Source: Terriglobus sp. RCC_193 (lineage in GTDB: Bacteria > Acidobacteriota > Terriglobia > Terriglobales > Acidobacteriaceae). From it: a stretch of DNA of 64,000 nucleotides. The notes under the pieces were generated by a model. The model ran no database searches, was not told where the DNA came from, and saw only the letters and a program-made list of their open reading frames with translations. Location: the NCBI RefSeq assembly GCF_041355105.1, contig NZ_JBFUPK010000002.1:620001-684000 (forward strand), in the 5' to 3' direction. The translations under genes were made by a program, and so were the position numbers. Positions 1-64,000 of the stretch are shown here, one piece after another; position 1 is the first letter of the stretch, and each line of letters begins with the position of its first letter.

Positions 1-410
1 GCGGAGGCAAGCTGCTGCGCGAGAAAATCGTCGCCAGTGCCTGCAAACAGTTCATCATCGTGGCCGACGACAGCAAACTCGTAAAGCAGCTCGGCGCCTT
101 CCCGCTCCCCGTGGAAGTCATTCCCATGGCCGTTCCGCTGGTGACGGAGAAGCTGAGCGACCTTGGCTTCACCCCGAAGATCCGGCAGGACAAGTCCGGC
201 AACGGCCCGTACATCACCGATGAAGGCAACATCCTCCTCGACTGCTCCTCCAGCGGCATCGCCGGTCCTGAAGTGACCGCCGCGGAGATCCGCAGCATCA
301 TCGGCGTGGTGGAACACGGCCTGTTCCTGAACATGGCGGAGCGCGTTCTGCTGGCCGGTGCCGATGGCAGTGTCCGCGAGATCACCGTGGCGGACTATCC
401 CGCCGTATGA
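1..410 (+). CDS. rpiA: ribose-5-phosphate isomerase A, C-terminal part
   Basis: The gene runs in from before the window; the reading frame is open from base 3. The visible 136 residues begin with GGKLLREKIVA, the conserved RpiA segment that follows the phosphosugar site. They continue with FIIVADDSK, LPVEVIPMA, DEGNILLDC and GIAGPEVTAAEI, all typical of the family's C-terminal half. The enzyme interconverts ribose-5-phosphate and ribulose-5-phosphate in the non-oxidative pentose phosphate pathway in the cytoplasm. Its TGA stop overlaps the ATG of maf (ATGA at 407-410), so the two are probably translationally coupled. Confidence 0.93.
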   Translation, partial: GGKLLREKIVASACKQFIIVADDSKLVKQLGAFPLPVEVIPMAVPLVTEKLSDLGFTPKIRQDKSGNGPYITDEGNILLDCSSSGIAGPEVTAAEIRSIIGVVEHGLFLNMAERVLLAGADGSVREITVADYPAV

Positions 411-973
411 GCACCCCGAAGCCCATCATCCTTGCCAGTGCATCGCCGCGTCGGCGTGAACTGCTGACCCAGATCGGCGTTGCCTTCACCGTCGTCACTG
501 CCGATATCGACGAGACCCCTCTGCCCGGCGAAGACCACCGCACCTACACGCTGCGACTGGCCGAGGAAAAAGCACGCGCCGTACTTATGAAACATCCGGA
601 CAGCATCGTCATCGGCGCGGACACCACCGTAACGCTGCATGGCGAACTCCTTGGCAAACCACAGGACGCAGCCGATGCCGAACGCATGCTGACCCTGCTG
701 CAGGGCAACACGCACGAAGTCACCACCAGCATTGCCGTGCTGACCACGGCAGAAACGCTGACTGCAGCCGAGACAACACGCGTCACCTTTGGAACACTTA
801 CGTCGGAACAGATCGCTGGCTACATCGCCAGCGGAGAACCGACGGACAAGGCGGGCGCGTATGCGATTCAGGGCATCGCGGCGCAATGGATACCGCGTAT
901 CGAAGGCGACTATTTCAACGTCGTGGGCCTGCCACTTGCAACCCTCGCCAAGCTGTTACGAAAAGCTCAGTAA
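407..973 (+). CDS. maf: Maf family nucleotide pyrophosphatase
   Basis: 188 residues, the usual Maf length. The N-terminus IILASASPRRRELL is the family's phosphate-binding signature, followed by DIDETP. Later come VIGADTTV, the GKPQDAADAERML segment and KAGAYAIQG, which match the active site of the YhdE branch (dTTP/UTP pyrophosphatases acting on non-canonical nucleotides). The old name, septum formation inhibitor, comes from overexpression effects. The start overlaps the rpiA stop by 4 bases, indicating an operon. The exact substrate cannot be read from sequence with certainty. Confidence 0.95.
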   Translation: MSTPKPIILASASPRRRELLTQIGVAFTVVTADIDETPLPGEDHRTYTLRLAEEKARAVLMKHPDSIVIGADTTVTLHGELLGKPQDAADAERMLTLLQGNTHEVTTSIAVLTTAETLTAAETTRVTFGTLTSEQIAGYIASGEPTDKAGAYAIQGIAAQWIPRIEGDYFNVVGLPLATLAKLLRKAQ

Positions 974-1042
974 CGTTTCATTACGAAACAGGATGTTCTC
1001 CTTACCTCATGCGAACGCTGCATCATGGAGGTTCGAGTCTGC

Positions 1043-1600
1043 ATGTTGCATCTATCAGAATTGGGTGAACGCATCTGCATTCTGGGACCGTCGAACAGCG
1101 GCAAATCCACGCTCGCCGAAGCGATTGCGCGAAAATCCGACTTGAAAGCAATCCATCTGGATCAGCTTCACCATCTCCCCCACACGAACTGGAAACCACG
1201 TTCGGCGAGCGAGTTTCTCGCTTTGCATGAGGAAGCAATCGCAGGCGACCGCTGGGTGATCGACGGCAATTACTCGAAATACTTTCCCCAACGCTTTCAA
1301 CGTGCAACAGGCGTCATCCTTCTGGATATCTCCACTGTGGCAAGCCTGTGGCGGTACCTTCGCAGAACCCTCCTGGAACGCAGCCGGATCGGCGCATTAG
1401 CCGGTGGGCAGGACAGCGTGAAGCTCGCCATGCTTCATCACATTGCGGTGGTGACACCTGGAAACCGAAAGCGGTACGCGCAGGTATACCGGCAGCTCAA
1501 CCTACCTAAGATCTATCTGCCATCTACCCACGACCTCAATTGGTGCTATCAGGAATGGGGGCTGGAGCGTAGACCGGGCCACCGGGAGGAATCCCGCTGA
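1043..1600 (+). CDS. P-loop kinase-like protein (topology modulation/adenylate kinase-like)
   Basis: 185 residues. ICILGPSNSGKSTLA is a clear Walker A loop near the N-terminus. AIHLDQLHHLPHTNW and the WVIDGNYSKYFPQR segment resemble the small P-loop NTPases annotated as topology modulation (FlaR-like) or shikimate/adenylate-kinase-like proteins. The ATG at 1043 is preferred because GGAGG (1027-1031) lies 11 bases upstream; an in-frame ATG at 1025 has no ribosome site. It follows maf by about 70 bases and may share its transcript. The phosphate acceptor is unknown. Confidence 0.75.
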   Translation: MLHLSELGERICILGPSNSGKSTLAEAIARKSDLKAIHLDQLHHLPHTNWKPRSASEFLALHEEAIAGDRWVIDGNYSKYFPQRFQRATGVILLDISTVASLWRYLRRTLLERSRIGALAGGQDSVKLAMLHHIAVVTPGNRKRYAQVYRQLNLPKIYLPSTHDLNWCYQEWGLERRPGHREESR

Positions 1601-1676
1601 CGCAGCATTCTGGCCCTTCACCAATGCGATAACACACAGGATTTCTCAAAGTCCGGACACTTCGCCCCAAACGGAA

Positions 1677-1702
1677 AAGAGCCTCCGTTTCCGGAGGCTC
1701 TT
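1677..1702. terminator. bidirectional hairpin terminator
   Basis: AAGAGCCTCCG and CGGAGGCTCTT form an 11-bp perfect stem around TTTC. The hairpin lies between two convergent genes. On the minus strand it is followed by TTTTCCGTTT, so it best serves the TPR lipoprotein gene. Confidence 0.85.
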
Positions 1703-1723
1703 AGCTTGATTCAGTGAGGATGA

Positions 1724-2542
1724 TTAGTTCATCGTCACGCCGCCGCGGAGCTTCTCTTCCTTCTTCTGCTCGTTGATCTTGCGTGCGCCCATTGCATCCT
1801 GGCTGGCCTTCTCAGCGTTTGCCACAGCCTGCTTCACAGCAGGTGCATCACCGCAAAGAATGTCCGCCTGACGGCGATACACCAGGTTCAGGTATTGGAA
1901 GGCATCGTCGTACGTCGGGTTGATGGCAATCGCCTGCTTCAGGTGGTCCAGGCCGTCGTTCACCAGATCCGTGTTCTTTTCCTTCATCTTGGCGCAGGTG
2001 GCCTTGCTCATCTTTACGTTGCCGGCGCCGTCGTCGGTCAGACCATCAGCAGCCAACAACTGACGCGCATTGTCATAGGCTTCTACCCAATCCACGAAGC
2101 CGATGGTGTAATGCGCCTCGGCATCCTTCGGGTCAACCTGGATGACATCCTTTTCGTACTGCTTCGCTTCCGGATACTTCTTGATGTTGCGATAGATGGA
2201 AGCAAGCTGCTGCAGGGAAACCTTGTCTCCCGGATGGTCGTTGAGATAATTCTTGAAGCCGTCGATCGCCTTATTGGCGATTTTCATGTTGTTGTCGTCC
2301 AGCAGATTTGGCACAACCTGATACGAATACGCAGTCGCCAGGTACAGCTTGGCGGTATCGTACGTCGGGTCATACTCGATGGCCTTCTCAAAGGCATTGG
2401 TCGCCTGCTCGTACTGCGCATTCTTGAACGCCGCAACGCCTTTAGTCAGTTGGTCGCGTGCCTTCAGCTTGGCGCAGCCAGTCAGCATTCCAAGCGACAG
2501 CAGAAGAGCGGCCGTGGCGGATACACGTGCGTTAGCTTTCAT
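1724..2542 (-). CDS. TPR-repeat lipoprotein
   Basis: 272 residues from the chosen ATG at 2542, which has AAGGAG about 9 bases upstream; a longer ORF exists but lacks a ribosome site. The N-terminus is a lipoprotein signal peptide ending in a LTGC lipobox, so the product should be acylated and sit in the periplasmic face of a membrane. Tetratricopeptide repeats follow (for example YEQATNAFEKAIEYDP, HLKQAIAINPTYDDA), meaning a protein-binding scaffold. It lies 368 bases after the TonB/ExbBD genes on the same strand but behind their terminator, so it is probably a separate unit that may act with them. The partner is unknown. Confidence 0.85.
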   Translation of the reverse strand: MKANARVSATAALLLSLGMLTGCAKLKARDQLTKGVAAFKNAQYEQATNAFEKAIEYDPTYDTAKLYLATAYSYQVVPNLLDDNNMKIANKAIDGFKNYLNDHPGDKVSLQQLASIYRNIKKYPEAKQYEKDVIQVDPKDAEAHYTIGFVDWVEAYDNARQLLAADGLTDDGAGNVKMSKATCAKMKEKNTDLVNDGLDHLKQAIAINPTYDDAFQYLNLVYRRQADILCGDAPAVKQAVANAEKASQDAMGARKINEQKKEEKLRGGVTMN

Positions 2543-2910
2543 TGAGCGAATGATCTCCTTCAAAATGCCGCATACGAGCAAAGTGAGTCGGTAAAGACGC
2601 AGGAGCCGAAGGGGCAACGCGTGGAGTGATTGTACCCGCAGAGAAAGACTACTGGCCAGTTAAGAGGAAGGAATTTCGGTCACAGGAAACGCCATGACAC
2701 GCGACAAATTCCTTTTGCTTCTGACACACAGACTTGCGGAGCCAAAGGGAGCAAGAGAATTAAAACAATTGGCCAGGCCGGGAAACTCACTTCTGCGAAG
2801 TGAAACATTCCCTGTCCGGAGGACAACGAAAACACAAGCGGTACTCAGGTATATATCAGAAAACGAACGGAGGGCGATGAAAGTCTCATCGCCCTCCGTT
2901 GAATTTTCCA
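2543..2910. other. intergenic region between exbD and the TPR gene
   Basis: 368 bases without a convincing gene. It holds the exbD terminator (2866-2900) and must contain the promoter of the TPR lipoprotein on the minus strand. Short ORFs in both directions lack ribosome sites and recognisable proteins. Confidence 0.6.
2866..2900 (-). terminator. terminator of the tonB-exbB-exbD-exbD unit
   Basis: AACGGAGGGCGATGA and TCATCGCCCTCCGTT make a 15-bp perfect stem with a 5-base loop, 10 bases after the second exbD stop. On the minus strand it is followed by CGTTTTC. Confidence 0.9.
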
Positions 2911-3345
2911 CTACTTACCGGATTCAACCGCCGGGGTGATGATGCCGATGTTGTCCACGCCGGCAGCATGGCCATCGTTGATCACCGGGAGCACCTGGCC
3001 GAAGTCGAGGTCTTTGTCACCCTTCACGAACATCACCTTGTCATTACGAGCCGAGAAGATGTCCGTAAGACGTGCGGTGAGCTGATCCAACGCCACCTGG
3101 TCCTCATTGATCTTGTAGGAAGGCTGGCCACCTGCGGCCTGGACCTGCACCACAATGGTGCGCTGATCCACTTCCTTATTCATGTCTTCCTTCTTCGGTG
3201 GCTGGGGCACAAGAGTGTCCAGGCCGCGCACCGTATTGGGCTGGATGACCATGAAGATGATCAGCAGCACCAGAAGAACGTCGATCAGCGGCGTCACGTT
3301 GATATCGGAACGTGCGCCCGAACCGCCTCCGCCTCCCATGCCCAT
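2911..3345 (-). CDS. exbD: ExbD/TolR biopolymer transport protein (second copy)
   Basis: 144 residues. After a glycine-rich start comes SDINVTPLIDVLLVLLIIF: one membrane helix carrying the essential Asp (residue 22) of the ExbD/TolR proton channel. A periplasmic domain follows. The start has AGGAG upstream (spacing 7). It is the last gene of the tonB-exbB-exbD-exbD run, 73 bases behind the first exbD, and differs clearly from it. ExbD works with ExbB to feed proton-motive force to TonB. Confidence 0.92.
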   Translation of the reverse strand: MGMGGGGGSGARSDINVTPLIDVLLVLLIIFMVIQPNTVRGLDTLVPQPPKKEDMNKEVDQRTIVVQVQAAGGQPSYKINEDQVALDQLTARLTDIFSARNDKVMFVKGDKDLDFGQVLPVINDGHAAGVDNIGIITPAVESGK

Positions 3346-3418
3346 GGTGAATCTCCTGTGTGGCCGCCGAAGCGACCGAATCTATTCTGCCGAACCCGAT
3401 GGCCGGCAGAGAAAATGG

Positions 3419-3841
3419 TTAGATCAGCGGCTTTTCGGCGATCATGCCCAGCTGGCTTACGCCAGCCGCACGGATGCCATCGATCGCTTCCATGACCTTG
3501 CCGTAGTTCGCACGGACATCGCCGCGGAAGTAGACACGCTTATCGGTCTTGTTTTCGATCTTTTCCGTAATCTTCGGTCCAAGGTCAGCGGACTGTACCT
3601 GGTCGCCGCCCAGGAAGGTCTTGCCGTCGCGGGTTACCGCAACCACAATCGAATCTTCCTTGTTGGCGTCTTCCATGACGACTGCGGCCGTTGACGGCGG
3701 CAGTTCCACGTTGACCTTGTTGTTCAGCATGGGCGTGACGACCATGAAGATGATCAGGAGCACCAGCATGACGTCCACCATGGGAGTCACGTTGATGTCT
3801 GAATTTACCTTCTTGCCCTCATCCCGCGTTGCCATTGCCAT
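3419..3841 (-). CDS. exbD: ExbD/TolR biopolymer transport protein (first copy)
   Basis: 140 residues. SDINVTPMVDVMLVLLIIF is the ExbD membrane helix with its proton-carrying Asp at residue 23. The periplasmic part contains KVNVELPPST and RVYFRGDVRANYGKV, close to the ExbD consensus. GGAG lies 9 bases before the ATG. The gene follows exbB by about 120 bases. Two ExbD paralogues after one ExbB is a common arrangement in Acidobacteria and other soil bacteria. Confidence 0.93.
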   Translation of the reverse strand: MAMATRDEGKKVNSDINVTPMVDVMLVLLIIFMVVTPMLNNKVNVELPPSTAAVVMEDANKEDSIVVAVTRDGKTFLGGDQVQSADLGPKITEKIENKTDKRVYFRGDVRANYGKVMEAIDGIRAAGVSQLGMIAEKPLI

Positions 3842-3964
3842 AGCAGCAACTCCGTCCTATCGGCTGAAGAAAATCGTTGTGGAGCGACTTGAGATCCCGG
3901 AGTTACCGGTGGAGGATTTCAGGCCCCCACCGGGCTCGTATCGATCTCGCGTCGACGCTCCGGA

Positions 3965-4720
3965 CTAGCGCTGCGACTGCTTGATGAAGTAGTCGACGAG
4001 TTCCGAGGAGCTGTTGTCCATCTCCACGTCAAAGGATTCAACCTTGTTCGTGAAGTAGTTGAAGGCCATAACGGCAGGGATAGCCACAAGCAGACCGAAA
4101 GCGGTCGTAACCAGAGCTTCCGAGATACCGCCAGCGACTGCGCCGATGCCCGAGGTCTTCTGCGTAGCGATCTGCTGGAAGGCGTGCAGAATGCCGACGA
4201 CGGTGCCGAACAGGCCGATGAACGGTGCGGTGGAACCGATGGTGGCCAGCGAACCCAGACCGCGCTTCAGCTTGGCGTGAACGATGGCTTCCGAACGCTC
4301 CAGAGCGCGCTTCGACGATTCGATCTGCTCGTCGGAGATGGCGCCACCGGAACCGTAGGAGCGGAACTCCTGGAGACCAGCGGTGACAACCTCAGCGAGG
4401 TGCGACTTCTTCGAACGGTCAGCAACCTTGATTGCCTCGTCCAGACGACCGTCCTTCAGGGCGCCAGCAACCTTGGGAGCGAATTCACGCGACTGGCTCT
4501 TGGCAGCCGAGAAGTAAAGGGCGCGGTCGATCATGACGGCCAGCGACCAGATGGACATGATGAAGAGAAGGCCGACCACAACAAGATCGATCCAGCCCAT
4601 GCTCTTAAGCATGGAGAGAACGGAGAAGCCGCCAGCGGCCGCGCCACCGTCTTCCTGGAAGAACATGCCGAGAGTGGCGGGTACATGAGCGAATGCTGCT
4701 GCTGCGTGAGCGAGAATCAC
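3965..4720 (-). CDS. exbB: ExbB/TolQ/MotA family proton channel
   Basis: 251 residues with a GTG start; AGGAGG lies about 12 bases upstream. The first membrane helix (around residues 44-66) is followed by a cytoplasmic stretch with DGRLDEAIKVADRS. Then come the two conserved helices with LGSLATIGSTAPFIGLFGTV and ISEALVTTAFGLLVAIPAV, the ExbB/TolQ signature. It forms the inner-membrane channel that energises TonB together with ExbD. The context of tonB upstream and two exbD genes downstream favours ExbB over TolQ. Confidence 0.94.
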   Translation of the reverse strand: MILAHAAAAFAHVPATLGMFFQEDGGAAAGGFSVLSMLKSMGWIDLVVVGLLFIMSIWSLAVMIDRALYFSAAKSQSREFAPKVAGALKDGRLDEAIKVADRSKKSHLAEVVTAGLQEFRSYGSGGAISDEQIESSKRALERSEAIVHAKLKRGLGSLATIGSTAPFIGLFGTVVGILHAFQQIATQKTSGIGAVAGGISEALVTTAFGLLVAIPAVMAFNYFTNKVESFDVEMDNSSSELVDYFIKQSQR

Positions 4721-4845
4721 GAGATTCAGTCCTCCTGGTTCGTACTGCGTAAAAAGGTTTGGCAGAGCCCTCAGGGGCGCCGCGAATCAAAGATTCCTTC
4801 GTAGGACGCAGCCAGCCATTCCGCTGGCTACGTCCGACAGATAAT

Positions 4846-5580
4846 TTATCCGCCGAAGGTGAAGTTTACTGTGATCGTCGTGTCCACTTCCGTGGGCTCG
4901 CCGTTCAAGAGATATGGCTTGTACTTCCACTGCTGCACAGCGGAGATGGCGTTGGCGCGTAGCATTTCCGGACCGGAAACCACGGAAAGCTGCTCCACGG
5001 TACCCGTCTTCGAAATAATGGCGTGCAGCACAACCGAACCGGAAACGTGGGCCGCCTTAGCGATCGGCGGATAGACCGGCTGCGTCTTCACCAGGATCTG
5101 ACCCGCCATAACGCCGGAGGAAATCTTGGCAGGACCCGTCGGCTTCGGCGGAGCCTTCACCACCGGGGTGGGAGCAGCACCCAGACCGAGACCGCCCATG
5201 ATGCCACCAGCGGAACCGGAACCCGATCCCATGCCCGCACCAGCCACACCGGCAACGTTTGCCGGCGGCGGCGGATCTTCATGGGTCATGTCGATCTTCT
5301 TCGGAATCTTGGTGGGCGCGGTAAACGCGTCCAGGGCCTGCACAACCTTGGTCACCTTCACCACCTGTGCCGGCGGTGGTGGTGGCGGTGGCGGCGGTGG
5401 TGGCGGAGGTGCCGTCAGCATCGCCGTCATGGCGGTCTTCGGCAGCGCTTCCGGGTAGAGGAGCGGGATAAGAATCATCACCAGGACAATGGCCAGGTTG
5501 AAGCCTGCCGTTACCCACATCCAACGGCCAGACTTCGACTTCAGCTTGCCGGATGACTCCACCAAAGAATCTTCAAACAT
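4846..5580 (-). CDS. tonB: energy transducer TonB
   Basis: 244 residues from ATG 5580. A single N-terminal membrane helix (about residues 23-43) is followed by a run of about 14 prolines and a second proline/lysine-rich linker that spans the periplasm. The C-terminal TonB domain contains PVYPPIAKAAHVSGSVVL and AVQQWKYKPYLLNG. It couples the ExbB/ExbD channel to outer-membrane TonB-dependent receptors. An upstream in-frame start would add 25 residues without membrane or signal character, so ATG 5580 is preferred. It is the first gene of the cluster. Confidence 0.93.
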   Translation of the reverse strand: MFEDSLVESSGKLKSKSGRWMWVTAGFNLAIVLVMILIPLLYPEALPKTAMTAMLTAPPPPPPPPPPPPPAQVVKVTKVVQALDAFTAPTKIPKKIDMTHEDPPPPANVAGVAGAGMGSGSGSAGGIMGGLGLGAAPTPVVKAPPKPTGPAKISSGVMAGQILVKTQPVYPPIAKAAHVSGSVVLHAIISKTGTVEQLSVVSGPEMLRANAISAVQQWKYKPYLLNGEPTEVDTTITVNFTFGG

Positions 5581-5895
5581 ATGCAACCCCGATCTACGAG
5601 AGGTAAAGCTGCGACTGTAGACACCGCATGTTTCTGTTTTGTTCCCGGTGTCCAAAAACTTTTTTCAGACGCAGACCAAGTCACTACTTCCAAAGAAAAC
5701 AGTGCGATCTGCCAGCGAGAACTGGATAGTAAACCGCTGGAATTACATCTGGCAAATCCACAGGTCAGGCACTGCTCCAGGAACGGTGCAGCGAATGAAT
5801 CGCTTCAACACTGCGGTTTCGCTTCCCGCCGCTTCTGCGTTATCGTCGGAGGCATCGTTTCCCAATCCTGCTGAAGTCTTCGGAGTCTTCCATTG
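5581..5895. other. divergent promoter region tonB / M28 peptidase
   Basis: 315 bases between divergent genes. It should hold both promoters. I see no clear -35/-10 pair, Fur-like palindrome or RNA gene. Confidence 0.5.
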
Positions 5896-7356
5896 ATGCA
5901 CCTCCGTCTCACGATCGCTGCTGTCTTTCTGCTGTGCCTTCCTCTTGTCGCACAAACCGCCAAACCCGGGGCGGGGGTCGATTTCGAGCGGTATGGCAAG
6001 CCTTTGACAAAACAGCCCGCCGATCCGCAGATTGCCGCGGCACTGCGCGACGTGTCTCCTGTAGAGATGCGTAAAACGATTGAGGCGCTGGTCAGCTTTC
6101 GCAATCGCAACACCGCTGGTGGTGGAGACACCACACTGCCACCACATACCGGCGTAGACGCTGCAGCAGCATGGATTCGCGAACGCTTTGAAGCGATCAG
6201 CAAGGACTGCGGAAATTGTCTGGAAATTCATGAGGATGTTTACCTGCAGCCTGCCCAGCCGGGCCCGCGTGCACGCATCCTCAAGCCCACGCCGCTGAAG
6301 AGTATTTACGCGGTGATGAAGGGCACCAGCGATCCAGATCGCCGCGTTCTGGTCACAGGTCATTACGACAGCTTCTTCGTCCGCGACATGCAGAACGTGC
6401 GTGATGAAGCGCCCGGCGCCAATGACGACGCCAGCGGCACCGCCGTGTCACTGGAATGCGCGCGCGTGCTCACAAAACATCGCTTCCCGGCCACCATCGT
6501 CTTCGCTACCGTTACAGGCGAAGAGCAGGGCCTGCTTGGCAGCCGCCATCTTGCGCAAACGGCCAGGAAAGAAGGCTGGAACCTTGAGGCTGTTCTGAAC
6601 AACGATATTGTGGGAGGCGACACCACGCCCGCCGATCTGGCCAACGAAGACAAGCACCGCGTACGTGTCTTCTCTGAAGGAATCTCGCTAGCGGCAACAC
6701 CTGAAGAGACACAGAAGATTCTCGCCGCCGGATATGAGAGCGATTCGTCATCGCGTCAGCTTGCGCGCGCCGTTGCAGATGTCGCTCGCACGTACACCGA
6801 ATCCGCTCCACCGAAAACAACAGATGCGTTGAGACCTACGCTGGTTTTCCGGCTCGATCGTTATGGTCGCGGAGGCGATCACTCCTCCTTCAATCGCGAA
6901 GGCTTCACCGGCGTTCGCTTCACGGAGTGGCGCGAGAACTTTGACCACCAGCACCAGACAGTTCGCGTGGAGAACGGCACACAGTTCGGCGACCTGATCC
7001 AGTTCGATGACTTTCCTTACATGGCGCGTGTTGCACGGTTGAATGCGGCCGCGCTAGCCACGCTCGCCACCGCACCGCCGATTCCGCAGAACGTACAGTT
7101 CAAGGCAGGTGGCCTGAACAACGACACCACCATCACCTGGACCTCTACCGCAGATGCGCACGACGAAGTGCTGTGGCGTGAAACCAACGCACCAGACTGG
7201 CAGTTCAGCGCACCCGTGGCTTCCTTCCAACTCATCGCAGACGGCAACACGAAGACCATGACACTGCCCGTATCCAAGGACAACGTCATCCTCGCCATCC
7301 GAAGCTGCGATGGGAAAGGTCACTGCAGCCCAGCCGCCGCACCGTTGCCGAAGTAA
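5896..7356 (+). CDS. secreted M28 family zinc metallopeptidase
   Basis: 486 residues. The ATG at 5896 follows CGGAG by about 10 bases. A signal peptide ends near LPLVAQ. The M28 co-catalytic zinc motifs are present in order: TGHYDS (His156), GANDDASG (Asp177), TGEEQG (Glu209/210), NNDIVGG and GDHSSF. The protein is an aminopeptidase-like or carboxypeptidase-like exopeptidase. After about residue 390 a fibronectin-III-like segment follows (PPIPQNVQFKAGG, TITWTST, YxxxR-free), likely a binding domain. A second M28 peptidase is encoded at 18 kb. Confidence 0.9.
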   Translation: MHLRLTIAAVFLLCLPLVAQTAKPGAGVDFERYGKPLTKQPADPQIAAALRDVSPVEMRKTIEALVSFRNRNTAGGGDTTLPPHTGVDAAAAWIRERFEAISKDCGNCLEIHEDVYLQPAQPGPRARILKPTPLKSIYAVMKGTSDPDRRVLVTGHYDSFFVRDMQNVRDEAPGANDDASGTAVSLECARVLTKHRFPATIVFATVTGEEQGLLGSRHLAQTARKEGWNLEAVLNNDIVGGDTTPADLANEDKHRVRVFSEGISLAATPEETQKILAAGYESDSSSRQLARAVADVARTYTESAPPKTTDALRPTLVFRLDRYGRGGDHSSFNREGFTGVRFTEWRENFDHQHQTVRVENGTQFGDLIQFDDFPYMARVARLNAAALATLATAPPIPQNVQFKAGGLNNDTTITWTSTADAHDEVLWRETNAPDWQFSAPVASFQLIADGNTKTMTLPVSKDNVILAIRSCDGKGHCSPAAAPLPK

Positions 7357-7422
7357 ATAGTTCGCAACTCAATCGGAGGGCACGAATCGGCTAGTGGGAT
7401 AACAGCTTGGTTAAAGGCGATA

Positions 7423-7710
7423 TCAGTGGCTGGTCCGCAGCCGCAGCGATGCCGTGAAGTCCAGCGTCACGCTGGAGCCTTCCGGTTCACCGTCCCATCC
7501 GGGTAGGTCGAAGACTTCATCCGAATGCACATTACGTCCAGTCGACGCCAGAGGTTGGTCATGCTGTGCGGCCAGTGCGCGACGCGCATGGCGGCGCATC
7601 GATCCGCGCTGCAGACTGAGCGTAGGCTCGGTTAACAGGAGAAATCCGCGTCCGCAAACGGGGCATTGGACATCAAAGGCGGTCTCTGTAGCAATGCAGG
7701 GAATGTGCAT
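7423..7710 (-). CDS. small hypothetical protein with CxxC motif
   Basis: 95 residues from ATG 7710, with AGAAAGAG upstream; the longer ORF upstream looks non-coding. The N-terminal part has FDVQCPVCGRGF, one zinc-knuckle-like half-site, then a basic segment (MRRHARRALA) and an acidic C-terminal part. No family is recognised. Only one CxxC pair is present, so metal binding would need a dimer or other ligands. Confidence 0.45.
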   Translation of the reverse strand: MHIPCIATETAFDVQCPVCGRGFLLLTEPTLSLQRGSMRRHARRALAAQHDQPLASTGRNVHSDEVFDLPGWDGEPEGSSVTLDFTASLRLRTSH

Positions 7711-8309
7711 TTTTGTGACTCTTTCTGTTTGGTTCACTCGTCCGTGGTGAACCTGTTGCGTGGACGGCGTGGATGTGATCCCGTGAAACAACGTGGGTAT
7801 CATTCCGGCCGACGAACAGCGTCTGTTATGCCTCAGTGCATCCGGGGTTCTGCAACCCAATCAAAATCCAAACCCTTCAGCGGTGTGTTGCGAGTCTTCG
7901 TGCGGACAACCTGCGTCTGCTGGACTGACTCACGAACCACCGCTCATTCTTACGAGATACGGCGATCCCCGTAAAGGAGAAATCCTTGACCGCGAACCGT
8001 ACCGCGTACATCGCTGCTGAGGTTCGACGGACGACATGCAATCGGCATGATCGTAGTGCTCCGAAAAATTCAGAGACAGCCTGGGAGAAGTGCCAATCGC
8101 GGCTGCCTGAGGTTCAGGCTAGGCCTCCCCGCAGTCCATGCCCATGCCCCATCCGGAACGGAGTATCTACAACCTTCGCGCAGGCTCCTGCCACGTTCGC
8201 GGAAATATGTGACTGATACCGCGACAGTGTCGTGGAGGCCTTACGCCAGATCACGCCACGGCGGGGATTCAGAGGCAACTCGCAATGAACTTGTCTGTGT
8301 GGTGAGGGA
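7711..8309. other. intergenic region, no supported gene
   Basis: 599 bases. It holds a TTG-initiated 76-codon ORF at 7986-8216 behind AAAGGAG. The codon use and Cys/Pro/Arg-rich product look non-coding, but the ribosome site is good, so a small protein cannot be excluded. No RNA gene was recognised. Confidence 0.4.
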
Positions 8310-8807
8310 TCAGCCCTTCAGATTAGGCCCAACCGCCATGACGAAATACTTCGCCGGAACTGTACCGATATTCTTCAGGCCATGCAGTTTCATACTGCTC
8401 GCGTACAGAATGTCGCCTGCTTCTGCCGGTTCCCATTTGCCGTCGATCAACCACTCCACTTTGCCTTCGCGCAGGAACAGCCATTCCGAATGCATGTGCT
8501 GATGCGGCGGATGCGGCGCCATGCCCGGCAACAACACCGTATTGTGCATCTCCACACCTTCACCTGTGGGCAGCACGCCCTGGCAAACTGCCTGCGATGA
8601 TCCCGTTTTGCTGTTGTGAATGGGGAGCTCGCGAGCGTTGAAGATGTGATTGTTTGAGAAGGTCTTTGTCCCGGCAGCAATCTTTGCGGGATCGGGCTTG
8701 GATTCTGCCTCCGCAGGATGCGCTGCCTGTTGCGCGATACCGGACATCTCGGCAAAGAAAGCAAGGGCGGGCAAGCTTAGGCACAGGTCGCGGCGTGTGG
8801 AGTTCAT
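8310..8807 (-). CDS. secreted cupin-domain protein
   Basis: 165 residues from ATG 8807 (an in-frame ATG at 8819 is an alternative; neither has a strong ribosome site). The N-terminus TRRDLCLSLPALAFF resembles a twin-arginine signal. The cupin metal motif is seen as PHPPHQHMHSEWLFLREG (His, His, Glu), and the second motif around MKLHGLKNIG supplies the last His. A single-domain cupin of this type is usually a metal-dependent isomerase, dioxygenase or sensor; the substrate is unknown. The gene diverges from thrS. Confidence 0.78.
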   Translation of the reverse strand: MNSTRRDLCLSLPALAFFAEMSGIAQQAAHPAEAESKPDPAKIAAGTKTFSNNHIFNARELPIHNSKTGSSQAVCQGVLPTGEGVEMHNTVLLPGMAPHPPHQHMHSEWLFLREGKVEWLIDGKWEPAEAGDILYASSMKLHGLKNIGTVPAKYFVMAVGPNLKG

Positions 8808-9098
8808 GCGCGAAAGCATACGCTTTGCAGGAGCCGCACGGAAGGGAAGACTCGGACGTTACACCTGCGGTAAGCGGGAGGCCGCAACCCGCATCGATCA
8901 CGGTGCTCTTCGGTGGCAGTGTTCTCACCCATTGACGCACCTGTCCTACACCAATCGCTCTCTTGCAGCCCGCTGGGTTGCCACGACCCGCAAGCCATTC
9001 CGCCGAGATTCCTTCGTATCCGTTGGAGTGGTCCATTCGTGGCCGAAGTATAGCGTTCAAACAGACCCTCCGGAACTGTTGGCAGTATCCTGTTAGCT

Positions 9099-11147
9099 GT
9101 GAGCGACCAGATCAAAGTCACCCTTCCCGATGGCAGCGTGCGCGAAGTTCCGCGCGGCACCACGCCTTACGCCATTGCCCATAGCATCTCTCCGCGCCTT
9201 GCCGACGCAGTTGTTGTTGCGAAGATTCGCACGACTACCGGCAGCACTACTGATGGAGCAGAAGAGCAGTCTGACGCAGCCCACGGTGGCGCGCAGACGG
9301 AAGAGAGCATGTACAGCGACGTCGCCACGACCGAGCGCATCGTCGATCTCGCGGAGCCTCTGAATGAAGACGTCTCCCTCTGGCTGCTCAAGGAAAACGA
9401 TCCGGAATCTCTGCGCGTTGTGCGCCACTCTGCCGCACACGTCATGGCAACGGCCATCACCGAGTTGTATCCGGAAGTGAAGCTGGGCCACGGCCCTGCG
9501 ACCGACAGCGGTTTTTTCTACGACATCCTTCGTGAGCAGCCGTTCACGCCTGAAGACCTTGCCGTCATTGAAGCGAAGATGCACGAAGTCGTGGCGCGCA
9601 ACGAGCCCTTCCGCCACGAATACATCGCGCGCGACGAAGCCCTTGTGGGCTATCTGCAGCAGGGCGATTTCATGAAGGTCCACTTCATTGAGAAGTTCAC
9701 GAAGTCCGGTGAAGGTGTCAGCTTCTATCGCAATGGTGAGTTCCTCGACTTTTGTCGCGGACCGCACGTTCCTTCCACAGGGCGCGTGAAGGCATTCAAG
9801 GTGATGAGCATCGCCGGCGCTTACTGGCTGGGCGATGAGAAGAACCCGCAGCTCCAGCGCATCTACGGCACCGCCTTCTACACGCAGAAGGAGCTGGACG
9901 CCCACTTCAAACACCTGGAAGAGATCAAGGCGCGCGATCACCGCATTCTCGGCAAGCAGCTTGACCTCTTCTCCATTCAAGAGATCGCCGGCCCGGGACT
10001 CATCTTCTGGCACCCGAAGGGCGCGCTCATCCGCAAGGAGATGGAAAACTGGATGCGCGACGAGTGCCTGCGTCGCGGCTACTCGCTGGTCTACACGCCG
10101 CACATCATGAAGCGCGATTTGTGGAAGGTCAGCGGTCACGACGGCGTGTACAGCAAGGACATGTTTCCCGCCATGGAACTGGACGACGCGGAGTATCGCG
10201 CCAAGCCCATGAACTGCCCGGGCCACATCCTCATCTACAAGAACTCGCCCAAGAGCTACCGCGATCTGCCGCAGCGTTACGCCGAGTTCGGCAACGTATA
10301 TCGCTATGAACGCAGCGGCACCATGCACGGCCTGCTGCGCGTGCGTGGCTTTACGCAGGATGATGCCCACATCTTCTGCACGCCCGACCAGATCAGCGGC
10401 GAAGTGGAAGCCTGTCTCGACTTCGCCGAAGCAGTGCTGAAGAACTTCGGCTTCTCCGAGTACCGTGTGGAACTCTCCACCCGCGACCCGAAGAAGGAAG
10501 GCGAGTTCTTCGGCACTGCCGAGGATTGGGCCTACTCCGAAGGCGCACTACGCGACGTGCTGACAAAGCGCGGTCTGAAGTTCCAGGAGTTCCCCGGCGA
10601 AGCCGCCTTCTACGGTCCCAAGATCGACGTGAAACTCGTCGATGTCCTGGGCCGTCTGTGGCAGCTTTCCACCGTGCAGTTTGACTTCAACCTGCCGCGC
10701 CGCTTTGAACTGGAATACACCGGTGAAGACGGCGAAAAGCACCAGCCCGTAATGGTGCATCGCGCATTGTTCGGCTCTGTCGAACGCTTCTTCGGCGTGC
10801 TGATCGAACACTACGCCGGAGCCTTCCCGCTATGGCTCGCGCCGGTGCAGATAGGATTGGTCCCCATCAGCGAAAAGCACATCGACTACGCCCGCAAGGT
10901 GAAGGCAGAACTCGAAGCCATCGGCCTGCGCGTGGAACTTGACGAACGCAACGAAATGATGAAGGCCAAGATCCGTGACTTCGCCAACGAGAAGATCCCC
11001 TTCGTCCTCATCATGGGCGACAAGGAATCCGCCAACGAAGCCGTAAGCGTGCGCACCAGAGGCAAAGGCGATGAAGGCAGCACGCCGCTAGCTGACTTCA
11101 TCGTGCGTGCTAACGATTTACTCACCAGCCGCAGCGCCACACTATAA
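9099..11147 (+). CDS. thrS: threonyl-tRNA synthetase
   Basis: 682 residues with a GTG start. The TGS domain is at the N-terminus, then the second additional domain with HSAAHVMATAI. The class II core carries the zinc ligands Cys373 (in MNCPGH), a His in DDAHIF and His554 (VHRALFGSVERF). The C-terminal anticodon-binding domain begins near PVQIGLVPIS. It charges tRNA-Thr and is essential. It is about 40 residues longer than the E. coli enzyme; the extra residues lie inside the TGS domain (about residues 45-78, rich in Thr, Gly, Ser, Glu). No leader control element is obvious. Confidence 0.96.
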   Translation: MSDQIKVTLPDGSVREVPRGTTPYAIAHSISPRLADAVVVAKIRTTTGSTTDGAEEQSDAAHGGAQTEESMYSDVATTERIVDLAEPLNEDVSLWLLKENDPESLRVVRHSAAHVMATAITELYPEVKLGHGPATDSGFFYDILREQPFTPEDLAVIEAKMHEVVARNEPFRHEYIARDEALVGYLQQGDFMKVHFIEKFTKSGEGVSFYRNGEFLDFCRGPHVPSTGRVKAFKVMSIAGAYWLGDEKNPQLQRIYGTAFYTQKELDAHFKHLEEIKARDHRILGKQLDLFSIQEIAGPGLIFWHPKGALIRKEMENWMRDECLRRGYSLVYTPHIMKRDLWKVSGHDGVYSKDMFPAMELDDAEYRAKPMNCPGHILIYKNSPKSYRDLPQRYAEFGNVYRYERSGTMHGLLRVRGFTQDDAHIFCTPDQISGEVEACLDFAEAVLKNFGFSEYRVELSTRDPKKEGEFFGTAEDWAYSEGALRDVLTKRGLKFQEFPGEAAFYGPKIDVKLVDVLGRLWQLSTVQFDFNLPRRFELEYTGEDGEKHQPVMVHRALFGSVERFFGVLIEHYAGAFPLWLAPVQIGLVPISEKHIDYARKVKAELEAIGLRVELDERNEMMKAKIRDFANEKIPFVLIMGDKESANEAVSVRTRGKGDEGSTPLADFIVRANDLLTSRSATL

Positions 11148-11170
11148 GCGAACGACAATGGCGAAGCGAA

Positions 11171-11197
11171 GAAAGGCCCCGATGATCGGGGCCTTTC
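11171..11197. terminator. bidirectional terminator after thrS
   Basis: GAAAGGCCCC and GGGGCCTTTC form a 10-bp stem (extendable through GAT/ATC) followed by TCTCGT. It sits between convergent thrS and the outer-membrane protein gene. Confidence 0.85.
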
Positions 11198-11209
11198 TCT
11201 CGTGACAAG

Positions 11210-11887
11210 TTAGAAGCGGTAAACAAAGCTTGCGCTGGGCTCAGAACTTACACGCCAGCTTCGTGTGCTCAGCAGAGCATTGTTAAAGTTGGGTGCGCGG
11301 TAGAAGAGTCCGCGACCCTGAATGCGAAGTGCCAGCTTGCGTGATGTGTAGGGCATGGCGAATTCGAAGCCTGTCTCCACAAGGCCCGCCCCACGCCATT
11401 GGCTTGTTCCGCCGCCTGCGGTGGGGACGAAGTTGATGGCGCCTCCACCCACATTCACAAAGGGCTGGAACGGAATGTGCTTCGGGTGGAACTGATATGC
11501 CGCCGTGGCTTCATGCGTGGTGGTGGGAACACTTGCGGTCTGTGTGCCAGGGGTACTCGCCAGGTTGTAATTAAACCGCTCTGAGTAATGCTGGTAACCG
11601 TAATTCAATTCCACTCCTGCCCACGGCACGGGATGAAATTGGAATGAGGTCAGGAAGCCAGGCGAAGACGTGATGTATTGGTTTTGGCCGGAGATGGTGT
11701 TGGTGGTGTTCACGCCCGTGCGAAAGGTTTGCGTGGTGGGATCGGTGGTCAGCGGCGTGGCAAAATTTCCGGTCGCGCCCACTGAGACACTCACACCATG
11801 TTCTTTTGCATAACGTGCGATCTGTGCAGGGGATGAGCTGACAACCAGCAAGGCAATAGCAGGAAGAACTGTCCTGAGTCGAAACAT
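11210..11887 (-). CDS. outer-membrane beta-barrel protein
   Basis: 225 residues. ATG 11887 has GGAGGT about 9 bases upstream. A signal peptide ends near SSSPAQ. The mature part alternates hydrophobic and polar residues in short strands (VSVSVGATGNF, GVELNYGYQHY, ATAAYQFHP) and ends in SASFVYRF, a terminal aromatic typical of outer-membrane barrels. It resembles eight-stranded OmpA/OmpW-like barrels. The ligand is unknown. Confidence 0.75.
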   Translation of the reverse strand: MFRLRTVLPAIALLVVSSSPAQIARYAKEHGVSVSVGATGNFATPLTTDPTTQTFRTGVNTTNTISGQNQYITSSPGFLTSFQFHPVPWAGVELNYGYQHYSERFNYNLASTPGTQTASVPTTTHEATAAYQFHPKHIPFQPFVNVGGGAINFVPTAGGGTSQWRGAGLVETGFEFAMPYTSRKLALRIQGRGLFYRAPNFNNALLSTRSWRVSSEPSASFVYRF

Positions 11888-12413
11888 GTAACGATAACCT
11901 CCATCAAGGTGGTCCGCAGAAAGCAGGCGTACGTCAACGTCTGCACCAGACAGGTGCATGCGTGCGTCCGTTTCTGCAAATGCGTAGGGGACTACGCGGT
12001 TAATACCGGCCACCAATGAAGCATCACCAATGTGCGCGGGAACAAATCAACACGCACGGTGGACGGTGATGGCAGCCGGGGAAACACGCCGCAGATAATT
12101 CCAGGCGGGCGCTTCGTCTTTGGTTCACGGCAAGTTGCGTTGTAACTCACCAGGCTATATACGATCCGCTGCTGACTTACGAGCAAGCTTATGGATATAA
12201 GAGCCATGTAATGCATAAAACGTTGCAACCGGTTAGGGAATGCTAACTGCCATATATGGAAAGCTGTTGTGATCACATACACAGGCGCTATAAAACGTTG
12301 GCATCTATGGCGCGTTCGCAAAATGTCTTGATACTCAACGTGCATCGCAACGTCTAATGGCCCTGTTCAACATCCCGCGCAGATGCATGGTCGCACCGCT
12401 ACCAACTGACGGC
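11888..12413. other. intergenic region upstream of the barrel gene
   Basis: 526 bases, more AT-rich than the genes around it. It contains the direct repeat ATAAAACGTTG at 12215-12225 and 12290-12300, 75 bases apart, which could be regulator sites. No gene or RNA is supported. Confidence 0.45.
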
Positions 12414-13892
12414 CTACCGGTTCAGGTATACCGGATTCCCCAGCAGCTTCAATCTGCCGCTGGCATCGCGAATCTCCACACGCACCGTATGCGGCTTGCT
12501 GTCACCTGCGATGGTGAATGTTCTTACCTGTTTGCCGGGAGCGAATATTCCGCCTTCCAACATACTGCGTTTGCCATCGGTGATGACCTCGCCATGCATC
12601 CCGGCAACATCGTTCGCTTCCATAGTGAGCGTCACAGTCGCACCATCGGCAACACGCATCGCGTCGCCCATCGATGCATGTGCACCATCAGCCTCTGCAG
12701 ACAGAATCAGCGAACGGGTCTTCGTACCGTCGGTATCCACAAACACATGCCCAGCGCGAATACCCGCAAGAATCGCGCTCTCAGACAAGGACGCCGCATA
12801 CACCACCGTCGTTGGCGAACCGATCGCATTATTCTGCCCTGGTTTCAGCAGTGCGTTGTGATTGTCACTGCCACCAATCGCCGTGATCCGCAGGCCGCGA
12901 TCCAACTGCCGCTGCCACACCGGCACACCGGACTTCTCGCCATCCGCATCCGCTCCATTCACTGCTTCCATCACGTGAATGCGCGCGAAGTCTGTATCTG
13001 GGGCGGTCCATCCGCATCCCATGCACTGCTCGCCCGACGGAATGCCGGGATGGTTCAATGCAATCAATCCATGCGCGGCATCCACTTCATCCAGCAGCGC
13101 ATTCATCGTGGGAACAGGTTTTGTGCCCAGCCGGAAGTCAATGAACTGCGTGGTGCCGAACACGTTTGCATGCCCGTAAAACGTGGTGATTTCGCGTCCC
13201 GGGATCAGCAGCAGCTTGTCAAAATAAGGCTGCAGTTCACGCATGGCATCGTAGTGCGACGTGGTGTTGTGATCGGTGATGGCGATGAAGTCCAAGCCAC
13301 GGGCCACCGCTGCCTGCGCCGTCAGGAACACAGGGCAGGGAACCTTCACGCCACTCTCGCTCGCACACGAACCATCGCTATGTCCTGTGTGCATATGCAG
13401 ATCGCCGCGATACCACGCCGCTCCTTCACGTATCGGCTTCTGCGAAAACGTGGAGGCTGATGCGGCATCCGTACCCACCTTCTGCCACCACACCTTCACC
13501 GTGTACTGCGCAACGGAACCTTCACGTATCGCAGGCACGCCCACCAGCAACCGCCAACGCCCGGCCACAACAGGCCCGGGCAGATACGAAGGCGTCGCAT
13601 CCGATTCGCTCACGGTAAAGGTGTGTTTATTGCCGCCACTCCATCCACGAAAGCGCTCCGGATCGATGACGCCCATATCCAGGTTGGTGCCGTGATCATG
13701 CCCCGTGTATGTGAACTCCACAGTCAGCCGTGACACGCCATCCGGAACATCAAACGGAACTTCCTGATAGGACATGAACTGTGCGCGGCGCACCTCGCCA
13801 TGCAGGGTCAACTGCGGCTCCTGCGCACATGCAACACCCGCAACCAACGCCAGCCACACGGCCAGCAGCCTCTGCCATCCTGAAACGTTCAT
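12414..13892 (-). CDS. CehA/McbA-family PHP metallohydrolase, secreted
   Basis: 492 residues from ATG 13892, preceded by GAAGGA. A signal peptide ends near GVACAQ. An N-terminal beta-sandwich (about residues 25-150) precedes the PHP domain, which starts at YRGDLHMHTGHSDGS and continues with FIAITDHNTTSHYD, ALNHPG and IGGSDNH. These are the metal-binding motifs of the CehA/McbA group (trinuclear metal phosphoesterase/esterase fold). The likely reaction is hydrolysis of a phosphoester or ester outside the cytoplasm; the substrate is unknown. Confidence 0.87.
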   Translation of the reverse strand: MNVSGWQRLLAVWLALVAGVACAQEPQLTLHGEVRRAQFMSYQEVPFDVPDGVSRLTVEFTYTGHDHGTNLDMGVIDPERFRGWSGGNKHTFTVSESDATPSYLPGPVVAGRWRLLVGVPAIREGSVAQYTVKVWWQKVGTDAASASTFSQKPIREGAAWYRGDLHMHTGHSDGSCASESGVKVPCPVFLTAQAAVARGLDFIAITDHNTTSHYDAMRELQPYFDKLLLIPGREITTFYGHANVFGTTQFIDFRLGTKPVPTMNALLDEVDAAHGLIALNHPGIPSGEQCMGCGWTAPDTDFARIHVMEAVNGADADGEKSGVPVWQRQLDRGLRITAIGGSDNHNALLKPGQNNAIGSPTTVVYAASLSESAILAGIRAGHVFVDTDGTKTRSLILSAEADGAHASMGDAMRVADGATVTLTMEANDVAGMHGEVITDGKRSMLEGGIFAPGKQVRTFTIAGDSKPHTVRVEIRDASGRLKLLGNPVYLNR

Positions 13893-13946
13893 CCCATTCC
13901 TTCTATCAGCAGGGAAGCGATACACGCATGAAACCTGCGCAAAACG

Positions 13947-15029
13947 CTACTTTCCGACAAGAGCGCCTTCGCGCAGCCGTCCGATGCGCCCCTTTGGACC
14001 CACCACAAACGGCAACGATAATGCATTCCAGTTACGGTCGGCATCAACAGAATCACCAGCCTTTGCATCTGGCAACAGTGGCTTCCAGTTGCGACCGTCG
14101 TCTGTGGAGACATCGGTTCCCGCTGGCCCCGTCGCAATCCACGTCTTCGACTCTGCGTCATACGCCACGGTGCTGCGATAGCCGCGTGGCATCGTCTCTG
14201 CGGGTTGCCATCCCATGCCGCCGTTCACGCTGAACGATGCGGTGTGCGCGGCCAGCTCCGGATGCATGTAGTCGCCGCCCACGGCCACCATAGCTTTTCC
14301 ATTGGCAGCCACGGCAAAGATGCCGGACGAAGCGTCGGCACCCCCCACGTCCGTCGTCATCCTGCGAAATCGAACATGAGTCGCGCAGGCGTTGGGATCG
14401 TTGTATTGCACCGGGTCGGGGCAGCGCTCCTGTTCCCCGCGATATAATAGCCCACCGCCACCACCGAAGACCGGGCCCGCAACGCCCATCGCGAGAGACT
14501 GATTGCTCGCCGCGAACGCGCCACCTTTTTCCGTCTCTGGTTGAACGGATACGGGAACCTTGGCCCAGGACAAGCCTCCATCACGCGTCACCGCCACATA
14601 GAAGCCGCTTTTTACCGGATCGCCCAGCAGCCATCCCTCTCCGTGCGGCGGAAGGTACAGCGCATCAAAGAAACCTCCCGGTGCATCCGGATTGGTAAAA
14701 ATCAGCTTCCACGTACGGCATCCATCCGTGGTGCGATAGAGGCGGCTGGCATCACCTGGTCCGGCGCTCATCACGATGGCTGTTTGCGCATCGAATGCCT
14801 GAACCGCGCGGAAGTCGAGTTTCTCCGCAGCATCCGGAATCGTGCAGGTCTGCCATGTTCCGCCGCCATCCAGCGTGCGCAAAACCGTCCCGGAAGTGCC
14901 GCTGGCCCATGCGACCCGGCCATCTACATTCGCCACGCCGCGCAAACTGGCAGCCGAAGGGCTCTTTTGCAGGACAAACTGCGCGTGCGCTGTAAACGCA
15001 AGGAAAAACAGCCAAATGAGGGATCGCAT
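13947..15029 (-). CDS. secreted BNR/YCF48-like beta-propeller protein
   Basis: 360 residues from ATG 15029. A signal peptide (FFLAFTAHAQ) is followed by repeated Asp-box motifs: RTLDGGGTWQ, RTTDGCRTWK, VTRDGGLSWA and STDDGRNWK. These mark a sialidase/YCF48-like propeller. Such proteins are often wrongly called oxidoreductases; here no catalytic site can be assigned. It precedes the PHP hydrolase gene by 54 bases on the same strand and may be co-transcribed with it. Confidence 0.8.
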   Translation of the reverse strand: MRSLIWLFFLAFTAHAQFVLQKSPSAASLRGVANVDGRVAWASGTSGTVLRTLDGGGTWQTCTIPDAAEKLDFRAVQAFDAQTAIVMSAGPGDASRLYRTTDGCRTWKLIFTNPDAPGGFFDALYLPPHGEGWLLGDPVKSGFYVAVTRDGGLSWAKVPVSVQPETEKGGAFAASNQSLAMGVAGPVFGGGGGLLYRGEQERCPDPVQYNDPNACATHVRFRRMTTDVGGADASSGIFAVAANGKAMVAVGGDYMHPELAAHTASFSVNGGMGWQPAETMPRGYRSTVAYDAESKTWIATGPAGTDVSTDDGRNWKPLLPDAKAGDSVDADRNWNALSLPFVVGPKGRIGRLREGALVGK

Positions 15030-15120
15030 GGTGCATCTGAGTGTATCCCGGTGCCTCAAGTGCATTCGCCACGTTCCAGGGAAGCCGCAACAAGGGCTTT
15101 CCCTCCTGTGGGAAATGCGG

Positions 15121-15126
15121 TAATAT
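15121..15126 (+). promoter_or_regulatory. possible -10 element for rpmH
   Basis: TAATAT lies about 170 bases upstream of rpmH in the divergent gap. No good -35 box is 17 bases upstream (TTTCCC is the best), so this is tentative. Confidence 0.25.
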
Positions 15127-15292
15127 AAGCGATGTTGTCCGCAGTGCGCCGCCATAGCGTTGCGCGTTTGTGCTGGCAGGGTGCTTTCTTTCAGGCTCGC
15201 CGGACAGGACAAAACACTTTTCAAGCTCAGCGCTGCTGCTTTCTCCACCCTGACGGAGAGTTCTGCACGCTTGGCGCAGGAGACGTAACAGC

Positions 15293-15448
15293 ATGCCGAA
15301 GCGCACTTTTCAGCCGAACCGCCGCCGCCGCGCCAAGACGCACGGCTTTCTCACCCGCATGAAGACCAAGGCCGGCCAGTCCGTTCTGAACCGTCGTCGT
15401 GCCAAGGGCCGTCATAAGATCGCCGTCTCTGCCGGCTTCCGCGACTAG
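15293..15448 (+). CDS. rpmH: 50S ribosomal protein L34
   Basis: 51 residues, read directly from the sequence. It begins [19 protein letters not shown] and ends [15 protein letters not shown], the L34 pattern. An AGGAG site lies about 10 bases before the ATG. L34 is a small basic protein of the large ribosomal subunit. rnpA follows, as in almost all bacteria. Confidence 0.96.
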
Positions 15449-15473
15449 TTTTCTGTCGCATTTCCGTTTCTGC

Positions 15474-15498
15474 AAGGGGCGCGCCAGTCGCGCCCCTT
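15474..15498 (+). other. hairpin between rpmH and rnpA
   Basis: AAGGGGCGCG and CGCGCCCCTT form a 10-bp perfect stem around CCAGT. No T-run follows, so it is more likely a processing or attenuation element than a full terminator. Confidence 0.6.
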
Positions 15499-15511
15499 CG
15501 CGTTGCAGGCA

Positions 15512-15949
15512 ATGACCCATTCCGTCCCCAAACCGAAGATTTCGTTCGCTGAGTTGCGCCTGCGGAAACACGCGGATTACCAGCGTGCCTACGCCGCATC
15601 CCGTAAGCAGCACTCGCGAGAGATCACATGGTTCTGTGCACGCCGCGACGCCATGCCGGAACGCCGCCTGCATCCCTCCGAACTTCTACATGGCGAGCCG
15701 CACACCGGCCCCCGCATCGGCCTGACCGTGGGCAAGATCATGGGCAAGGCGCATGACCGCAACCGCATCAAGCGCCGCCTGCGCGCCGCCGTCACCATAC
15801 ACGCGGCACTGCTGGCCGACCTGCCCGTGGACGTGATCCTGCACCCGCGCCGCACCGTCCTCCTGCTGGAGTGGGACAAGCTGCAGCGCGAGGTGGCCAA
15901 CGTCTTCCGCGCCGTGTGCAAGCAGTACACCGCACCGCCGGAGCGATAA
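15512..15949 (+). CDS. rnpA: ribonuclease P protein component
   Basis: 145 residues from ATG 15512 (TTG 15503 is possible). It has the [13 protein letters not shown] start and the signature [22 protein letters not shown], the RNA-binding RNR motif. The protein binds the catalytic RNase P RNA and helps 5' processing of tRNA precursors. It is somewhat longer than the usual 110-125 residues, mainly through an insertion near residues 45-60 ([16 protein letters not shown]). Confidence 0.94.
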
Positions 15950-15984
15950 TCCTGTCAGCGGCACGTTCGCCGCGCACCCGTTCC

Positions 15985-16209
15985 ATGAACTTCGCACTCG
16001 CAGCACTCCGCGTCTATCGCCGCCTGCTCTCGCCCATGCTGCACAGCACCGGCATCAGCGGCTGCCGTTATACGCCCACCTGCTCAGAGTATGCAGAGGT
16101 GGCCATCGCCCGCTTTGGTCCCTGGCGTGGCACATGGCTTGCGCTGCGCCGCATCGCCCGCTGCCATCCTTTCAGCAAGGGCGGCCTGGACAATGTACCG
16201 CTGGAATAA
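15985..16209 (+). CDS. yidD: membrane protein insertion efficiency factor YidD
   Basis: 74 residues. It shows the family pattern [20 protein letters not shown] and [14 protein letters not shown], with the three conserved cysteines. YidD is a small amphipathic inner-membrane-associated protein that assists YidC. It follows rnpA by 35 bases, but yidC does not follow here; GNAT and CAT-like genes do. Confidence 0.93.
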
Positions 16210-16267
16210 TGCCACTCACAGCGAGTCGCCGCGCAGATACGATGGCTGTAGAAGGCAATCGACGGAT

Positions 16268-16723
16268 ATGACAGCGGAAAACAGAGCCTCTCTGCTCACG
16301 GTACGTCCTCTCACAATCGAGGATGCAGAGACAGTCACCTCTCTCAGCACACAACTCGGTTATCCCTGTGACGCAGTGACAATGCGTGAAAGAATCCACC
16401 GACTGGCAGAGTCGGTCGACCGCATCGCCTTCGTAGCAGTTCTGGAAAATACTGTTGTGGGATGGGCAGACGCCAGTATTGAACGGCATCTGCAATCTCC
16501 TGATGTAGTGGAACTGGGCGGACTGGTGGTGGCGGAAGGCCATCGCGGGCTGGGTATCGGCCGGCGGTTATGCGAAGCAGTTGAGGCGTGGGCCGTACAC
16601 CAGGAAATTCCCCGGGTGCGCGTGCGTTCTCAGATCAAACGGCAGGATGCGCACCGCTTTTATCTGCGCGACGGCTATGAACATATAAAGACCTCTGCGG
16701 TCTTTGAGAAGAGGTTGGATTAG
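16268..16723 (+). CDS. GNAT family N-acetyltransferase
   Basis: 151 residues from ATG 16268. The GNAT fold is visible: VRPLTIEDAETV at the start, VVELGGLVVAEGHRGLGIGRRLC (acetyl-CoA-binding R-G-L-G-I-G loop), and FYLRDGYEHIKTSAVFEKRL at the end. Substrates of this group range from amines to proteins and cannot be predicted here. It ends 5 bases before the next gene, so the two are probably co-transcribed. Confidence 0.87.
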   Translation: MTAENRASLLTVRPLTIEDAETVTSLSTQLGYPCDAVTMRERIHRLAESVDRIAFVAVLENTVVGWADASIERHLQSPDVVELGGLVVAEGHRGLGIGRRLCEAVEAWAVHQEIPRVRVRSQIKRQDAHRFYLRDGYEHIKTSAVFEKRLD

Positions 16724-16728
16724 TCATC

Positions 16729-17358
16729 GTGGAAGCCTGCCGAAAGATTGACCTCACTACCTGGCCGCGCACGGCCCTGTTTCACTTCTTTCAACGCTTC
16801 AGCGAGCCATTCCACAGCGTCTGCATCCGGATGGACTGCACGGAAGCCTTCGCCTATGCCAAGGCGAAGAATCTGTCCGTCTTCCTGACACAGGTGCACT
16901 GTGCTCTTACGGCAGCGCAACACGTGCAGAATTTCCGCACACGCATTCTGAACGGCGAGCCATGGGAATACGAACGGATCAACGCCGGTTGCGCCATTGG
17001 CCGCCCGAACGGCACCATTGGCTTCGCCCACTATCCGTACCACGACAACCTGCATGAGTTCGTGCGCGTCGGTTCGCTGGCCATTGAGGAAAGCAGACAA
17101 CGCACCGACCTGGAACGTCCTCCGGCACAGAATCTCATCCGTTTCTCCTCGCTGCCGTGGCTGGACTTCACATCACTCTCGCATGCCCGCAACTTCGAGG
17201 TGGAAGACTCCGCCCCGCGCATCACCTTCGGCAAGATTACGGAGAATGAAAACCGCAAAACGCTTCCCGTTTCTATCCATGTACATCACGGGTTAGTGGA
17301 CGGATCGCACGTCGGCGAGTTTGTAGACCTGTTGCAACTGCGTTTCAACTCCTTTTAA
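16729..17358 (+). CDS. chloramphenicol acetyltransferase-fold protein
   Basis: 209 residues with a GTG start. It starts KIDLTTWPRTALFHFF, like type A CAT, and has the catalytic HHxxxDG motif (His186, His187, Asp191, Gly192). The length matches trimeric CATs (about 215). Genes of this kind on soil-bacterial chromosomes are often general acyltransferases, so drug resistance should not be assumed without comparison of the substrate pocket. Confidence 0.85.
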   Translation: MEACRKIDLTTWPRTALFHFFQRFSEPFHSVCIRMDCTEAFAYAKAKNLSVFLTQVHCALTAAQHVQNFRTRILNGEPWEYERINAGCAIGRPNGTIGFAHYPYHDNLHEFVRVGSLAIEESRQRTDLERPPAQNLIRFSSLPWLDFTSLSHARNFEVEDSAPRITFGKITENENRKTLPVSIHVHHGLVDGSHVGEFVDLLQLRFNSF

Positions 17359-17506
17359 GCGGCTCAGGAAGCAACAAAATTCTGAACCGCGCGCAAGATC
17401 ATCGCATCTTAACGAGTGCCGAAAAACGCGGAGCCGGCTTGGTAAGCCCGGTTCGCCGCAGTGCCTCCTCATTGCGGTAATGTCACCCTCGGGAGAAATC
17501 GGGGAA

Positions 17507-17625
17507 GGGACCCACGGCGACAAGCAGCAGTGCACGTATGCACTTGCTTACCTGTCGCATGTGTCCCCCTGGGAACGCTCTTTCGGGTCCATGCGACAAC
17601 CACCTGCTAACGGAGGTTTCGCACC
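17507..17625 (+). promoter_or_regulatory. structured 5' leader (candidate riboswitch or attenuator) of the VOC gene
   Basis: Stem 1 spans 17507-17567: GGGA, CAC, GCGACA, AGCA and AGTGCA pair in order with TGCACT, TGCT, TGTCGC, GTG and TCCC around a CGTA loop. Stem 2 pairs TGTCGCATG (17553-17561) with CATGCGACA (17590-17598) and uses the same strand as stem 1, so the two exclude each other. Stem 3 pairs AACCACC (17598-17604) with GGAGGTT (17612-17618) and hides the GGAGG ribosome site 9 bases before the ATG. A further hairpin with GAGCCGGCTT lies at 17431-17454. I do not recognise a known riboswitch class. Confidence 0.6.
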
Positions 17626-18015
17626 ATGCACACACTCAATCACGCCAACCTGACTACGTATGACGTTCCGGCTCTGCAGGCTTTTCTGGAACGCATCTTC
17701 GGACTGCGCACACTGGAAACTCGCGCCGGAAAATTCGCCATTCTGCAGGATGCACAAGGATTTCTGCTGGCGTTGATGTTCGACAAGAACATGACACCAG
17801 AGCACGGATATCCCGGTTTCTTCCACGTGGGCTTTCTGCAGGACACGCCCCGTGCAGTGGACGAATGCCACGCCGCAATCGCACAGGCAGGCTTGAACGC
17901 ACCGGAACCGGCCATGCTGCAACGCGGCGGCCCGCTTACCTATGGCTTCTATGTCAATGCTCCCGGTGGAGTCACAGTAGAGGTGAGCACCATGAACCTG
18001 AGCGACGCGATATAA
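17626..18015 (+). CDS. VOC (glyoxalase/dioxygenase-fold) family protein
   Basis: 129 residues. LNHANLTTYDVPALQAFLERIFGL opens the first beta-alpha-beta-beta-beta unit. PGFFHVGFLQ and PGGVTVEVS give the second with its usual metal-ligand positions (His in FHVGF, Glu in VEVS). Members include glyoxalase I, fosfomycin-modifying enzymes and ring-cleaving dioxygenases; the specific role is unknown. Translation appears controlled by the hairpin that covers its ribosome site. Confidence 0.85.
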   Translation: MHTLNHANLTTYDVPALQAFLERIFGLRTLETRAGKFAILQDAQGFLLALMFDKNMTPEHGYPGFFHVGFLQDTPRAVDECHAAIAQAGLNAPEPAMLQRGGPLTYGFYVNAPGGVTVEVSTMNLSDAI

Positions 18016-18030
18016 AGCGCGCAAATACAG

Positions 18031-18063
18031 AAGGGGTGAGCAGACATCCTCTGCTCACCCCTT
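18031..18063. terminator. bidirectional terminator
   Basis: AAGGGGTGAGCAGA and TCTGCTCACCCCTT form a 14-bp perfect stem with a 5-base loop, followed by TCTGTTCTTG. It lies between the convergent VOC and M28 genes. Confidence 0.88.
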
Positions 18064-18081
18064 TCTGTTCTTGCGATCGTG

Positions 18082-19914
18082 TTACTGCTTGCCTGCGTCT
18101 GGAACTGCAGTGGGATACAGGTTCTTCAGCGGTGCGTTGCGGTCCGCGTCCTCTTCAGGATGCGGATACGGCTTACGCGGCATCATCGCCTCACGCTCGC
18201 TGGTGTTGTAGAGGAAGATAGCTTCCACCACAGCAGCCTGCTTCAGGTCGTCCTCGTGGATGCGCTCCACCGTGTCCATGTTGGAGTGATGGCTGCGCGT
18301 CTCGTAGTCCATATCGTCCTGGATGTACTGGAAGCCAGGCAGGCCGAGCGCATCAAACGACAGGTGATCGGTTCCGCCCGTGTTGCGATTGGTGATGGTG
18401 GTAACACCCAGGTCCTTCAACGGCGCGATCCACTGCGCGAAGATGGGACCGATGGCGAAGTTCTGCTGCGTGTACACGCCGCGAATCTTACCAGTGCCGT
18501 TGTCCAGGTTGTAGTAGGCGTCCAGCGTCTCCCACTCCTTGGTGGTCTTCAGCGGTCCACGACGAACGTTGCGTCCACCCATGCCCATCGCAGCCATCAG
18601 CGCCGCGTCCGATCCCGGCGCAGGTCCACCCGGAGGCGTGGTGATCTCGCCGAAGTGCTGCTTCACATAGCCGCGCGAACCGTAGAGGCCCTGCTCCTCA
18701 CCACTCCAGAGAGCAATGCGGATGGTGCGGCGCGGCTTGATGTTCAGCGCCTTCAGGATGCGCACAGCTTCCATGGCAACGACCGAACCCGCAGCGTTAT
18801 CCGTGGCGCCCGTGCCGGAGATCCAGCTATCCAGGTGCCCGCCCACCATGACAACCTGCTCCTTCAGCTTCGGGTCGGTGCCGGGGATTTCAGCAACGGT
18901 GTTGAAGCCATGCTCGTGGTCACCGGTGAACTCCGTCTGAATATTCACTTCCATCTGCACCGGCACGTGGTGTTGCAGCAAACGGAAGATGCGGCCATAG
19001 TTCTCAACGGTAGTCACAGCGTTAGGAATCGTAACGGCCGTGTCCTTGTTCTGTGCACCGCGAACCAGGTTCGCACCGTTGTCATCAAAGATGATGCCGG
19101 AGCCGCCGCCCTTGCCGCCGTCACGCGACGGCACAATGATCGCAACAACACCTTCTTCCGTCATCATCTTCAATGCAGCAGAACGAAGCTGTGCCAGACG
19201 CGCACGATCTGCGAGCGCCTGCTGGATGTTCACGTTGCCACGGCCACGCGGTGTCTCCGGGCCTTCCATCTCCTTCAACTCGGCTTCGGTGTAGCGCGAG
19301 AAGAGAGGCTCCGTCAGGTCAACGATCGCGTGGGGTGCGCCCAGCAGCACAATCTTGCCCGCCAGCTTGCCCTTGTACTTTGCCAGATCGGCCTGCGTGT
19401 TCAGCTCAACTAAAACGGCATCGGCAGTCACAGCACCCTTGGTAGCGGGCGACCACGGCGTTGCCTGGATCCAAACCGGCTCCGTGTCAGGCGTGATGAT
19501 GCGGGCCCAGCTATTGATCTGCTTCCAGCCCATGCCGAACTCGCCCCAGTCTTCCAGGTGCGCGTTGACCAGACCGGCATCGGTCATGCGATCGCGGGTC
19601 CACTCGTTCGCCTTCTTCATGTTGGGCGAACCGGTGAGGCGAGGCCCGATACCATCCGACAGGCCTTCCATGTACTCCATGACATGCGAGTGCTGCAGGC
19701 CTTCGTTACGAATCTGCGCATAGATGCCCAGATCGACGTTTTCCGTGGCAGGCTGCGCGCCGTAGTAGCTGGGAATTTTCTTCTCTTCGGTAGCAGAGGA
19801 TGCGGCAGACTTATTCTTTTGCGCGAAAGCTGCAGGCATGGACGAAACAGCAACAGTAGACAGCAGCGTGGCGGTGCAGATGCCGCGACGCAGTGCCGAA
19901 AAGGTACGGGACAT
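18082..19914 (-). CDS. secreted M28 family peptidase with PA domain
   Basis: 610 residues from ATG 19914, with GGAGG upstream. A signal peptide ends at PAAFAQ. A protease-associated insert with YKGKLAGKIVLLGAP precedes the metal site: GGHLDSW, GATDNAAGS, SGEEQGLYGS, YNLDNG and TDHLSFD. It resembles carboxypeptidase Q/glutamate carboxypeptidase-like M28 enzymes that remove terminal residues from peptides outside the cell. The divergent neighbour is a Gfo/Idh/MocA gene. Confidence 0.9.
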   Translation of the reverse strand: MSRTFSALRRGICTATLLSTVAVSSMPAAFAQKNKSAASSATEEKKIPSYYGAQPATENVDLGIYAQIRNEGLQHSHVMEYMEGLSDGIGPRLTGSPNMKKANEWTRDRMTDAGLVNAHLEDWGEFGMGWKQINSWARIITPDTEPVWIQATPWSPATKGAVTADAVLVELNTQADLAKYKGKLAGKIVLLGAPHAIVDLTEPLFSRYTEAELKEMEGPETPRGRGNVNIQQALADRARLAQLRSAALKMMTEEGVVAIIVPSRDGGKGGGSGIIFDDNGANLVRGAQNKDTAVTIPNAVTTVENYGRIFRLLQHHVPVQMEVNIQTEFTGDHEHGFNTVAEIPGTDPKLKEQVVMVGGHLDSWISGTGATDNAAGSVVAMEAVRILKALNIKPRRTIRIALWSGEEQGLYGSRGYVKQHFGEITTPPGGPAPGSDAALMAAMGMGGRNVRRGPLKTTKEWETLDAYYNLDNGTGKIRGVYTQQNFAIGPIFAQWIAPLKDLGVTTITNRNTGGTDHLSFDALGLPGFQYIQDDMDYETRSHHSNMDTVERIHEDDLKQAAVVEAIFLYNTSEREAMMPRKPYPHPEEDADRNAPLKNLYPTAVPDAGKQ

Positions 19915-20222
19915 AACGGTGGAGCCTCCAAAACAGGGTGAAAACAATGTGTCGTGAAAAAGATGCTATTACACGGTAGCAGTCGCGCCATCTGGCACGT
20001 ATCTGTCTCCTTTGAGTAATACGAACCAGCTATGCTGACGGACGCACACCACATCCATGCTCGCGTGGCGAATTTCCTGTTGAGGCCCTTGTATGCGTCC
20101 TGCTTTCCGCCTCGTGGCCTCTTTTGCTTTTGTCGCTTCTTCGTCATGACGATTCGCATATCTGCGGAATAACATGCTTTCGTTCCCGCTTCAGACGATC
20201 CTGCGTTTTGAAAGGTCTCTCT
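19915..20222. other. divergent promoter region M28 peptidase / Gfo gene
   Basis: 308 bases. An imperfect inverted repeat ATTCGCA-TATC-TGCGGAAT lies at 20151-20169 upstream of the plus-strand gene. Otherwise nothing recognisable. Confidence 0.4.
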
Positions 20223-21344
20223 ATGCTTCGCCTCATGCGTCTTTCGTGTGTGTTTGCTGTCCTGCTTTTCCTGACCGCAACTGTTTCAGCGCAACAGGCT
20301 GCCACGCCCATCCGTGTCGCCATCGTGGGTCTGACACACGGCCACGTGAAGGGCTTTCTGCATAACCTGCCCACCAGCCAGAGCGCAAAGCTGGTTGCGA
20401 TTGTTGAACCCGATGCTGCTCTGGCAAAGCAATACCGCGACCAGTACAAGCTGGATCCCGCACTCTTCTACACCGACGAAGACGCCATGATCGAGAAGAC
20501 GCACCCCGATGCTGTACTGGGTTACGGTACGATCCTGGAGCATCGCAAGGTGATTGAGATTGCCGCAAAACACCACGTCAACAGCATGGTAGAGAAGCCA
20601 CTGACCACCACAGTAGAAGACGCGCTCGCTATCCGCGACGCCGCACGCAAATACAACGTGCAGGTGCTGGTGAACTATGAAACCACCTGGTACAACAGCA
20701 ATGCCGAAGCGCTGAAAGAGATCAAGGAAGGTAAGCTGGGCACGGTGCGCAAAGTGCTGGTGCGCGACGGTCACGAAGGCCCCAAAGAGATTGGCGTTGG
20801 CCCGGAGTGGCTGCCGTGGATCACCGATCCAAAGCAGAATGGCGCCGGGGCTCTGTTTGACTTCGGCTGCTACGGCGCCGATCTTGCCACCGTGATCAAC
20901 AAGGGCGCAACGCCGCAGTCAGTGACCGCCTTCGCGCAGACGCACAAACCCGATATCTACACACGTACAGAAGACGACGCCACTGTGATCGTCGCTTATC
21001 CCGGTATGCAGGCCATCCTGATGCCAAGCTGGGACTGGAGCTTTGCCGTGAAGAACATGGAGGTCTACGGCAACGGCGGCACCATGTTCACGGTAGGACC
21101 GGGGAACATCATCTCGCGCTACAAGGGGCAAAAGGTGGAGTCTTCCATCTATCCCGCGCCGAATCTACCGCAGAACCAGAGCAACTCGTTGGACTATCTT
21201 GCAGCCGTGCTGCATCACCAGATCGACCCCAGGGGCGACCTGTCTTCGCTGGAAACGAACATGGTCGTAGTGCAGATTCTGGATGCAGCGCGCACCTCGA
21301 TTCAGGAAGGCAAGACCATCACACTGAAGCCCCTGCCGCAGTAA
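20223..21344 (+). CDS. secreted Gfo/Idh/MocA family oxidoreductase
   Basis: 373 residues from ATG 20223 (AAAGG upstream). A signal peptide ends at TVSAQQ. The NAD(P)-binding fold follows: RVAIVGLTHGHVKGF, then VNSMVEKPLTTTVEDA (the family's EKP motif) and a C-terminal alpha/beta domain with DFGCYGADLA. Members oxidise sugars or related polyols, some with bound cofactor in the periplasm. With the next three genes it suggests catabolism of a sugar or sugar acid. Confidence 0.88.
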   Translation: MLRLMRLSCVFAVLLFLTATVSAQQAATPIRVAIVGLTHGHVKGFLHNLPTSQSAKLVAIVEPDAALAKQYRDQYKLDPALFYTDEDAMIEKTHPDAVLGYGTILEHRKVIEIAAKHHVNSMVEKPLTTTVEDALAIRDAARKYNVQVLVNYETTWYNSNAEALKEIKEGKLGTVRKVLVRDGHEGPKEIGVGPEWLPWITDPKQNGAGALFDFGCYGADLATVINKGATPQSVTAFAQTHKPDIYTRTEDDATVIVAYPGMQAILMPSWDWSFAVKNMEVYGNGGTMFTVGPGNIISRYKGQKVESSIYPAPNLPQNQSNSLDYLAAVLHHQIDPRGDLSSLETNMVVVQILDAARTSIQEGKTITLKPLPQ

Positions 21345-21366
21345 GAGCGTGCGCAGCGTCGCAGCC

Positions 21367-21517
21367 GGGTGCCCCACCTTCGCGAAGCTAAGGTGGGTTT
21401 ATCGCGCGCAGGCGCGATCCCTGCGTACACGAACCTGATGGCTCAATACAATGGTGGGCAGGAGCGGTTCGCGCCTGGCGCGAATACCCAGGTTAGCTTC
21501 GCGAACCTGGGGCACCC
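21367..21517. repeat. inverted pair of R1 hairpin repeats
   Basis: 21487-21517 is a forward R1 repeat: CCCAGGTT, GCTTCGCG, AACCTGGG, then GCACCC. 21367-21397 is an inverted relative, GGGTGCCCCACCTTCGC followed by AAGGTGGG. In it both stem arms have changed (AGGTT/AACCT to AAGGT/ACCTT), so the hairpin is kept. Together they make a REPIN-like unit between two co-directional genes. Confidence 0.75.
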
Positions 21518-21533
21518 ACATCAGGAGAGCTTT

Positions 21534-22571
21534 ATGAAGGCGTTGCTGCTCGAAGAGTATTCCCGGCTTGAAGTGAAAGAGATGCCCGTACCTGAGATTG
21601 GTTCGGATGAGGTTCTGATCCGCGTGGGTGCGTGCGGCATCTGCGGCAGCGATGTGCATGGCTACGACGGCAGCAGCGGCCGCCGCATTCCTCCCATCGT
21701 CATGGGCCATGAAGCCGCAGGCGTAATCGAAACAGTTGGCACGGACGTTACGGAGTGGAAACCCGGTGACCGCGTCACCTTCGACTCCACCGTCTACTGC
21801 GGCAAGTGCGACTACTGCCTGCGCGGCGAAGTGAACCTGTGCAACAACCGTCAGGTAGTCGGCGTGTCCTGCAATGAGTTCCGTCGCCACGGTGCGTTTG
21901 CGGAATACGTCAGCGTCCCTGCACGCATCCTCTATCGCCTGCCCGAAGACTTCCCCATGGAAGAGGCAGCGATGCTGGAAGCTGTCTCCATCGCACTGCA
22001 CGGCGTAAACGTAACGAAGATGAAGGGCGGCGAATCCGCGCTCATCATCGGCGCAGGCATGATCGGACTACTGACCGCGCAAGCAGCGCGGGCCAAGGGA
22101 TGCAAATCCGTAATGATTGCCGATGTGGATGCCGCACGCTTGAAAATGGCCGAAGCAGTCGGCATCCCTGACACGCTGCACATGAGCGGCAAAGAACTGA
22201 TCGACGAAGTACTGAAGCGCACCGACGGCGAGGGTGTTGACGTTGTGCTGGAAGCTGTAGGTCGCGGCGAAACTGTGGTTGCATCCATCGAATGCGTGCG
22301 CCGCGGAGGCACGGTCACACTCATCGGCAACATTCAACCGGAAGTACCATTGCCATTACAGCGTGTGGTGACTCGCGAGGTTCGCCTACAGGGTTCATGC
22401 GCTTCTGCTGGTGAATATCCTGAGGCTATTCGCCTGATGGCCAGCGGCGCGATTACCGTGAAGCCCCTGATTTCTGCGGTGTCATCGCTGGAAGAGGCTG
22501 CAAGTTACTTTGATCGTCTGCACGCACGTGAAGCTGGATTGTTGAAGGTTGTGGTGACGCCGAACTCCTGA
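21534..22571 (+). CDS. zinc-dependent alcohol/polyol dehydrogenase (MDR family)
   Basis: 345 residues from ATG 21534, with CAGGAGAG upstream; the longer ORF reads through repeat DNA. GACGICGSDVHGY and GHEAAGVIE give the catalytic zinc site. CGKCDYCLRGEVNLC is the four-cysteine structural zinc lobe. GAGMIGLLTAQAARAKG is the NAD-binding loop. The closest groups are L-iditol/sorbitol, threonine and galactonate-pathway dehydrogenases. The context supports sugar or sugar-acid oxidation. Confidence 0.91.
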   Translation: MKALLLEEYSRLEVKEMPVPEIGSDEVLIRVGACGICGSDVHGYDGSSGRRIPPIVMGHEAAGVIETVGTDVTEWKPGDRVTFDSTVYCGKCDYCLRGEVNLCNNRQVVGVSCNEFRRHGAFAEYVSVPARILYRLPEDFPMEEAAMLEAVSIALHGVNVTKMKGGESALIIGAGMIGLLTAQAARAKGCKSVMIADVDAARLKMAEAVGIPDTLHMSGKELIDEVLKRTDGEGVDVVLEAVGRGETVVASIECVRRGGTVTLIGNIQPEVPLPLQRVVTREVRLQGSCASAGEYPEAIRLMASGAITVKPLISAVSSLEEAASYFDRLHAREAGLLKVVVTPNS

Positions 22572-22585
22572 CAGTCCTTATAATT

Positions 22586-22777
22586 CGTCATCCTGAGCGC
22601 AGCGGAGTCGAAGGATCTGCTTTCTTGTCCCACGATGGAATGTTGCAGGAAAGCAGGAAAACACTCCCAGACGCATTGCAGATAACACAGAGGAAAGCAG
22701 GTCCTTCGGCTATGCACTTCGCGCTCCGCTCAGGAGGACGATTTATTACACGCTGCATGTTCTGCTCAGGATGACGG
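22586..22777. repeat. inverted R2 repeats
   Basis: A reverse copy (22586-22620: CATCCTGAGCGCAGCG ... GAAGGATCTGC) faces a forward copy (22693-22740: GCAGGTCCTTCGGC ... CGCTCAGGAGG), separated by about 70 bases. A partial third piece, CTGCTCAGGATGACGG, ends at 22777. The arms can pair into one large hairpin. Confidence 0.7.
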
Positions 22778-22805
22778 CTTCGCCAAAATAAATTAAGAGG
22801 TAAGA

Positions 22806-23594
22806 ATGGCAGAGAATCTGTTTGATCTAACCGGCCAGGTGGCCATTGTTACCGGCGCATCCCGTGGCCTCGGTCAGTACTTCTCACGTGCACTCGGTCG
22901 TGCGGGTGCGAAACTCGTGGTCACGTCTCGCAAGGCGGGTGATTGCGACGCCTTCATCGCAGAGCTTGCTTCGATGAACATTGAAGCAAAGGCGCTGGTG
23001 CTCGACGTGCGTGATGAGGCAAGCATCAAGGCTTTCTCAGACGCTGCGCCGCAGCAGTTCGGCAAGGTCGATATCCTGGTGAACAACGCAGGCATGAACA
23101 TCCGCAAGCGTGCGCTGGACGTCACGTGGGATGACTGGAACGCCATCCTCGATACCAACCTACGCGGTGCATTCTTTATCGCACAGGGCATTGCACGACA
23201 CATGATCACGCAGAACTACGGCCGCATCATCAATGTAGGCTCCGTCACCAGCGTTTGCGGCTCTGCTGGGCTTGGACCATATGGTGCAAGCCGCGGCGGC
23301 ATCAAGCAACTGACCATGTCACTGGCGGATGACTGGGGCGAGCACGGCATCACCGTCAATGTCCTCGCGCCAGGATGGTTCAAGACCAACCAGAATAAGG
23401 CCATGTATGAGGACGAAGGCTGGGTGGAGTATCTGGTTGAGCGCATCCCCATGAAGCGTCCCGGCGCACCAAACGACCTTGATGGAGCAGTCGTCTTCCT
23501 TGCCAGCGAAGCATCGCGCTATGTCACCGGACAGACCATCCTGATTGACGGCGGTATTTCTGTAGGAGCAACGCGGGCGTTGGTAAAGAAGTAA
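22806..23594 (+). CDS. SDR family oxidoreductase (gluconate 5-dehydrogenase-like)
   Basis: 262 residues. The classical SDR fold shows TGASRGLG (cofactor loop), NNAGMN, INVGSVTSV (catalytic Ser) and PYGASRGGIKQ, where Tyr is followed four residues later by Arg rather than the usual Lys. The C-terminus VTGQTILIDGGIS is typical of gluconate 5-dehydrogenase and KduD-type members. It lies downstream of the Zn-ADH, with repeats in between, and convergent to a sugar-acid-type MFS gene. Confidence 0.88.
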   Translation: MAENLFDLTGQVAIVTGASRGLGQYFSRALGRAGAKLVVTSRKAGDCDAFIAELASMNIEAKALVLDVRDEASIKAFSDAAPQQFGKVDILVNNAGMNIRKRALDVTWDDWNAILDTNLRGAFFIAQGIARHMITQNYGRIINVGSVTSVCGSAGLGPYGASRGGIKQLTMSLADDWGEHGITVNVLAPGWFKTNQNKAMYEDEGWVEYLVERIPMKRPGAPNDLDGAVVFLASEASRYVTGQTILIDGGISVGATRALVKK

Positions 23595-23663
23595 AGAGCG
23601 AACGCGGCGATCGGTACGGACACGCAGCGTCGCAGCGAAATCGTTGCGAACGCTGTTCGTTCT

Positions 23664-24971
23664 TTATCCCTGCAACGCTTCGCGCACATCAATGGGCTCA
23701 ATGCGCCCCAGCAGCACAAAGTACGATGCGATCCCGATCACGATGTAGATAGCAGGAATGGCGAAGGCAAGCGTGTAGCTATGCGTTGCACCTACGGTAT
23801 ATCCAGTAACGATAGGCGCAAGGATGGCAGAAATCTGGTTCGCAAAATTAACGATTCCGCCCACCTTGCCAGTGCTTGTATTGGGCACCAGGAACGACGG
23901 CAGACTCCAGATAACCGGTGATGCCGCGGACAATCCGCCAATGGATAACGTGATGCACACCAGCGCCGCGGTTACTGTATGCGCGAAGGCGGCGCCAACA
24001 ATCCCGAGCCCGCAGATGGTTCCACCAATCAGCACCGTACGCCGTACCGTGCTGGCGTTGTAGCCGTGGCGGATGAGCGTATCGACTAAGACCCCACCGA
24101 TGAGGAAGCCACATGCGGCCGCCACAAGCCAGGGCACACCCGTGTACAGGAACGACTGTTGCAGGGTGATGTGTTGGGTCTGCGCAAGATACGTTGGCAA
24201 CCACGTGACCAGCAGGTAGAAGACATAGTTGTACGCACCGGACCCAATGGCCAGGCCGATGATCTTCTTCTGGCGCAGCAACTGTCCAAGCGGGATAGGA
24301 GGTGCGATGATCTGCGCAGCATCGCCGCCGGGCACAATCGATGGTGTGCGGATGACGTTGCGCATGGAGAAGCGGCCCGGCTCACGATACAACAGGGCGA
24401 ACAGCGCCATATACGCAAACGACAATACTGCGGTGAAGCCGAAGGACCAGCGCCAGCCGACTTCCAGCAGCAACAGTCCCAGCAGCGGAACACCGATGGC
24501 ATTGGCAAGCTTTGCCGATCCATCGAATAGCGCCGTTGCAAGGGAACGTTCGTGCGCGGGGAACCATGCTCCCACAGCTTTTGCGTTGGCAGGAAACGTT
24601 GGAGCTTCACCAATACCCAGCAATAATCGCGCTGCAAAGAAGAAGATGATTCCCGGCGCGAAGGCCGCAGCCAGCGATGCGATACCCCAGATCAGTACCG
24701 ACCATAGGGTGACCTTCCGGACACCGAACAGGTCCAGGACTACGCCGGTGGGGAGTTGGCAGGCGGCGTAGGTCCAGGAGTATGCCGCGGAAAGCTGGCC
24801 GAAGACCTGCGGTGTAATGCCGAAGCTGTCCACCAGCGCATCGTGCGATACCGACAGGTTGACGCGATCAAAGTAGTTGACCAGCACGCCCACACCAAGC
24901 AGCACGCCGATGGTCCAACGGTAACGTTCCGCGGGCGCGTAAGTATCTGTGTAGTAGGTTTCGCCGGCCAT
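23664..24971 (-). CDS. MFS transporter, anion:cation symporter (ACS) type
   Basis: 435 residues, 12 predicted membrane helices. NYFDRVNLSV in the first helix and the loop GVRKVTLWSVLIWG match the ACS family, which takes up hexuronates, galactonate and related acids with protons. Its place beside SDR, Zn-ADH and Gfo/Idh/MocA genes fits import of a sugar acid. It is convergent to the SDR gene, so it is a separate transcript. The 69-base gap between their stops holds an imperfect inverted repeat (AAAGAGCGAAC/GTTCGTTCTTT). Confidence 0.9.
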   Translation of the reverse strand: MAGETYYTDTYAPAERYRWTIGVLLGVGVLVNYFDRVNLSVSHDALVDSFGITPQVFGQLSAAYSWTYAACQLPTGVVLDLFGVRKVTLWSVLIWGIASLAAAFAPGIIFFFAARLLLGIGEAPTFPANAKAVGAWFPAHERSLATALFDGSAKLANAIGVPLLGLLLLEVGWRWSFGFTAVLSFAYMALFALLYREPGRFSMRNVIRTPSIVPGGDAAQIIAPPIPLGQLLRQKKIIGLAIGSGAYNYVFYLLVTWLPTYLAQTQHITLQQSFLYTGVPWLVAAACGFLIGGVLVDTLIRHGYNASTVRRTVLIGGTICGLGIVGAAFAHTVTAALVCITLSIGGLSAASPVIWSLPSFLVPNTSTGKVGGIVNFANQISAILAPIVTGYTVGATHSYTLAFAIPAIYIVIGIASYFVLLGRIEPIDVREALQG

Positions 24972-24992
24972 TAGGGGTGAGGCCAGTGTAAG

Positions 24993-25316
24993 TTACCGCG
25001 GCGTCTGTGCCGAACGGCGAATGCGGCTGACGAGTGCCGAGGTAAGAAATACGCCGGCGATCACGAGGACGGCGATGCCTACCGGCACGCCAACCCAGCG
25101 GTAGGCGATGGAGAAATCCACCTTGTGGCCAAACATGGTCGCGACCAGCAGCGACATGATGGCGAGGAACGTGGCCGCGAAGAAGGCCGCCGCGCCGCTG
25201 GCCAGCGAGAGCAGAATCGTCTGTAAGACGCTGAAGTCGCCGACGGGAGCACCCAGGAAACGGGGGCCGGTGTAGCCGGGTGCGATCTGCGGGCGGGATG
25301 CGGATGTGTCTGCCAT
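24993..25316 (-). CDS. small membrane protein, two helices
   Basis: 107 residues from ATG 25316; an upstream ATG at 25340 would add eight. Two hydrophobic helices are visible (TILLSLASGAAAFFAATFLAI near residues 33-53 and VGVPVGIAVLVIAGVFL near 75-92), with a basic C-terminal tail (SRIRRSAQTPR). No family is recognised. It diverges from the next gene, 40 bases away. The MFS gene begins about 20 bases after its stop on the same strand, suggesting an operon. Confidence 0.7.
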   Translation of the reverse strand: MADTSASRPQIAPGYTGPRFLGAPVGDFSVLQTILLSLASGAAAFFAATFLAIMSLLVATMFGHKVDFSIAYRWVGVPVGIAVLVIAGVFLTSALVSRIRRSAQTPR

Positions 25317-25356
25317 GTGAATTACGGCTGCCTCAGCCATTAGAATACCGCTTGGA

Positions 25357-26187
25357 ATGGTTGAAGCTCTGATAACCGATCTACTGACGCCGGAAGAGGC
25401 CGCGCAACAGGCGCAGGCAACGACCGCCCCCAATGGCCTGCAGTACGCTACGCTGGGACGGCTTGACCTGCCGTCGCTGACGGCGGACGAGATTGCGCGG
25501 CTGGTGGGAACCGTTCCAACCGGTCTTAGCAATGGCCTGAGCACCTTTCGGTACGTCTTTGTGCCGCTGGCGCTGAGCGGCGCCCGGCTGGAGGGTGGCG
25601 ACACCGCTGCCTTTCCGCTGGTTGACCGCACCCTGATTGCACCTGCATACAGCCCGGCCCTGGCCGATCGCGCCATCTGCCATCGCAATGCGCAGGTGGA
25701 TGGCAAGGAAGTGGTCTTTCTGAGCAGCCGTCTGCACAGCGACCGCTTTGCGCTGGCATTCGAGTTCTTCATCAACATCGCGCATAACTTCACGGACACC
25801 ATTGGCGTTCCACCCAGCTTCGGCGAGCTGCTTTGGCAGCAGGTGATCGCGAATGTGCGCGGGGAGACGTCCATTGATGCATGGGAGGACCGGGCGGGTG
25901 CGCTGGGTGTCTCCGTGGCGGAGCTGGATGCGCGTGCACGCGGTTCCGCCCCACGCGGCACCGTGGATGAGAAGGCCCGCACCAGCTACTATGCCGCGGC
26001 CTTTGCCGACACGCTGGCGATCTACCTGCTGAGCGTGTTCATGGACTTCGACTACAGCGACCTGCGTGAGCGCGAGTATCCGCTGCTGGCTGCACCGGCG
26101 CTGGCGGAACGGCTGCGCGCCATCAGCAAGCTGTTCCCGCCGAACGATGGCTACCTGTTCCAGATCCTGTATCGGCGGCGCGGCTAA
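25357..26187 (+). CDS. conserved hypothetical protein coupled to ruvA
   Basis: 276 residues, no signal peptide or membrane helix. Visible segments are SNGLSTFRYVFVPLAL, SSRLHSDRFALAFEFFINIAHNF and a late DFDYSDLREREYPLL. The protein looks like a soluble alpha/beta domain, but I do not recognise a family. Its stop is 2 bases before the ruvA ATG, so translation is probably coupled. A link to recombination or DNA repair is an inference from position only. Confidence 0.75.
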   Translation: MVEALITDLLTPEEAAQQAQATTAPNGLQYATLGRLDLPSLTADEIARLVGTVPTGLSNGLSTFRYVFVPLALSGARLEGGDTAAFPLVDRTLIAPAYSPALADRAICHRNAQVDGKEVVFLSSRLHSDRFALAFEFFINIAHNFTDTIGVPPSFGELLWQQVIANVRGETSIDAWEDRAGALGVSVAELDARARGSAPRGTVDEKARTSYYAAAFADTLAIYLLSVFMDFDYSDLREREYPLLAAPALAERLRAISKLFPPNDGYLFQILYRRRG

Positions 26188-26189
26188 CG

Positions 26190-26801
26190 ATGATTGCTCA
26201 TCTGCGCGGACGCCTGCTCTCCAAGTCACCCAACGCTGTCATTGTGGACTGCGGCGGCGTTGGCTATGACGTGGCTATCAGCGTGACCACGTTCACCTCG
26301 CTGCCGAACGAAGGTGGCGAGGTTTCGCTGCACATCAACACGCAGGTGCGTGAGGATGCGATTGCACTGTTCGGCTTCACGGACCGCGATGAGAAGAAGC
26401 TGTTTGAGCGGCTGATCACCGTCAGCGGCATTGGGCCGAAGCTGGGCATTACCGTGCTCAGCGGGCTTTCTGCGGAGCGTCTTGTGAGCGCTATTCGCGG
26501 CGGCGATACTGCGATGCTGGTGAAGATTCCGGGCATTGGCAAGAAGACCGCCGAACGCGTGGTGTTGGAACTGAAGGACAAGCTGGACGATCTGCAATCC
26601 GCTGCGCCCGCGCAGACATCCGGATTCCAGGGCGGGCCTGTGGTGGACGATGTGTTGTCCGCGCTGGTGAACCTGGGCTACAAGCGCGATAGCGCCCAGC
26701 GCGCCGTGGAGACAGCCATTGCGAAACATGAAAGCGTTGAGCTGACGATCCGCACGGACTTCGATGCACTGTTCCGGTACGCGATGCAGGCTATCCGGTA
26801 G
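26190..26801 (+). CDS. ruvA: Holliday junction branch migration protein RuvA
   Basis: 203 residues. The OB-fold N-terminus MIAHLRGRLLSKSPNAVIVDCGGVGYDV is typical. The middle domain carries two helix-hairpin-helix motifs (VSGIGPKLGITVLSGL and IPGIGKKTAERVVLEL) that bind the junction. The C-terminal domain (VLSALVNLGYKRDSAQRAVE) contacts RuvB. RuvA tetramers hold Holliday junctions for RuvB-driven migration. ruvB and ruvC are not in the window. Confidence 0.96.
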   Translation: MIAHLRGRLLSKSPNAVIVDCGGVGYDVAISVTTFTSLPNEGGEVSLHINTQVREDAIALFGFTDRDEKKLFERLITVSGIGPKLGITVLSGLSAERLVSAIRGGDTAMLVKIPGIGKKTAERVVLELKDKLDDLQSAAPAQTSGFQGGPVVDDVLSALVNLGYKRDSAQRAVETAIAKHESVELTIRTDFDALFRYAMQAIR

Positions 26802-27313
26802 GGGTACCCCTCCCCCTGTTTTTCTAAAAATCGATCGTTCCGTGGGCGCGCGGGGTTGAAGTTATGCTCCTGTTTGTTTTGGTGGCCGCGCGGTTTTCTT
26901 GGTTGCGGATTCTTACGGCAGGGCTGAAGCCCTGCCCTTCCGAAAGAGGACGCACATTCGTGCGTATGATCGCGCTGATGCGCGATGCCCAGGTTAGCTT
27001 CGCGAACCTGGGGCACCCGATTTTGTGGTTGATGGTTTTTTTGGGGTTTCCTGGTGCGTTGTAGAAGGTGTGGAGAAATGCAGGTCCTTCGGCTTCACTT
27101 CGTTTCGCTCAGGATGACGGTCTACGACCGTATGAGCTTCGCTGGGGATAGTCTTTGACTGCAGGAGCCTTGTAGCGCTCACAGGGATGGTCTTTCGACC
27201 ATTGGAGCTTCGTCTTGCGAAGCTGGTTTTGGCTGGAAGCGTGGCGAGGGTTTTGGCAAAGGGCAAAACTGTGAATCCGGGGATTATGTGTGTAATCCAA
27301 CTAGGAAGCACAT
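26802..27313. repeat. intergenic composite repeat R1-R2, first copy
   Basis: 512 bases without a gene. R1 lies at 26988-27018 (CCCAGGTTAGCTTCGCG, AACCTGGG, GCACCC). After about 55 bases of linker (TTTCCTGGTGCGTTGTAGAA) R2 follows at 27073-27146 (GCAGGTCCTTCGGCTTCAC, CGCTCAGGATGACGG, TATGAGCTTCGCTGG). The same order recurs near 29.2 and 32.2 kb. The tetR promoter and operator lie at the end. Confidence 0.8.
27281..27298. promoter_or_regulatory. predicted TetR operator upstream of tetR
   Basis: GGATTA-TGTGTG-TAATCC, two 6-base arms with a 6-base spacer, 15 bases before the regulator's ATG. The same arms and spacing occur in front of the SDR gene at 27922-27939. Confidence 0.6.
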
Positions 27314-27889
27314 ATGCGCTATGAACCGGAACACAAAACGCGAACCCGTGATCAGATTGTGCGGAACGCCGCTCGTAAACTTCGCGCTGAGGGGCTGAGC
27401 GGCCCTGGCGTGGCCACCATCATGAAGGCGTCGGGGCTGACAGTAGGCGGATTTTATAAGCACTTTCGGAGCAAGGACGACCTTGTCGTCGATGCAATTA
27501 ACCAGGGATTCTCAGAGTTTGACGATGAGGCCGATTCCTTCCTGCAAGGTGTGCCGCATGAAGACAGGTGGAAAGAGATTGTTCGGCGGTATCTGTCACC
27601 GGAGCACTGTGACCACCCGGAAATCGGTTGTCCGGTTGCAGCGTTGGCACCCGAGATTGCCCGGGCCGAACTCACTGTGCGGGAACAGGTTACAGGCCTA
27701 ATCAAGGCGCGCGGTGGCCGTTTGCTGGAACTGATACCGGGGGCGACGACAGAGGAACGAGAACGAAACTTCTTTGTCATTTTCAGCGCGATGGCGGGTG
27801 CCATTTCGGTAGCACGCATTCTCCCCGAGGCGGCTGATCGCCAAAAAGTGTTGCAGGACATGCGAGACCATCTTTTGCGCAGCTACTGA
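27314..27889 (+). CDS. TetR/AcrR family transcriptional regulator
   Basis: 191 residues. The helix-turn-helix is near the N-terminus: RTRDQIVRNAARKLRAEG and VATIMKASGLTVGGFYKHFRSKDDL. The C-terminal half is the ligand-binding domain, of the type often seen beside short-chain dehydrogenases. It ends 137 bases before an SDR gene in the same direction. Matching palindromes before both genes suggest it represses itself and the SDR until a small-molecule ligand binds. The ligand is unknown. Confidence 0.92.
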   Translation: MRYEPEHKTRTRDQIVRNAARKLRAEGLSGPGVATIMKASGLTVGGFYKHFRSKDDLVVDAINQGFSEFDDEADSFLQGVPHEDRWKEIVRRYLSPEHCDHPEIGCPVAALAPEIARAELTVREQVTGLIKARGGRLLELIPGATTEERERNFFVIFSAMAGAISVARILPEAADRQKVLQDMRDHLLRSY

Positions 27890-27917
27890 TTTTTGCAGCA
27901 ATAGGATTTTTTGCATC

Positions 27918-27943
27918 AATAGGATTATAGGAATAATCCTATT
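27918..27943. promoter_or_regulatory. predicted TetR operator before the SDR gene
   Basis: AATAGGATTAT-AGGA-ATAATCCTATT, 11-base perfect arms. Its core GGATTA-N6-TAATCC is identical in arms and spacing to the site before tetR. A direct repeat GCAnCAATAGGATT starts at 27896 and 27913. Confidence 0.7.
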
Positions 27944-28026
27944 CTGTACATGAGGTCGATAAACGAGCTTGTGGGCGCTGAAAAGACCGGGGATTGGCCC
28001 GTATCAGATCGCGCGAAAGGACTCCT

Positions 28027-28788
28027 ATGAAACTCACCGGGCGCACCATTCTTATTACCGGAGGCTCTGCCGGTATTGGCCTTGCTTTCGCTCTCAAGTT
28101 CCTCGAGTTTGGCAACCAGGTCATCGTAACCGGTCGCCGGCAAGCGGTGCTGGATGAGGTAAAGGCGAAGTACCCGAAGCTCCACACGATCCAGAGCGAC
28201 GTGGCGGACCAGGCACAAATCACCACCCTGGCGGCGCGCGTCAAGGTGGACTTTCCCACGCTGGATGTGCTGATGAACAACGCAGGTATTCTCGCCTACA
28301 AAAATCTCAAGGCACCGGTGACTGACCTGGCTGGCTTGATGACGGAGATGAATGTCAACGTGGGCGGTGTCGTTGGTACGACGTCCGCGTTCATCGACAT
28401 TCTCACGGCCAACAGGGGAACGGTAATCAACGTGTCCTCCGGGCTGGCCTTCGTGCCGCTGCCGGCCGCTCCGATTTACTCAGCCACCAAGGCCGCGATC
28501 CACTCCTACACGCAGTCGCTGCGGTTCCAATTGGAAGAGACCGGCGTGGAAGTCATTGAGCTGATGCCGCCCGCGGTGAAGACCGATATGACGACCGAGA
28601 TTGCGGAGGGCGGCGGCAAGGTGATCACCACGGATGAGCTGGTGAAGGAATCCTTTGCTGCCTTTAAGGCAGGCGCTTCCGAGATCCGGCCGGGGCAATC
28701 CAAACAGCTCGCTCTGTTGCGTCGCCTTGCCCCCGATTTCATCAACCGGCAGCTGTGGAAGGCATCCAGGAAGCTGGTGCCGGCTTAG
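28027..28788 (+). CDS. SDR family oxidoreductase, DltE-like
   Basis: 253 residues from ATG 28027, with AAAGGA upstream. TGGSAGIGLAFA is the cofactor loop, NNAGILAY the next motif, INVSSGLAFVP supplies the catalytic Ser and YSATKAAIHSY the Tyr-xxx-Lys pair. It is close to the DltE/YdhF-like oxidoreductases regulated by TetR proteins. The substrate is probably a small carbonyl or alcohol compound. The TetR operator at 27918-27943 predicts ligand-dependent induction. Confidence 0.9.
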   Translation: MKLTGRTILITGGSAGIGLAFALKFLEFGNQVIVTGRRQAVLDEVKAKYPKLHTIQSDVADQAQITTLAARVKVDFPTLDVLMNNAGILAYKNLKAPVTDLAGLMTEMNVNVGGVVGTTSAFIDILTANRGTVINVSSGLAFVPLPAAPIYSATKAAIHSYTQSLRFQLEETGVEVIELMPPAVKTDMTTEIAEGGGKVITTDELVKESFAAFKAGASEIRPGQSKQLALLRRLAPDFINRQLWKASRKLVPA

Positions 28789-28846
28789 CCGCCATTTTGG
28801 TTCGCTTTCGATTGGCGGGATGCTGCGCTTTGATGGAGATCGTGTT

Positions 28847-29119
28847 TCAGCGGCGTTTGCGTTTGTTGTCGATGGTGGGCCAGTAGGCGAGGGGCTTCTC
28901 GTAGAGGTCGCCGGTGAGGTCGGTTACTACGGAGCTTAGGCGCGCCTGTGCATCGCCGATGGCCTGGTTGTAGACCAATGGGCCGATCTCCTGGAGGATG
29001 TAGTCGAGCAGCATGCCTGCCGGAAGATCGCCGATGGGTTCCGGGAGATTCTCTTCAAAGTAGCGTTTGAGGGATGCGATGGCGTCGGTGCGGTTTTGGC
29101 GATTGAGTTCGATGGGCAT
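28847..29119 (-). CDS. DUF2164 family protein
   Basis: 90 residues from ATG 29119; the longer ORF upstream reads repeat DNA. It has the DUF2164 pattern: RYFEENLPEPIGDLPAGMLLDYILQEIGP followed by YNQAIGDAQARL. It is a small soluble helical protein, widespread in Proteobacteria and Acidobacteria, with no known function. It is convergent to the SDR gene. Confidence 0.85.
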   Translation of the reverse strand: MPIELNRQNRTDAIASLKRYFEENLPEPIGDLPAGMLLDYILQEIGPLVYNQAIGDAQARLSSVVTDLTGDLYEKPLAYWPTIDNKRKRR

Positions 29120-29471
29120 CTGATTGTCCAAATGGAATCGTAGCGGATGGAGAAGGATGCAGGTCCCCCTTCGCTCTGCTGGGTTCGTGCTTCGCACGAA
29201 TACCCAGGTTAGCTTCGCGAACCTGGGGCACCCGGTTTTGGGGGTGCTGGTTCGTTTTGGGTTTCCTGGTGCGTTGTAGACAGTTGAGAGGAATGCAGGT
29301 TCTTCGGCTCCACTTCGTTTCGCTCAGGATGACGGTCTTTGATCGTATGAGCTTCGCTGGGGATGGTCTTTGACCGTTTAAGCTTCACTGGTTCGTGCTT
29401 CGCACGAAGATCGAGATTCGCTTCGTGAACCTGGAGTACCCGTTACCTGGGCACCCGGTTATGACTGTTCG
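29120..29471. repeat. composite repeat R1-R2, second copy, with a degraded R1
   Basis: 352 bases without a gene. R1 is at 29203-29233, preceded by GTTCGTGCTTCGCACGAA, itself a small hairpin. The linker TTTCCTGGTGCGTTGTAGA follows, then R2 at about 29294-29360 (CGCTCAGGATGACGG, TATGAGCTTCGCTGG). A degraded second R1 lies at about 29398-29460 (GATTCGCTTCGTGAACCTGG and ACCTGGGCACCCGG). Confidence 0.8.
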
Positions 29472-30755
29472 TTAGACCAATCCGGCGCGTTGCTGGTGAT
29501 CCGCTATGGCGGCGTTGATTTCCAGCGCGAGGGCAAGAGCGTTGCGGCCGTTGTGGCCGGTGACGCGGGGTTCCTGCCGCGTGCGGATGGCTTTGAGGAA
29601 GTCTTCGATTTCAAGGCGCAGGGGTTCGCCCGGTTCCGTGGGGATTTTGCGTAACGACAGACCTGCCGAGGGATGTTCCTGCGCGGGGATGGGTGTGCCA
29701 GGCCGTGCTGAAGCTGGGGATACTGCGTTGGAAGATACGGAATCGAATGAGGCTCCGCCGGGCGAGGTGAGGCCACCTTGTGCGGCGAGATCGCGGGCGA
29801 TGGGTTGATCAGAAAGGGTGGCCTGCGCTGCGGTCTTTTCAGCGGCGATGGCCTGCTGTGCGGCACGCAGGGAGGCGAGGTGCGCTTCTACCTCTTCGGC
29901 GGTGTGTGATTCGTCGCGACCGGTGGATGCGGCAAACAATGCCTGCATCTGCGCGGCGGTGAGGGAGGCTGCTGCTGTGACGTCGATCATGAGCAGGTCC
30001 TGCCGCGCGAAGTCGAGTGAGAGGTACTGGTGTGGCTGGAAGAAACGCAGCTTGCGGACGCGTTCCGTGGAGATGCGCGACGCGGTGAAGTTGGCAACGG
30101 CTCCGCTTTCGAATTCGACGCGGACATTGGCGATGTCTGTCTTCTTCGACAAGACGGGCAGGCCTACGGCGCGGACTTCGCGGATGGGCGAATCGGCGAG
30201 GGTGAGCACGATGTCGAGATCGTGGATCATGAGGTCGAGCACAACATCCACATCGAGCGAGCGCGGCGTAAAGATGCTGAGCCGGTGCGACTCAAAAAAC
30301 ATGGGTTGGTGAACGAGCGATGTGGCTGCCGTGACGGCGGGGTTGAACCGTTCGAGATGGCCCACCTGCACGATGCAGCCGTGTTCGCGTGCGGCGGCGA
30401 GGATGCTATCGGCCTCTGCCAGCGACGAGGCGATGGGCTTTTCAATGAGGACGTCGATGCCTGCCTCAAGCAGCGCGATGGCCGCGGAGGCGTGGTGGAT
30501 GGTGTGCGTGCAGACGCTGGCGGCGGCGATGCCCAGGCCCGCGGCGAGAAGCTCGTCCACAGAGGCGAAGACAGGGATGCCGTATTCCGCGGCGACGGCG
30601 GCGCGGGCGGGTTCGCTGGGGTCGGCACAGGCGGCGAGACGGATGCCTGCACCGGCCTGTTCCAGCGCGCGATAGACGCGGAGATGGTTGCGGCCGAAGG
30701 CTCCGGCGCCGATAACGGCGATGGCCGTGGCGCCGGAATGAGCAGTGTGGCTCAT
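29472..30755 (-). CDS. Gfo/Idh/MocA family oxidoreductase with internal insertion
   Basis: 427 residues from ATG 30755; the longer ORF upstream is unlikely. IAVIGAGAFGRNHLRVY is the NAD-binding loop, DVLIEKPIASSLAEAD the EKP motif, and VGHLERFNPAV and MIHDLDIVLTL follow. These resemble the UDP-sugar 3-dehydrogenases (GnnA-like) that act in lipid A or surface-sugar synthesis, but that assignment is tentative. A low-complexity Ala/Ser/Pro-rich insertion of about 70 residues lies near residue 330-395, before the final EIEDFLKAI. It begins 4 bases after the stop of a 69-residue gene. Confidence 0.85.
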   Translation of the reverse strand: MSHTAHSGATAIAVIGAGAFGRNHLRVYRALEQAGAGIRLAACADPSEPARAAVAAEYGIPVFASVDELLAAGLGIAAASVCTHTIHHASAAIALLEAGIDVLIEKPIASSLAEADSILAAAREHGCIVQVGHLERFNPAVTAATSLVHQPMFFESHRLSIFTPRSLDVDVVLDLMIHDLDIVLTLADSPIREVRAVGLPVLSKKTDIANVRVEFESGAVANFTASRISTERVRKLRFFQPHQYLSLDFARQDLLMIDVTAAASLTAAQMQALFAASTGRDESHTAEEVEAHLASLRAAQQAIAAEKTAAQATLSDQPIARDLAAQGGLTSPGGASFDSVSSNAVSPASARPGTPIPAQEHPSAGLSLRKIPTEPGEPLRLEIEDFLKAIRTRQEPRVTGHNGRNALALALEINAAIADHQQRAGLV

Positions 30756-30759
30756 GCGC

Positions 30760-30969
30760 TTACTTGGCTTCGACGGCCTGGCGGCAACGAGCGTAAAGCT
30801 CAAGCAGCGATGCGACCTGATCCTCGGCCCTGGGCGTGGCGGTGCCGGCGAATCCGGGAGTGCCGCCGCCGGTGGACTTGACCACGTTGGCGGTGGAGGC
30901 GATGAACTTGAGAAGGTCGAGCGCGATATCTTCCGTGCGGCGGGCAGCGCCAGTGATGGGCAGTTCCAT
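30760..30969 (-). CDS. small conserved hypothetical protein, 69 residues
   Basis: ATG 30969. The sequence TEDIALDLLKFIASTANV and EDQVASLLELYARCRQAVEA suggests two helices separated by a Gly/Thr/Pro linker. No family is recognised. The tight spacing (4 bases) to the Gfo/Idh/MocA gene indicates one operon and supports it as a real gene. Confidence 0.65.
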   Translation of the reverse strand: MELPITGAARRTEDIALDLLKFIASTANVVKSTGGGTPGFAGTATPRAEDQVASLLELYARCRQAVEAK

Positions 30970-31394
30970 GGATGATTCCTCAGTTTCTGAGGATACCCGA
31001 TGCAACCTTTTGTGTGCTTTGGGGTATTTGTAAGTGACTGATTCCACGCGGGGAACCCGATAAAATACGCCAAAACACTGGTGTTTTGCGTGGGAAGTTG
31101 GTAGGCTGACACAGGTTTGAGGGTTCTAAGAACCCCAATCACAGTGCAGACAGGTTTCGGGCTTACCGGTCCACCTGCTGCCGAATCCGCGCGAGGCGCA
31201 GGCACACAGTGCCGCTCCAGTCGTGCAGAAGCGCCAAGGCGACGGCAAGATCGCCAAATCCCAAAGAAAGAAGACAGGAAGACAGCGGAGCTCAGGGACA
31301 TTGCCGTGCGTTTTTATCTGTCGCATTTTGCGACAGCAAGAATTCCGGTAAACCTACCCTGTGACCAGCACAAGCAGAAACACGCGCGCGCTCG
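30970..31394. other. divergent promoter region upstream of rlpA
   Basis: 425 bases. It holds the inverted repeat CAAAACAC-TG-GTGTTTTG at 31071-31088, about 100 bases before the 69-residue gene, a possible operator. No gene is supported, and the true rlpA start may lie anywhere near 31395-31440. Confidence 0.45.
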
Positions 31395-32063
31395 TTGACT
31401 TTTCTCCGCCCCATTGCTCCTGGCCTAGCAGGCAGTTCATTGATCCACGCAACCGAAAACGGTTCGGAAAATAATCTCCCGGTCCACCCCGCGAAAGTTA
31501 CCCGCGGAATTGCATCACTCTCCCGCACCCTGTTACGCAGCCGCGCTGTTCTACGGCTGGCCCGCAAGCGCCACTCGCTTGCCCTAGGATTGGCATTGGC
31601 CACCGGCGCCGCTGTTTCTGCCGCATACGCTACGGTTTCCGTGGTGACGCACCAGGTGGAAGCTCACGACGCACGTGTTGAGCCGCTGGCCCCTGCACCT
31701 GCTCCGCCCGCTCCACCGGTGGAACTGACGAAGAAGCGTCATCCGATTCTGAGTTTCCGCGCGACTGCCTTCCGCGGACTGGCCTCCTGGTATGGAGAGG
31801 TCTGGAATGGACGCACCACCGCCAGCGGAGAAACCTTTGACGAAACGAAGCTGACCGCCGCCCACAAGACGCTGCCGCTGGGCACGATTGTCCGCGTGAC
31901 CGACATGGAAAACATGAAGTCGGTGGTGGTGAAGATCAATGATCGCGGCACACTGGCTCCCGATCGCGTGATTGACCTGTCGAGTGCCGCAGCGAAAGAG
32001 CTGGGCATCATTGAGCAGGGATTGGCGAAGGTGAAGCTGGAGATCGTTAAGAAGGCTTCCTAA
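31395..32063 (+). CDS. rlpA: RlpA-like septal/peptidoglycan protein
   Basis: 222 residues from a TTG start that is uncertain (another in-frame TTG lies near 31440). A basic N-terminus precedes one hydrophobic segment (LALGLALATGAAVSAAYATV, about residues 62-81), acting as signal or anchor. A Pro-rich linker follows, then the double-psi beta-barrel: ASWYGEVWNGRTTASGE, TAAHKTLPLGTIVRVT, VVVKINDRG and RVIDLSSAAAKELG. These are the RlpA signatures; RlpA proteins bind or cleave denuded glycan strands of peptidoglycan. No C-terminal SPOR domain is present. Confidence 0.88.
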   Translation: MTFLRPIAPGLAGSSLIHATENGSENNLPVHPAKVTRGIASLSRTLLRSRAVLRLARKRHSLALGLALATGAAVSAAYATVSVVTHQVEAHDARVEPLAPAPAPPAPPVELTKKRHPILSFRATAFRGLASWYGEVWNGRTTASGETFDETKLTAAHKTLPLGTIVRVTDMENMKSVVVKINDRGTLAPDRVIDLSSAAAKELGIIEQGLAKVKLEIVKKAS

Positions 32064-32091
32064 CCGTTTCTCAAAGAGAACGACTTTCACG

Positions 32092-32118
32092 AAAGGGTCC
32101 GCGCTGCGCGGACCCTTT
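32092..32118 (+). terminator. terminator after rlpA
   Basis: AAAGGGTCCGCG and CGCGGACCCTTT form a 12-bp perfect stem with loop CTG, followed by GTGCTTTG, 29 bases after the stop codon. Confidence 0.85.
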
Positions 32119-32165
32119 GTGCTTTGTATAAGCCTGGGTGGGAAGGTTCGTGCTTCGCACGAATA

Positions 32166-32330
32166 CCCAGGTTAGCTTCGCGAACCTGGGGCACCCGGTT
32201 TGGTGGCTGCCGATGCGTTTTGGTTTCCTGGTGCGTTGTAGAAAGTGTGGAGGAATGCAGGTCCTTCGGCTTCACTTCGTTTCGCTCAGGATGACGGTCT
32301 TTGGCCGTATGAGCTTCGCTGGTTCATGCT
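32166..32330. repeat. composite repeat R1-R2, third copy
   Basis: R1 at 32166-32196, preceded by GTTCGTGCTTCGCACGAATA as in the 29.2 kb copy. Linker TTTCCTGGTGCGTTGTAGAA, then R2 to about 32330 (GCAGGTCCTTCGGCTTCAC, CGCTCAGGATGACGG). Order and spacing match the copies at 27.0 and 29.2 kb. Confidence 0.85.
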
Positions 32331-32356
32331 TCGGCGAATGGCCAGGTTCGCTCCGC

Positions 32357-33973
32357 TCAGAATGACAGGCGGAAGAGGATGGCCTGATAGGGGCGGACCG
32401 GAAGACGTAGCTTTGCTTTGCCGTGATGTGTACCTGGAACGCTGGTGATGGTGTTGCGCACAGTGTCGATGAGTTCTGCAGTGAAGGTTCCTTCAGGTAA
32501 AGGAAACTCGTACCAGACGGGTTGATGCTCATCCATGAAATAGAGGATGGTCTGCGCCTGTTTGCCGTCTGCGCCGCCGTAGACCGTTGCGTTGAGGTAG
32601 TACGGCTTGTCCTGCGCGAAGAAGCCCATGCGTGCATTGGGTGTGGGTGCGGATGCTTCAACGAGCTTGCGCAGTTGCGCGATGGCCGCAGAACTTTCGC
32701 CGTGCAGTGTGCCGCCGTGCGACCACCACAGTGTGGGTGTGGTGTCTTCGTTGAAGGCGGCTTCTGTGTCAGGTAAATAAGTTTCGCCGTGCGTGACGTA
32801 GCAGCCGTTGATGACACCGAGCCAAAAACGACGCACCATTTCAGCGGCGCTGATGTTGCCCCAGCGTTTGTTGAGGTTGCCCTCATACTTGCATTCGTCA
32901 AAGCCCACTGGCTTCTTCCATGCGGCGAGCCACTGCGGTGCTTTGTCGAACTCGTCGGTCTGCAGGCTGGCGTGGGTAACCCACGGGTGCGCGTAGTCGT
33001 ATGGCGTGACGGAGTAATGGATGCTGCGCAGGTGATGATGCGCGTCTGCTGCTTCGAGGACGTGGAAGAGGCGATCGAAGTCGGCGAGTGTCTTCTGCTT
33101 CATCAAGTCCCACTCGTTTGCGAGCGACCACCAGACGTTGCGATAGGCGCCGAGGCGCGCGACGACGTAGCGCAGATAGAGCGCGTCTGTCTCTGGCGAC
33201 ATGGACTGATAGCCCCAGCGGTCGTAGGGATGAAACAAGATGAGGTCGGCTTCGATGTTGAGCTTCTGCAGATCGAGGATGCGTTGTTCGAGGTGAGCAA
33301 AGAAGCGTGGATCGAAGCGGGTGTAGTCGTTGGTGTTGTTGGTGCGCGGGAAGGGATAGAACGGCGGTTCGTTGTGGTTGTACTCGTAGTGCTTGGGGAA
33401 GATGCACATGCGGATTTTGTTGAAGGGCGCGGGCTGCAACGTGGCGAGTGTTTGCTGTTGCAGCGATTCGCTTTGATGAATCCATGCATAGCTTGTGGTG
33501 CCGAAGGGGAAGTACGGCGTGCCATCGGCGTAAGAGAAGTGTTGCGTATTGTGAACGATGATGGGACCGTGCGCATTTGGCAATGGCCTGGTGACGGTGA
33601 AGTTGCCGGTCTTGCCTGCGAGCGATGCGTTGTTGCTGGCGGTGGCGTAGGTCCATTCGCCTTCGGCGTCGGGCATGAAACGGACTTTGTAGTTCCCTTC
33701 GCCATCGTAGAAGCCGGGCACGCGAACGTTGCGATGGCCGAGGTGGAAATCGGCAGCGAAGTCGACTTCCATGAAGGGATTGCCGGTGGCGGGGCCTTGC
33801 AGCGTGAGTTCGAAGACCTCCCATTGAGGTATGGGTGCGTGTTGCTGCCGGGCTTTTGGCTGTTGTGCTGTGAGCGTGGTGGGCAACAGGGCAGCAGCGG
33901 CTCCGCTGTACTTCAGGGCATCGCGACGAGTGAGGTTTGGCACGGCAATAGCGTATCTCGTTTTGGGGCGCAA
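32357..33973 (-). CDS. DUF5060/DUF4038 family glycoside hydrolase, secreted
   Basis: 538 residues. A twin-arginine-like signal (LTRRDALKYSGAAAALL) is followed by a DUF5060 beta-sandwich (WEVFELTLQG to GEWTYAT). The DUF4038-type TIM barrel begins at FSYADGTPYFPFGTTSYAWI. WWSLANEWD supplies the acid/base Glu after Asn, as in clan GH-A, and GFDECKYEG a likely nucleophile Glu. The C-terminal sandwich (about 440-538) resembles DUF5605. Related proteins act on plant cell-wall side chains. The large plus-strand ORF over it is a shadow. Confidence 0.88.
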   Translation of the reverse strand: MRPKTRYAIAVPNLTRRDALKYSGAAAALLPTTLTAQQPKARQQHAPIPQWEVFELTLQGPATGNPFMEVDFAADFHLGHRNVRVPGFYDGEGNYKVRFMPDAEGEWTYATASNNASLAGKTGNFTVTRPLPNAHGPIIVHNTQHFSYADGTPYFPFGTTSYAWIHQSESLQQQTLATLQPAPFNKIRMCIFPKHYEYNHNEPPFYPFPRTNNTNDYTRFDPRFFAHLEQRILDLQKLNIEADLILFHPYDRWGYQSMSPETDALYLRYVVARLGAYRNVWWSLANEWDLMKQKTLADFDRLFHVLEAADAHHHLRSIHYSVTPYDYAHPWVTHASLQTDEFDKAPQWLAAWKKPVGFDECKYEGNLNKRWGNISAAEMVRRFWLGVINGCYVTHGETYLPDTEAAFNEDTTPTLWWSHGGTLHGESSAAIAQLRKLVEASAPTPNARMGFFAQDKPYYLNATVYGGADGKQAQTILYFMDEHQPVWYEFPLPEGTFTAELIDTVRNTITSVPGTHHGKAKLRLPVRPYQAILFRLSF

Positions 33974-34091
33974 TTTTTCATGAACGATGCCGGGGCTTTA
34001 TGCGTATCGAAGAGTACGGACCGGACCTTCGCTTCTTCTATGTCGTCTTGCGACGTCTGGTTCCCTGTTCCAAACACACGGGAGTTTCGCG

Positions 34092-34934
34092 ATGCGCCTT
34101 CGATTGGTTCGCACACTTTTGCTTGCAGCACCACTCGTTCTTACCGGTGCTGCGTTTTCCGTGAATGCGCAACAGCCGGCGGCATCGGAGCAAACGCAGG
34201 CTGCGCCGGTGTGGGACATTGTGAGTATCAAGCCGCATAAACCGGGCGATGAAGATGTAAGCGAGCACTTCTCGCCTGCAACCTACACGGGGCGGAATGT
34301 CACCTTCAAAATGCTGATCAGCCAGGCCTATGGCGTGAAGGAGTGGCTGATCTTTGGAATGCCTTCGTGGGTGGGTTCGCAGCACTGGGATATTGAAGCC
34401 AAGGTCAGCGAGCCGGATATGAAGGTGATGCGCAAGTTGAGCCGCGAGGAACGACGGGCGATGTTGGTTGCTCTGCTGCGAGACCACGTTGGGCTGGTGG
34501 CGCATAAGGAATCGAAGATGCAGCCAGTGTTTGAGATGACGGCGCTGCCGGAGGGTGTGAAGTTCAAGGCAGTACCGGCGCCTTCGAGTTCTGATAGTGG
34601 GGAAAAGCCGAGGCAGGGAAGCCAAATGACCATAGACGATGGTTTGATCAGCGGCAGAGGCGTCAACATGACAACACTGGCCGATGCGCTGGCCTCCAAG
34701 GTGGAACGCAACATTGTGGATCAGACCGGCCTGAAGGCGGAGTATGGCTACATTATTGATCTGCACTGGACGCCGGAGGAGCGCGACAAGGGCAATGACA
34801 ACGGCAGCGGAACCGATGCTCCTCCACCTTTTTTTGAGGCTGTGCGCGAACAGCTTGGGCTGAAGATGGTGCCGGGCAAGGCCGAAGTGCCCACGGTGGT
34901 GGTGGAGCACATTCAACAACCGGATGCGAATTGA
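34092..34934 (+). CDS. TIGR03435 family protein, array gene 1
   Basis: 280 residues from ATG 34092, with GGGAG upstream. A signal peptide ends at SVNAQQ. The family pattern is WDIVSIKPHKPG, LISQAYGVKEWLIFGMPSW, WDIEAKVSEPD, PVFEMTALPEGVKFK, VERNIVDQTGLKAEYGY and a C-terminus EVPTVVVEHIQQPDAN. TIGR03435 is a paralogue family reported mainly in Acidobacteria, with many copies per genome and no known function. The conserved Asp-Lys-Thr-Gly-Leu and Val-Pro-x-x-Val-Val segments suggest a binding fold, exported to the periplasm or beyond. Confidence 0.9.
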   Translation: MRLRLVRTLLLAAPLVLTGAAFSVNAQQPAASEQTQAAPVWDIVSIKPHKPGDEDVSEHFSPATYTGRNVTFKMLISQAYGVKEWLIFGMPSWVGSQHWDIEAKVSEPDMKVMRKLSREERRAMLVALLRDHVGLVAHKESKMQPVFEMTALPEGVKFKAVPAPSSSDSGEKPRQGSQMTIDDGLISGRGVNMTTLADALASKVERNIVDQTGLKAEYGYIIDLHWTPEERDKGNDNGSGTDAPPPFFEAVREQLGLKMVPGKAEVPTVVVEHIQQPDAN

Positions 34935-34967
34935 TAGATTCTGCATTCCGATGCGGTGCACGCTGCG

Positions 34968-34977
34968 GATACCATCG
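34968..34977 (+). promoter_or_regulatory. conserved GATACCATCG box before array gene 2
   Basis: GATACCATCG lies 28 bases before the ATG of array gene 2; the identical 10-mer lies 29 bases before array gene 3 (35871-35880). The position and sequence fit a -10 element, GATACC. Confidence 0.4.
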
Positions 34978-35005
34978 TGACGGCGTTCTCGCCCTACCTA
35001 CAACT

Positions 35006-35839
35006 ATGCTCACTCTGAATCGTTGCCGCCTGTTTGTTCTGGCTCTTGTCCTCTGTGGCATGGGCTCTGCGATGTGCCGTGCTCAGACGCCGTACACGGG
35101 CCCTTTGCCGGTGTTTGATGTGGTGACGATCAAGCCACACAAGGCTGGTGACAACAACACGAGCGTTAGCCGCAGTCCGACTAATCTGCAGGCGACGAAC
35201 ATCTCGTTGAAAGAGATGATCGCGGGCAACTACAACGTGAAGGCGTGGCTGATCTTTGGGCTGCCGCCGTGGGCTGAGTCGCAGAAGTGGGACATTGTTG
35301 CGAAGGTCAGCGAGCCTGATCCGGCGGTGATGAAGAATCTTTCGCGCGAGCAACGCAATGACATGGTAAAGGCGCTGCTGAAGGAACGCTTTGGTCTGCA
35401 ACTGCACATGGATAGCAAGGTGCAGCCGGTGTTTGAGATGACAGCGATGCCGGAGGGTGTGAAATTCAAGGAGAGTGCGCCACCACCGAAGAATGATGAC
35501 GGTACTCCGGGTAAGAGTCCGGGCGCGAGCACGAGCACGTCCGACAGCCACATGGTGGCGCACCACGTGAGCATGAAGAGCTTTGCGGAGAACCTGTCGT
35601 ATCGCGTGGAGCGCACGGTGGTGGACAAGACGGACCTGCACAGCGAGAACGGTTACGAGCTGGAGCTGTCGTGGACGCCGGACGAGAAGAACAACGGTGG
35701 CGATAACGGATCAGGGCAAGAGGCTCCTCCGCCGATCTTTGCGGCAGTGAAGGAACAGCTTGGGTTGAAGCTGTCGCCTGCGAAGGCTGAGGTGCCGACG
35801 ATTGTGATTGATCATGTGCAGATGCCGGATGCGAACTAA
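35006..35839 (+). CDS. TIGR03435 family protein, array gene 2
   Basis: 277 residues from ATG 35006; the ORF could start earlier, but MLTLNRCRLFVLALVLCG is a good signal peptide. It matches gene 1 along its whole length: FDVVTIKPHKAG, LIFGLPPWAESQKWDI, PVFEMTAMPEGVKFK, VERTVVDKTDLHSENGYELELSWTPDEK and EVPTIVIDHVQMPDAN. It has its own upstream box 28 bases before the start, so the array genes may be separately transcribed. Confidence 0.9.
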   Translation: MLTLNRCRLFVLALVLCGMGSAMCRAQTPYTGPLPVFDVVTIKPHKAGDNNTSVSRSPTNLQATNISLKEMIAGNYNVKAWLIFGLPPWAESQKWDIVAKVSEPDPAVMKNLSREQRNDMVKALLKERFGLQLHMDSKVQPVFEMTAMPEGVKFKESAPPPKNDDGTPGKSPGASTSTSDSHMVAHHVSMKSFAENLSYRVERTVVDKTDLHSENGYELELSWTPDEKNNGGDNGSGQEAPPPIFAAVKEQLGLKLSPAKAEVPTIVIDHVQMPDAN

Positions 35840-35856
35840 CTTCCGGCATTTCGATT

Positions 35857-35880
35857 TACAACGTTGTACAGATACCATCG
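35857..35880 (+). promoter_or_regulatory. palindrome and GATACCATCG box before array gene 3
   Basis: TACAACGTTGTA (35857-35868) is a perfect 12-base palindrome just upstream of GATACCATCG (35871-35880), at a spacing that could let a regulator bind over the promoter. The palindrome is absent upstream of gene 2. Confidence 0.4.
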
Positions 35881-35909
35881 GAGGGGCCGTGCGTGTCTCA
35901 TCTGCAACC

Positions 35910-36758
35910 ATGATTAGCCTGAATCGTCTTCGTCTCATCGTGCTGGGTCTTGCGTTATGTGGGACTGCGGCTTGTGATGCCCAGATGCCGCTGCCTCCGC
36001 TGCAATCCGGTAGTGGAGGTTACACGGGTGAGGTGCCGCAGTTTGACGTCATCTCCGTGAAGCCGCATAAGCCTGGCGAAGACAGGATGATGATGCACTG
36101 GGGGCAATCCGATTACAAAGCGGTCAACATGACGCTGAAGAACATGATCAGCAACGTGTACGACGTGAAGTCATGGCTGGTGTTTGGCTTGCCTGGGTGG
36201 GCAGAATCGGCGCACTGGGACATTGATGCGAAGGTGAGCGCGCCGGACGTGAAGGTGATGTCGAGCCTTACGAATGAGCAGCGCCGCACCATGATTGGCG
36301 GCATTCTGAAGGAACGTTTCGGCCTGGTGGTGCACACAGAGAGCAAGGTGCAGCCGGTGTTTCTGCTGACGGTGATGCCCGACGGTCCGAAGTTCAAAGA
36401 GAGCCCTGCGCCGCTGCCGCATGCAGAAGGCGAGAAGCCGAAGCCGCACGGCATGTGGCGCATGGGGCCGGGTTCGCTTTCGGCGACGGATATGCCGATG
36501 CCACAGCTCGCGGGCAACCTGTCGTACTTCGTGGAACGCACCATCGTGGACAAGACCGGGCTTACCGGGAACTACGATGTGGAGTTGAAATGGACACCGG
36601 AAAGCCGTGCCAATGCAGGAACGGATAACGGCACCGGCGATGCACCACCGGCCATCTTTGAAGCCCTGAAGGAACAGTTGGGGTTGAAGCTGACGGCGGA
36701 TAAAGCGCCTGTGCCTACTGTTGTGGTGGATAAGATTTTGCAGCCTGAGGCGAATTAA
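35910..36758 (+). CDS. TIGR03435 family protein, array gene 3
   Basis: 282 residues from ATG 35910. Signal peptide MISLNRLRLIVLGLALCG is close to that of gene 2 in sequence. The family segments are FDVISVKPHKPG, VFGLPGWAESAHWDI, PVFLLTVMPDGPKFKES, VERTIVDKTGLTGNYDVELKWTP and APVPTVVVDKILQPEAN. It has a Met/His-rich stretch (RMMMHWGQ) near residue 60 not seen in the others. R2b repeat DNA follows immediately. Confidence 0.9.
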   Translation: MISLNRLRLIVLGLALCGTAACDAQMPLPPLQSGSGGYTGEVPQFDVISVKPHKPGEDRMMMHWGQSDYKAVNMTLKNMISNVYDVKSWLVFGLPGWAESAHWDIDAKVSAPDVKVMSSLTNEQRRTMIGGILKERFGLVVHTESKVQPVFLLTVMPDGPKFKESPAPLPHAEGEKPKPHGMWRMGPGSLSATDMPMPQLAGNLSYFVERTIVDKTGLTGNYDVELKWTPESRANAGTDNGTGDAPPAIFEALKEQLGLKLTADKAPVPTVVVDKILQPEAN

Positions 36759-36767
36759 GTTTTGTTG

Positions 36768-36930
36768 GTTTCCTTGCGCGTTGTAGTGGTGCGAGAGGAA
36801 TGCAGGTCCCCTTCGCTTTGCTCGAGGGCATGCTTCGACTTCGCTCAGGATGACGGCCTTCGACCGTAAGAGCTTCGCTGGTGACGAACTTCATTCGTAG
36901 GAGCTTCGTGTTGCGAAGCTGGTTGGTTCT
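36768..36930. repeat. R2b repeat, first copy
   Basis: TTGGTTTCCTTGCGCGTTGT, GTGGTGCGAGAGGAATGCAG, TCCCCTTCGCTTTGCTCGAG, GGCATGCTTCGACTTCGC and TCAGGATGACGGCC in a row. An almost identical copy follows array gene 5 (38613-38720). Both copies begin within 15 bases of a TIGR03435 stop codon. Confidence 0.8.
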
Positions 36931-37018
36931 TTGGCTGGGAGCTTTGCGCAGTGTAGGTGAAGGAGAATGTGTCGGGATTCTTCGCTGTGCTCAGAATGAC
37001 GAACTTACTGGAGAGGCA

Positions 37019-37816
37019 ATGCGAATAGCGAAGGTGATGATTGCGATGGTGATGGTGTTGCCGTATGTGGCGGTATCGCAGGAGAAGACACCGTTGCAGT
37101 TCGATGTGATTACGGTGAAGCCGCACAAAGAAGGCGACACCTCCATGTGGCGACGATGGACAAGCAGCGGGCTGGAGGGACACAACCTTTCGCTGAAGAG
37201 CCTGGTTTCTGTTGCGTACGATGTGCAGCCGTGGCTGGTGTTCGGGTTGCCGCCGTGGGCGGAGTCCACGCGATGGGACCTTATGGCGAAGGTCACCGAT
37301 CCAGAGATGAAGCCGATTGATAAGCTCACCGGGCCGGAACGGCTTGTGTTGATTGGCAGCATTCTGCATGATCGTTTTGGGCTGGTGGCGCATAACGAGA
37401 CCAAGGTGCAGCCGGTGTTTGTGATGACGGCGATGCCGGATGCTGTGAAGCTGAAACAGAGTGCGCCGCTGCCGCCGGGTGAACCGCTGCCGAAGTTTGG
37501 ACGCAGTTCGTTTTCAATCAACAACGGTGTGGCACAGGCTAAGAATGAAAAGCTTGCCGATCTGGCGAGTACGCTGTCGGGGATGGTGGGACGCACCATC
37601 ATCGATAAGACGGGCCTGACGGGGGAGTACGATTTTGAGTTCCGATGGCAGCCGGAGTCGCAGGCAAACGGCGGCGATAACGGTGCGGCAGATAGCGATC
37701 GACCAGCAACGATTGTGGATGCGTTGAAAGAACAGCTTGGATTGAAGATAACGGCGGATAAAGCGCCTGTGCCTACGGTGGTAGTGGACAAGATTTTGCA
37801 GCCGGAGGAGAACTGA
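37019..37816 (+). CDS. TIGR03435 family protein, array gene 4
   Basis: 265 residues from ATG 37019, with GGAGAGG upstream; the ORF extends back through repeat DNA that is not coding. A signal peptide ends at YVAVSQ. Family segments: FDVITVKPHKEG, VFGLPPWAESTRWDL, PVFVMTAMPDAVKLKQS, GRTIIDKTGLTGEYDFEFRWQPES and APVPTVVVDKILQPEEN. Its C-terminus is nearly the same as gene 3. It ends 2 bases before the start of gene 5, so those two are coupled. Confidence 0.9.
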   Translation: MRIAKVMIAMVMVLPYVAVSQEKTPLQFDVITVKPHKEGDTSMWRRWTSSGLEGHNLSLKSLVSVAYDVQPWLVFGLPPWAESTRWDLMAKVTDPEMKPIDKLTGPERLVLIGSILHDRFGLVAHNETKVQPVFVMTAMPDAVKLKQSAPLPPGEPLPKFGRSSFSINNGVAQAKNEKLADLASTLSGMVGRTIIDKTGLTGEYDFEFRWQPESQANGGDNGAADSDRPATIVDALKEQLGLKITADKAPVPTVVVDKILQPEEN

Positions 37817-37818
37817 CG

Positions 37819-38607
37819 TTGCGGTCGATGGGGTTTTGGCGACGATGCTGTTATGCAATTGTGTTGCTGAGTGCAACGCGCGTTGCTGCGGCGCAGGACA
37901 CACCGCAGTTTGACGCAATTACAGTTCGTCCGCATGACAAGAACGATCCCAGCCAGGACGGTGGTATTCACTGGGCTGGGTTAGTCTTTGAAGCAAAGAA
38001 TGTTCCGCTGACATTCCTCATGGTGCAGGCCTTTGGGGTGAAGAAGTGGCTGATTGCGGGTTTGCCCGCATGGGCAGAGAAGACTACGTGGGATGTGAAC
38101 GCCAAAGTCAGCGAAGGCGATCTGAAGCTGATGCAGAACATGACGCGCGAGCAACGCAGCAGGATGTTGCAGGCGGTGCTGGCGGAGCAGTTCCAGTTGC
38201 GCTACCACTATGAGTTGCGCGTGGAGCCGGTCTATGAACTGGCAGTATTGCCCGGCGGTCCAAAGTTCAAACCAACCCCTTCTGTGGCCCATGGCAGTGG
38301 ATGGACCTTTACGCAAGGACTGGTCAAGGTAGAAGCCATCACCATGGCGCAGTTTGTGAATGGTCTTTCGCCGCTGGTGGAGCGGGTGGTGGTGGATAAG
38401 ACTTCGTTGGCCGGGATGTATGACATGGAACTCCACTGGACGCCGGAAGCGAGCAGCGCTTCAAACACAGACAATGGATTGCCTGAGGCTGCGACGCCCG
38501 GCATCTACACGGCTTTGCGAGAGCAGCTTGGTGTGAAGCTGACGTCGGCAAAGGCTCCTGTCCCGGTGCTGGTGGTGGACAAGATGGAACAGCCTGAGGC
38601 GAATTAG
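37819..38607 (+). CDS. TIGR03435 family protein, array gene 5
   Basis: 262 residues from TTG 37819, chosen because GGAGGAG lies 8 bases upstream; ATG 37828 is the alternative. The signal peptide ends near RVAAAQ. Segments: FDAITVRPHDKND, LIAGLPAWAEKTTWDV, PVYELAVLPGGPKFK, VERVVVDKTSLAGMYDMELHWTPEA and APVPVLVVDKMEQPEAN. It is the most diverged of the five and overlaps no promoter box, consistent with coupling to gene 4. Confidence 0.88.
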   Translation: MRSMGFWRRCCYAIVLLSATRVAAAQDTPQFDAITVRPHDKNDPSQDGGIHWAGLVFEAKNVPLTFLMVQAFGVKKWLIAGLPAWAEKTTWDVNAKVSEGDLKLMQNMTREQRSRMLQAVLAEQFQLRYHYELRVEPVYELAVLPGGPKFKPTPSVAHGSGWTFTQGLVKVEAITMAQFVNGLSPLVERVVVDKTSLAGMYDMELHWTPEASSASNTDNGLPEAATPGIYTALREQLGVKLTSAKAPVPVLVVDKMEQPEAN

Positions 38608-38612
38608 GTTTT

Positions 38613-38881
38613 GCTGGTTTCCTTTTGCGTTGTAGTGGTGCGAGAGGAATACAGGTCCCCTTCGCTTTGCTCGAGGGCATGCTTCGACTTCGCTCAGGAT
38701 GACGGCCTTTGGCCGTATGAGCTTCGCGTTTGCGAAGCTGGCTTCGTGGATGGAATGTACCAATGATTGTGCAGGGCGATGATTCATCGGGATACTTCGC
38801 TGCGCTCAGAATGACGGGCTTTGGCTGTTGGATCGCGCTCTGCGCGAATGCCCAGGTTCGCTTCGCGCACCTGGGGCACCC
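38613..38881. repeat. R2b repeat, second copy, and R1
   Basis: 38613-38720 repeats the sequence that follows array gene 3 almost base for base. After about 130 bases, with another AGAATGACGG core, an R1 hairpin lies at 38851-38881 (CCCAGGTTCGCTTCGCGCAC, CTGGGGCACCC). This R1 has C at the position where other copies have A. Confidence 0.8.
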
Positions 38882-38895
38882 ATTTCCGAGGCGCA

Positions 38896-39369
38896 ATGAA
38901 GTTCTATGCTGAATGCATGAACGATGTTGCGCATGTGCTTGGGTTTGATGTGGGGGAGCGGCGTGTGGGCATTGCCGTGACCGATGCGCTGGGTATGGCG
39001 CAGCCTTTGATTACGATGGGGCGCTCAAGCCAGAAGGAAGAGATGCGCAACATTGCGCGACTGGTGCGCAAGCACAACGTTGCCGCGATGGTGGTGGGGC
39101 ATCCGCGCAATATGGATGGCTCTGCGAGCACGCAGACGTTGAAGTGTGAAGCATACGCAGCCGTGTTGCAGAAACACTTTGCGATGCCTGTCCATTTACA
39201 GGATGAACGGCTTTCATCCGCAGAGGCGGATGCGTGGCTGGATGCGCGTGGCTATGCTCGCGGGGCTGAGCGCAAAGGCTTGCTGGATCGTGTGGCGGCC
39301 ATGGTGATATTGCAGGATTGGATGGATGCGCAGGGCCGAACAAAGATGACACTGAGCGACGCGCCGTAG
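38896..39369 (+). CDS. ruvX: Holliday junction resolvase-like RuvX (YqgF)
   Basis: 157 residues from ATG 38896, with GAGG upstream; ATG 38917 is also possible. LGFDVGERRVGIAVTDALG gives the first catalytic Asp of the RNase H-like fold. VVGHPRNMDGS and LQDERLSSAEADAWL follow, and DRVAAMVILQDWM supplies a late Asp. The family helps 16S rRNA maturation in E. coli and was named for a predicted resolvase activity. It stands alone here, with repeat DNA before it. Confidence 0.92.
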   Translation: MKFYAECMNDVAHVLGFDVGERRVGIAVTDALGMAQPLITMGRSSQKEEMRNIARLVRKHNVAAMVVGHPRNMDGSASTQTLKCEAYAAVLQKHFAMPVHLQDERLSSAEADAWLDARGYARGAERKGLLDRVAAMVILQDWMDAQGRTKMTLSDAP

Positions 39370-39839
39370 GACCTATTGCAACGACTGCATGTTCCTACAG
39401 GTGCGCCATGTACACCCTTGCAGAATCCGTGGCAAGGAAAATCGTACCTTGTGATGTACGTATTTCTTACCGTTGGTGGCACCTTTCACCACCTTTGGTG
39501 CAAGTGTTTTTTTCGTGAAATTTTTGCGACATGGGGCTTCCAGAGAGTGCTTCTCATCGTGCTACCATCAGGTTCGTTCCTCAAGCAGAGAAGGGCGTGA
39601 GTCCAGCTTGATTGGCTTGATTTGAATTTGCATCACATCACTGATCGGTAGTTGTCAAGGCTCTACCGACGGTTTTCAAAACAGAAACAGACGTGCGCAT
39701 CCGCCAGGCAGTGCAGAGCGGAAAGGGTTTCGTTGTTTCAAAAATTTCGCTCGCGGCTGCAGTTCCCCCCAAGGCAATGCAGCCAAGGTTTGACAGTGAA
39801 CGCCCGGACGCTGGTCCGGCAAGGCAAGGAAAGAACCGG
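39370..39839. other. region upstream of dnaA
   Basis: 470 bases. No TTATCCACA-type DnaA boxes were seen. A 7-bp hairpin TCGGTAG/CTACCGA lies at 39645-39669, followed by CGGTTTTC, about 170 bases before the dnaA ATG; it could attenuate dnaA transcription. Near 39470-39500, TTGGTGGCACC, CACCACC and TTTGGTGC can form competing small stems. Confidence 0.45.
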
Positions 39840-41285
39840 ATGTCATTTGGACCCACGGCATCGACCGTAACCGCTCCGCAGAACGCCTGGACACGTATCC
39901 TGGGCGCGCTTGAGATGAAGGTGAACCGGCAGTCGTTCCACACATGGTTGAAGCCCACGCGCTTCTCCCATGCGAACGGTCGCACGCTTTACATTCGCAT
40001 CCCCTCGCAACAGTTTCAGCACATCGGCGACCGCTATGCGGACCTGATCCAGGAAGCGATTGAGAACCTGACGCTGGAAGTGGACGATGTCCGCTTTGTG
40101 ACCGCGGAGGATGACCCCACAACACCAAAGACGCGCGAGGATGGTGGCTTTGCGCCGCTGCCTTCGCACTCGCCCAATGCGCCGCAGACGTCTTCGTCGC
40201 TGGCGCCGGGACGCGGTGCCGCACCACAGGCACCCAGCGCAGAGCAGGCACGTTTTGACTGGAACACGGCTGCGCAACTGAATCAGCGCTACCTGTTTGA
40301 AAACTTCGTGATCGGCAGCGGCAACCAGTTTGCCCACGCTGCCTCGCAGGCCGTGGCAGAGCGTCCCTCGAAGGCCTACAACCCACTGTTCCTGTATGGC
40401 GGCGTGGGTATGGGCAAGACGCATTTGATGCATGCCATTGGGCATGAGGTGAAGCGCCGCAATCCGCACGCCAACATCATGTATGTCTCCGGTGAGAAGT
40501 TCACCAACGAGATGATCAACAGCGTGCGCTATGACAAGATGACAGGCTTCCGCGATCGTTATCGCACGGTGGACGTTCTGCTGATTGACGATATTCAGTT
40601 CATCAGCGGCAAGGAACGTACGCAGGAAGAGTTCTTCCATACGTTCAATGCGCTGCACGAGAGCATGAAGCAGATCGTAATCACGAGCGATCGTCCGCCG
40701 AAGGAACTGGCGGAGCTGGATGATCGTCTGCGTTCACGTTTTGAGTGGGGATTGATCGTCGACATTCAGCCGCCGGATCTGGAGACGAAGGTGGCGATTC
40801 TGCAGAAGAAGGCAGAGAGCGAACGCGTTACGCTGCCGACCGATGTTGCCATGTTCGTCGCCAGCAATGTGCGCACCAACGTGCGTGAGCTTGAGGGTGC
40901 GCTGATTCGCCTGATTGCATGGTCAAGCCTGCACGGCGTGGAGATTACGCTGGCCACGGCGCAGCAGTGCCTGAAGCAGTTCATTGATACGCAAACGCGC
41001 AAGATCACTATCGAAGCCATTCAGAAGGCCACGGCAGAGCAGTTTGGCATGAAGATCAGCGAGTTGAAACAGAAGAACAATTCGCGCCAGATCGTGGTGC
41101 CGCGGCAGATTGCGATGTACCTGGCGAAGCAGATGACGGAGGCTTCGCTGCCAGAGATTGGTCGCCAGTTTGGCGGCAAGCACCACACGACAGTGATGCA
41201 CTCCATTGCGAAGATTGATGAGCAGCGCAGGTCAGATAAGGCGTTGAGCTCCACAATCAGCAAGTTGATGGAGACGCTGAATTAA
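39840..41285 (+). CDS. dnaA: chromosomal replication initiator protein DnaA
   Basis: 481 residues from ATG 39840, with AAGGA upstream; a GTG at 39693 would add 49 residues of low similarity. Domain I is AWTRILGALEMKVNRQSFHTWLKP. A Pro/Ser-rich domain II linker follows (about 85-135). Domain III is AAA+: Walker A GGVGMGKTH (187-194) and Walker B LLIDDIQF (Asp250). Domain IV carries the DNA-binding signature GGKHHTTVMHS near residue 445. It binds DnaA boxes at oriC and opens the duplex. dnaN is 8.5 kb away rather than next. Confidence 0.97.
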   Translation: MSFGPTASTVTAPQNAWTRILGALEMKVNRQSFHTWLKPTRFSHANGRTLYIRIPSQQFQHIGDRYADLIQEAIENLTLEVDDVRFVTAEDDPTTPKTREDGGFAPLPSHSPNAPQTSSSLAPGRGAAPQAPSAEQARFDWNTAAQLNQRYLFENFVIGSGNQFAHAASQAVAERPSKAYNPLFLYGGVGMGKTHLMHAIGHEVKRRNPHANIMYVSGEKFTNEMINSVRYDKMTGFRDRYRTVDVLLIDDIQFISGKERTQEEFFHTFNALHESMKQIVITSDRPPKELAELDDRLRSRFEWGLIVDIQPPDLETKVAILQKKAESERVTLPTDVAMFVASNVRTNVRELEGALIRLIAWSSLHGVEITLATAQQCLKQFIDTQTRKITIEAIQKATAEQFGMKISELKQKNNSRQIVVPRQIAMYLAKQMTEASLPEIGRQFGGKHHTTVMHSIAKIDEQRRSDKALSSTISKLMETLN

Positions 41286-41304
41286 AGTGCAGATTAAGCT
41301 TTGG

Positions 41305-41342
41305 ATATGCAAGGGCTTGGCAATGACCAAACCCTTGCATAT
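41305..41342. terminator. hairpin after dnaA
   Basis: ATATGCAAGGG and CCCTTGCATAT pair perfectly (11 bp) and continue inward as TTGG/CCAA after one mismatch. No T-run follows, so terminator function is likely but not certain. Confidence 0.6.
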
Positions 41343-41363
41343 TGCGTTGCAACTATCTATTGC

Positions 41364-42008
41364 TCAGTCAGCAATCGTCTTTAAGGGACATTGTGTCCAG
41401 CCTGCCGGGTGCCCCTCTCCGGGAGCTACATATCGAACACAAACAGTGGTCTCATGACGATTTTGAAATTCATCATAGTAGATCACCCGGCCACCTAGAA
41501 TAGCCCGTTGAAGCCCAGCGTTCACCCTATCCGCTATGACTTGATCCACTATCGTGTCCGATGCACCATGACCTGGAAGAATCTGACCGTTAAACAGTTG
41601 ACTGCTTACTTCAGGTGGCATGCTAAGTGTTTCGATTTTATTTTGAACATCTCTCCAATCGACCGTCCCATCCCATCCTCCAGAACCAGGGCCAGTCAGT
41701 AGAAGCTCCAAACGCTCATGAACGTCTAGTGCGGGTGAGTTTCCGTAATTTTTCCACGGTAGTACCCATTCAATCTTTTGCCCAGCTTGAATTTCGTCGA
41801 ATACTTTGAGCTCGGATTTGTCGCCTAGTGGAAGCTCTACTCCTATCCATGGGCGCTTATCTGCTTGGAAATTTTTGTTGGCATCTTCAAGCGTTTGGTA
41901 GACGAAATAGACTGACAATATCGCAGCAATGAACCCAGCAGCACTAACCCAAGCCGATAATTTTGCTACCTTTAGAGACTTTCTTTCGATCTCGACGGAT
42001 TCGCTCAT
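41364..42008 (-). CDS. membrane-anchored hypothetical protein
   Basis: 214 residues from ATG 42008 (a longer start at 42089 would overlap hpnB). A charged N-terminus precedes one membrane helix (LSAWVSAAGFIAAILSVYFVY, about residues 16-36). Then comes an extracytoplasmic domain containing ADKRPWIGVELPLGD and WVLPWKNYGNSPALDVHERLEL, a pattern seen in uncharacterised single-pass proteins. The base composition is more AT-rich than the neighbours, hinting at transfer. No function is assigned. Confidence 0.7.
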   Translation of the reverse strand: MSESVEIERKSLKVAKLSAWVSAAGFIAAILSVYFVYQTLEDANKNFQADKRPWIGVELPLGDKSELKVFDEIQAGQKIEWVLPWKNYGNSPALDVHERLELLLTGPGSGGWDGTVDWRDVQNKIETLSMPPEVSSQLFNGQILPGHGASDTIVDQVIADRVNAGLQRAILGGRVIYYDEFQNRHETTVCVRYVAPGEGHPAGWTQCPLKTIAD

Positions 42009-42051
42009 GTCCGAAAGAGTATCAAGCTTCCTTCTTGCCCTTTTGTATTTA

Positions 42052-43173
42052 TTAAGTGACCGGGTAGGTTCGATCTTTCCATTGGCCACCTTTGCCGCGA
42101 TAAAACCTCACAGCCGAAGCCACGGTTGCTGCCATGTAGAACATGGCGATGAGTGGCAGGACGATGCCCCACAACGGTGACTGCTGATAGCGCCGCAGGA
42201 TGGGTTGGAACAGCGCCGCCATCAGCACCCATGCCGCCGCGCCGCACCACATGGTTACGCCGTGTGTGTGCAGCGCGAGTGCGATGGGCGCGGCGTAAAG
42301 CAGCAACATGCCTGCGACTGTTCCCAGCAACAGCAGAGGTGAATAGTGCAACTGCACATAGGCGGTGCGGGCGATCATCTGCCAGATGTCGGCGAACTTT
42401 GGATACTCTCGCAGACTGGTTGCGCACGTGGCGTGGCCGAGCCATGTGGCATGGCCACCGCGTTTGACTTCGCGTGCAAGTGCACAGTCGTCGATCAGCT
42501 CGGCGCGGATGCGCGAGACACCTTCGATCCTGCGCAGTGCGGCCTGTGAGAGGAGCATGGTGCCACCGGCAGCTGCGGCCACTTTGCTGCGAGGGTCTGC
42601 CACGCGAGCGAAGGGATAGAGCATGGCAAAGAAGAAGACGAATGCGGGAATGCCGAAGCGCTCCGGCAGCGTCCTGCAACGGAGGCGCACCATCTCTGAG
42701 ACTAGGTCGTAACCACCTGCCTGTGCTGCCGCTACCAACTGCGCCACATGGCTTTGCGCATGCACAATGTCCGCATCGGTGAGCAGCACGTAGTCTGCGT
42801 CCTCGGCATATTTCAGACCCTGCGATACGGCCCACATTTTGCCGGTCCAGCCTGAGGGCAGGGGTTGGCCCTGTAGGACGGTGAGGCGCGGATCTTCTGC
42901 GGCGAGGTCACGGGCGATTTCGCCAGTGCCGTCGGTGCTGTTGTCGTCGACGAGGATGATGCGCAGAGGCCAAGGGTAGTCCTGCCGCAGCAATGCGTAG
43001 AGGGTGTGTTCGATGTGCGGTGCTTCGTCGCGTGCGGGAATCACCACGGCGACGCGTGCCATCTGCGACGGAGTTACATGGCTCGGAAGCTCCGGCCCTG
43101 CCTGCCAGAAACGTCCATGCGCCACCGCGAGATAGATCCATGCAGCAACGACAATGGAGGCAAGCACCAGCAC
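42052..43173 (-). CDS. hpnB: hopene-associated glycosyltransferase HpnB-like
   Basis: 373 residues with a GTG start. Family 2 glycosyltransferase: VAVVIPARDEAPHIEHTLYALL and ILVDDNSTDGTGE bind the nucleotide sugar, with LLTDADIVH as the metal-binding site. The sequence LIDDCALAREVKRGG, RLRCRTLPERFGIPAFVFFFAMLYPF, and three to four C-terminal membrane helices match HpnB. HpnB genes normally sit in hopanoid clusters; none of the other hpn genes are near here. Confidence 0.87.
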   Translation of the reverse strand: MLVLASIVVAAWIYLAVAHGRFWQAGPELPSHVTPSQMARVAVVIPARDEAPHIEHTLYALLRQDYPWPLRIILVDDNSTDGTGEIARDLAAEDPRLTVLQGQPLPSGWTGKMWAVSQGLKYAEDADYVLLTDADIVHAQSHVAQLVAAAQAGGYDLVSEMVRLRCRTLPERFGIPAFVFFFAMLYPFARVADPRSKVAAAAGGTMLLSQAALRRIEGVSRIRAELIDDCALAREVKRGGHATWLGHATCATSLREYPKFADIWQMIARTAYVQLHYSPLLLLGTVAGMLLLYAAPIALALHTHGVTMWCGAAAWVLMAALFQPILRRYQQSPLWGIVLPLIAMFYMAATVASAVRFYRGKGGQWKDRTYPVT

Positions 43174-43209
43174 ACACTAAATTGTGCGCCGTTTTCGCCG
43201 GATGCGCGA

Positions 43210-44133
43210 CTACAACGCGAGAAGAAGTATCTTGCCGCCGGTACCACCCTTTTCGGCGAAGGCCTGTGCTTCTGCTGCTTCATGCAGGGCGTAACGACGG
43301 ACGATGGGGAGTTTGAATTTGCCGTCGCGGTAATCTTCCGCAAAGGCAAGGACACGCTGGGGGTCAGGGTGCGCCATGATGCGGGCGAGACGGACGCCGG
43401 AATGGAGCGACACATCTGGCGGCGGCGTGACCACAGTGCCGCAGACGCCGCCTTCGCGGATGTGGTTGAGCAGCGGTGTGGTGGCCTTTTCTCCTGTGGT
43501 GTCGGCGATGGCGTCTACCGTGCCCATGTTCTTGCGGGCGGCTTCGTCGTCCATGGCGAGGATGCCGTGTGTGCCGAGTTCCTTTGCTTCCTCCGCCTGC
43601 GAGGCGCGTACACCGGCAATGACGTGGGCGCCGAGCGTGAGGGCGCTGTGCACAGCCGCGCGTCCCACGCTGCCGAGCGCTCCTGTTACCAGCACGGATT
43701 GACCCTGCTGCAGGGCGCAGGCTTCGCGGACAAGCTGGTCGCCGGTAAGGACGATGAGGGGCAGTGCAGCGGCTTCCATAAGGTCGAGGCCTTCGGGTGT
43801 GTGGGTGAGGTTCACGGCCTTGATGGCGACCAGCGAGGCGTAGGCGCCTGAATCAGGGCTGAAGGCCATGACGCGGTCGCCGATGCTGACGCCCTGCACA
43901 TCCTTGCCTACGGCACGCACCACGCCGCTGACGTCGCGGCCGAGGATGGCGGGGAAGGTGAGAGGGAAGCGAGCGGCTGCTTCGCCGGAGCGCATCTTCC
44001 AGTCCACGGGGTTGATGCTGGTGGCGGCAGTGGCGATGAGCACCTGGTCGTCCGCGATCTCAGGGTCTGGGACGTCGGTTTCATAGTGCAGGTTCTTTGC
44101 CGGGCCATACTCGTAGAGGCGCACTGCATTCAT
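43210..44133 (-). CDS. NADPH:quinone reductase-like MDR oxidoreductase
   Basis: 307 residues from ATG 44133 (GAGG 10 bases upstream). ATSINPVDWKMRSG, ILGRDVSGVVRAVG and VLVTGALGSVGRAAVHSA (NADPH loop) are typical of zinc-free medium-chain reductases. No cysteine zinc lobe is present. Such enzymes reduce quinones or enals. The next gene upstream is a methyltransferase on the same strand, 42 bases away. Confidence 0.88.
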   Translation of the reverse strand: MNAVRLYEYGPAKNLHYETDVPDPEIADDQVLIATAATSINPVDWKMRSGEAAARFPLTFPAILGRDVSGVVRAVGKDVQGVSIGDRVMAFSPDSGAYASLVAIKAVNLTHTPEGLDLMEAAALPLIVLTGDQLVREACALQQGQSVLVTGALGSVGRAAVHSALTLGAHVIAGVRASQAEEAKELGTHGILAMDDEAARKNMGTVDAIADTTGEKATTPLLNHIREGGVCGTVVTPPPDVSLHSGVRLARIMAHPDPQRVLAFAEDYRDGKFKLPIVRRYALHEAAEAQAFAEKGGTGGKILLLAL

Positions 44134-44174
44134 GGTCACGATTCCTCGTGAAAAGTGAGATGCGAATCGATGGC

Positions 44175-45026
44175 CTATGGGGCAAGCTTTGCCGCGAGAA
44201 GATGGCCTCCGCTGCCCAGTACGTGCAGGTTGCTGCCGGTGAAGTAACGCGTGTTGATGGCGTCGCGATCGAGGTCGTGCTGTAGCTGCCAGCCGGATTG
44301 GTGCAGACGCTGGTGAATCTCGTCCGGCAGGAAGAAGAGGCGGAAGGGTTCACCCGCGGCAGCCACACGCTCGGACATGGAGTCCAGCGCGAGGCGTTCC
44401 AGGGGCGGCAGGGCATGGCGGGGCATGCCGTAATCGAATACGAGGACGGAACCGTGTGCGCAGGAGGAGAGGAAGTTCAGAGTTGCCGTAAAGCCTTCGT
44501 CTGTGAGGTACGGCACCACGCCGAGCCATGCGAAGACGGCGGGTTGCGTGGGGTCAAAGCCGGTGCTGCGAAGACGTTCGGCGAGGTCGTCATGATGGAA
44601 GTCGACGGCTACGTGATGTGCCTGCTGCGGGATGGAGATGTCGTGGTCTTCAAGCAGGGAGAGCTTCCACGCCTGCGTGTCAGGGTGGTCGACTTCGAAG
44701 ACCTGTACCTGCGGGAAGGGATTGCGATAGGCGAAGGTGTCGAGGCCTGCGCCGAGGAGAACGTATTGCCGCGCACCTTCATAGACAGCAGCAGTGAGCA
44801 TGTCTTCCGCGAAGCGGCTGCGGGCCACCAGGAATGCGCGCAGGCTGATGGAGTGGGGACGGTCGGGGGCACGCAGGCCCTCTGCGTCCCAGTTGCTGCT
44901 GTTGGAGAGGCCGAGGATGCGAAGTGCCAGTGGGTCGTCAAAGACCAGGGGTTGATCAAAGACCTGGTGGGCGGCACGACGCAGCGCCACGCGCCAGGCC
45001 GTGCGGGAGGGGGTTCCTTCACGCAT
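44175..45026 (-). CDS. SAM-dependent methyltransferase, TIGR00027/LCMT-like
   Basis: 283 residues. TPSRTAWRVALRRAAHQVFDQPLVFDDPLA is the family start. YVLLGAGLDTFAYR is the SAM-binding motif I, FEVDHPDTQAWK and FAWLGVVPYLT follow. It resembles leucine carboxyl methyltransferase and the putative polyketide O-methyltransferases common in actinomycetes and acidobacteria. The substrate is unknown. Confidence 0.88.
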   Translation of the reverse strand: MREGTPSRTAWRVALRRAAHQVFDQPLVFDDPLALRILGLSNSSNWDAEGLRAPDRPHSISLRAFLVARSRFAEDMLTAAVYEGARQYVLLGAGLDTFAYRNPFPQVQVFEVDHPDTQAWKLSLLEDHDISIPQQAHHVAVDFHHDDLAERLRSTGFDPTQPAVFAWLGVVPYLTDEGFTATLNFLSSCAHGSVLVFDYGMPRHALPPLERLALDSMSERVAAAGEPFRLFFLPDEIHQRLHQSGWQLQHDLDRDAINTRYFTGSNLHVLGSGGHLLAAKLAP

Positions 45027-45058
45027 GATTCCATTGCAACACAGTGGAGACGAGACAT

Positions 45059-45088
45059 CCCCGGCCCTGCATGGAAGCAGAGCCGGGG
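45059..45088 (-). terminator. hairpin after the S53 peptidase gene
   Basis: CCCCGGC/GCCGGGG (7 bp) and inner CTGC/GCAG (4 bp) pair around ATGGAA, 16 bases after the peptidase stop on the minus strand. There is no T-run. Confidence 0.55.
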
Positions 45089-45104
45089 TGACTTGTTGCC
45101 TCTT

Positions 45105-47924
45105 TTACTGGACTACTAATGTGACCGTGGTGGTGGCGGTGATGCTGGCTGCACCGTTGGATGGAACGCCTGTGGCCGTGATGGTGAGGGGATAGCTGCC
45201 CTTCGCTGCGGTTGTGCCGCTGGTCGAGGTGGTACTGCTGCTGCCGCCGCAACCGGACAGGCCGATGGCTGCTGCAGAGAGCAGTACAAGCAGCAGCGTC
45301 ACAGGACGGATACGTTTCCGCAGGAAAAATGCTCCTACGAATCCAGCCGCAAGAACGGCTACGCCACCGCGCTGCCAAGGACCATGTGCGGGCAGCGAGG
45401 AGGACGCAAACTTTGAACTCACCGACGTGGCGCTGGCCGAGGCGCAGCTTGCCGAGGAGGTGTACAAGGTGAGGGTGGACGTGGCCGATGCGTTGGCCGC
45501 GACGGTGGCCGATGGCAGGCTATAGCAACCGGTGAGAGAGGCGGTCGTGCTTACCTTGAAGGAAACTGTTCCGGCGAAGCCAGTGCTGGCAATGGTGAGG
45601 ACGTCTGTGCCGGTGCTGCCGCTGGTCACGGTAAGAGTGGACGCCGCGGGGGTAAGAGCAATGCTAGTGACAGTGGCCGTAGAGGTGACAGTGAGGTTAA
45701 TGGTGCTGCTGGCGCTGTAGTAGTTTGTATCGCCGGCATACAGCGCGGTGGCAGAGTGAATGCAGGTGCTGGCTGTGGTTGTGGTACAGGCCGGCACCGT
45801 GTAGGTGTAAGTGTTGCTGCTCGCGGCCGATGTGAAGGTAGTAACGCTGGTGCCGTCGATGGACAGCACTACGGAACCGGTAGGCGTGGAGCCAGAGCCG
45901 CCGACCGTGACGGTCAAAAGATCCGTGGTGCCACCCGCGGGCGTACTATTGCCCGCGCTGAGGCTTACGGTAGGTGTCAGCTTTCCGCTGGTGCCGGTGG
46001 AGGACTTGAGTGCCGTGGCCAGGCCGCTGGCATCGAGCGAACCAAGACCGGTGACCATGTCATAGCCTGTACCGGCGCTGTAGCCCATGGTGCCGCTGGC
46101 GCTGGCACTGGTGGAAGAGCAGCCAGTCGTGCCTCCCTTGCAGGTTACGGCGTTGTTGCCGGTGGTGATGTCGTGGAAGACGCTGGTGCTGCTGCTGCCA
46201 GCGGCTAATGTGTAGAGCTTGGTGTTGATGTTGCCAAGGCCACCGGTGTTTCCAGTGGCCTGCTCAACGATAGCCAGCATCGCAGCAAAGTTTGGCGCGG
46301 CTGCCGATGTGCCTCCGTAGATCCAAGCACCGGAAGAATTCCCGAAGGTCGAACCATTCGTGCATTGATAGGTTCCGACAACGCAGACGAGATATCCGTT
46401 GGTCTGTGCGGAGGATGGAAAAGCGACGTCGGGTACGTCACGGTGTGCGTCTGAAAGAACCCCTGTTCCGGCTTGCCAGGAAGGTTTTCCGAAGATTGCG
46501 CTGGCGCCGCCGCCGCTGGCAGAAAGTGATCCGACCACAGCAGAGTCATTCCATGCGGTTTCCGGTATGTATCCCACAGCGGAGCCGCCGTAGCTGTTAT
46601 TGGGGGAACTCCAATACTGGGAGGTGGTTCCGGTCAGCGTGGTTCCTCCGACCGCCGTTACATTCGGTGATGATGCCGGATAGGAGACGGATAGTCCGCC
46701 CTGCGCGACGGCAACGACGCCAGCGCTGTTAGGCGTTTCGCATGCAGTCGGGCCCCAGTCACCCGAGGAAACGAGGATGGTCTGGCCCTGACTACTCGCC
46801 TGCGCCAGCACGGGCTCAAGCACTGTGGTGGCATAAGAGGAAGCTTCGTTCTCGCAAGCTCCGTAACTCAATGTGAGGATGGGCGCCAGATTGTTGGTGA
46901 TGGCGTAGATCATTGCTGTAAAGACGCCATTGTTTGTGGTGGCTGTACTGGTACCGGTGTAAATAAAAAGCACCTGCGCCCCAGGTGCGGAGCCACTGGC
47001 ATACTCCAGATCTAACTCGCTCTCCTGTTCATCACTCGCGCTCAATTGGCCTGAACTGCCGGTGTTCGGCACCAAGACCATAGTGGGAAGCTTCTGTGTC
47101 TGCCCGGTGAGTTGCTGGAAATAAGTAAGCTGCGCCGAGGTAACGGAGGACTGACCGATGACGCCGATCTTGATTCCCGTGCCGTCATAACCTTGGGAAA
47201 TCAAGGTGTTCATGCCAAAAATCTGCCGGAAATCCCATGGCACCAGATAGTGCGAGCCTGAAGTAGCTGTATATAAGGGAGAGACAAGCGGTGACTTCTG
47301 GATGGGCTGGATGTGGTAGCTGCTGATGCCGGTGATGCCGCTGACCACGCCTGCCAGGGACTGCGGCAGGCTGATGGCGGTGCTGTTCTCAAAGTAGTCC
47401 TGGTCGGCGCGGTGGAAGCGCTGCAGGGTGGTGGTGAAGGCGCTCTCCACTGCCGATGCGGTGCCGGAGAAGACGATGCGGTTGCGGCTGGGCGCTACCT
47501 CGTCCACGGTAAAACCCTTGGACGAGAGCCAGTCTTTTACGATGCTGAGGTCAGCATCGGACAGACCGAATTGTTCGCCAAAGGTCTGCGGTGTGAGCCA
47601 CTTGTGATATTGCGGCGAAGACGGGTTCTGCTGATCCACGAGCAGTTGTTGCAAGGCGGCGGCCTGCGCATCGGTCGGCTTCAGAACCAGCGACATGCCG
47701 GTGAGCTGGGTTTCGCCGCCGAGGTGGCCCAGAACGGAGGCCGTCTTGACGCGCGGCGAGACGGTGGCTGGCAGCGAGACGCGGGGGTCTGACGACGAGG
47801 GCAGCGAATATAACCGTCGCGCTACCTGGCCTGCTGCAAGTGCGGGAAACACAGCTGCGGCGAACAAAACCACAGCGGCGATCACGCTGCGGAAACGGCG
47901 GGGGAAGGCTGAGGCATGCGTCAT
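45105..47924 (-). CDS. secreted S53 (sedolisin/pro-kumamolisin) serine peptidase with Ig-like and membrane tail
   Basis: 939 residues from ATG 47924. A signal peptide ends near LAAGQV. A pro-kumamolisin activation domain (about 35-190, PQYHKWLTPQTFGEQFG) precedes the catalytic domain. The Glu/Asp pair is in SDEQESELDLEY (near residue 305), the Ser in YGGTSAAAP (near 538), and the calcium site near FHDITTGNN. An Ig-like repeat region (about 640-800) follows, then two hydrophobic helices with a lipobox-like LSGC between, and a beta-rich C-terminus. It is an acid-active endopeptidase. The long tail may anchor it to the envelope. Confidence 0.92.
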   Translation of the reverse strand: MTHASAFPRRFRSVIAAVVLFAAAVFPALAAGQVARRLYSLPSSSDPRVSLPATVSPRVKTASVLGHLGGETQLTGMSLVLKPTDAQAAALQQLLVDQQNPSSPQYHKWLTPQTFGEQFGLSDADLSIVKDWLSSKGFTVDEVAPSRNRIVFSGTASAVESAFTTTLQRFHRADQDYFENSTAISLPQSLAGVVSGITGISSYHIQPIQKSPLVSPLYTATSGSHYLVPWDFRQIFGMNTLISQGYDGTGIKIGVIGQSSVTSAQLTYFQQLTGQTQKLPTMVLVPNTGSSGQLSASDEQESELDLEYASGSAPGAQVLFIYTGTSTATTNNGVFTAMIYAITNNLAPILTLSYGACENEASSYATTVLEPVLAQASSQGQTILVSSGDWGPTACETPNSAGVVAVAQGGLSVSYPASSPNVTAVGGTTLTGTTSQYWSSPNNSYGGSAVGYIPETAWNDSAVVGSLSASGGGASAIFGKPSWQAGTGVLSDAHRDVPDVAFPSSAQTNGYLVCVVGTYQCTNGSTFGNSSGAWIYGGTSAAAPNFAAMLAIVEQATGNTGGLGNINTKLYTLAAGSSSTSVFHDITTGNNAVTCKGGTTGCSSTSASASGTMGYSAGTGYDMVTGLGSLDASGLATALKSSTGTSGKLTPTVSLSAGNSTPAGGTTDLLTVTVGGSGSTPTGSVVLSIDGTSVTTFTSAASSNTYTYTVPACTTTTASTCIHSATALYAGDTNYYSASSTINLTVTSTATVTSIALTPAASTLTVTSGSTGTDVLTIASTGFAGTVSFKVSTTASLTGCYSLPSATVAANASATSTLTLYTSSASCASASATSVSSKFASSSLPAHGPWQRGGVAVLAAGFVGAFFLRKRIRPVTLLLVLLSAAAIGLSGCGGSSSTTSTSGTTAAKGSYPLTITATGVPSNGAASITATTTVTLVVQ

Positions 47925-48110
47925 TGAGGGACCTTGGTTCTGGTTCAAGTGGCTAAATTCAAGCACAAAATGGGATACCGGGCAGAATCGCACGGTCTGC
48001 GGACATCCCGTTGGACGGTAATTCTATGCAGCAGTAAACACTGGCCGCCGGCATTTGTCGCCCGGAAAGGCGATGCAGGCATTGAGAAATGAACCAGTTT
48101 GGGAACTGGC

Positions 48111-48950
48111 TTATGCCGTCATCCAGGTAAATGCGCGGTCCAGATAGGCCTTGGTGTCCTTGCGTGAGACCACGGCGTCAAGGAAGCCGTGCTGCAGCAG
48201 AAACTCAGACCGCTGGAAGCCCTCAGGCAGCTTCTGCCGGATGGTCTGCTCGATGACGCGGGGGCCAGCGAAGCCGATCAGGGCTCCGGGCTCTGCGATG
48301 TTGAGATCGCCGAGCATGGCGAAGGATGCGGTGACGCCGCCGGTGGTGGGGTCGGTCATGAGGCTGATGTAGGGAATCTTCTCGTCTGCGAGGCGGCCCA
48401 GCGCGGTTGAGATTTTGGCAAGCTGCATGAGGCTGACGATGCCCTCCATCATGCGTGCGCCGCCGCTGGCGGAGATAATGAGCAGCGGACTGCGCGTGGC
48501 CAGCGAACGGTCCACGGCGCGGGCGATCGTTTCGCCCACGACGGCACCCATCGAACCGCCAATGAAGCTGTACTCCATCGCCGAGATGACGATGTCGCGA
48601 CCGTTGAGTTTGCCTACGGCGTTGACGATGGCATCGTTGAGGCCGGTTTTGGCCTGCGCTTCGGCAAGCCGCTTTTTGTAGGGCTTGAGGTCCGTGAAGT
48701 TCAGCGGGTCGGTCGACTTCAGGTCAAGATCGACGAGTTCATAGCCGGGTTCCAGCAACAGTTCGATACGGCGACGGGCGTCCATCTTGAAGTGGTGGCC
48801 GCAGTGGGGGCAGACCTGGAGGTTTGCATCCAGTTCCGCGCGGAAGATCGCCTTGCCGCAATCCGGGCACTTGACCCACAAACCTTCGGTGCGGACAGTG
48901 CGCTCCGTCTCCGAGACGATCTCATTGTCTTGCCGTTTGAACCAAGCCAT
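48111..48950 (-). CDS. accD: acetyl-CoA carboxylase carboxyltransferase subunit beta
   Basis: 279 residues from ATG 48950 (AGGGAA upstream). CPDCGKAIFRAEL and CPHCGHHFKM are the two halves of the AccD zinc ribbon. YSFIGGSMGAVVGETIARAVDRS, SASGGARMMEG and LMTDPTTGGVTASFA form the carboxyltransferase core. With AccA it transfers CO2 from biotin to acetyl-CoA, the first step of fatty acid synthesis. accA is not in the window. Confidence 0.96.
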   Translation of the reverse strand: MAWFKRQDNEIVSETERTVRTEGLWVKCPDCGKAIFRAELDANLQVCPHCGHHFKMDARRRIELLLEPGYELVDLDLKSTDPLNFTDLKPYKKRLAEAQAKTGLNDAIVNAVGKLNGRDIVISAMEYSFIGGSMGAVVGETIARAVDRSLATRSPLLIISASGGARMMEGIVSLMQLAKISTALGRLADEKIPYISLMTDPTTGGVTASFAMLGDLNIAEPGALIGFAGPRVIEQTIRQKLPEGFQRSEFLLQHGFLDAVVSRKDTKAYLDRAFTWMTA

Positions 48951-49067
48951 TGCGTTCCCTAGTGTATCTGGTTTGGAGGAAGTGGTGGTCTGGGGGTTCA
49001 AACGGCCCTGAATGCAGATGCTTCCCTGAGCGAGGGAAGAGTCGTGGTTACGGGATGTTTTCTCGCG

Positions 49068-49529
49068 TTATGCGAGACGCTGACGACGGATGCTTATAAC
49101 GGCGAGTGCAGCAATCAACAAGAGCACCGTAAGTTGAAGGATGGCCACGATGGGTTCCTTGCCTGTGGGTGCGAACTGGTGGAGTGGCGGAATCTTCTGA
49201 AAGCTCTGCACGATGAGGACCAGCACGTTAAAGAACTGCAGGATGGATGCGGTGGCGATGTAGGTCTTCATCCATCCCTTTTGATAGGCGAGGATGGCAG
49301 GAATAAACAACACCAACGATATGGCGCCGACCACAATACCCGGTGTGACTCCGTGAAACGGAAAGAAGAAGCCTGTGATGCTGGTAAGTGCGGTTGTGGT
49401 AAGAAACACAAGATTCAACGTGCGGTTAAGCGAGCTGCCCAGGAAGCCGAGCAGAACCAGAAAACCGGTTGCGATGCCGATGAGGCTTAACGCTACGTGA
49501 AAGAGAGTAAAGATCTGCAGGCCTGTCAT
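49068..49529 (-). CDS. small four-helix membrane protein
   Basis: 153 residues from ATG 49529, with GAGGTG upstream (spacing 9); in-frame starts at 49538 and 49541 are closer to it. Four membrane helices are visible: VALSLIGIATGFLVLLGFLG, VFLTTTALTSITGFFF, GIVVGAISLVLFIPAILA and PIVAILQLTVLLLIAAL. A charged C-terminal end (ISIRRQRLA) lies outside. It resembles small uncharacterised membrane proteins; no function is known. Confidence 0.75.
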   Translation of the reverse strand: MTGLQIFTLFHVALSLIGIATGFLVLLGFLGSSLNRTLNLVFLTTTALTSITGFFFPFHGVTPGIVVGAISLVLFIPAILAYQKGWMKTYIATASILQFFNVLVLIVQSFQKIPPLHQFAPTGKEPIVAILQLTVLLLIAALAVISIRRQRLA

Positions 49530-49692
49530 GTGAATCATCACCTCATGGGAAATGGGTGCTGCAACAACTTACCCGCGGGCATATGCCTACGGATGGATCA
49601 CGATGTTTCTGAGTGGCGGAAGATCGTTGCCAGTATGTCAGTAAATGATTGTGTACGCGAACGATTTTTTAACGCTTCGATAGAAAACAGAA

Positions 49693-49715
49693 AAGCCCGG
49701 CGCGAGGCCGGGCTT
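49693..49715 (-). terminator. terminator after dnaN
   Basis: AAGCCCGGC and GCCGGGCTT form a 9-bp stem with a 5-base loop, 62 bases after the dnaN stop. On the minus strand it is followed by TTCTGTTTTC, so it is a good intrinsic terminator. Confidence 0.85.
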
Positions 49716-49777
49716 CTTCAGGTGTTGGTCGTTGCACGAACACGCGCAAAGCGCGTCGAGGCCTCAATGGCAGATCG

Positions 49778-50971
49778 TCAGATGCGCATGGGCATCAGGA
49801 TGTAGCGATACTTCTGGTCTTCATTGGCGTCTTCCGGACGCATCTGGCCTGCGGATTGTGCGTCCTTGAATTCGAGACGTACTTCGCCGGTGTTGCCGAT
49901 GGCTTTGAGGAAGTCGATGAGATAGGCCGAGTTGAAGCCGACTACGAGCGGGTCGTAGTTGTATGGCGTTTCGATGGAATCCTCTGATTCACCCGCGTCC
50001 GTTGAGGACGATGAGATGCGGAGTTCGTTCTGCTCCAGGCGAATCTTGATGGCGCCGCTGCGCTCGTCGGCAAACTGCGACACACGCTGCAGAGCACCCA
50101 TAAGGTCTTCGCTGCGGACGATGACGAACTTGTTGTTGTCGCGCGGCAGGACAGCTTCGTAGTTGGGGAACTGGCCCGTGAGTTTGCGGCTGGTGAGCAC
50201 GCGTCCGCCGATGCGGAAGAAGAGGGTGGTTTCGTCGTCGGCAAATTCGATGAAGTCGTTATCTTCGCTGGTGGGCGTGTTCGCCAGGAGAGATGAGAGT
50301 TCACCCAGCGCCTTGCGCGGGATGAGCGTCTTCTTTTCGCCGGAGATGCCTTCGAGTGTTTCGCCGAAGCGCTCGACGTGGGCCAGACGATGGCCGTCCG
50401 TGGCGACCATGGCCATGGACTCTGCCTTGAGGACCAGCAGTGCACCGTTGAGCGTGTAGCGCGACTCCTCGCTGGAGATGGCGAAGATGGTCTTGGAGAT
50501 GAGGCTCTTCAGCGAGGGTGCTGCCACCTTGACCGCGCCCACGGTGGGAAATTCCGGCACCTGGGGGAAGTTGGCGCGGGCCATGCCCACCATCTTGGTG
50601 TTGGAGCGACCGGCGCGGATCTGCACCCAGTGGTTATCCATCAGCTTGATGGAGATGTCACCTTCCGGCAGCAGGCGGATATAGTCGTAGAGCTTGCGGG
50701 CGGGAACGGTGCATGCGCCGGACTTTTTCACGCGTGCCGGGCAGGAGGTGCGCAGGCTCTGGTCCAGATCGGTGGCCGTGATGGTCAGGCGTTCGCCGTC
50801 GGCCTCAAAGAGGAAGTTCGACAGGATGGGGATCGTCGTCTTCCGTTCCACGACAGACTGTGCGGCGGTCAGTTCGCGAAGGAGTTCCGCACGAGTGACC
50901 GTGATATCGAGATTGCCGGTAGGAGCGGCGCCGCTGGTTTCCATCGAAGGGAGCGAAGCAGTGGTGGACAC
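49778..50971 (-). CDS. dnaN: DNA polymerase III sliding clamp beta subunit
   Basis: 397 residues. GTG 50971 is chosen because GGAGG lies 8 bases upstream; the ORF begins further up with a TTG. LDITVTRAELLRELTAAQSVVERKTTIPILSNFL is the DnaN start. Three clamp domains are visible (about 30-150, 155-275, 280-397), with SEESRYTLNGALL, VATDGHRLAHVE and YILMPMRI at the end. The ring-shaped dimer holds the polymerase on DNA. The predicted origin lies directly upstream. Confidence 0.96.
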   Translation of the reverse strand: MSTTASLPSMETSGAAPTGNLDITVTRAELLRELTAAQSVVERKTTIPILSNFLFEADGERLTITATDLDQSLRTSCPARVKKSGACTVPARKLYDYIRLLPEGDISIKLMDNHWVQIRAGRSNTKMVGMARANFPQVPEFPTVGAVKVAAPSLKSLISKTIFAISSEESRYTLNGALLVLKAESMAMVATDGHRLAHVERFGETLEGISGEKKTLIPRKALGELSSLLANTPTSEDNDFIEFADDETTLFFRIGGRVLTSRKLTGQFPNYEAVLPRDNNKFVIVRSEDLMGALQRVSQFADERSGAIKIRLEQNELRISSSSTDAGESEDSIETPYNYDPLVVGFNSAYLIDFLKAIGNTGEVRLEFKDAQSAGQMRPEDANEDQKYRYILMPMRI

Positions 50972-51719
50972 GGGAGAGACCTCCGAGAGTTCAGGACAAA
51001 TCTTTGTGTGCGGCGGCAACGGTTTGAGTCAGCGTTACGGAACGGACTGTGGGCCGGATGCCTGAGTGGATTTCAGCGTATCACCGCGCTGCTGCGTTTC
51101 CCAAGGCTGCTTTTGAGGATGGGTAACAAAGCGGGTTCGTGGTGGTTTGACAGGGCTAATCGTAGCGGGCCGGGGCATGTGGAAGGTACGTACGAAACCG
51201 TGGAAAGCAGGGACACGGCGTCACGCGAGTTCCAACACGGTGGATGCGAAGACTGCTTTTAAGAACCTGAGTGAAAAGGAAAGATTGAAATAGCCGTCGT
51301 AGTCGTTTGCCGAGGAAATGTGGATGAACGTCCCATGATGTTGTTGTGGCAGGAGTTAAGTGGTGGACGAGATTCAGAAAAAGTGTCCGCGAAGAACGGA
51401 AGCTGTGTGTCGCGGGGAGGAGATTTCTTATAGGGTGGCCAGGTTTACCCGTATTCCACAGGGTTCCTCACAGGCAATGTGCGCCGGAGGGGCGTGTGGA
51501 AGTGGAAAGCGGGGGCCGAACCGCGTGGTTGCGGGGATTGTTACGGCTTTTGTATCCACAGGCTGGCCGTTTGGGCTGAGGAATATCGGGTTTGTCCACT
51601 GTTTGCACAGGGTTACGGGAATGTGTGGATTGTGAGGGCCAAACAAATTTTGCGGTTGGGGAAGAGATGAAAAATTTGTTACGGTGAGCAACGGAAATGG
51701 TGCATGAGGGATGACGACG
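50972..51719. other. oriC: predicted replication origin region (oriC) upstream of dnaN
   Basis: 748 bases without a gene. DnaA-box-like sequences, relative to TTATCCACA, cluster at 51319-51327 (reverse, TCATCCACA), 51452-51460 (TATTCCACA), 51495-51503 (reverse), 51552-51560 (GTATCCACA, one mismatch), 51592-51600 (TTGTCCACT), 51601-51609 (GTTTGCACA) and 51624-51632 (reverse, CAATCCACA). An AT-rich inverted repeat AACAAATTTT/AAAATTTGTT lies at 51642-51651 and 51671-51680, a possible unwinding element. Confidence 0.55.
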
Positions 51720-52292
51720 ATGAAAAAGATGATTCTGGCGGCAGCGATGCTGATGGCAGTACAAAGCAGTGGGGCACAGCAACCGGCAGCAGCCACCCCG
51801 CGTCCGGCACCTGTGCCCGGTGTGATTGCGTCGCATCCGGACTGGCCTAAGGCGAATCCGGAGGATGTGAAGTCGCCTGAGGCGATCATTCAGGCGCTGT
51901 CAGACACCATCTCTGGCGAGGCCGGAAAGCCGCGCGACTGGAATCGCTTTAAGAGCCTGCTTGTTCCGGGATCAGGACGGATGACGATCGTGCGCCACAG
52001 CAAGACAGGAGCCGCGGACCTGACGATTCTCTCCACGGACGACTATCAGGCGCGTGCGGGGAACCAGACGTTTTATGAAAAGCCCATCGCGTATGAGAAG
52101 CAGAGCTTTGGGCATATGACGCATGTCTACGAGTCGTACGCGATCTTTCACACCCCCACGGACACCACGGCACAGGCACGCGGGGTGAATAGCTGGGAGC
52201 TGTTGAACGATGGCACGCGTTACTGGATTTTGCAGATCTACTGGGATACGGAGCGGCCAGATAATCCGATTCCGGCGGCGTTGGCGAAGTAA
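51720..52292 (+). CDS. secreted NTF2/SnoaL-like protein
   Basis: 190 residues from ATG 51720, 9 bases after GAGGG; an ATG at 51711 is too close. A signal peptide ends near QSSGAQ. The sequence PEAIIQALSDTISGEAGKPRDWNRFKSLLVPG and NSWELLNDGTRYWILQIYWDTE resembles the NTF2-like fold, although no catalytic residues stand out. It begins at the edge of the predicted origin. The role is unknown. Confidence 0.75.
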   Translation: MKKMILAAAMLMAVQSSGAQQPAAATPRPAPVPGVIASHPDWPKANPEDVKSPEAIIQALSDTISGEAGKPRDWNRFKSLLVPGSGRMTIVRHSKTGAADLTILSTDDYQARAGNQTFYEKPIAYEKQSFGHMTHVYESYAIFHTPTDTTAQARGVNSWELLNDGTRYWILQIYWDTERPDNPIPAALAK

Positions 52293-52492
52293 CGGCAGAA
52301 TCCAGAGACGTTGTGACGCGAGGAGTGCTATGAGCCGTTCTCAAGGGTTTGGTGTGCTCCAAAATACAGTTCTTCGCCTGTTCGAATGCACAGTAGCTGG
52401 TTACGTGCGGAATCTGTGTACTGGCTGAGCGTTGCGTTGCATCGCCTGAAATACACGCAACCGCCAAAGTCTTTCCTGCAGGGGAGAACGTG

Positions 52493-53914
52493 ATGGTGAG
52501 GACCTGTTTCAAGCAGTTTTTAGCAGTAGTTTTGAGTTTTCTGCTGGTCTTTCCGGCAACGGAACTGCACGCTCTTGCGCAGCAACAGGCACCTGCACCG
52601 GCGACTGATTCTGCTCCTCAACCGGCGCCGCTTTCCGAAGCGGAGCTGGAACAGGTGGTGGCTCCGATTGCGCTTTATCCGGATGCGCTGGTTGCGCAGG
52701 TGCTGGGAGCAGCAACCTTTCCTGACCAGGTGACTGCCGCGCACGACTGGCTGGATCAGAACAAGAAGCTGACCGGAACGTCGCTCTCTCAAGCGGTGGA
52801 CAAACAGTCATGGGACCCCAGTGTGAAGGCGTTGACGCAGTTTCCGTCTGTGCTGGACAACATGGTGAAGAACCTGAGCTGGACATCATCGCTGGGCGAG
52901 GCGTATCACACGCAGGCCGCACAGGTGATGACCGCGATTCAGTCGCTGCGTGCCAAGGCGAAAGCTGCGGGCAATCTGAAGACAGGTTCGCAGATCACGG
53001 TGGTGCAGCAATCGCCGGATGTGATCGTGATCCAGCCCACGAATCCGCAGGTGGTGTACGTTCCGCAGTACAACCCCACGGTGGTGTACGGTGCGCCGGT
53101 GCAAACGCCTGGCTATAGCACCGCGGCGGTGGTGGGAACAGCGCTGCTTGCCTTTGGTATTGGCATTGCGGTGGGTGCGGCCATCAACAACAACTGCTGC
53201 GGTTGGGGCTACAGCTACTGGAACTGCAACTGGCATGGTGGCGCGGTTGTTTACCGAAGCAATGTTTATTACGGAAACAGGGCGTGGCGCGGTGGCGTGT
53301 ATGGCTCCAGCGTGACCGCCTATGGACCTTATGGCGCGGCTTCTGCCGGACGCGCTTATAACCCGACCACAGGAACCTACGCGCGTGGAGCAGCCGTCTC
53401 CACTCCTTACGGGGCGCGAGCAGCGGGGCAGGCTTACAACCCTTACACGGGCACTGCTGCTCGCGGAGGTGCGGTTGCGGGGCCGAATGGTGCGGCCGCA
53501 GCGGGGCAGGCTTATAACGCTCGCACCGGCGCTTACGCTTCCACGCACCAGGCGGCGAATGCCTATGGAAATGCCGGTAGCTCGGTCGTCTCAAGGAACG
53601 GTCAGACGACCTATACCCAGCATGAAACTACTGCCCGCGGTTCCGTTGCGGCTGTTGAGAACTCACGCGGTGGTGCGGCTGTTGCGGGAACGGGAGCACG
53701 TGGGAATAGCGCGGCTGCTGTGCGGACCGCGAATGGCAACCGGGCCGTGGACGTTAATGGCCATGTCTACACCAATACGGGAGGCAACCGTGGCTTCGGT
53801 GCGCAACGGAGTGGTGGCGTCTTTGGTGGGAACGGCAGCGGCTGGGAATCAAGACAGGCAAGCGCGCGGGGCGCCGCAAGCCGTGGTGGTGGCGGCTTCA
53901 GAGGCCGCAGATAG
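52493..53914 (+). CDS. DUF3300 domain protein
   Basis: 473 residues from ATG 52493, with GGGGAG upstream. A signal peptide ends at LHALAQ. The DUF3300 domain covers about residues 48-230: PIALYPDALVAQVLGAATFP, DPSVKALTQFPSVLDNM and VVYVPQYNPTVVYG. A short hydrophobic segment (about 205-225) is followed by a long Gly/Ala/Tyr-rich repeat region (AGQAYNPYTGTAARG, AGQAYNARTGAY) and a Gly/Arg-rich end. The pair with DUF2950 downstream is common in soil bacteria. Function unknown. Confidence 0.88.
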   Translation: MVRTCFKQFLAVVLSFLLVFPATELHALAQQQAPAPATDSAPQPAPLSEAELEQVVAPIALYPDALVAQVLGAATFPDQVTAAHDWLDQNKKLTGTSLSQAVDKQSWDPSVKALTQFPSVLDNMVKNLSWTSSLGEAYHTQAAQVMTAIQSLRAKAKAAGNLKTGSQITVVQQSPDVIVIQPTNPQVVYVPQYNPTVVYGAPVQTPGYSTAAVVGTALLAFGIGIAVGAAINNNCCGWGYSYWNCNWHGGAVVYRSNVYYGNRAWRGGVYGSSVTAYGPYGAASAGRAYNPTTGTYARGAAVSTPYGARAAGQAYNPYTGTAARGGAVAGPNGAAAAGQAYNARTGAYASTHQAANAYGNAGSSVVSRNGQTTYTQHETTARGSVAAVENSRGGAAVAGTGARGNSAAAVRTANGNRAVDVNGHVYTNTGGNRGFGAQRSGGVFGGNGSGWESRQASARGAASRGGGGFRGRR

Positions 53915-53943
53915 CGTTACGAGAAAGCTTCTGGAGAAGGAAA

Positions 53944-54897
53944 ATGTCGATGCAAAATCGCAAACTCGCGCTTTCGACCCGTCTGCTGGCGCTCGCCCTG
54001 TTTCTTCCGCTGGCCGCCTGCAATCGTTCTGATGGCAATAAGGCGGTAGAGCCTTCTGCTAAAACGTTCACCTCTCCGGAGGATGCGGCAAGCGCTCTGG
54101 TCGCAGCAGTGAAATCGAAAGACGAAGGCACCATTCTTGGAATCTTCGGCCCGGATTCGAAGCCGGTCATCTACTCTGGCGACTCTGTTGAGGACAAGAA
54201 TGCCGCGATGAAGTTTATCGCTCGGTATGAGGAGATGCATCGTTGGCGCAGACTGGACGACGGCAGCGAGTCACTGGTGATTGGCGCGGATAACTATCCA
54301 TTCCCGATTCCTCTGCGGAAGAACGCTGACGGCAAGTGGTTCTTTGATACCGCGGCTGGAAAAGAAGAAGTTCTGTCGCGGCGCGTGGGACAGAATGAGT
54401 TTGACGTGATGGACATCGCCGCAGGCATTGCAGACGCACAGGCGGAATACTTTAGCCAACCGCATGATGGTCAACCCGCAAAACAATACGCAGCAAAATT
54501 TCTAAGTGATCCGGGCAAGCAGAACGGACTGTACTGGAAGACCAGCGAAGGTCAGCCGCCGAGTCCGCTTGGGCCCCTGGCTGCTTCCGCAACCGCTGAG
54601 GGATACGCGGCAAACCCGAGCGGACACACCACGTTTCATGGCTACCTGTTTAAGATGCTTAACAGTCAGACCGATAAAGCTCCGGGTGGTGCTAGGGCTT
54701 ATTTCGTGGATGGAAAGATGACGAATGGTTTCGCCTTCGTTGCCTATCCCGCAGAGTACGGAAACTCAGGCGTGATGACTTTCATCATGAACCAGGACGG
54801 CGTGCTGCTGGAAAAGGATCTGGGAACGAACACAGTTCAGACTGTCTCTGCAATGACCGCGTTTGATCCTGATCCGAGCTGGAAGATTGTTCAGTAA
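53944..54897 (+). CDS. DUF2950 lipoprotein
   Basis: 317 residues. A lipobox LAAC ends the signal peptide near residue 26, so the product is lipidated. FTSPEDAASALVAAVKSKDEGTILGIFG, DNYPFPIPLRKNADGKWFFDTAAGKEEVL and GYLFKMLNSQTDKAPGGARAYFVDGKMTNGFAFVAYPAEYG match DUF2950. It starts 29 bases after the DUF3300 gene with AGAAGGA upstream, indicating an operon. No function is known for the pair. Confidence 0.9.
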   Translation: MSMQNRKLALSTRLLALALFLPLAACNRSDGNKAVEPSAKTFTSPEDAASALVAAVKSKDEGTILGIFGPDSKPVIYSGDSVEDKNAAMKFIARYEEMHRWRRLDDGSESLVIGADNYPFPIPLRKNADGKWFFDTAAGKEEVLSRRVGQNEFDVMDIAAGIADAQAEYFSQPHDGQPAKQYAAKFLSDPGKQNGLYWKTSEGQPPSPLGPLAASATAEGYAANPSGHTTFHGYLFKMLNSQTDKAPGGARAYFVDGKMTNGFAFVAYPAEYGNSGVMTFIMNQDGVLLEKDLGTNTVQTVSAMTAFDPDPSWKIVQ

Positions 54898-54930
54898 TCG
54901 CTTGTGTTGCGAGCGTGGCGTGACTTACGT

Positions 54931-56079
54931 TTACGCCTCTGGTTCTGTGGCGATGGACAGGCCAGGGAGAACCAATGATGGCAGGATCGTTGTGACTGCG
55001 GCGTAGACCAGAAGACCTCCGTAGAGAGCATCGGGGATATGGAATGCTTCATGGAGGACGCCTGCGATGACGAGTGTGAAGATCAGCGTTGGCTCAAGCG
55101 CGATGGCAACGCGGAAGGCTGCCTTTGCTGTTCGATGCGAGAGATAACGCGTCTGCAGCCAGTTCTTACTGAGCCGGATGGGTATCACAACGATGGAGAG
55201 CAGCACTCCATAGAGAAGAGACTTGAGAACCAGCGCGCCTGAGGGTATGTCCATCCCCTCATGAAAGAAGTAGAAGGGGATGAAGAAAGAAGAGAACAGG
55301 CGCACGGCGTGCAGGTTTTCTGGAGAGGCGAGTTTTGCCATTCGTGTTTTGAGAAGGCTGGCGATTATTCCTGCGATGAACGCGCCGATCAGGTAATGGA
55401 TGCCAAGATTCTGCGTGATGACTGCGCACACGATGCCGACCATGAGCAGAAGAGAAAACTCAGACCCTGGCGCGTACGGGACGACGTATTTGCCGAAGAA
55501 CAGAAACAGAAACGGCGTAAGGACGATAAGCAGAAGAAGAACAAGTGCGGACGTACCAAGCACAACCATTGATCCCGACTGAGAGACGAGAAAGAGCAAC
55601 AAGAGCGCCATGATTTCGCCGGCGATGGCGTCGATGCTTACCTCTGCCTGTTCGCTGGTGTCGAGGCCGGAGTTGGGTAGCGTGTCGAGGATGAAGCCGG
55701 TGGACGGTGTCAACAGACCAAGCGCCAGCAGAGTTGCCGCCTGCCATGACATATGAAAATAACGAATGCCGACCCATGCGAATGCACAGAGAAAAACAGT
55801 ACGGCTGGCCAGGTACCCACTGAGTCGCGGCAGCTGCTGACGGATCTCGACGAGATCAACCTCAAGACCGGCGAGAAGAAAGAGCGCCGCGATTCCGAAG
55901 GTGGCAACCACGGTTCCAACGCGATCGCCGACCAGCGGCTTGAAAAAGATGGCGACGAGGATGCCGAGGGCGAAGCAGGTAAGAGGCGCCGGTATGCGGA
56001 ATCGCTGGAGTGCGCGGGGCACAACCAGCAGGCCGAAGATCAGGATCAGGTACGTCAGGGTCGTGGCAGGTATGTGCAT
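54931..56079 (-). CDS. CPA2-type cation/proton antiporter
   Basis: 382 residues, about 11-12 membrane helices. ALFLLAGLEVDLVEIRQQLPR, LLTPSTGFILDTLPNSGL, DAIAGEIMALLLLFL and FFIPFYFFHEGMDIP are features of the KefB/NapA-like CPA2 fold. The cytoplasmic NAD-binding (RCK) domain of Kef proteins is absent, so it is a membrane domain only. It should exchange Na+ or K+ for protons across the inner membrane. Confidence 0.88.
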   Translation of the reverse strand: MHIPATTLTYLILIFGLLVVPRALQRFRIPAPLTCFALGILVAIFFKPLVGDRVGTVVATFGIAALFLLAGLEVDLVEIRQQLPRLSGYLASRTVFLCAFAWVGIRYFHMSWQAATLLALGLLTPSTGFILDTLPNSGLDTSEQAEVSIDAIAGEIMALLLLFLVSQSGSMVVLGTSALVLLLLIVLTPFLFLFFGKYVVPYAPGSEFSLLLMVGIVCAVITQNLGIHYLIGAFIAGIIASLLKTRMAKLASPENLHAVRLFSSFFIPFYFFHEGMDIPSGALVLKSLLYGVLLSIVVIPIRLSKNWLQTRYLSHRTAKAAFRVAIALEPTLIFTLVIAGVLHEAFHIPDALYGGLLVYAAVTTILPSLVLPGLSIATEPEA

Positions 56080-56100
56080 TTTTTCCTATGTAACTATGGC

Positions 56101-56949
56101 TTACTCCGTGAGGGCTACTGCTTCTTCATACAGCATGTTGCCTACTACTTTGTGTGTGGCGGTTGACGGATGGCCTTCGTGGTAGAAGAAGTAGGTTTCC
56201 GGTGTGGCGCAGGGCGTGGTGTCTTCATTGCGTAGAGCGCGTCCGGCGCACTTATCCGTGGTGTTAGTGAAGCCGTACTGTGATGGGTGCATGATGGCTT
56301 GATCAAAGAATGGACCCCAGTTGCTGAGCGCGATCTGGATGTCCGGATACTTTGATTTCATCTGTTGCGGAAGCGTGGTGAGTTCGGCGTTGGCGCGTTC
56401 GCCTGCGGTGGCGAACTGCGGAATCTTCACCGGCAATAAGGCGACCATGAAGCGGCGCGCGCCGAGGGCGTAAAGCGTGTCAATGAGTGCTGCTTCATGG
56501 TCGCGTGTTTGGCCTGCAGGGAGTGTGCGATCGTTTAGGCCGCCAAGCAGAAAGAACATAGTCTGCTTGGCATCGAAGTGTATGTCGCCTGCTTTTACGA
56601 GTGTGGCGAAGTCATCCACCTGGTTCCACATGCCGCGGCCCAGCAACTCGCGATGTGGTCCATAGCTGCCTTTGCCTTCGCCGGATCGTGCACCGCTGAC
56701 GGCGAAGTTGAGACCTTCGCGGATGGGGTGTTCGCTGTTTGTCTTCGGGTCGCCGAAGTAAGTGAAGGGGATGCCGAGGCGTTGTGCGAGATAGACGATG
56801 GCTGTTGGTCCATTGCCGTCAATGTAGCCGGCACCAGAGTCGGAGTAACTGTCGCCGAAGACATACATTTGCGTGTAAGGCTTGCTCTGCGCGTGGCAGA
56901 ACAAGGGGATAAAGAGCAGGAGAGCAAGCAGCCGCGTAGCCATCTTCAT
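56101..56949 (-). CDS. SGNH/GDSL family hydrolase, secreted
   Basis: 282 residues. A signal peptide ends at CHAQ. FGDSYSDSG (Ser34) is the GDSL block I, LGGLNDRT the block III Gly-x-x-Asn-type motif, and FFYHEGHPSTATH supplies the catalytic Asp-like/His end. It resembles the lipase-esterase group of phospholipase/lecithinase type. It hydrolyses esters outside the cytoplasm; the substrate is unknown. It lies 21 bases after the antiporter start on the same strand. Confidence 0.85.
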   Translation of the reverse strand: MKMATRLLALLLFIPLFCHAQSKPYTQMYVFGDSYSDSGAGYIDGNGPTAIVYLAQRLGIPFTYFGDPKTNSEHPIREGLNFAVSGARSGEGKGSYGPHRELLGRGMWNQVDDFATLVKAGDIHFDAKQTMFFLLGGLNDRTLPAGQTRDHEAALIDTLYALGARRFMVALLPVKIPQFATAGERANAELTTLPQQMKSKYPDIQIALSNWGPFFDQAIMHPSQYGFTNTTDKCAGRALRNEDTTPCATPETYFFYHEGHPSTATHKVVGNMLYEEAVALTE

Positions 56950-56998
56950 ATGCGAACGAAGTATAACTGTCGCTCAACCCTCTGTATGTACCACCTGG

Positions 56999-57943
56999 CT
57001 ATAACGCCGTATTTGATTCACCCTTGGTTGCGCGATGCGTTCCTCCTCGCAGACCCGCAAGGATCTGTTGCAGGAAATCATTGGCCGCGCCGGGATTGTT
57101 GGGCAGGAAGAGCGTGTTGGTTCCGCTGCGAATGCCAATGTCCTTTAACGTGTCAAAGTATTGCGTGAGCAGAACAAGCGCCATGACATCTTCCGCGGTG
57201 GCGCCGGGAACAGCTTCGCGAAAGTGTTCGATGGAGGCGCGCAGACCGTCGATGATGGCCTGGCGTTCCGCAGCGATGCCTCGACCCTGCAGGGCTTTGC
57301 TTTCCGCTTCTGCTTCGGCCTGCTTCACCTTCAGAATCTTGTCGGCTTCGCCACGCGCCTGCGCCGCCACCTGGCTGCGCTGTGCGGCGTTGATGTCGTT
57401 CATGGCGTCCTTCACCTTGCTGTCCGGAATGATGTCCGTGACGAGCGCGTTGAGGATGTTGAAACCGAAGTCGTGCATGGTGTGATCGAGCTCGGTCTTT
57501 ACGGCGATGGAGATGCCGCTCATCTGCTCGAAGGTGTCGTCGAGCGTGAGCTTGGGCACGTGGCCGAGGATGGAGTTAAAGACGAAGCTTTCAATCTGCT
57601 TCTGCGGACGCGAGAGGCGATAGAAGGCATCGAAGATTTTGTCGTCGACGACCTGGTACTGCACGCTGACGGGAATCTGCACGAAGACGTTGTCGCGCGT
57701 CTTGGTCTCAACCGAAAACTGTGCCTGCTGCACCTGAAGGTCGACGAAGAAGACGCGCTCTCCGTATGGAATGAGCACGTGCAGGCCGGGGCGCACGATG
57801 CGATGGAATTTGCCAAAACGTTCAACCACACCCGCCTGCGAAGTGCGGACGGTGTACAGGGTTTTGAGCAATGTGACGAGGGCAATAAGAGCAAGAATGG
57901 CGATAAGGATGATTCCTGCGATCGGAAAACCTGAGCCTTCCAT
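56999..57943 (-). CDS. SPFH/Band 7 (stomatin-like) protein
   Basis: 314 residues. An N-terminal membrane helix (about 7-29) is followed by the Band 7 domain: AGVVERFGKFHRIVRPGLHVLIPYGERV, VETKTRDNVFVQIPVSVQYQV and LVTDIIPDSKVKDAMNDINAAQR. A coiled coil (AQARGEADKILKVKQAEAEAE) follows. These oligomeric membrane scaffolds organise lipid domains or control a membrane protease. No NfeD-type partner is adjacent. Confidence 0.92.
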   Translation of the reverse strand: MEGSGFPIAGIILIAILALIALVTLLKTLYTVRTSQAGVVERFGKFHRIVRPGLHVLIPYGERVFFVDLQVQQAQFSVETKTRDNVFVQIPVSVQYQVVDDKIFDAFYRLSRPQKQIESFVFNSILGHVPKLTLDDTFEQMSGISIAVKTELDHTMHDFGFNILNALVTDIIPDSKVKDAMNDINAAQRSQVAAQARGEADKILKVKQAEAEAESKALQGRGIAAERQAIIDGLRASIEHFREAVPGATAEDVMALVLLTQYFDTLKDIGIRSGTNTLFLPNNPGAANDFLQQILAGLRGGTHRATKGESNTAL

Positions 57944-58059
57944 GAATGACCCCTCCGGGTCGAATACACAACGACTTTCTGACCGATGTTATGGCCATAA
58001 CTAAGCATAGTCCTTTGTTGCAGAGAACGCGGTAGCTCACGCGAAGCGTTGCAGTAGCG

Positions 58060-58165
58060 CGAGAAGAATGCAGGCTTCGGCTTCGCTCAGGATGACGGCC
58101 TTTGACCGTATGAGCTTGGCTTAGGGTGACGGCCTTTGGCCGTATGAGCTTTTGTTGCGATACAA
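58060..58165. repeat. R2 repeat with tandem end
   Basis: GAATGCAGGCTTCGGCTTCG and CTCAGGATGACGGCC precede two tandem copies of GACGGCCTTTGnCCGTATGA, about 40 bases apart, each followed by GCTT. It lies between divergent genes. Confidence 0.7.
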
Positions 58166-58210
58166 GAACTACGTTGCTTCTTTTGACTGAGGCATAGAAT
58201 CAAATCCGTC

Positions 58211-58909
58211 ATGCCGACACAGTTCTCTCCTGCCGCGATTCGTTTCTTGAAAAGTCTGAAACGCAACAATGATCGCAACTGGTTCAATGATCGCAAGAGC
58301 GTGTTTGAAGAGGAAGTGAAAGCGCCGTGGCTTGCATTGATTGACGAGGTGAATCATGCGATGGCGGACTTTGCACCGGAGTGTGTGAAGCCTGCGCCGA
58401 AAGCGATGTTTCGCATCTATCGCGATACGCGTTTCAGCAGCGACAAGAAGCCTTATAAGACGCATGTGGGTGCGTGGTGGTCGCCTGCTGCGCTGGCCAA
58501 GACCAGCGGTGCGGGTTTCTATGCGCATGTGGGTGCGGACGATGTCACGGTAGCCGTGGGTGCGTTTATGCCGCAGCCGGAGCAGATGCTGGCCATGCGC
58601 AGGCATCTGCAGCAGAACCATGAAGCCATGCGCGCGCTGATGAATGATAAGAAGCTGCGCAAGCTGTTGCCGGACCAGGAGACGATGCCGCTGATACGTG
58701 TGCCGAAGGGCTTTGTCGCAGATGATCCTGCCGCGGAGTTTCTGCGGGACCGCAAATGGGGACTGTCTGCGACGCTGCCACTCGAAGTAGCCACTTCACC
58801 CAAGCTGCTGGATGAGATTGTGAAGCGATTCCGTGCTGCGGCTCCGCTGGTGGCTTTGTTAAATGCGCCCTTGCTGCAGGCGAAGACGCCGCGGCGAACG
58901 TTCTTCTAA
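58211..58909 (+). CDS. DUF2461 family protein
   Basis: 232 residues. FLKSLKRNNDRNWFNDRKSVFEEEV, FRIYRDTRFSSDKKPYKTHVG and RVPKGFVADDPAAEFLRDRKWG are the DUF2461 (TIGR02453) signatures. The protein is soluble and widespread in bacteria and fungi, function unknown. It is transcribed away from the SPFH gene, with repeat DNA between them. Confidence 0.92.
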   Translation: MPTQFSPAAIRFLKSLKRNNDRNWFNDRKSVFEEEVKAPWLALIDEVNHAMADFAPECVKPAPKAMFRIYRDTRFSSDKKPYKTHVGAWWSPAALAKTSGAGFYAHVGADDVTVAVGAFMPQPEQMLAMRRHLQQNHEAMRALMNDKKLRKLLPDQETMPLIRVPKGFVADDPAAEFLRDRKWGLSATLPLEVATSPKLLDEIVKRFRAAAPLVALLNAPLLQAKTPRRTFF

Positions 58910-58927
58910 GCCAGGATCACAAACTAC

Positions 58928-59701
58928 TTAATTCGGTATGGGGACTTCGTCGACATGGTCGATGATGATCGTCTTTACGGGGACTTTGGCTGGTTTCAGG
59001 TCAAGTCCCAGTTGTTCTTTTATCGCGGTAAAGAAGGATGGCAGATCCGTAGACGTGGTTTCATCGGGCGCGTAACGCAGGTCCATATTGAAGAGACCTG
59101 TGAGGCCGGTGTGGTTCACAACGGGCAGGTGAGCCGCAAGAGACAGCAGGCCTGCAATTCCGTCGGCATCCACTCCGCGGCCCTGAATGTGACCGGGAGC
59201 AAAGAAGTTCTGTGCAAGCTCTCCGGCTTTCATGCCCCACTTCACGGAATCGGGGCTGATCGGAGTGAGCTTGGCACCGCTCTTAGCCGTGGTGATTTCA
59301 TAGCCGGAAACCGACTTGCTTCCGAAGTGATAGGTGAGGTGGAAGCGTTCGATGAGCAGTTGTTGCATCAAGGGACGGAGGGATTCATACGTCCACGTGA
59401 CGCCGTCGGGCATGCTTGCGCGAATGTTGTATTGCGTATCGAGCGCATGCTGTGGCCCTTCGATGGAGTCGGGGTATTCCGGCTTGAATGCTATCTCCAG
59501 CAGATTTCGTAACGTGAGGCAGGTGGCGTCGAAGTGGCTGCTGCCTGGCGACGGCAAACCTGCACATCCTGGTGTTACATGGGAAGGATGAATTGCTGCT
59601 GTCTCAAACGCGATCGCGTTTTTAGGAGGCTGCTGCGCGGGCGCAGCATTCACAAGCGCGAGGAGCGCAACAATGTAGCAAAGCTGAGAACGGATTCGCA
59701 T
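58928..59701 (-). CDS. TIGR03435 family protein, distant sixth copy
   Basis: 257 residues from ATG 59701. Signal peptide MRIRSQLCYIVALLALVNA. The family skeleton is present: FETAAIHPSHVTPG, ERFHLTYHFGSKSVSGYEITTAKSGAKLTP, NHTGLTGLFNMDLRYAPDE and KVPVKTIIIDHVDEVPIPN. It carries two cysteines (PGCAGL and ATCL) that could form a disulfide and are absent from the five array genes. It lies about 20 kb from the array. Confidence 0.85.
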   Translation of the reverse strand: MRIRSQLCYIVALLALVNAAPAQQPPKNAIAFETAAIHPSHVTPGCAGLPSPGSSHFDATCLTLRNLLEIAFKPEYPDSIEGPQHALDTQYNIRASMPDGVTWTYESLRPLMQQLLIERFHLTYHFGSKSVSGYEITTAKSGAKLTPISPDSVKWGMKAGELAQNFFAPGHIQGRGVDADGIAGLLSLAAHLPVVNHTGLTGLFNMDLRYAPDETTSTDLPSFFTAIKEQLGLDLKPAKVPVKTIIIDHVDEVPIPN

Positions 59702-59786
59702 GGGATGGTAGGGCAAAGCCTAATCCTGATTGAGACGAGGCGCAAGGAATGCGAGAGAGTGCGGGTTGCGCATCCAGTAAAAAGAC

Positions 59787-59815
59787 CGGGCAGGGAGCAT
59801 CCAACTCCCTGCCCG
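59787..59815 (-). terminator. terminator after the Spy-like gene
   Basis: CGGGCAGGGA and TCCCTGCCCG form a 10-bp stem with a 9-base loop. On the minus strand it is followed by GTCTTTTTAC, a good T-run. Confidence 0.88.
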
Positions 59816-59848
59816 TTAGCGGAGAGGGCCGCTTTCGGAGAAAACTTT

Positions 59849-60235
59849 TTAATTCTGTGGAGGCGGGCCACCGGCGGGGCGTCCCTGCGGCATGGAGGCC
59901 AGATACTCATCGAACTTGGGCTTCTGGTCGTCGGTGAGCATGTCCTTAATCTTGGTGTTTTCGTCTTTGCGCATGTCCATCATCTTGGTGCGCATGTCAG
60001 GGTCCTGCGCTTCGCGGAGGGCCTGCATCTTCTTCTGGTCTTCGGTGTAGAGCGCCAGGATCTTGGTCTTCTGATCCGGGGTAAGGGTGACGGCCTTGTC
60101 GATGGCCTCAACACGCTGCTCTGGTGCCATCATGCCTCGGCCCTGTGCGAGCATCGGCATGGAACAGAGTGCTGCGCTACAGACAGCCACGACGCTGATG
60201 CGGGTGGCGAAGGTACGGATCGTTGTCATGTTCAT
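59849..60235 (-). CDS. Spy/CpxP-like periplasmic protein
   Basis: 128 residues from ATG 60235. A signal peptide ends at PMLAQ. LTPDQKTKILALYTEDQKKMQALREAQDPD and MLTDDQKPKFDEYL contain the two LTxxQ-type motifs of the Spy/CpxP/RcnB group, within a helical protein. These act as periplasmic chaperones or stress sensors. A C-terminal Gly/Pro tail (PQGRPAGGPPPQN) ends the protein. Confidence 0.78.
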   Translation of the reverse strand: MNMTTIRTFATRISVVAVCSAALCSMPMLAQGRGMMAPEQRVEAIDKAVTLTPDQKTKILALYTEDQKKMQALREAQDPDMRTKMMDMRKDENTKIKDMLTDDQKPKFDEYLASMPQGRPAGGPPPQN

Positions 60236-60587
60236 GGCGGTTCTTTCTTCAGTCAGCAATCGCCGGTCCCGAAGCTTCCGGTGGCCGGAGTCTGAGCCTA
60301 AAGACGGGTGAGGGCGCAGGATTGGTTTCAGAAAAGGCAGCGATTTTTGCGGTCGGAAATGCAGTTTTGGAAGGTGAAATGTACCCGGATGGGCACCTTT
60401 CCACAGAAAACCAGAGAAAAACCCAAGAAAACCCGAAAAAACCGAGGTTTACCGATTGACAAGCGGTGTGCGAAAGTCCATCTTGATATGCGGAACGGTT
60501 GTGGGACCCGCATGAACACTGGCGATTTCTGCAGGCGGAACCACGACCCAGGATCCGAGATTTCTCTCAAACGAAGGAGTAATACCA
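60236..60587 (+). promoter_or_regulatory. HU promoter region with phased A-tracts
   Basis: 352 bases without a gene. Four A-tracts start at 60407, 60417, 60428 and 60436 (spacing 10, 11, 8), which should bend the DNA. They end 15 bases before TTGACA (60456-60461), a perfect -35 box; the -10 box is poor (CATCTT or TGATAT). An inverted repeat GGAAGGTG/CACCTTTCC spans 60369-60402. Confidence 0.5.
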
Positions 60588-60896
60588 ATGGCAAAGGGAC
60601 TGACGAAGACCGCACTGATCCGCACCATCGCAGAACAGCTCGAACTGCCCAACAAGCAGATTGCCCTGTTCTTTGACACGCTGGCAGCAACGGCTGTGAA
60701 GGAAACGAAGAAGAATGGCGAGTTCACCATTCCCGGACTGGGCAAGTTGGTAAAGGCTGAGCGCAAGGCTCGCACCGGCCGTAACCCGCAGACCGGCGAA
60801 GCCATCAAGATCAAGGCGAAGACCGTTGTGAAGTTCCGCGTGGCCAAGGCTGCGAAGGACGCAATCGCTCCGGTTAAGGCTGCTGCCAAGAAGTAG
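60588..60896 (+). CDS. hup: HU family DNA-binding protein
   Basis: 102 residues. MAKGLTKTALIRTIAEQLELPNKQI forms the helical dimerisation part, GEFTIPGLGKLVKAERKARTGRNPQTGEAIKIKAKTVVKF the beta-arm with the RNPQTG tip, and a Lys/Ala-rich tail (AAKDAIAPVKAAAKK) follows. HU dimers bend and compact DNA. The N-terminal TKT motif and the tail resemble acidobacterial and proteobacterial HU. A terminator follows. Confidence 0.95.
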   Translation: MAKGLTKTALIRTIAEQLELPNKQIALFFDTLAATAVKETKKNGEFTIPGLGKLVKAERKARTGRNPQTGEAIKIKAKTVVKFRVAKAAKDAIAPVKAAAKK

Positions 60897-60930
60897 TTTC
60901 ACCGCGAAGCAGACGTTTCGCAAACCACAC

Positions 60931-60963
60931 AAAGCCGCGACGGCTATACGCTGTCGCGGCTTT
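60931..60963 (+). terminator. terminator after HU
   Basis: AAAGCCGCGAC and GTCGCGGCTTT form an 11-bp stem, followed by TGTTTTGCC. Confidence 0.85.
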
Positions 60964-60999
60964 TGTTTTGCCTGATGGCTGACGTATAAGGGAGGCGTT

Positions 61000-62076
61000 A
61001 TGCAAAGCCTCTCTCGTCGGCGTTTTCTTGCCCTCTCTGCGCTTGCCGCTTCGCATGCCTATGCCGCACCGCGCGGTGCGGAGCCGCATTCGCTGCTGTC
61101 GCCCTTCAAACTGGATCGGCTGGTGCTGGCGCCGTCGCATGAGGACGGAACGTATGACAGCAAGAGCGTCGACTGCCCCTTTGTCTTTCGCAACGGCAAG
61201 CTCTGGTACATGACGTTCGTCGCCTTTGATGGCATTGGCTACCAGACGGGCCTGGCTTCGTCAGAAGATCTGCTGCAATGGAAGAAGGTGGGCTGCATCC
61301 TGCGGCGCGATGCCAGCAATCCCGTGTTGAAGTACAACGTGGCGATGAACTGGATTCTGCGCGAGAACGATCTTGCATCGCAGGGGCGCATTCAACGCGT
61401 GCAGGGCAGCTTTGTTGGCGCCTATCACGCGTATCCTTCGCAGGGATATGAGAGCGGCGCCGCGGTGATTGGACTGGCGCATAGCAAGGATGGGCTGGCA
61501 TGGACGCCGGGCGACATCATCCTGCGTCCGGAAGATGGCGCGGCATGGGAGCGTGGCGGTTTGTACAAGCCGTGCCTGCTGCGTGAGGACGATACGTTCT
61601 ATCTCTTCTACAACGCGAAGGACCACACCACCGGGCCGTGGCATGAGCAGACGGGCGTGGCGATGTCAACGGACCTGAAGACGTGGACGCGCTACGAAGG
61701 AAATCCCATTCTGCGCAATGGGCCAGCGGGGTCGTATGACGCGCACTTTGCGAGCGATCCGTGCGTGCTGAAGAACGGCAGGGAATGGGCATTCTTCTAC
61801 TTTGGCCTGGATGATAAAGGCGTGGCGCGTGACCTGGTGGCCAGTGGCCCCGACCTGTTTCATGCAACGAAGCAGGAGACGCCCGTGGTGGATGTGGGGA
61901 CGCCGGGATCAGTCGATGGTATCTATGCACACAAGCCGTCAGTGGTGATGCACAACGGCGATCTGTATCACTTTTACTGCGCGGTGGGTGGCGACCGGAA
62001 GAATCCGTTGCGGGGCATCTCCGTGGCGCGCTCGCGGCCTTTCAGCGATGCAGAGCGCGCCACGGTGATGGCTTAA
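61000..62076 (+). CDS. secreted glycosidase-like beta-propeller protein (GH43/GH130-like)
   Basis: 358 residues. A twin-arginine signal (SRRRFLALSALAAS) precedes a five-bladed propeller. Repeated blade motifs: CPFVFRNGKLWYMTF, GLAHSKDGLAWT, KPCLLREDDTFYLFYNAK, GVAMSTDLKTWTR and SDPCVLKNGREWAFFYF. This fold occurs in GH43, GH62, GH117 and GH130. The family and substrate are not certain. Its TAA overlaps the stop of the minus-strand methyltransferase by 3 bases. Confidence 0.78.
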   Translation: MQSLSRRRFLALSALAASHAYAAPRGAEPHSLLSPFKLDRLVLAPSHEDGTYDSKSVDCPFVFRNGKLWYMTFVAFDGIGYQTGLASSEDLLQWKKVGCILRRDASNPVLKYNVAMNWILRENDLASQGRIQRVQGSFVGAYHAYPSQGYESGAAVIGLAHSKDGLAWTPGDIILRPEDGAAWERGGLYKPCLLREDDTFYLFYNAKDHTTGPWHEQTGVAMSTDLKTWTRYEGNPILRNGPAGSYDAHFASDPCVLKNGREWAFFYFGLDDKGVARDLVASGPDLFHATKQETPVVDVGTPGSVDGIYAHKPSVVMHNGDLYHFYCAVGGDRKNPLRGISVARSRPFSDAERATVMA

Positions 62077-62846
62077 GCCTCGGACCTGGGAATGAGTGCG
62101 CGGAGCGCCACGGACACACCGAGCGAGATGAGGATGCCCTGCGTGATGTGGAGGACCGTGTTCTCCCAGCTGAAGCTGTCGGCCCATCCCAGAATGGCGA
62201 AAGAGATGGCTGCGCCGAGCATATAGAACTCGCTGAGGATGCCTTGCTTCCAGTTGGGATGGCTGGTGCCTGGAGCGGTACACGGCTTCATGGATGGGAC
62301 GATGCGCGGTACCTCTTCAAGATACGCGCGGTAGGCTTCGCCGAGATGTCCCATCAGGTAGGGTTCTTCGCGACCGATCAGGCGCAGTTGCAGCAGCGTA
62401 ATGAGGAGAATGCAGAGGGCTGCTGCCTCCGGCCGCATGAGAAACGCCAAGGCAATGGTGTGCAGAATGGTGCCCAGATACAGCGGATTGCGAACGTAAC
62501 GAAACGGACCATCTGCGATGACACGATTGCCCACCATGCCGCCGCGCTTTACGGTGGATGCTCCGAGATAGGCAGCGCCCCACGTGCGCAGCAGCGCACC
62601 CGCAAACGCGAACAACAGGATGACCACCAATGCGCTGTTCCAGAACTGCGCGAAACGCGCATACTGTGGCCGCGAAAGATTGTTTGCGATGTGGAACCAC
62701 ACGCTGCCATTGCTTAGGAAGCTCCATAACGCAATGCCGTGAAAGCCATTGTGATAGTCGGGCCAGGGGGCCGCAAAACATAGCGTGTAGATCAATGCGT
62801 GGATCAGAAAACGGTGTTTGTACTCGAACGCGGAGGCTTGCATCAT
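62073..62846 (-). CDS. isoprenylcysteine carboxyl methyltransferase-like membrane protein
   Basis: 257 residues, with about six membrane helices. ADGPFRYVRNPLYLGTILH, EEPYLMGHLGEAYRAYLEEVPR is the SAM-binding C-terminal signature of the ICMT/PEMT-like family. In bacteria such proteins methylate lipids or small substrates rather than prenylated proteins. The upstream region carries a double palindrome 18 bases before the start (62865-62902), so the gene is probably regulated. Confidence 0.85.
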   Translation of the reverse strand: MMQASAFEYKHRFLIHALIYTLCFAAPWPDYHNGFHGIALWSFLSNGSVWFHIANNLSRPQYARFAQFWNSALVVILLFAFAGALLRTWGAAYLGASTVKRGGMVGNRVIADGPFRYVRNPLYLGTILHTIALAFLMRPEAAALCILLITLLQLRLIGREEPYLMGHLGEAYRAYLEEVPRIVPSMKPCTAPGTSHPNWKQGILSEFYMLGAAISFAILGWADSFSWENTVLHITQGILISLGVSVALRALIPRSEA

Positions 62847-62864
62847 GGTGTGGGGAACATCCAG

Positions 62865-62902
62865 TCCTAATCTTTTAGGAGTGACCTCCTAAAAGATTAG
62901 GA
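62865..62902. promoter_or_regulatory. tandem palindromic operator TCCTAA-N4-TTAGGA, twice
   Basis: TCCTAA-TCTT-TTAGGA (62865-62880) and TCCTAA-AAGA-TTAGGA (62887-62902) lie 6 bases apart, centre to centre 22 bases, about two helical turns. Together they form a 17-bp perfect inverted repeat around TGAC. They lie upstream of the methyltransferase and downstream of parB. No T-run follows, so an operator is favoured over a terminator. Confidence 0.6.
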
Positions 62903-62934
62903 GATCATATGGTTTCGCTCTGTAACAGAGGAAG

Positions 62935-63849
62935 TCAGTTTGCCGAGAGCATGGTCAACAACGTATCAAAGTCTTCCAGGTTGCTGTACTCAATGACCAC
63001 GCGTCCTTTGCCGCGAGTGTCCTCGATGCGAACCTTCAGGCCGAGCGAACGCTGCAGTTTGTCCTGGGCCGCTTTCACGTTGGGATCGATCTCGGGTTCT
63101 TCGGAGGTTTGAACCTTGCCAAGTTTACGCTCGGGATCCAGCAGCCCTTTTACATAATTTTCCGTGCCGCGGACCGAAAGGCTCAGCGCCTGAATTTTCT
63201 GCGCCGCGGCCAGGATCTGGGCTTCGGATTCCAGCGCCAGCAAAGCGCGGGCGTGTCCGAAACTCAGGTCGCCGCCTTCTACCTTTTCCTGTACAGCCTG
63301 CGGCAGCCGCAGCAGGCGCAGGAAGTTGGCCACAGAGGCGCGCTCCTTGCCGGTGCGCTGCGCCATCTGTTCCTGCGTCATTTTGAATTCGCGGCCCAGT
63401 CGCTCATAGGCGCGGGCCTGTTCCATGGGATTCAGGTCGGCCCGCTGCAGGTTTTCTACGATGGTCATTTCCATCGCCTGCTCGTCGGAGACCTCGCGGA
63501 TGAAGACAGGGATGGTCTTTTTGCCAGCGCGCTGCGACGCCAGCCAGCGACGCTCGCCGGCGATGAGCTGATATTTGCCGCCGGATAGCGGGCGCACCAC
63601 GATGGGCTGCACCACGCCTGTGGCCGCAATGGACTGCGCCAGTTCGTTCAGCGCCACTTCATCGAAGCGGGTACGCGTCTGAAACGGGTTGCGCACGATG
63701 GTGGTTACGTCCACCTCCAGTGGCTTGCCGGAGGGCGCTGCGGGAGGGGCCGGTGGTGGCGTGGGAGCGGGTTGCCGCGCGGGGAGCAGCGCCTCCAGCC
63801 CCCGTCCAAGGGCTCTGCGCTTGGGATCCTGTGTTTTTACGTCGGACAT
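62935..63849 (-). CDS. parB: chromosome partitioning protein ParB
   Basis: 304 residues. RALGRGLEALLP begins the protein. A Pro/Ala-rich linker follows, then the CTP-binding domain with YQLIAGERRWLASQRAG (GERRxxA motif) and IVENLQRADLNPMEQARAYERL. The helix-turn-helix is FKMTQEQMAQRTGKERASVANFLRLLRLP, which binds parS. The C-terminal part contains GKGRVVIEYSNLEDFDTLL for dimerisation. ParB clamps DNA at parS and loads condensin. No parS was found in the window. parA lies 37 bases upstream on the same strand. Confidence 0.96.
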   Translation of the reverse strand: MSDVKTQDPKRRALGRGLEALLPARQPAPTPPPAPPAAPSGKPLEVDVTTIVRNPFQTRTRFDEVALNELAQSIAATGVVQPIVVRPLSGGKYQLIAGERRWLASQRAGKKTIPVFIREVSDEQAMEMTIVENLQRADLNPMEQARAYERLGREFKMTQEQMAQRTGKERASVANFLRLLRLPQAVQEKVEGGDLSFGHARALLALESEAQILAAAQKIQALSLSVRGTENYVKGLLDPERKLGKVQTSEEPEIDPNVKAAQDKLQRSLGLKVRIEDTRGKGRVVIEYSNLEDFDTLLTMLSAN

Positions 63850-63886
63850 GATGTGGTTCCTGTCTTTTACCTACTAGGGGCTGTCG

Positions 63887-64000
63887 TTACTCTTCGGATT
63901 CTTCGTCGGGTACGTGAACTACGGCTCCAGCGGGATTGCCTTCCGTGGTGAAGACACCGTTGCGGGCGAGCAGTTCGCGGCCAAGGTCGCGATAGGCTTC
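63887..64000 (-). CDS. parA: chromosome partitioning ATPase ParA, C-terminal end
   Basis: Only the last 37 codons lie in the window: EAYRDLGRELLARNGVFTTE followed by an acidic tail ending DEESEE. The helix AYRDLGRELL and the position directly before parB identify ParA/Soj. The ATPase domain lies beyond the window. Confidence 0.8.
   Translation of the reverse strand, partial: EAYRDLGRELLARNGVFTTEGNPAGAVVHVPDEESEE

Follow-up and report, generated by a model that had tools for sequence, protein, structure and literature searches.

Upstream of a VOC family gene in the window, by which we mean the whole 64,000-nucleotide stretch of DNA that was analysed, lies a leader that can fold in more than one way, raising the question of whether it is a switch for translation of that gene. 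The original prediction, made from the sequence, held that TGTCGC at 17553-17558 pairs either with GCGACA at 17517-17522 or with GCGACA at 17593-17598 and that a small stem hides GGAGG (17612-17616), the layout of a translational riboswitch or thermosensor. All four motifs are found at these positions, and the two pairings are mutually exclusive. A fold of 17431-17640 has an energy of -84 kcal/mol (z -2.69), equalled by none of 200 shuffles, and the long stem claimed at 17507-17567 is present in the computed fold, with outer pairs 17507-17511:17563-17567. The GGAGG is indeed hidden, but the stem drawn at 17598-17618 is weak alone (-4.9 kcal/mol), and a stem at 17593-17622 (GCGA:UCGC, AACC:GGUU and CC:GG) fits better (-9.5 kcal/mol), so that the downstream pairing of TGTCGC ('stem 2') does not rule out a small 'stem 3'. 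Likewise the leader is real, but its proposed extent, 17431-17625, is too small and left undescribed a predicted four-helix domain at 17417-17519, in which a closing stem, P1, surrounds hairpins P2-P4 (Table 1). In the unconstrained MFE structure of 17417-17634 (-86.8 kcal/mol), the switch strand S (17553-17558) is paired with 17517-17522 and the Shine-Dalgarno sequence (SD) is hidden within 17593-17622. With the domain forced, S instead pairs with S' in nine of nine positions (17553-17561:17590-17598) at -81.2 kcal/mol, i.e. 5.6 kcal/mol above the MFE, a gap that, we infer, a bound ligand could plausibly pay.

Table 1. Features of the VOC gene leader and its surroundings (window coordinates)
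Feature	Position	Strand	Basis
Promoter-like stretch: TTCTGA at 17380, CATCTTAA at 17405; inferred transcript start about 17412-17417	17380-17412	+	conservation
P1 5' strand UGCCG; partner 17515-17519	17417-17421	+	fold, 37-copy alignment
Joining stretch AAAAACGCG, conserved, unpaired; AAAAnGGC-like in other copies	17422-17430	+	conservation
P2 hairpin, 17431-17437:17448-17454; loop GGUAAG 17441-17446	17431-17454	+	alignment, fold
P3 hairpin, 17455-17463:17470-17478	17455-17478	+	both-side changes in 8/8 modelled pairs
P4, 17482-17484:17509-17511 and 17487-17492:17499-17504	17482-17511	+	alignment, fold
CCA joint and P1 3' strand CGGCG (17515-17519)	17512-17519	+	sequence, alignment, conservation
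P5 hairpin, between domain and switch strand	17522-17549	+	fold
Switch strand S; partner 17507-17522, or S' (as 17553-17561)	17553-17567	+	folds, duplexes
S' (CATGCGACA); partner S, or its GCGA (17593-17596) with UCGC (17619-17622)	17590-17598	+	folds, helix search
Shine-Dalgarno GGAGG, within stem 17593-17622	17612-17616	+	sequence, fold
VOC family gene, 129 aa; start codon at 17626	17626-18015	+	PF00903, 28.7 bits, cutoff 20.6
Terminator-like hairpin after VOC gene	18030-18064	+	terminator scan

The domain is conserved well beyond the window. Folding an alignment of five leaders, in which 118 of 232 columns are invariant, gave P1 around three hairpins, and covariation is present at 11, 23 and 37 copies. 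Pairing holds in 92.4% of 697 cells for 23 sequences of types A, B and C, where 23 of 32 pairs show both-side changes; the 37 sequences of alignment A7 (27 Acidobacteriaceae and 10 plasmid loci, including three type D copies that are outside the 23-copy counts) reach 92.0% of 1110 cells, and both-side changes occur in 25 of 32 pairs. None of 500 shuffles of either alignment reached any pairing measure, and slid controls were paired in at most 47.3% (23 sequences) and 45.9% (37 sequences). An example is the third pair of P1, which is UA in 21 copies, CG in 15 and UG in one. It should be noted that the alignments were fitted to the structure, which biases them in its favour, and that related sequences inflate the counts of pair changes. 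Three unpaired stretches are nearly invariant: AAAAnGGC follows P1, GGUAAG lies in the P2 loop and CCC(A) precedes the P1 3' strand; a possible contact of this loop with CCCA was looked at by eye only. Covariation across homologous leaders had been proposed as a check on the original prediction, and the stems do covary; one criterion for a riboswitch, a conserved, covariation-supported structured domain in a 5' leader, is thereby fulfilled.

By DNA similarity the leader was found in two of 60 other genomes, and VOC orthologues of two further genera also carry it. Further copies came from three successive covariance models of the domain (R1, R2 and R3), applied to overlapping sets of genomes and with stricter filters in scans of more than 40 genomes. 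R1 matched in 13 of 299 genomes of the class, 11 convincingly. R2 matched in 13 of 62 genomes of one other genus, including the first targets other than VOC genes, and in 24 of 398 genomes of the family, of which 20 were judged real. R3 matched in 20 of 398 family genomes, 21 of 38 chosen genomes and 11 of 396 genomes of the phylum, every one of the last from the window's family. A pattern scan of a contig collection gave ten loci, seven of them real and all from Acidobacteria (Edaphobacter, Granulicella, other Acidobacteriaceae or Acidobacteria); the other scans had already found the genomes of two or more of these. The window's own genome has one copy, whereas two genomes have three each (upstream of VOC, ABM and MDR genes in one, SDR, ABM and MDR in the other) and one has two (VOC and FAD monooxygenase).

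Most copies (34 of 37) score well. The three of type D, at 29-31 bits, score no more than two likely false matches, L044 and L045, and for this reason we call them only probably genuine. L020 and L021 (from R1) and L043-L046 (from R2) were judged false and not aligned; L044 and L045 were left out as lacking both GGUAAG and a frame of at least 80 aa starting within 330 bases. R3 gives 30.7 bits to each of these two and 21.4 bits to L046, which counts against the exclusion. Positions 1501-1586 of L044 and of L045 are the same 86-base hairpin-rich sequence in two genomes, perhaps a repeat element. Three actinobacterial pattern matches (L030, L035 and L038) were also rejected; R3 finds nothing there.

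Copies also occur on proteobacterial plasmids. In a blastn search, L041, a leader of type B, had matches on 14 plasmid records; in 12 the match spans 76-84% of the query and in the other two it is limited to short pieces. Two other plasmid copies used as queries returned the same 14. R3 confirmed 10 of the 12 records retrieved out of these 14, with E of 1.2e-9 or better, together with a second copy (L086) on one Agrobacterium plasmid; L079 (15 bits) and L080 (no match) were dropped. The confirmed hosts are Pantoea, Caballeronia, Sphingobium, Rhizobium, Agrobacterium and Methylorubrum. No plasmid match was found for the window's leader, one type C leader or one type D leader, no phage match for one type B leader and no E. 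coli match for the Pantoea leader, and neither of two viral contig matches to the type B pattern was supported. Transposase-like frames, presumably of the IS110 kind, lie near the RNA copies at L052 (14893-15489, +; MDR) and L053 (8289-9314, -; FAD monooxygenase), in line with mobility. The Sphingobium plasmid carries, in addition, an unrelated ROSE heat-shock thermometer just upstream of an Hsp20 gene (L074:2069-2162, -; 62.7 bits, gathering score 45).

Every copy is followed at a short distance by a reading frame that has an SD of its own. The 37 target genes are 16 VOC genes, four Tet(X)-like FAD monooxygenases, eight FAD monooxygenases resembling rifampin monooxygenase or PgaE, and three each of SDR, ABM and MDR genes. 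The VOC targets are 44-95% identical to the window's VOC protein, whose nearest solved structure is 1xqa. Stems absent upstream of VOC orthologues would have spoken against a functional leader; in 62 genomes of one genus, 11 have VOC homologues (E 1e-20 or better) and the RNA precedes 10 of these, the exception being the weakest match. The RNA is absent at L008, a 41% identical VOC homologue. A link to VOC genes alone, which make up 16 of 37 targets, was too narrow, as other oxidoreductases and an operon exporter carry the same RNA. In the window itself, the VOC gene is followed by a terminator-like hairpin and is therefore probably alone rather than in an operon. Upstream, a chloramphenicol-acetyltransferase-family gene (16729-17358; PF00302, 72.4 bits) ends about 60 bases before the RNA and is itself preceded by a GNAT acetyltransferase (16091-16723).

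The assignments of the other targets differ in depth. For the four of the Tet(X)/AbsH3 kind, L041 was tested whole and L025 in part, and L047 and L026 (short) were placed by likeness; the nearest NCBIfam model for a Tet(X)-like target protein is Tet(X) (204 bits, cutoff 750). Two of the other eight FAD monooxygenases, L077 and L078, were tested and are nearest to the rifampin monooxygenase model (338 bits, cutoff 800), the remainder being placed by annotation or likeness; comparison of one of the eight with solved structures gave rifampin monooxygenase and PgaE-type oxygenases. At L074 the FAD monooxygenase as annotated begins ahead of the RNA, and a later GTG start was used instead. One of the three ABM targets was tested (PF03992), with anthrone monooxygenase and ActVA-Orf6 among its nearest solved structures, and the three MDR targets, one of them tested, are quinone-oxidoreductase-like. 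At all three SDR copies (one acidobacterial genome, Pantoea and Agrobacterium) the next gene encodes a Tet(A)-like MFS exporter; the Tet(A/B/C) NCBIfam model scores 418 and 421 bits (cutoff 475), and the likeness of the L081 exporter, whose frame ends early, was judged by eye. Since the matches to these resistance proteins are all below curated cutoffs, the names indicate likeness and the substrates are unproven. Frames appear interrupted or shortened at L026 (FAD monooxygenase), L048 (MDR) and L081:3932-4591 (exporter). TetR or attenuation governs the known tet genes, and to our knowledge none is under RNA control of this kind. The targets (oxidoreductases, VOC, exporter) are functionally coherent, as would be expected for a riboswitch. 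From gene context we infer a polycyclic aromatic or quinone-like toxicant as the ligand, since enzymes resembling modifiers of such compounds and a Tet(A)-like exporter are found behind this RNA; we judge the chances of this suggestion to be about even. HxlR-type regulator genes are found near MDR and ABM copies at L052:12584-12919 (-), L056:2335-2763 (+) and L054:5649-6065 (-), with Pfam HxlR matching the first two and the redox MarR-type models RrpA/RrpB the third.

Direct binding of a ligand without a protein is likewise inferred. A redox- or drug-sensing RNA-binding protein on the domain could drive the same strand switch, and the conserved unpaired bases would suit a protein equally well. 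Regulators do occur near some copies, of HxlR type (ABM, MDR) and, at one SDR copy, of TetR type, but they belong to DNA-binding families and vary by locus, and the loci inspected, from two phyla that both keep the domain, share no neighbouring gene. We consider a protein sensor unlikely but cannot exclude it.

Downstream of the domain, leaders of types A, B and C differ in sequence and keep the same order: domain 3' strand, S, S' and anti-SD stretch. In this predicted relay S has two possible partners, S' and the P1 3' strand, and the SD-hiding stem gains strength when S' is left free. Eight to nine of nine S:S' pairs are possible in 12 of 16 type A leaders by scripted count (L017, L018, L019 and L023 gave no full S' match, for at least some of them because the search range ended early). 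By hand count, UCGC follows the SD in 13 of 16, where it can pair with the GCGA of S'. The anti-SD helix of type B varies (e.g. AACCGCUC:GGAGCGGUU and AACUGCUCC:GGAGCAGUU), and type D, without S', differs and shows no clear switch. Compared with shuffled downstream sequence, duplex energies are strong in types B and C and ordinary in several type A leaders; those of the window rank 26 of 200 (P1 3' strand:S) and 13 of 200 (S:S'). When the domain was forced in the 37 leaders, the SD became more open in 18, less open in four and was unchanged in 15 (mean 0.27 vs 0.14), a modest sign of an ON switch that leaves the modelled polarity weakly supported and ON an inference. A riboswitch of opposite sign, with the ligand turning the gene OFF, would fit the four leaders with a less open SD and the window itself, where both states hide the SD almost equally (openness 0.22 vs 0.21) and differ only in the stability of the SD stem. 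However, the 18 leaders behave in the opposite way and induction by substrate suits genes of detoxification and export, making OFF control improbable. Mutually exclusive pairings reaching the SD, a further riboswitch criterion, are met by sequence and energy only, with domain-driven SD opening that is modest.

We also considered where the RNA begins and ends. No promoter came out of a strict sigma-70 scan of the window, and a probable start at P1 thus rests on conservation only: position -10 from P1 is A in 31 of 37 copies (at most 18 at any other position of the tested stretch), and [TC]TGN[AG] is present near -35 from P1 in 18 of 37, vs 1, 4 and 3 in control windows. A start downstream of 17600, which would have refuted the leader, is not indicated by these promoter-like positions just upstream of the domain, though the strict scan is negative. 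The terminator scan found no terminator-like site in the leader, in line with translational control. Leader-peptide-like attenuation is known for some resistance genes, and many copies have an open frame of about nine codons that stops at the UAA of GGUAAG, such that a ribosome stalled on it might open the SD. This is very hard to sustain: the first codon of that frame is ATG, GTG or TTG in only 13 of 37 copies and a stop in one, the commonest start elsewhere is TTG (12 of 37), with frames alike only in their first residues, a transcript beginning at the inferred start would be too short upstream of the nine-codon frame to hold an SD, and P1-P4 covary as stems. With no upstream start codon common to more than 13 of 37 copies, the criterion for an attenuator is not met. 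The thermosensor originally offered as an alternative is not favoured and seems very unlikely. Although the SD stem weakens with heat (-15.4, -12.7 and -9.5 kcal/mol at 15, 25 and 37 C), any stem does so; a thermometer would have no need of so large a domain, whose unpaired bases are nearly invariant in both phyla; heat-shock genes are not among the targets; and the Rfam thermometer families do not match the leader.

In line with the first reading, which recognised no known class, Rfam 15 gave no family match for the window at the gathering threshold or for the leader at E up to 5. Seven further loci (E up to 5) gave only three eukaryotic-type chance matches below the gathering score, one of which, mir-192 on the opposite strand of L017, overlaps the RNA; 11 plasmid loci (E up to 0.5) gave nothing at the RNA. 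A literature search found no such motif, but subscription papers, preprints and supplements were outside its scope, so an earlier report is not excluded; the available portions of PMC11109978, PMC8632094 and PMC7266159 mention neither monooxygenase, tetracycline nor glyoxalase. According to the available text of PMC4793209 and PMC7266159, the yjdF riboswitch candidate may answer to varied planar aromatics and control an exporter-like or detoxification gene. On that partial evidence yjdF (azaaromatic) resembles our leader in the idea of a planar-aromatic ligand and in an exporter or detoxification target, and differs in that the leader has no Rfam match and other target genes. As far as is known, the two also occur in different lineages. 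Guanidine (ykkC), fluoride and NiCo riboswitches turn on genes that counter a toxic compound or ion when the ligand is present, as far as described in the accessible part of PMC7266159; each is alike in this control, inferred for our leader, and differs in domain, in targets and in the lack of an Rfam match here.

Overall, there is good support for a conserved cis-regulatory RNA that combines a sensor-like domain with a translational switch, and the layout first proposed has gained covarying stems, a consistent place before VOC homologues, the lack of an Rfam match and upstream promoter-like positions. The domain, its covariation, the gene context and the alternative strands can be read from sequence; no binding data exist, and we think it likely that the leader is a translational riboswitch, of a class outside Rfam and probably ligand-ON. 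Transcription would start near P1, and a ligand would hold P1-P4 together, barring S from the P1 3' strand; S would then pair with S', the base of the GGAGG stem would be lost and ribosomes could enter. Without ligand, S would invade P1, leaving S' free to pair through its GCGA with UCGC behind the SD, and the VOC gene would be silent. More tentatively, and with the balance somewhat against it, the RNA may directly sense antibiotic-like polycyclic aromatics or quinones of the tetracycline, anthraquinone or angucycline type, inducing drug-modifying monooxygenases and a Tet(A)-like exporter, as a system common to Acidobacteria and plasmids of Proteobacteria. If true, this would demonstrate RNA sensing of antibiotic-like compounds and provide a natural aptamer for biosensors. 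The leader would represent a new orphan riboswitch class with a regulon that points to toxic aromatics and a spread across phyla, partly on plasmids, and the identity of its ligand would reveal the substrates of VOC, ABM and Tet(X)-like enzymes in soil and plant-associated bacteria.
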